A stretch of DNA of 13,960 nucleotides, taken from Desulfobacterales bacterium (GTDB lineage Bacteria; Desulfobacterota; Desulfobacteria; Desulfobacterales; Desulfosalsimonadaceae). A model generated the notes under the pieces. That model ran no database searches, had not been told where the DNA came from, and worked only from the letters and a program-made list of their open reading frames with translations. Made by a program: the position numbers and the translations under genes. Location: NCBI GenBank assembly GCA_018334855.1, contig JAGXLE010000009.1:1-13960 (forward strand), read 5' to 3'. Below are positions 1 to 13,960 of the stretch, piece after piece (position 1 is the first letter of the stretch; every line of letters starts with the position of its first letter).

Positions 1-83
1 ACAAAAAGAAAAAGTAAAGGCCTGACCCTGCAGCAATGCAGGATCTTGAACACTTTTTTTTGCATTCAAAGGAGAAAGATCCC
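1..83 (+). other. Leader of the response regulator gene; possible end of an upstream gene
   Basis: This short stretch may hold the end of an upstream gene, but the frame cannot be decided: in-frame stops occur at 15-17 (after four lysine codons), 23-25 and 85-87, the last overlapping the response regulator ATG as ATGA. A small hairpin is visible at 27-42, with arms CCTGCA and TGCAGG closing a GCAA tetraloop. The T-run that follows (53-61) is about ten bases away, so it is a poor terminator. AGGAGA at 70-75 is a good ribosome binding site for the ATG at 84. Confidence 0.4.
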
Positions 84-527
84 ATGAAAACCAGGGTGCT
101 GCTTGTAGACGACGAAGAGCAATTTGTCGAGCAGTTGTCAGAACGCTTGAAAATCCGGGAATATGATGTCAGCGCATGCTACAGCGGCGAAGATGCGATT
201 GAACTGATCAAGCAGTACCTCTATGACGTGGTGATCCTGGATGTGGCCATGCCCGGCATGGACGGAAACGAGGTGCTAAAACATATCAAGGAGCACCGCC
301 CCTTAACAGAAGTCATTATGCTCACCGGCCATGCCACGGTGGAATCAGCCATCAGCGGCATGAAGCTGGGCGCTTTTGACTACCTCATGAAACCCTGTGA
401 CACCGAGGAACTGACCCGCAAAATCGACAATGCCTACCAGCGCAAGGAAGAACAGGAGGAACGTATTCGCACGGCCAAGGCCGAGCAGTACCAGACCTCG
501 CCCTGGTCAGCTCTCGATGACAAATAG
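84..527 (+). CDS. Single-domain response regulator (CheY-like receiver)
   Basis: This is a 147-residue receiver protein with no output domain. The acidic pair D9-D10, the phospho-acceptor D53 in VILDVAMPGMDG, the switch threonine T81 in LTGHAT and K103 in LMKPC are all present, so it should be competent for phosphorylation by a histidine kinase. Residues 115-147 form a charged helical tail (KEEQEERIRTAKAEQ) and not a DNA-binding domain. An upstream in-frame ATG at 36 exists, but the start at 84 follows AGGAGA with eight-base spacing and begins exactly where receiver homology starts. It lies upstream of a TauE/SafE-type permease on the same strand, but 358 bases separate them, so co-transcription is uncertain. 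It probably signals by protein contact; its kinase partner is not in the window. Confidence 0.93.
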   Translation: MKTRVLLVDDEEQFVEQLSERLKIREYDVSACYSGEDAIELIKQYLYDVVILDVAMPGMDGNEVLKHIKEHRPLTEVIMLTGHATVESAISGMKLGAFDYLMKPCDTEELTRKIDNAYQRKEEQEERIRTAKAEQYQTSPWSALDDK

Positions 528-757
528 CACAGACTCCTGCGGATCACGGCCCGGCAGTTAATCTGTGGATCATCACATTTTGTTATCGCTTTCTTTTTCC
601 CCGGCTGTTTGCACGGAGATGGGCTCCGTATTATTAGCATCCGGAAACAGGATTTGTGTCTCCCCGACCTGGCCGTCTTCTTTTTGCAGAAACTTTTTTC
701 ATCTTCCCGCCAAACCAGCACGTATTTTCCCCTTCCTCTTTACTGCTGAATTTCAGT

Positions 758-784
758 TTGACAATGTTTCCGATCTTATATATT
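758..784 (+). promoter_or_regulatory. Candidate sigma-70 promoter for the permease gene
   Basis: A perfect -35 box TTGACA lies at 758-763 and TATATT at 779-784 (five of six to the -10 consensus), but the spacer is short at 15 bases. With a 17-base spacer the -10 would be TATTGA at 781-786. Transcription would begin near 790-795, about 90 bases before the permease start. Confidence 0.4.
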
Positions 785-791
785 GATCTAT

Positions 792-816
792 CTTTACTGG
801 TTTTATATATGTAAAG
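792..816. repeat. Inverted repeat CTTTAC-N13-GTAAAG, candidate operator
   Basis: Six-base perfect arms at 792-797 and 811-816 are separated by 13 AT-rich bases. The pair sits immediately downstream of the candidate promoter, where a bound repressor would block initiation or early elongation. No regulator is identified. Confidence 0.35.
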
Positions 817-885
817 CAAAAAAATCTGATAGGCTGGAGCTTGTTAAAGCACCAACACTCGCAACCCAATTGCCAGGGAGGGAAA

Positions 886-1845
886 ATGCGGAAAAAAGCC
901 TGGGTAATTCTGTTAATTCTGAGTCTTGTGTTTCTTCTGTCAAGTGCCATCACCCCCGCGTTTGCACAAGATGCTGCGCAGACGATGGCAGAGGCGGCCG
1001 GCGACCATGCATGGTGGTTCTGGCCGCTGGTTCTATTTGTTGTCACGTTTGTACTGGGGATATTTGCCGTGCTTGGCGGCGTTGGCGGCGGTGTGCTCTA
1101 CGTGCCGATTATCAGCGGTTTTTTCCCGTTTCACCTGGACTTTGTGCGTGGAGCCGGACTACTGGTGGCCCTCTCCGGTGCACTGGCAGCAGGCCCCGGA
1201 CTTCTTAAGTCCGGGCTGGCCAGCCTCCGGCTGGCCATACCGGTGGCCCTGATCGCATCGACATGCGCCATTGCCGGGGCGATGATCGGACTGGCCCTGC
1301 CCACCTACATTGTCCAGATTTTTCTGGGGGTAACCATCATGGGCATCTGTGTGCTGATGTTAACCGCCAAAAAAGCCGAATACCCCGACGTGTCCCAATC
1401 AGACAAGCTATCCTCGGCTCTTCGCATCTACGGAGTCTACTACGAGGACAGCTCGGGCAAGGAGGTGGACTGGAAAATCCACCGCACGCCGCTTGGCTTG
1501 GTGCTGTTTATAGGCATCGGCCTGATGGCCGGGCTCTTCGGACTGGGAGCCGGATGGGCCAACGTGCCCGTTCTAAACCTGGTGATGGGCGCACCGCTTA
1601 AAATCAGCGTTGCCACCAGTAAGTTCCTGCTTTCCATCACTGATACATCGGCGGCCTGGGTTTATTTAAACAAGGGATGCGTGATCCCGATGATGGTGGT
1701 TCCCTCCCTGGTGGGGATCATGCTGGGATCGTTTGTGGGCGTGCGGCTGCTGAAAGTCGCCAAGCCCACTTTCATCCGGTGGATGGTTATCGTAATCCTG
1801 GCATTTGCCGGAATCAAAGCGTTTTTAAAGGGCATCGGCATATAG
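886..1845 (+). CDS. TauE/SafE (TSUP) family membrane permease
   Basis: This is a 319-residue polytopic inner-membrane protein of the TauE/SafE family, whose members move sulfite, sulfoacetate and other sulfur- or carbon-containing anions. Two half-repeats are visible: the first around residues 57-80 (GGVGGGVLYVP) and the second around 211-245 (FGLGAGWANVP followed by PLKISVATS), the typical signature of the family. Residues 1-27 look like a signal peptide ending AFA before QD, which would put the N-terminus outside. A hydrophilic segment at 163-201 between the halves is longer than in minimal family members. The start at 886 follows AGGGAGG at 875-881; the TTG at 841 lacks such support. The next gene encodes a small membrane protein that may be its partner. 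The substrate cannot be read from sequence; sulfite or another sulfur oxyanion is a guess from the family and presumed lifestyle. Confidence 0.88.
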   Translation: MRKKAWVILLILSLVFLLSSAITPAFAQDAAQTMAEAAGDHAWWFWPLVLFVVTFVLGIFAVLGGVGGGVLYVPIISGFFPFHLDFVRGAGLLVALSGALAAGPGLLKSGLASLRLAIPVALIASTCAIAGAMIGLALPTYIVQIFLGVTIMGICVLMLTAKKAEYPDVSQSDKLSSALRIYGVYYEDSSGKEVDWKIHRTPLGLVLFIGIGLMAGLFGLGAGWANVPVLNLVMGAPLKISVATSKFLLSITDTSAAWVYLNKGCVIPMMVVPSLVGIMLGSFVGVRLLKVAKPTFIRWMVIVILAFAGIKAFLKGIGI

Positions 1846-1876
1846 CCGTAGCTTACCGCAACCGTGTTTCAATATT

Positions 1877-1911
1877 CGGATTTTGCCTGAATCCGGGTTT
1901 TTTCTCAGGCA
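1877..1911 (+). terminator. Weak terminator-like hairpin with an alternative fold
   Basis: CGGATT (1877-1882) pairs with AATCCG (1890-1895) around a seven-base loop and is followed by six T residues at 1898-1903, resembling a weak intrinsic terminator. A competing seven-base pairing, TGCCTGA (1884-1890) with TCAGGCA (1905-1911), would disrupt it. It lies between the permease and the small membrane protein gene and may reduce read-through. Confidence 0.35.
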
Positions 1912-1936
1912 CAATTCTAAAAGAGGAGGCATAACC

Positions 1937-2353
1937 ATGGCGGAGCGAAGTAAATACGTCACCCCGGAACAGCAGCTTTATGCCGAAATGCTGGAAAAAG
2001 GCATGTATGTCGGCCTGCTGCTGCTTTTGCTGACATTTCTTCTTTATGCCACAGGCATCGTGGATCCTTATATCCCGCTGGACAAAATCGCCGAGTACTG
2101 GCATCAGTCCTCCACGGACTACCTTCATAAAGCCGGTATTCCGGACGGCTGGGGATGGGTCGGTTTTCTGGGATACGGCGATTTCTTAAATTTCATACCT
2201 ATTGCCATCCTGGCGGCCGTAACCATTTTCAGCTACCTGACCATTATCCCGATTTTGCTCAGGCAGAACGACAAGGTCTATGCAACCCTGGCAGGCATCG
2301 AGGTGCTGATTCTGATACTGGCCGCAAGCGGTCTTCTCAAGGGGGGGCACTGA
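1937..2353 (+). CDS. Small membrane protein with three predicted TM segments, next to the permease
   Basis: This is a 138-residue protein that I do not recognise by name. Hydrophobic segments lie at about residues 22-43, 83-107 and 116-134, with a 40-residue polar loop (44-82, rich in W, Y, G and D) between the first two. Many TauE/SafE permeases are followed by a small protein of about three membrane segments (for example DUF1634), and this gene has the same position and topology, but I see no diagnostic motif and the match is only an analogy. The start at 1937 is chosen because AGAGGAGG ends about seven bases upstream; the in-frame ATG at 1883 would add a non-hydrophobic extension from terminator-like sequence. 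It probably works with the permease. Confidence 0.75.
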   Translation: MAERSKYVTPEQQLYAEMLEKGMYVGLLLLLLTFLLYATGIVDPYIPLDKIAEYWHQSSTDYLHKAGIPDGWGWVGFLGYGDFLNFIPIAILAAVTIFSYLTIIPILLRQNDKVYATLAGIEVLILILAASGLLKGGH

Positions 2354-2372
2354 TTCACCACAATATTTACAG

Positions 2373-2416
2373 CCACGAAGCGCACGAAGATAAAGGTTTC
2401 TCCGTGTGCTTCGTGG
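2373..2416. repeat. Palindromic hairpin of CACGAAG type at a convergent junction
   Basis: The arm at 2373-2386 (CCACGAAGCGCACG) pairs with 2403-2416 (CGTGTGCTTCGTGG) over 14 positions, with one G-T wobble. AGA (2388-2390) pairs with TCT (2399-2401) across one mismatch, leaving an eight-base loop. The left arm contains CACGAAG twice, nine bases apart. It lies 19 bases after the stop of the plus-strand membrane protein gene and 28 bases beyond the ftsH stop on the other strand. No T-run follows on either strand, so it is not a classical terminator. It resembles REP-like dispersed palindromes and could stabilise both 3' ends or help stop transcription. Confidence 0.75.
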
Positions 2417-2444
2417 ATATGAAAGCGGGGGCCGCTGCGCAATC

Positions 2445-4397
2445 TCAGGAATTTTTTCTCTGCCCGAGCATCTCGTAGACCTGCTCTCCCGGGACTTCCT
2501 CGTTTTCCACCAGGCTTTCGGCCAGACGGTCCATGGCCTGCCGGTTTTCCTCAAGGATCTGCCTGGCCCTGGAAAACGCCTGGCTGAGAAGGGCTTCAAC
2601 TTCCTTGTCCACCTCTTTTGCGGTGGCTTCGCTGTATTCCCTGGCCTTTCCAAGCTCTTCGCCCAGAAACACCTCCCTGTTCTGAGATCCCAGGGCCATG
2701 TGCTCGAAACGGCCGCTCATCCCCCATTCCAGCACCATCCGGCGGGCGATATGGGTGGCGCTCTGAAGATCGTTTGCCGCCCCGCTGGTGGCTGTCTCAA
2801 AGACAGTCATCTCCGCGGCCCTTCCCCCCATCATTACCGCCAGCCGGTCCGAAATATATTGCTTGTGGTAAATATATTTTTCGCCTTCGGGAAACTGCTG
2901 GGTGGCCCCCATGGCAAGGCTTCGGGGCACAATGGAGACTTTGTGCACAGGGTCTGCATATTTCAGGGTTGCGCCCACAATGGCATGCCCGGCCTCGTGA
3001 TAAGCCACCATCTGTTTTTCTTCTTCTGTCAGGGCCAGACCCTGTCTGACCAGGCCCATGAGTATTTTGTCTCTGGCCTGTTCGATGGCCTCGTTGTCTA
3101 TTATCTTTTTTTCCCTGCGGGCGGCCATCAGCGCGGCCTCGTTTAACATGTTTTCCAGGTCCGCCCCGGAAAAACCTGGTGTACTGCGTGCAAGAGCATC
3201 CAGGTCCACATCATCAGCCACCCGCTTGTTTCTGGTATAGATATCCAGGATTTTTTTCCGGTCCGCGGTAGTGGGCAGATCGACCACGATTCTGCGGTCA
3301 AAGCGTCCGGGGCGCATCAGGGCGGGGTCGAGAACGTCGGGACGGTTTGTTGCCGTCATTACAATCACGTTCTCATTTTCCTCGAATCCGTCAAGCTCTG
3401 AGAGCATTTGGTTAAGCGTCTGTTCCCGCTCGTCATGTCCGCCTCCCAGGCCGGCGCCGCGCCGGCGGCCGATGGCGTCAAGCTCGTCTATAAAAATAAT
3501 GCTGGGCGCATTTTTCTTTGCATCGGAAAACAGGCTGCGCACTCGCTTGGCTCCAACCCCCACAAACATCTCCATGAAGTCAGAGCCGGTAATGCTGAAA
3601 AAGGGCACATCGGCCTCCCCGGCTACAGCCCGCGCAAGAAGGGTCTTGCCGGTCCCGGGCGGGCCAACAAGCATGACGCCTTTGGGCACTTCGGCCCCGA
3701 GCTCCCGGATTTTTCCCGGATCCTTGAGAAACGATACCAGCTCGGAAAGCTCTGTCTTGGCCCCTTCAGCGCCGGCTACATCATCAAACCTGGTCGACTC
3801 CTGGCTGCGATCGTATAGCCTGGCCTTGCTCTTTCCGATGGAAAAAAGGCCTTCTCCCCCGCTCTGTCCCTGAAATTGCCTGAATTGCGCGTAAATAATC
3901 CAGATAAGGACCACAAAAGGCAGAAGGGTCAAAATCAGATACAGCCAGTTGGTGTCGGTTTTGGGCTGGGTTTCAACCTCGACATTTTGGGACTGCAGAA
4001 CATCTATAAGGTCCGGATCGCCAAAAGAAGGCAAATAGGTGACAAAATCCTTGTAAGCACTTCCTTTGCCGGAACCGGCATTTCCTTCGCCTTCAGCCTG
4101 TTCTGACTGTTCTGCCTGTTTATAAGCCTTTTGCTTTAATAAACCCGTTATTTTCTCACCTTTTATGGTGACCCGGGCGACGTTGCCGGCATTTAGCTGC
4201 TTTAGAAATGTTGTATAGTTTATCTTTTCTGGGCCTGCCTGGGAAAGGTACATGCTCCAGACAAGAAAAAAAAGCACCACCGCCATTACGACCCACATGC
4301 GGTAGCTGTTTTCCTGCGGGGTGTTCCAGGAATAGAAGGGCTGCCTGCCGCCTTCCCGGCTTTTCTTTGAATTGTTGCTTTCTGGCTGATGATTCAT
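2445..4397 (-). CDS. ftsH: ATP-dependent zinc metalloprotease FtsH
   Basis: FtsH is a membrane-anchored hexameric AAA+ protease that degrades misassembled membrane proteins and selected short-lived regulators in the cytoplasm. The protein is 650 residues, close to the usual length. Membrane segments lie at about 34-52 and 151-170, with a periplasmic domain between that carries a Gly/Glu/Ser-rich insert at 97-114. Walker A GPPGTGKT is at 245-252, the FVG pore loop at 278-280, Walker B IIFIDE at 300-305, the second region of homology with [17 protein letters not shown] at 351-367, and the zinc site HEAGH at 467-471 with D543 as third ligand. The start is set at 4397 (MNHQPE), behind GGGAG; the open frame extends further upstream into the preceding gene but without family resemblance. 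It lies downstream of the small DNA-binding-like gene on the same strand and has a candidate heat-shock promoter. Confidence 0.97.
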
Positions 4398-4463
4398 GGC
4401 CTCTCCCTGATACAGATAGGCCCGGCGCCTTATATCTTTAACATTTACGCTTCGGGCTGAAAT

Positions 4464-4489
4464 CCGGGGAAGGCAGCTGCAGCTTTCAA
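4464..4489 (-). promoter_or_regulatory. Candidate sigma-32-like promoter of ftsH
   Basis: Read on the minus strand, TTGAAA (4489-4484) is followed after 14 bases by CCCC (4469-4466) and then GGATTT. The heat-shock sigma factor consensus is roughly CTTGAAA, 11-16 bases, CCCCATNT, so the -35, spacing and the CCCC core fit while the AT after it does not. The -35 overlaps the stop codon of the upstream gene, and initiation would give an untranslated leader of about 55-60 bases before ftsH. Confidence 0.3.
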
Positions 4490-4923
4490 ATGCTTCCACG
4501 GCGGGCCCTGGGCTGAAATATCTCTTTATAGGCCTGCTCTGGGTCAAATCCTTCGTATCCGGCTTCTATCAGCCCTTCAGAAAGGTCCTGAATGGTTTTC
4601 GTTCCAACCCCGGGCCAGCACAAAATTGCCTTTACGTGCTCAAGAGAGCTCAGCTGCTGGGGGTTGTTCAGGATCTCTTCACCGAAACATTTCCGGATTA
4701 CATTATAGGTATGCGTGCCGATATATTCAATAAAAGGGTATTCAAACGCCGACTTTCTGTATCTGCATTCACGATAATAAGCCTGCTGAACATTTGCAAC
4801 ACCCATTTTGCATTCTTCCGCAATCCGGGCCCACGCATACCCCTTGCGGCGCATTTCAAAAATCTTCTCTATCCTCTCTCTGCTTTTCGGATCGGCATAT
4901 CGCCTTAATCTTCCCATATCCAT
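4486..4923 (-). CDS. Putative DNA-binding protein: HTH-like N-terminus plus alpha-CTD-like helical domain
   Basis: This is a 145-residue basic protein that I cannot name. Residues 14-50 resemble a helix-turn-helix of the sigma-factor/resolvase type (RRKGYAWARIAEECKMGVANVQQAYY). Residues 68-122 resemble the C-terminal domain of the RNA polymerase alpha subunit: THTYNVIRK, then LSSLEHVKAIL, then a helix-hairpin-helix PGVGTKTIQDL. That pairing suggests a small transcription-associated or nucleic-acid-binding protein. The start at 4923 has AGAGAG immediately before it; the in-frame ATG at 4917 (MGRLRR) puts the same element at better spacing and is equally possible. The gene ends 88 bases before ftsH on the same strand, so read-through into ftsH is likely. 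Upstream palindromes could be its operators. Domain assignments are by eye. Confidence 0.7.
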   Translation of the reverse strand: MDMGRLRRYADPKSRERIEKIFEMRRKGYAWARIAEECKMGVANVQQAYYRECRYRKSAFEYPFIEYIGTHTYNVIRKCFGEEILNNPQQLSSLEHVKAILCWPGVGTKTIQDLSEGLIEAGYEGFDPEQAYKEIFQPRARRGSI

Positions 4924-4946
4924 CTCTCTTTTTCAGTTATTGCCCG

Positions 4947-5064
4947 TCCGGAAACGGCTGAATTTGCAAATTTTCGCGTCAGGCTCAAATTTTAATCCAC
5001 AGACATTTCTGCGGTTGAAATTTCGGCCTTACCTGAACGCAGACAAATTATCCGGTTTCCGGAT
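4947..5064. repeat. Cluster of inverted repeats upstream of the DNA-binding-like gene
   Basis: Nine-base perfect arms TCCGGAAAC (4947-4955) and GTTTCCGGA (5055-5063) face each other about 100 bases apart. The second arm is itself part of the perfect hairpin ATCCGG-TTT-CCGGAT (5050-5064). Two related sites upstream of a putative DNA-binding protein are what autoregulation would look like, but this is inference. Confidence 0.35.
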
Positions 5065-5362
5065 GGACAACAGTTTTAAGTTTTTTAAAGATCCCCCTCC
5101 TCTGTCCTGAACATAATTATAAAATTAAAACAGGATATCAATTACGATATATAATACTATCTATTTCGTCAAGGATATAACACGATTACACCTTATCCTC
5201 TTTTTTATTTTTCAATAAAAACCCTAGTTTTATTTTTTAAATATGAGCATGAACAGAATTTAGGCAACCAGACAGGAAAGTTTGTTCCCCTATAAAGCAA
5301 GATTATATTCCATACAAAATGTCAGGATAAACACCTGTGCTGAGCCCAAGCTTTTTTTGAGT

Positions 5363-5389
5363 TTTACAAATCCGGTGCTTTCATATAAT
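5363..5389 (+). promoter_or_regulatory. Candidate promoter of hypA-hypB
   Basis: A perfect -10 box TATAAT is present at 5384-5389, with TTTACA (five of six to the -35 consensus) at 5363-5368, giving a short 15-base spacer. Initiation would fall near 5396, about 50 bases before the hypA start. I saw no sigma-54 type GG-N10-GC element in the region. Confidence 0.35.
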
Positions 5390-5446
5390 GTAGCCGTTAA
5401 ACTGGAAAAAAAGGCGTTACATAAAACAATTGAGAAAAATTATAAA

Positions 5447-5800
5447 ATGCATGAACTGCCCGTAACAGAAAGCATCCTCAGCATTATTCTCAAGCATGCG
5501 GAAAAAAACCGTGTAAGCAGGGTCGTTTCAATAACCCTGCAGATCGGGGAGCTAAGCGACCTGGAAGACGAGTGGGTCCAGCACTACTTCGACTACCTGA
5601 GCAAAGACACGGCTGCAGCAGGAGCCAGGCTGAAAATTGAGCGCATACCCGTTATGGTAAAATGCGGCAACTGCGGGGAAACAACAGAAATCAGCAAGGA
5701 AGAGCTCGGCAGTATAAACTGCCCTCAGTGCGGTACAGAGGGCGATTTTTCACTTGTCTCCGGAAGGCAATACTACATAAAGGAAATGGAGGCAATATAA
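5447..5800 (+). CDS. hypA: Hydrogenase/nickel maturation metallochaperone HypA
   Basis: HypA delivers nickel to the active site of [NiFe] hydrogenases (and in some species urease), working with the GTPase HypB. The 117-residue length is standard. The start at 5447 gives MHEL, which is invariant in the family because H2, with the N-terminal amine, binds nickel; E3 is also conserved. The structural zinc site is complete: C73 and C76 (CGNC), C92 and C95 (CPQC). The ribosome binding site is weak; GAG lies about 13 bases upstream in an A-rich leader. The stop codon overlaps the hypB start by one base (TAATG), so the two are translationally coupled. No hydrogenase structural genes or other hyp genes are in the window. 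Confidence 0.95.
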   Translation: MHELPVTESILSIILKHAEKNRVSRVVSITLQIGELSDLEDEWVQHYFDYLSKDTAAAGARLKIERIPVMVKCGNCGETTEISKEELGSINCPQCGTEGDFSLVSGRQYYIKEMEAI

Positions 5801-6465
5801 TGGATGAAATCAAGCTTTTCGAGGTAAAAGAAGACATTCTTTCAGACAACGACGAGGCTGCCAGGCAATTAAGAGACAAGCTCCACAGGGACAAAACCTT
5901 TGTAATCAACCTCATGTCTTCGCCCGGCGCGGGAAAGACCACTGTGCTGCTAAAAACCATATCCGAACTAAAAGATGAATTAAAAATCGGGGTAATAGAG
6001 GCTGACATTGATTCGGTGGTTGACGCTGAAAAAATCAGAAATACAGGGATTCGCGCGGTTCAGCTGCGCACCGGGGGATTCTGCCACCTCGATGCTTCAA
6101 TGGTGAAAACAGGCCTGGACGGCATGGGTTCCGAGTCTTTTGACCTGGTTTTTGTTGAAAACGTGGGAAACCTGGTCTGCCCGGCGGAATTTGACACAGG
6201 CGCCATCAAAAACGTCATGATATTAAGCGTGCCCGAAGGTGACGACAAGCCCATGAAATATCCCCTGATGTTTACAAAATCTGATGTGCTGCTGATTAAT
6301 AAAATCGACATGATGGAACTTACAGACTTTGACACAAAAGCCCTGAAGCAGCGCGTAACTCAATTAAACCGGGACATGACAGTAATTGAAATTTCGGCCA
6401 AAACAGGCCTGGGCATTGATAAATGGGCGGACTGGATACGCAGCGCGGTCAGGGATTTTACTTGA
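5800..6465 (+). CDS. hypB: Hydrogenase nickel incorporation GTPase HypB
   Basis: HypB is a SIMIBI-class GTPase that drives nickel transfer to hydrogenase precursors. In this 221-residue protein the P-loop SPGAGKT is at 41-47, the metal-binding switch region has CHLDAS at 95-100 (C95, H96) and C127 in VGNLVCPAEFD, and the guanine-specificity motif NKID is at 167-170 with ISAKTGLG at 198-205. It lacks the N-terminal CxxCGC metal site and the histidine-rich stretch found in some HypB proteins, so it should bind metal only at the GTPase-domain site. Many family members read CHLDAH where this one has CHLDAS. GGAGG at 5788-5792 gives a good ribosome binding site, and the ATG overlaps the hypA stop by one base. 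Its own stop lies inside a TTGACA box that may start the next operon. Confidence 0.95.
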   Translation: MDEIKLFEVKEDILSDNDEAARQLRDKLHRDKTFVINLMSSPGAGKTTVLLKTISELKDELKIGVIEADIDSVVDAEKIRNTGIRAVQLRTGGFCHLDASMVKTGLDGMGSESFDLVFVENVGNLVCPAEFDTGAIKNVMILSVPEGDDKPMKYPLMFTKSDVLLINKIDMMELTDFDTKALKQRVTQLNRDMTVIEISAKTGLGIDKWADWIRSAVRDFT

Positions 6466-6489
6466 CAAACAACGAATATATCAGTTAAT
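6462..6489 (+). promoter_or_regulatory. Candidate promoter for the GrpE-like/Hsp70 operon, overlapping the hypB stop
   Basis: A perfect -35 box TTGACA at 6462-6467 contains the hypB TGA stop (6463-6465). After 16 bases comes GTTAAT (6484-6489), four of six to the -10 consensus. Neither a CIRCE operator (GCACTC-N9-GAGTGC type) nor a sigma-32-type element is visible in 6466-6593, so classical heat-shock control is not evident from sequence. Confidence 0.35.
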
Positions 6490-6593
6490 TTATAAAAAAA
6501 CCAATATATTGCTCTTTTTTTGCCTGATTTCTTGCAAGAGACAAAGAGCCCGGGTGCCACACCTGTTAAAATCCATTCCTTACCAGGGAACCA

Positions 6594-7310
6594 ATGGTGT
6601 ACGAAGAAGACAGCGAAAAAGAAGAAGGCACGGAACCTGAAAACGGATCCGAAGCTGAAATAAGCCTTCGGGTAGAGGATGAAGACGACAGCAATACGGG
6701 TTCCATGCCCGAAGATACGGCTTCAAACCAGCAACAGCCCGACTCAGCAGCAGAAAAAGACCAGATGCCTGCAGAGGGAAAAGACCTTTACTCCGAGATT
6801 AAAAAACTCAAGGACCAGATCCGGGAGCTTTCCGGCGAATTTGAAACCAAGCTCAAATACGACGAGCACAAAAACAAAATTATAGACGGGCTTCACAGGG
6901 AGTTGCAGGAATACCGTGAGGGCCTTATCCAGAAGCATTTTCACTCCATGATCACCGATGCCATCAAGATCATCGATGACATACGGAAATTAAAGGCCCA
7001 TTACGAAGACGAGCCTCCTACGGAAAATACTTTGCCCAGCCTCCTGAGTTTTCTCGAGGATATCGCCTCAGACATTGAAGAACTTTTTTCCTGGCAGGGG
7101 GTTTCTCCTTTCCGATGCGGAGCTGAACACTTTGACAATACCTGCCAGCGTGTTGTCAAAAAAATAGAAACAAAAGACCCGGAAGAAGACAAAAAGGTCG
7201 CGGGCAGCATCAGGCCGGGCTATGAATGGGACGGCAAGGTGCTCAGGCCTGAGATGGTTGCCGTTTATGTATACAACAATACATTAACCGAAGAAGGCGG
7301 CTCGCACTGA
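6594..7310 (+). CDS. Divergent GrpE-like nucleotide exchange factor
   Basis: This 238-residue protein has the architecture of GrpE, the factor that releases ADP from Hsp70. Residues 1-62 are an acidic, disordered tail rich in E, D, S and Q. Residues 63-135 form a long helix with coiled-coil character (LYSEIKKLKDQIRELSGEFETK). The end, about 170-228, matches the GrpE beta domain: FRCGAEHFDNTCQRVVKKI, then GYEWDGKVLRPEMVAVYVY, which parallels the family's GY-x-GxRVLRPAxVxV motif. The highly conserved FDP-x-H-x-AV of housekeeping GrpE is altered here to HFDNTCQRVV. The start at 6594 follows AGGGA at 6585-6589. The stop overlaps the start of the Hsp70-like gene (TGATG), so the two products are coupled and presumably partners. 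It is probably not the housekeeping grpE, so no symbol is given. Confidence 0.85.
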   Translation: MVYEEDSEKEEGTEPENGSEAEISLRVEDEDDSNTGSMPEDTASNQQQPDSAAEKDQMPAEGKDLYSEIKKLKDQIRELSGEFETKLKYDEHKNKIIDGLHRELQEYREGLIQKHFHSMITDAIKIIDDIRKLKAHYEDEPPTENTLPSLLSFLEDIASDIEELFSWQGVSPFRCGAEHFDNTCQRVVKKIETKDPEEDKKVAGSIRPGYEWDGKVLRPEMVAVYVYNNTLTEEGGSH

Positions 7311-8989
7311 TGGATAAAAATATCAAAAGAATCTACGGCATCGATCTGGGCACCACGTACTCATCAATTGCCTACGTGGATGAATACGGCAAGGCTGTAA
7401 TTATTCCGAATGCTGAAAATGAAAGGGTCACGCCTTCGGTTGTTTTCTTTGACGACAACAACATCGTGGTCGGAGAAGTGGCCAAAGAAAGCGCCAAACT
7501 CTACCCGAATGAGGTGGTCAGTTTTATCAAGCGATCCATGGGAGAGCCGAATTTCATCTTTGAATACGGCTCCGAACAATATCGTCCGGAAGAGATATCA
7601 TCTTATGTATTAAAAAAACTGGCCCAGGATGCACAACAACACCTGGGCGATAAAATAACAGACGTAGTTATTACCTGCCCGGCCTATTTCGGTATAAACG
7701 AACGCGAGGCCACCAGAAAGGCCGGAGAAATCGCGGGATTCAACGTGCGCCAGATCATAAACGAACCGACTGCCGCCGCCATCGCTTACGGCTCCCTTGA
7801 CACATCCAATGAAAAGACTGTGCTGGTATACGATCTGGGCGGAGGAACCTTTGACGTCACCATGATTGATATCCGCAGGGATTCCGTGGAAGTTATCTGC
7901 ACAGGCGGGGACCACAACCTGGGAGGCAAGGACTGGGACGATCGGATAGTGGGATACCTGGTGGAAAAATTCCAGGAAGAAACCGGTTCTGACGAAGATA
8001 TCCTCGATGATCCCGATACCTGGCAGGACCTGCAGCTCTCGGCAGAAAAAGCCAAAAAGATTCTCAGCCACAGGCCCAAAACCCCGGTATCGATCACTCA
8101 CGGGGGCCAGCGCGTGAAATTGATACTTGAAAGGGAAAAATTCGAGGAGCTTACAGAAGATTTACTTGAACGCACCGTGGATTTCACGCGGGAAATGATC
8201 CAGTCCGCCCGGGATAAAGAATTTAACGGGTTCGACGAAATTATCCTGGTGGGCGGAGCCACCAGAATGCCGCAGGTGGCCGAAAGGATTGAAAAAGAAT
8301 TTAACATGACGCCAAAGGTTTTCGATCCTGACGAAGCCGTGGCCAAGGGGGCTGCCATTTACGGCTGGAAGCTGGCCTTAAACGACGACCTGGTCCGACG
8401 GATCTCGGAAAAAACCAATAAGAAAATAGAACATCCTGAAAATCTTTCAGAAATGATTGAAAAAAGTGAAATCTCCGCAGAGGATTTCAAGACAGCGGCT
8501 CAGGAACTGGCAAATGATACCGGCTACACGCTGCCGTCCGTGGAAAACGCCATGCTGCGGGTCAAAAACGTTACCAGCAAAAGTTTCGGCGTAGTGGCAC
8601 ACAACCCCACAGACGAGGAGATCGTTTTTAACCTGGTAATTCGCAATACAGCCGTCCCGGTCAATGTAGAAAAGAAATTTTTCACAGCCGTTGAAAACCA
8701 GAAGACCGTGCTGATAAGGATCATGGAAAGCGAAACCAGCGATATCGAAATCCCGATAGAACAAGCCACGGAAATCAAGACCGCTATTTTGCATCTGCCG
8801 CCGAACCTGCCTGCGGATCTGCCCATTGAAATTACATTCGACTTAAATGATGAAGGGCAACTCCATATCACGGCGGTGGAAACTAGCGAGTCGAGACAGG
8901 TGCAGGTTGTTGTGGACACCGCCTCGGTAATAAGCGGAGAAGAACTGGAAAAAGCCAAGGAAAGATCACAGAGCCTGGTGGTGCATTGA
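7310..8989 (+). CDS. Hsp70-family chaperone ATPase lacking canonical linker and lid
   Basis: This 559-residue protein has a complete Hsp70 ATPase domain at about 1-355: phosphate loops IDLGTTYS (11-18) and DLGGGTFDVT (175-184), catalytic lysine K74 in FIKRSMG, the proline switch in CPAYF (123-127), NEPTAAAIAYG (151-161) and ILVGGATRMP (312-321). After GAAIYG (348-352) comes about 55 residues of extra helical sequence (354-410) before the beta-sandwich substrate domain. The hydrophobic linker of DnaK (DVLLLDVTPLSLG) is replaced by a degenerate MLRVKNVTSKSFG at 415-427. The beta domain (about 420-538) is recognisable and ends with only one short helix, so the alpha-helical lid of DnaK is missing; DnaK is about 640 residues. 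The start overlaps the GrpE-like stop. It probably acts with its neighbours on a restricted set of clients; ATPase activity is expected from the intact motifs. Confidence 0.92.
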   Translation: MDKNIKRIYGIDLGTTYSSIAYVDEYGKAVIIPNAENERVTPSVVFFDDNNIVVGEVAKESAKLYPNEVVSFIKRSMGEPNFIFEYGSEQYRPEEISSYVLKKLAQDAQQHLGDKITDVVITCPAYFGINEREATRKAGEIAGFNVRQIINEPTAAAIAYGSLDTSNEKTVLVYDLGGGTFDVTMIDIRRDSVEVICTGGDHNLGGKDWDDRIVGYLVEKFQEETGSDEDILDDPDTWQDLQLSAEKAKKILSHRPKTPVSITHGGQRVKLILEREKFEELTEDLLERTVDFTREMIQSARDKEFNGFDEIILVGGATRMPQVAERIEKEFNMTPKVFDPDEAVAKGAAIYGWKLALNDDLVRRISEKTNKKIEHPENLSEMIEKSEISAEDFKTAAQELANDTGYTLPSVENAMLRVKNVTSKSFGVVAHNPTDEEIVFNLVIRNTAVPVNVEKKFFTAVENQKTVLIRIMESETSDIEIPIEQATEIKTAILHLPPNLPADLPIEITFDLNDEGQLHITAVETSESRQVQVVVDTASVISGEELEKAKERSQSLVVH

Positions 8990-9125
8990 TTCCCCTTTTC
9001 TCCCGCAGACAGGAGCACTCCCGCTTAAATAAGCTTTCTGCATTTGGACGGGGACCCCGCTTGAAGGCTCCCGGATACGAGTACTGCATGTGCTCCTGCG
9101 AAAATGACTGAATATCGATAAAATT
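8990..9125 (+). repeat. Structured spacer between the Hsp70 and J-like genes
   Basis: Nine-base perfect arms CAGGAGCAC (9010-9018) and GTGCTCCTG (9090-9098) could form a long-range stem around a 71-base loop. Inside the loop are a short symmetrical element GCTTA-AA-TAAGC (9023-9034) and the G/C hairpin CGGG-GAC-CCCG (9049-9059). The stem ends 27 bases before the next start codon. No T-run follows, so it is not a terminator; it may tune expression of the downstream gene or mark an mRNA processing point. Confidence 0.4.
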
Positions 9126-11483
9126 ATGGAACGCGAAAATTTTTACCTCCTTCTCGAACTCCCCTGTGATCCGCCGGAGACAGATCCGGATGTAATCGAG
9201 AAAGCGATCACAAAAAAGCAGACGGAATGGAGCCGCCTGCGAAATCACCCCACCAAGGGCCTGCATGCCCAGAAATACATAAACATGATCCCGGAAATCC
9301 GCCGGGTTATGACAGATGACGCCCTGAGGGCAAAAGAAGCCGAGGCGGCCAGGGAGATCCTGGCAAAAGACAAAGAAAACAAGTATCCTGAAATCGATCG
9401 GCATATCGATATACTCATGGGCAAGGGCCACGTTACCCAGGAAGAAAAATCCAAGCTCGCCCGGGTCCACAGTCTTGACGAAAGTGAAATCCAGAACCGG
9501 ATCAATGCCAGGAAAAACGTCAAATACCACCGTATCGATCAGCAGATAACCCTTCGGATTGCCAAGGGATATCTAACAGAATCGGAAATCGGAAAAATCG
9601 CCAAGCGAAATTCCGTCAAGGTGGAAGAAGTCAGAAAACGGGTCAGATGCCCGATCCTCAAAACCGAAAAGGAAGACGAGGTCCCTCAGCCCAGGCAGAT
9701 CGATCGTTCCATTGAAAAAACCATCCGGGACAACCTGAAACTTCTAAACAAATCATCCCTGTATGATTTTCTCGGTCTGCCGGAAAGCGCAGACCTGAAA
9801 AGCATGCAGGATGCGGCCTCCAGAAAGAAAAAGGAGCTGGCATCCAGCGGCAAAAAAGATGCTGTAGCCACCGCGGCCAGCACGCTTGCCGGACACTGCG
9901 TCACCATATTTAAATCAGAACAGTCCCGCATAGCCTATGATATAAGCCTTGCCAGAACAAAGCTCTCGGAACTCGACTCAGACATCGACATTGCCGGAAT
10001 AAACGGCAGGCTCCGGCCCGAATACTTCGAAACCCTGGTAGGCAAAGCCATGGATTTCGGCATGGAAAGATCCGAAGCCGAAAAATATATAAAGGATTAC
10101 TGCCGCCGGAAAAAATGGACCGTGGAAACGGCTCCGGACAAAAGGCGCAAGTTATTTATCGGTGCAGCTGCAGCAGCCTGCGTTTTAATTGTTGTTGCAT
10201 CAGCAGGGGCCTATTTTTATATTTCCCACCAACACAGGATGCGGGAAACAGAATTTAACGAGTTAATGCAGCAGGTAAATGAGGAAAGAGACGCGCGGGC
10301 CAAAATAACTATGCTTCAGGGCTTTATAGAGAACCACACCTCCGGGGACGGCTACAGCCGCTACATTGACAGGGCCAGAGCCCGCCTTGATGAAATCCGC
10401 ACAAACATGGCCGAAGAAAATTACAAAAACATGGCAGCTGCTGTGGATAAGCTGGCTGAAAAAGGCAACTTCCGGGAGGCCATAACCGAATGCCGGCAAT
10501 ACCTTCAAAAAGACCCGCCCGGCCGATATGCTAAAAAGGCCGAGTCTATGATCACAGAGTTAGACAGGCAAATCGAAAGCCGGGATTTTGAGGAATTAAA
10601 GAATCTTATGATTCAGGGAGCGACTCCCGAAAAAATTGATGCAATCACCTCTTACTTAGAAAAATATCCGGACGGCGCTCACAGGGAAAAAGTTGAAAAG
10701 ATGCTCTCAGAAATCAGCGGCGAGTATTTCGTATACGTCAAAAACCAACTCGACTCCTGTGAAGCAGATGGCAAGTGGCAGCAATGCGCCAGCCTGTGCG
10801 AAAATTACATCAATCGCTATGACAACAGCTATGCAGACAAGCTTAAAATCCGCCTGGAAAAATACCGTGAAAAAATCAAACAAAACAAGATAATGGCCGC
10901 ACTGCAGCGCAAAGCAAATGATTTTGGAACCGACTATGACTCTGCCATACAGGTTTACGAGGACTACCTGTCAGCATATCCAAAGTCTGAGATAGCCGGG
11001 CGGGTTGAAAAAAAAATAAAGGAACTTGAAAAAAAGAAAAAGCAAAAAGCCATAGAAGCCTCCAAAACTCAATTCAGAAAGCTTCTTGAACAAACCGGGC
11101 AGAGATACTCAGAAAAAAGCGAAGGTGTTGTGACAGATTCAAAAACAGGCCTGATGTGGCAACTTCTCGATACCACCCTGACCAAGCCCGATGAATGCAT
11201 AACCTACGAAAAAGCCCGCCAGTATGTAGAGAACCTGTCCGCCGGGGGGTTTAATGACTGGCGTCTCCCGAAGGCGGAGGAACTGGCCGGAATTTATAAG
11301 AGCCCTCCCTACTTTCCTGCACTGGAAAATAAATGGTACTGGACAGTGGAAAGCTATTCCAGCTATTCAGACGGGCAGTGGCAAAAAATAGTTGACACGG
11401 TAAGCAGCGAGCACAGCACAAATTGGGAAGTAGAACGCAGGGACTCCAGGCAATGCGGTGCGGTCAGGGCCGTAAGAAAATAA
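9126..11483 (+). CDS. Single-pass membrane protein with degenerate J-like modules and a C-terminal DUF1566 domain
   Basis: This 785-residue protein has four visible parts. Residues 5-72 look like a J domain (NFYLLLEL, a charged helix, then HPT where active J proteins have HPD, then a third helix). Residues 87-126 and 134-173 are two copies of a helical repeat (ID..I...KG..T..E...LA). Residues 211-275 form a second J-like module (SLYDFLGLPESADL) with no HPD, followed by a third repeat near 287-322. One membrane helix lies at about 344-367, after basic KRRK, placing the N-terminus in the cytoplasm. Residues 370-655 are charged, TPR-like helices, and 665-785 match DUF1566/Lcl C-terminal (TGLMWQ, GGFNDWRLPKAEEL, YWT, CGAVRAVRK). 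There is no Shine-Dalgarno before ATG 9126; an in-frame stop at 9105 excludes longer ATG starts. It is probably the membrane partner of the Hsp70. Confidence 0.8.
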   Translation: MERENFYLLLELPCDPPETDPDVIEKAITKKQTEWSRLRNHPTKGLHAQKYINMIPEIRRVMTDDALRAKEAEAAREILAKDKENKYPEIDRHIDILMGKGHVTQEEKSKLARVHSLDESEIQNRINARKNVKYHRIDQQITLRIAKGYLTESEIGKIAKRNSVKVEEVRKRVRCPILKTEKEDEVPQPRQIDRSIEKTIRDNLKLLNKSSLYDFLGLPESADLKSMQDAASRKKKELASSGKKDAVATAASTLAGHCVTIFKSEQSRIAYDISLARTKLSELDSDIDIAGINGRLRPEYFETLVGKAMDFGMERSEAEKYIKDYCRRKKWTVETAPDKRRKLFIGAAAAACVLIVVASAGAYFYISHQHRMRETEFNELMQQVNEERDARAKITMLQGFIENHTSGDGYSRYIDRARARLDEIRTNMAEENYKNMAAAVDKLAEKGNFREAITECRQYLQKDPPGRYAKKAESMITELDRQIESRDFEELKNLMIQGATPEKIDAITSYLEKYPDGAHREKVEKMLSEISGEYFVYVKNQLDSCEADGKWQQCASLCENYINRYDNSYADKLKIRLEKYREKIKQNKIMAALQRKANDFGTDYDSAIQVYEDYLSAYPKSEIAGRVEKKIKELEKKKKQKAIEASKTQFRKLLEQTGQRYSEKSEGVVTDSKTGLMWQLLDTTLTKPDECITYEKARQYVENLSAGGFNDWRLPKAEELAGIYKSPPYFPALENKWYWTVESYSSYSDGQWQKIVDTVSSEHSTNWEVERRDSRQCGAVRAVRK

Positions 11484-11606
11484 AACCTCAATTTAGGTAA
11501 AATCCTTACCTGTCAGAGTCCGTATCCCTGATTCAGGCACTGGCAGGCCTGCAAAAATTATTATTGACAACATTTTACGATTTTTTTATGGTCTGTTTTT
11601 ATTTTA
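11484..11606. other. Spacer between the J-like gene and tRNA-Ala
   Basis: This spacer contains a small hairpin (AGGTAA 11495-11500 / TTACCT 11506-11511, five-base loop) shortly after the stop codon, the symmetrical CCTGA-T-TCAGG (11527-11537) and GCAGGCCTGC (11543-11552). None is followed by a run of T, so a clear intrinsic terminator for the chaperone operon is not seen. Confidence 0.4.
11564..11592 (+). promoter_or_regulatory. Sigma-70 promoter of the tRNA-Ala gene
   Basis: A perfect TTGACA at 11564-11569 is followed after exactly 17 bases by TATGGT (11587-11592), four of six to the -10 consensus. Initiation would fall close to 11599, a few bases before the mature tRNA 5' end at 11607, an arrangement typical of single tRNA genes. 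Confidence 0.55.
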
Positions 11607-11682
11607 GGGGCTGTAGCTCAGTCGGGAGAGCGCATGACTGGCAGTCATGAGGCCAGGGGTTCGAATCCCCTCAGCTCCACCA
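11607..11682 (+). tRNA. tRNA-Ala (anticodon GGC)
   Basis: The 76-base cloverleaf includes an encoded 3' CCA. The acceptor stem pairs GGGGCTG (11607-11613) with CAGCTCC (11672-11678) and contains the G3-U70 wobble that identifies alanine tRNA; the discriminator base is A (11679). The anticodon stem is CATGA / TCATG with loop CTGGCAG, giving anticodon GGC at 11640-11642, which reads GCC and GCU codons. The T arm has the standard GGTTCGAATCC core. It is transcribed alone, between its own promoter and terminator. Confidence 0.97.
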
Positions 11683-11691
11683 TAAAAATTT

Positions 11692-11732
11692 AAAACGGGC
11701 ATCCGCAAACCATCCGGATGCCCGTTTTTTTT
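11692..11732 (+). terminator. Rho-independent terminator after tRNA-Ala
   Basis: The arm AAACGGGCATCCG (11693-11705) pairs with CGGATGCCCGTTT (11715-11727) around a nine-base loop, and a run of eight T residues (11725-11732) follows. This is a strong intrinsic terminator starting ten bases after the tRNA CCA end. The A-rich left flank means it could also work on the opposite strand. Confidence 0.88.
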
Positions 11733-11812
11733 GCAGTAAAACCTGGCTCCGCCCTGCTGCGGGCGCCTGGCAAAAAATGCTTTTGAGTCACGGTCTCCGG
11801 CACATATTACAA

Positions 11813-11842
11813 TTGACAAAAGCGCGATTAACAAATAATAAT
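11813..11842 (+). promoter_or_regulatory. Candidate sigma-70 promoter of the ppiD-like gene
   Basis: TTGACA (perfect) at 11813-11818 is followed after 18 bases by AATAAT at 11837-11842, five of six to the -10 consensus, in a very AT-rich stretch. Initiation would fall near 11849, giving a leader of about 80 bases. Confidence 0.5.
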
Positions 11843-11847
11843 AAATA

Positions 11848-11893
11848 ATTGATAAATCAAACCGCAAAGAACCGGTATTCCAGGTTTATCAAT
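11848..11893 (+). repeat. Inverted repeat in the leader of the ppiD-like gene
   Basis: Nine-base perfect arms ATTGATAAA (11848-11856) and TTTATCAAT (11885-11893) flank 28 bases, right at and after the predicted transcription start. It could be a pair of regulator half-sites or a hairpin in the messenger leader ending about 22 bases before the ribosome binding site. Confidence 0.4.
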
Positions 11894-11927
11894 ACTTAAT
11901 TACCAAACATGACAAGAGGTACTGCAC

Positions 11928-13835
11928 ATGCTCAGCTCGATGCGCAAAAGCGCCGGTTCGTGGATGATCAAGATTCTTCTGGGACTTATAGTGGTTGCCT
12001 TTGTCTTTATGGGCGCCGGCTCATTTTACTCCCGCCGGGGGGCCGAAGTGGCAAGGGTCAACGGAGAGCCCATAAGCGTTAAAGAATACCAGCAAACCTA
12101 TCACAATATTATACGCAACATGGAACAACGCTTCGGCGGCCAGATAGACCAGGAGATGATCGAAAGCCTTAACATCAGGCAGCAGGCGCTGGACCGGCTG
12201 ATCGAAAAGCACCTGCTGATCCAGGTTGCGAAAAAAAATAATATCACCGTGCCGGACCAAATTCTTGCCAGCTCAATAACCGGAATTTCTGCCTTTCAAA
12301 ACCAGGGCCGCTTTGACCCGCAACTCTACAGGCGCGTGCTGAATCGTAACAATCTGTCGCCGGAAAGCTTTGAATCCTTGCAGAAACAGGCCATAATCAC
12401 TTCCGTTATCAGAAATTCAGTAGGAAACTCCTTACCGGTGTCAGAATCCGAAGCCAGGGCATGGTATGACTGGAAAAACACAAAGGTAAAGATCAACTAT
12501 GCGCAGTTTGCCGCAAAGGATTTTGAAAATGTCGAGGTGACAAAAAATGAAATTCAGCAGTATTTTGAAAAAAACAGGGAAGACTACAAAACAGAGCCTA
12601 AAATAAAGGCCCGCTACGTCCGTTTTACGCCGCAAAATTACCTGAGCAGGGTTGAGGTGTCAGAAGAGGAAATAAAAAACTATTATCAGGCCCACCAGTC
12701 TGAATTTACATCCACCGAAACGGTGGAAGCCAGACACATTCTGCTGAAAGTCCCGGAAAATGCCGATAAAAACACCGAAGAACAGGTCCGCAAAAAAGCG
12801 CTTGAAATAATGGAGAGGGCCAGGTCGGGCCGCGATTTTTCCGCACTTGCAGAAAAATTTTCAGAGGGGCCGTCGGCCTCGGAGGGAGGATATCTCGGAA
12901 CCCTGGAGAAAGGCGACGCTGTCAAGCCGTTTTCAGAAAAGGCCTTTTCCATGAAGGCGGGGGAAATCAGCGAGCCCGTGCGCACCAGGTTCGGATGGCA
13001 CGTCATCAAGGTAGAAAAACACCGGCAGGCTTCAGCAAAACCCCTGGAAAAAGTAAAAGAAAAAATCCGGGAAAAACTGGCGCTCCAAAAAGCTGACAAC
13101 ATTGCCTACGAAGAAGCATATTCAATGTATAACATTTCGTTTGGCGGAGAAGACCTGGTAAAAAACACCAGGGATCTCGATATAGATCTTGAAACAACCG
13201 GATTTTTCACTCAAAACCGGGGCCCTTCGGGCATTGAAAACTCCGCGGGCTTTGCCGAAACCGCGTTTTCTATTCCGCTCATGGAAATCAGCGGGGTAAA
13301 AAATATAGGAAATTCCTACTTTCTAATCCAGCCCATCGAAAAACAGGAGCCGCATATCCCGGAACTTTCCTCCATAATTGAAAAAGTCCGGGCAGATGCA
13401 AGGCGTGAAAAGCAAAAACAGGCAGCGAAAAAGGCGGCCAAAAATTTACTGGAAAAAATTTCGGCAGACGGCAGCCTTACAGAAGCAGCCGGCAAATCCG
13501 GCATTGAAACCGGTACAACCGATTTTTTCAAGCGGGGAGAGCCCGTCCCGGATATCGGGCAGAGCCGGCAGATAGCCTCTGCGGCATTTTCGCTTAGCAG
13601 CAGCAATCCGGTATCAGACTCGGTAATTGCAAGGGAAGACAGTTTTTACGTAATAGGCCTGCAGGCGCGCAAAGCCCCGAGCGATGAAGGTTTTCAGGCC
13701 GAAAAAAAGACGGTCATGGCCAGGCTGGAAGCCCGGAAGCACAGGCAGGCTGTAAACAGATGGCTGACAGCTCTCAGGCAGTCCAGCAATATAGAAATAT
13801 CAGATCAATTTTCGAATTTGTCCGGATCAGGATAA
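11928..13835 (+). CDS. ppiD: PpiD/SurA-type membrane-anchored peptidyl-prolyl isomerase chaperone
   Basis: PpiD is an inner-membrane-anchored periplasmic chaperone that meets proteins leaving the Sec translocon. The 635-residue length matches the family (about 620). The N-terminus MLSSMRKSAGSWMIKILLGLI is a short cytoplasmic tail, with one membrane helix at about 13-33. Residues 38-165 form a SurA-N-like chaperone region (ARVNGEPISVKEYQQTY). One parvulin domain spans about 266-363 (EARHILLKV, DFSALAEKFSEGPSASEGGYLG, FGWHVIKVE); it keeps the parvulin signature motifs, whereas the E. coli PpiD parvulin domain is reported to be inactive, so activity is possible. The remaining C-terminal half is a second, degenerate chaperone lobe. 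AGAGGT at 11915-11920 supports the start at 11928. The following gene begins one base after its stop, suggesting an operon. The exact orthology to E. coli ppiD is by architecture. Confidence 0.9.
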   Translation: MLSSMRKSAGSWMIKILLGLIVVAFVFMGAGSFYSRRGAEVARVNGEPISVKEYQQTYHNIIRNMEQRFGGQIDQEMIESLNIRQQALDRLIEKHLLIQVAKKNNITVPDQILASSITGISAFQNQGRFDPQLYRRVLNRNNLSPESFESLQKQAIITSVIRNSVGNSLPVSESEARAWYDWKNTKVKINYAQFAAKDFENVEVTKNEIQQYFEKNREDYKTEPKIKARYVRFTPQNYLSRVEVSEEEIKNYYQAHQSEFTSTETVEARHILLKVPENADKNTEEQVRKKALEIMERARSGRDFSALAEKFSEGPSASEGGYLGTLEKGDAVKPFSEKAFSMKAGEISEPVRTRFGWHVIKVEKHRQASAKPLEKVKEKIREKLALQKADNIAYEEAYSMYNISFGGEDLVKNTRDLDIDLETTGFFTQNRGPSGIENSAGFAETAFSIPLMEISGVKNIGNSYFLIQPIEKQEPHIPELSSIIEKVRADARREKQKQAAKKAAKNLLEKISADGSLTEAAGKSGIETGTTDFFKRGEPVPDIGQSRQIASAAFSLSSSNPVSDSVIAREDSFYVIGLQARKAPSDEGFQAEKKTVMARLEARKHRQAVNRWLTALRQSSNIEISDQFSNLSGSG

Positions 13836-13836
13836 A

Positions 13837-13960
13837 ATGGGTATTTTCAAAAAGGGGAAGACTCCCCCGCCGCCCCGGCGGCAGCATAACTACCTGGTAA
13901 AACGCTGCCCTGAATGCTTCGTGAGCCTGCCCATCGACGCTAAGCGATGTTTTTCCTGCA
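13837..13960 (+). CDS. Zinc-ribbon protein, 5' part only (cut by window edge)
   Basis: The first 41 codons of a gene are visible. They read a basic, proline-rich start (MGIFKKGKTPPPPRRQHNYL) followed by CPEC at 24-27 and a second pair CFSC at 38-41, spaced 10 residues from the first, which is a typical zinc-ribbon knuckle. The start codon lies one base after the ppiD-like stop, with AGGA at 13829-13832 as a close ribosome binding site, so the two are probably co-transcribed. What follows the ribbon is outside the window, so no function can be assigned; small cytoplasmic zinc-ribbon proteins of this kind are often hypothetical. Confidence 0.7.
   Translation, partial: MGIFKKGKTPPPPRRQHNYLVKRCPECFVSLPIDAKRCFSC

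Follow-up and report, generated by a model that had tools for sequence, protein, structure and literature searches.

Three consecutive genes in the window (the whole 13,960-nucleotide stretch analyzed here) encode a second Hsp70 set, composed of a GrpE-like protein, an Hsp70-like protein, and a membrane J-like protein with a DUF1566 domain, in which both sides of the usual J-Hsp70 contact are altered. On balance, we favor the view that this set is a dedicated, insulated Hsp70 switch that would sense the cell envelope. The ORFs lie on the forward strand at 6594..7310 (GrpE-like, 238 aa), 7310..8989 (Hsp70-like, 559 aa), and 9126..11483 (J-like, 785 aa); the first two overlap by one base (tgATG, position 7310), and the third begins 136 bp past the second. 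Pfam detects GrpE in the 238-aa protein (53.1 bits; cut-off, 25.8), HSP70 in the 559-aa protein (374.6 bits; cut-off, 20.6), and Lcl_C/DUF1566 in the 785-aa protein (54.3 bits; cut-off, 34.9). These matches, together with the relatives of the J-like protein, rule out chance ORFs, and the cluster reported in the first-pass annotation is confirmed by its coordinates, one-base overlap, and Pfam content. The suggestion that the genes depart from their housekeeping relatives is borne out as well: scores against the housekeeping NCBIfam equivalog models all fell below the cut-offs (best GrpE model, 40.9 of 194 bits; DnaK, 384.3 of 648), and the residue differences described below are specific.

The window genome, a MAG of 1.63 Mb that is 62% complete, contains a full housekeeping dnaK elsewhere (C20, 901 bits), a grpE on the same contig as that dnaK, and six DnaJ-domain matches, all six with HPD. 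The separate full dnaK rules out the window Hsp70 as the only one of the genome, and the same holds for the window grpE. Given these separate genes and the conservation of the cluster as a unit (see below), the earlier proposal of a second, dedicated Hsp70 machine stands.

The search for relatives of the J-like protein found 241 proteins, of which the best 120 were listed and 112 of these were aligned (P0004, P0057, P0080, P0082, P0084, P0086, P0088, and P0096 were left out). Conservation along the protein peaks in the first J-like domain (residues 1 to 80; 9126..9365), where mean pairwise column identity is 0.63. This domain carries HPTK at the HPD position (9246..9257), with H and P kept and D replaced by Thr43. 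The motif reads HP(T/S/I/K), and never HPD, in 112/112 aligned relatives, with H and P invariant; HPD was likewise absent from all 76 rows of a separate alignment (one row being the second half of a split gene). A second J-like domain, also without HPD, spans residues 205 to 290 (9738..9995), as judged from the alignment and from PDB profile matches below threshold, 11 of 24 of which are J domains, all starting at profile positions 205 to 210 (best E value, 0.13). The J role assigned to the third gene stands in part: the protein is probably J-like by fold and weakly so in sequence, where scores fell short of plain J-domain membership, and it is not a normal J protein, having two J-like units and HPD in neither.

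One strong transmembrane segment is predicted at residues 343 to 361 (10152..10208), and the positive-inside rule places the N terminus in the cytoplasm, with seven K/R in the 15 residues before the segment and two after it. Among 61 proteins with such a segment, including that of the window, 57 favor the same orientation and 4 tie. The proposed tethering to the inner membrane agrees with this predicted topology, which puts on the far side of the membrane a TPR/BamD-like helical region (residues ~427 to 588; 10404..10889), matched below cut-off by the BamD and YbgF models, and a DUF1566/Lcl_C domain with a C-type-lectin-like fold (residues 658 to 785; 11097..11480). This last region is conserved rather than hypervariable (mean identity, 0.50; eight invariant columns), and the periplasmic domain may sense or receive a signal. 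Because Foldseek alone gave no match at an E value of ≤0.001 with the model of the 785-aa protein (pLDDT, 87; pTM, 0.45), the domain statements made here for that protein rest on VIA-align, with room left for families outside its listing.

For the Hsp70-like protein, 62 window-type rows (at least 550 bits), including four partial ones of 384 to 501 aa, were aligned. The position of DnaK Arg167, the Arg that HPD contacts, is occupied by Gln148 in the window protein (codon 7751..7753), and in the alignment by Gln in 48 rows and His in 13, that is, in all 61 scorable rows, the single gap falling in a partial row (L036). An Arg, R147 in the window protein, is present at DnaK position 166 in 59/61. 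All seven control DnaKs, from the window genome, two carrier genomes (G572 and G573), and four genomes with a GTPase-type J protein, keep Arg167. The catalytic residues of the complete ATPase domain are conserved, and P143 and R151 of DnaK are retained. Between the ATPase domain and the linker lies a helical insert that is absent from DnaK (residues ~355 to 412; 8372..8545; helices 343 to 412 in the model), followed by a linker region (residues 417 to 421; 8558..8572) in which VLLLD of DnaK is replaced by a K/R-containing sequence modeled as a strand (K/R at DnaK position 390 in 45/62 rows and at 392 in 58/62). The substrate domain is of the beta type, and in the AlphaFold2 model (pLDDT, 86) most of the alpha-helical lid is missing, leaving a one-helix remnant. 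Foldseek matches to this model are DnaK/Hsp70 proteins, with a query TM score of 0.77 to J-bound DnaK (5nro_A). The matching Arg, the hydrophobic linker, and the greater part of the lid are all absent, and the textbook DnaK-DnaJ cycle therefore should not be taken for granted for this protein.

The loss of HPD in the J-like protein and of Arg167 in the Hsp70 coincide in every scorable pair (61 loci). In DnaK, R167H suppresses DnaJ D35N (PMC5519331 and PMC7289447), and this laboratory pair is a main piece of genetic evidence for the contact; the window-type pair therefore resembles a natural compensated pair. The network in DnaK on which J stimulation depends is also reported to include the Arg and the linker (PMC7289447). 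In the open-access literature searched, we found no description beyond PMC7159879 of HPD loss with Arg loss or of this gene composition.

The three genes travel together. The Hsp70 gene precedes the J-like gene in 66/74 named loci, so that the third gene is indeed conserved beside the Hsp70 gene, and GrpE precedes Hsp70 in 54 of these 66 (it was undetected in 7, and the contig leaves no room for it in 5). At L063 and L086, the J-like gene stands alone, and a GrpE-Hsp70 pair is found at another place in the genome. Within the order, 46/192 genomes have both the J-like and the Hsp70 gene, two have only the former, and two have only the latter (this count and that of GAP1-N2 below are each over 192 genomes, taken as the same set). 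All four single-gene genomes are explicable by contig ends or a split gene: in G519 a partial Hsp70 adjoins the J-like gene at a contig end, the coordinates in G535 are those of L059, whose Hsp70 is split in two ORFs, and G422 and G458 end before or just beyond the Hsp70 3' end. The module is present in all 10 sampled genomes of the family of the window genome. The J-like N terminus was found in 8/394 genomes of the window's phylum, all within its order, in 2/299 genomes of the phylum of L079 (one weak, E value of 1e-8; centre included), and in 3/201 of that of L082 (centre included). Named hosts other than MAGs are Desulfatibacillum alkenivorans DSM 16219 (L040) and Desulfonema magnum 4be13 (L052). 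As to neighboring genes, hypA and/or hypB (over 60 bits) stand upstream in 21/74 loci; because they were not seen in the other clades, a hydrogenase link was not taken as a guide to function. Downstream, on the other strand, 27 loci share a conserved convergent gene, and the two members scanned gave no Pfam match.

The first-pass annotation knew of no described system with this exact composition, a statement that has to be revised: the HSP70/GrpE/DnaJ theme of the GAP1-N2 GTPase conflict systems (Kaur et al. 2020, PMC7159879) is a described relative. In both, an Hsp70 is clustered with a GrpE of its own and with a J-like protein, and the N terminus of the GAP1-N2-type J proteins aligns with that of the window protein. 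FNIII fused to DnaJ or TPR is a theme of those systems, and the window protein joins a J-like N terminus to a TPR-like region. However, GAP1-N2 loci have DO-GTPase-like and/or GAP1-N2 genes and frequently another Hsp70 (a vWA fusion in both that were checked), and their J proteins carry zinc-ribbon cysteine pairs after the J part and have no transmembrane segment. By Pfam, the window J-like protein has neither FNIII nor a zinc ribbon and has instead a TM/DUF1566 end, and no DO-GTPase or GAP1 match was obtained in 10 scanned window genes plus a PpiD-like gene. GAP1-N2 was not found in the window genome (at 62% completeness) and was found in 2/48 carriers of the J-like gene. Arg167 is replaced in all nine Hsp70a proteins of GTPase/GAP1-type loci, where HPD is missing too; the term "HPD" does not occur in the available text of PMC7159879. 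Of these nine rows, five have a neighboring GAP1-N2-like gene (L075, L140, L141, L142, and L147), two have a DO-GTPase-like gene (L079 and L087), and two have neither and are labeled by similarity (L085 and L146); the 62 window-type Hsp70s include two of the nine, L075a and L085a. In a tree with DnaK as the outgroup, 19 window-type rows form one clade (99) inside a group of Hsp70a rows (97), with moderate support for the nesting.

We propose that the three genes would form an Hsp70 machine sharing no parts with DnaK, DnaJ, and GrpE. The J-like protein would sit in the inner membrane. On the periplasmic side, its TPR stalk and lectin-like DUF1566 head would bind a ligand in the envelope or outside the cell, and on the cytoplasmic side its tandem J-like domains would dock on the cognate Hsp70. 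For docking, the Asp-Arg pair would be replaced by a rewired contact between HP-T/S in the J-like protein and Gln/His in the Hsp70, which may keep the machine separate from the housekeeping genes' products. This Hsp70 would hydrolyze ATP and be reset by its cognate GrpE and, with most of its lid lost, would hold clients loosely or cycle fast. The module may have arisen from the Hsp70-GrpE-J core of GAP1-N2 systems, with loss of the GTPase and GAP1 and fixation in some Desulfobacterales lineages. More tentatively, as a possible though doubtful extension, we consider a transmembrane Hsp70 receptor in which lectin-like ligand binding in the periplasm would lead to cytoplasmic Hsp70 cycles via tandem J-like domains free of the HPD Asp acting on an Arg-lacking Hsp70; the chaperone pair, compensated in nature and insulated as a result, would stem from GTPase conflict systems and have later been fixed as an envelope-sensing module. 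In the mitochondrial import motor, the membrane J and J-like proteins Pam18 and Pam16 likewise recruit Hsp70 to a membrane, and one of them, the J-like Pam16, lacks HPD; in the window, by contrast, a single polypeptide holds both J-like domains, HPD is missing from each, and the Hsp70 side is changed too. It is rather unlikely, in our estimate, that the J-like protein has no ATPase-stimulating activity and, like Pam16, serves just to anchor or inhibit the Hsp70 at the membrane, the stimulus coming from another factor or the client. The absence of the HPD Asp from both domains would suit such a role, as would the changes in the Arg and linker needed for J stimulation in DnaK, but the invariance of H and P and the conservation of the first J-like domain go beyond the need of a mere anchor, and the retention of P143 and R151 also speaks against it.

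An anti-invader module of the GAP1-N2 kind, with FNIII/GTPase parts swapped for a membrane sensor, would account for the Hsp70, GrpE, and J-like parts common to GTPase/GAP1-type loci, and DUF1566 is reported to be the Pfam domain found most often in the target genes of diversity-generating retroelements (PMC6642488). We nevertheless regard it as improbable that the module still serves conflict: high lateral transfer and presence/absence differences are described as the mark of such systems (Kaur et al., PMC7159879), whereas every sampled genome of the window's own family is positive, hypA and/or hypB recur upstream, DUF1566 is not hypervariable, and 46/48 carriers lack GAP1-N2. CoCoNuT Cnu(C)D (PMC11090510) also shows Hsp70-like proteins recruited into conflict systems, with degenerate ATPase motifs reported, in contrast to the intact site here; the main text of that source, as available, contains no occurrence of DnaJ or GrpE. 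The Legionella collagen-like protein Lcl has a C-terminal domain of the same DUF1566 family and C-type-lectin-like fold (PMC11162425), but it is exported and surface bound on a collagen stalk, whereas the window domain belongs to a chaperone-docking membrane protein. The housekeeping DnaK-DnaJ-GrpE set shares with the module the three roles, the ATPase residues, the GrpE domain, and the overall DnaK-like model, and differs from it in HPD, R167, VLLLD, the lid, and the membrane J-like protein. Very improbable, to our mind, is an ordinary second DnaK set for the folding or export of envelope proteins, in which the J-like protein would simply bring the Hsp70 to the membrane and the residue changes would be neutral drift, the Arg having shifted by one place. 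The DnaK-like fold with its intact ATPase site, the Arg at position 166, and the BamD/TPR-like stalk are compatible with it; yet the changes of both partners coincide in all scorable loci and in the GTPase/GAP1-type relatives, the housekeeping genes checked keep Arg and HPD, and an altered linker and a lost lid are hard to call neutral.

The core of J-Hsp70 coupling is taken to be the HPD motif together with its partner Arg. Here a whole family is altered at exactly these two positions, in both partners, with the ATPase site intact. This family offers a natural setting in which to see if coupling is possible in the absence of the salt bridge and by what means one cell separates two Hsp70 machines, and it links a stable membrane module of sulfate reducers to a predicted conflict-system chaperone core.

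The window is one entire contig (C205) of a metagenome-assembled genome of 1.63 Mb (287 contigs, 62% complete). The three open reading frames lie where the first-pass annotation had placed them, encoding a GrpE-like protein (6594-7310), an Hsp70-like protein (7310-8989, overlapping the first by one base), and a membrane J-like protein (9126-11483). Their products score above the Pfam cut-offs for GrpE, HSP70, and Lcl_C (DUF1566), and none of them meets an NCBIfam housekeeping cut-off. A separate housekeeping set exists in the same genome: full dnaK and grpE genes are both on contig C20, and all six DnaJ-domain matches (one below cut-off) have HPD. Further window genes scanned with Pfam encode a response regulator, TauE, FtsH, HypA, HypB, and a SurA/PpiD-like protein, and two gave no match. 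The hypA and hypB genes (5447-6465) are immediately upstream of the cluster, while a tRNA-Ala (GGC) gene (11607-11682) and then the SurA/PpiD-like peptidyl-prolyl isomerase gene (11928-13835) follow the J-like gene.

A protein search with J-like residues 1-330 as query scored 7995 candidates, among which 241 were relatives; nearly all of the best 120 of these are about 780 amino acids long with DUF1566. Scanning of named genomes yielded 74 loci with a J-like gene. The Hsp70 gene is on the same strand no more than 1.5 kb upstream of this gene in 66 loci (61 of window type, with TM, TPR, and DUF1566). A GrpE gene comes before Hsp70 in 54 of these 66 (no room in five, none detected in seven). The eight unlinked loci comprise two without room and six without a same-strand upstream Hsp70 (L063, L073, L077, L080, L085, and L086); in L085 the Hsp70 is on the opposite strand, and at L063 and L086 the J gene stands by itself, the genome encoding GrpE and Hsp70 as a pair (65% identity) at another site. 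In 192 sampled genomes of the order, J (profile E <= 1e-10) was found in 48 and Hsp70 (E <= 1e-130) in 48, with both in 46. Four genomes are discordant: a partial Hsp70 adjoins J at a contig end (G519), the contig coordinates are identical to those of L059, where Hsp70 is split into two ORFs (G535), 525 bases of contig remain after Hsp70 (G422), or the contig terminates within Hsp70 (G458). All 10 sampled genomes of the window's family are positive, and in the phylum sample 8 of 394 genomes match, every one within the window's order.

Several neighborhood features recur. Upstream hypA and/or hypB are kept in 21 of the 74 loci. A conserved gene of unknown family, in convergent orientation, is found just past the J-like gene in 27 (L019, 12511-13569, and 26 others); it has 37 copies overall and is absent from the window. 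Near the cluster, 12 loci (L076, 2141-4090, and 11 others) encode a protein of the DUF4388 type (Pfam check on one member), placed upstream or downstream depending on the locus. Seven matches to the window-type Hsp70 occur in genome G525, where one of them adjoins the J gene; no J-like gene was found in five fetched stretches, which include two Hsp70s each followed by a PilZ-type protein (L151, 8449-13896; one above and one below Pfam cut-off), an Hsp70 just ahead of genes with CheA- and CheW-looking starts in an unscored reading (L153, 6934-11855), and a further match (L155, 7680-10747).

In an alignment of 62 Hsp70s of at least 550 bits (four partial) with Escherichia coli DnaK, the ATPase residues D8, T11, K70, E171, D194, G196, G197, T199, and D201 are kept, as are P143 and R151, apart from a single K at 171 and gaps where rows are partial. 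At the R167 place, 48 rows have Q and 13 have H, and one row is gapped. Along the linker VLLLD, position 390 is K/R in 45 sequences and 392 in 58, while 393 carries N (43) or D (19); at D481, 59 sequences have E. In the Hsp70 model a single helix remains of the lid, and a helical insert comes ahead of the linker; the model is otherwise DnaK-like (query TM 0.77 against the J-bound form 5nro_A). Arg is present at 167 in all seven control DnaKs (own genome, two other carriers of the J-like gene, and four genomes with a GTPase-type J).

At all 61 loci with both motifs readable, J has HPT, HPS, or HPQ and Hsp70 has Q or H. Passages of two papers, both citing Suh et al. 1998, describe DnaK R167H as a suppressor of the defective DnaJ D35N (PMC5519331; PMC7289447), and a passage of the latter places R167, linker D393, and D481 in a single network. 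The window family therefore bears fixed changes on both sides of this suppressor pair. Because Arg occupies position 166 in 59 of the 61 Hsp70 rows, it is possible that the Arg is displaced by one position. Between the two J-like domains, ID(R/Q)(H/Q)I-x5-KG is repeated (residues 90-101 and 137-148), and the spacer is longer in some relatives.

Six named loci fall outside the main set (L074, L075, L079, L080, L082, and L087). In their J proteins the J N-terminus leads into four CxxC pairs, without TM; one of the six scores above the Pfam cut-off for the double zinc ribbon and five score below it. A DO-GTPase-like gene, below Pfam cut-off in the four loci scored, is downstream in all but L082, where the contig ends, and L075 has GAP1-N2 downstream (136 bits). 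The gene order is GTPase-GrpE-Hsp70a-Hsp70b-J-GTPase-GAP1-N2 in L142 and GrpE-Hsp70a-Hsp70b-J-GAP1-N2 in L140 and L141. Such loci are the "second theme" of GAP1-N2 systems, which the relevant passages of Kaur et al. 2020 (PMC7159879) describe as HSP70 and GrpE, with a second HSP70-type gene in a subset, plus an FNIII protein that as a rule is joined to a DnaJ domain or to TPRs. From the window's phylum, three stretches with GAP1-N2 (L143, L144, and L145) contained no window-type Hsp70 or J. HPD is found in none of 10 J proteins from GTPase/GAP1-type loci and in none of the 43 relatives that the L079 J has in the database (two without the region). R167 is found in none of nine Hsp70a proteins; at this place Hsp70b has R in three of nine and K in four of nine. 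L079, L141, L142, and L087 lack Arg at both 166 and 167, with Lys at 166 in L141. Hsp70b carries a C-terminal vWA fusion in L075 (1431-3482) and L141 (9049-11088), with Pfam VWA scores of 59 and 67 bits. L087 (7959-15862), from a Methanomassiliicoccaceae archaeon, has a row of Hsp70, highly diverged J-like, DO-GTPase-like, and second Hsp70 genes.

Among the 46 Hsp70s of a quick tree, which has SH-aLRT support alone and long branches in places, 19 window-type rows group as a single clade (99) that adjoins the L075 Hsp70a and two Thiotrichaceae Hsp70a proteins (86), within a group enclosing all nine Hsp70a (97; inner forks 86-94). DnaK forms a distinct group (100), and L150, an unlinked copy, is outside the window-type clade. 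Both kinds of locus coexist in one genome (GMC2 bin; L056 and L075), and GAP1-N2 is present in 5 of the 192 genomes, two of them carriers. Taking DnaK as the root, which sets the direction of descent, we read the window module as a descendant of the conflict-system core that lost GTPase/GAP1 and gained TM, stalk, and DUF1566.

In rival, less likely readings the J-like protein would be a pseudo-J tether, or the module would be a conflict system that is still active or a second folding set of the ordinary kind. Parts, linkage, residues, predicted topology, and relatedness are established by computation. The observation in the first-pass annotation of a complete Hsp70 trio is confirmed, and its interpretation as a dedicated membrane machine is supported in part. 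The module most probably serves as an Hsp70 switch on the inner membrane, dedicated and insulated, whose readout a periplasmic lectin-like head would govern; we infer a ligand, compensation between the changed residues, insulation, and a client. What is surprising in this family is that the HPD Asp and its partner Arg are absent together.
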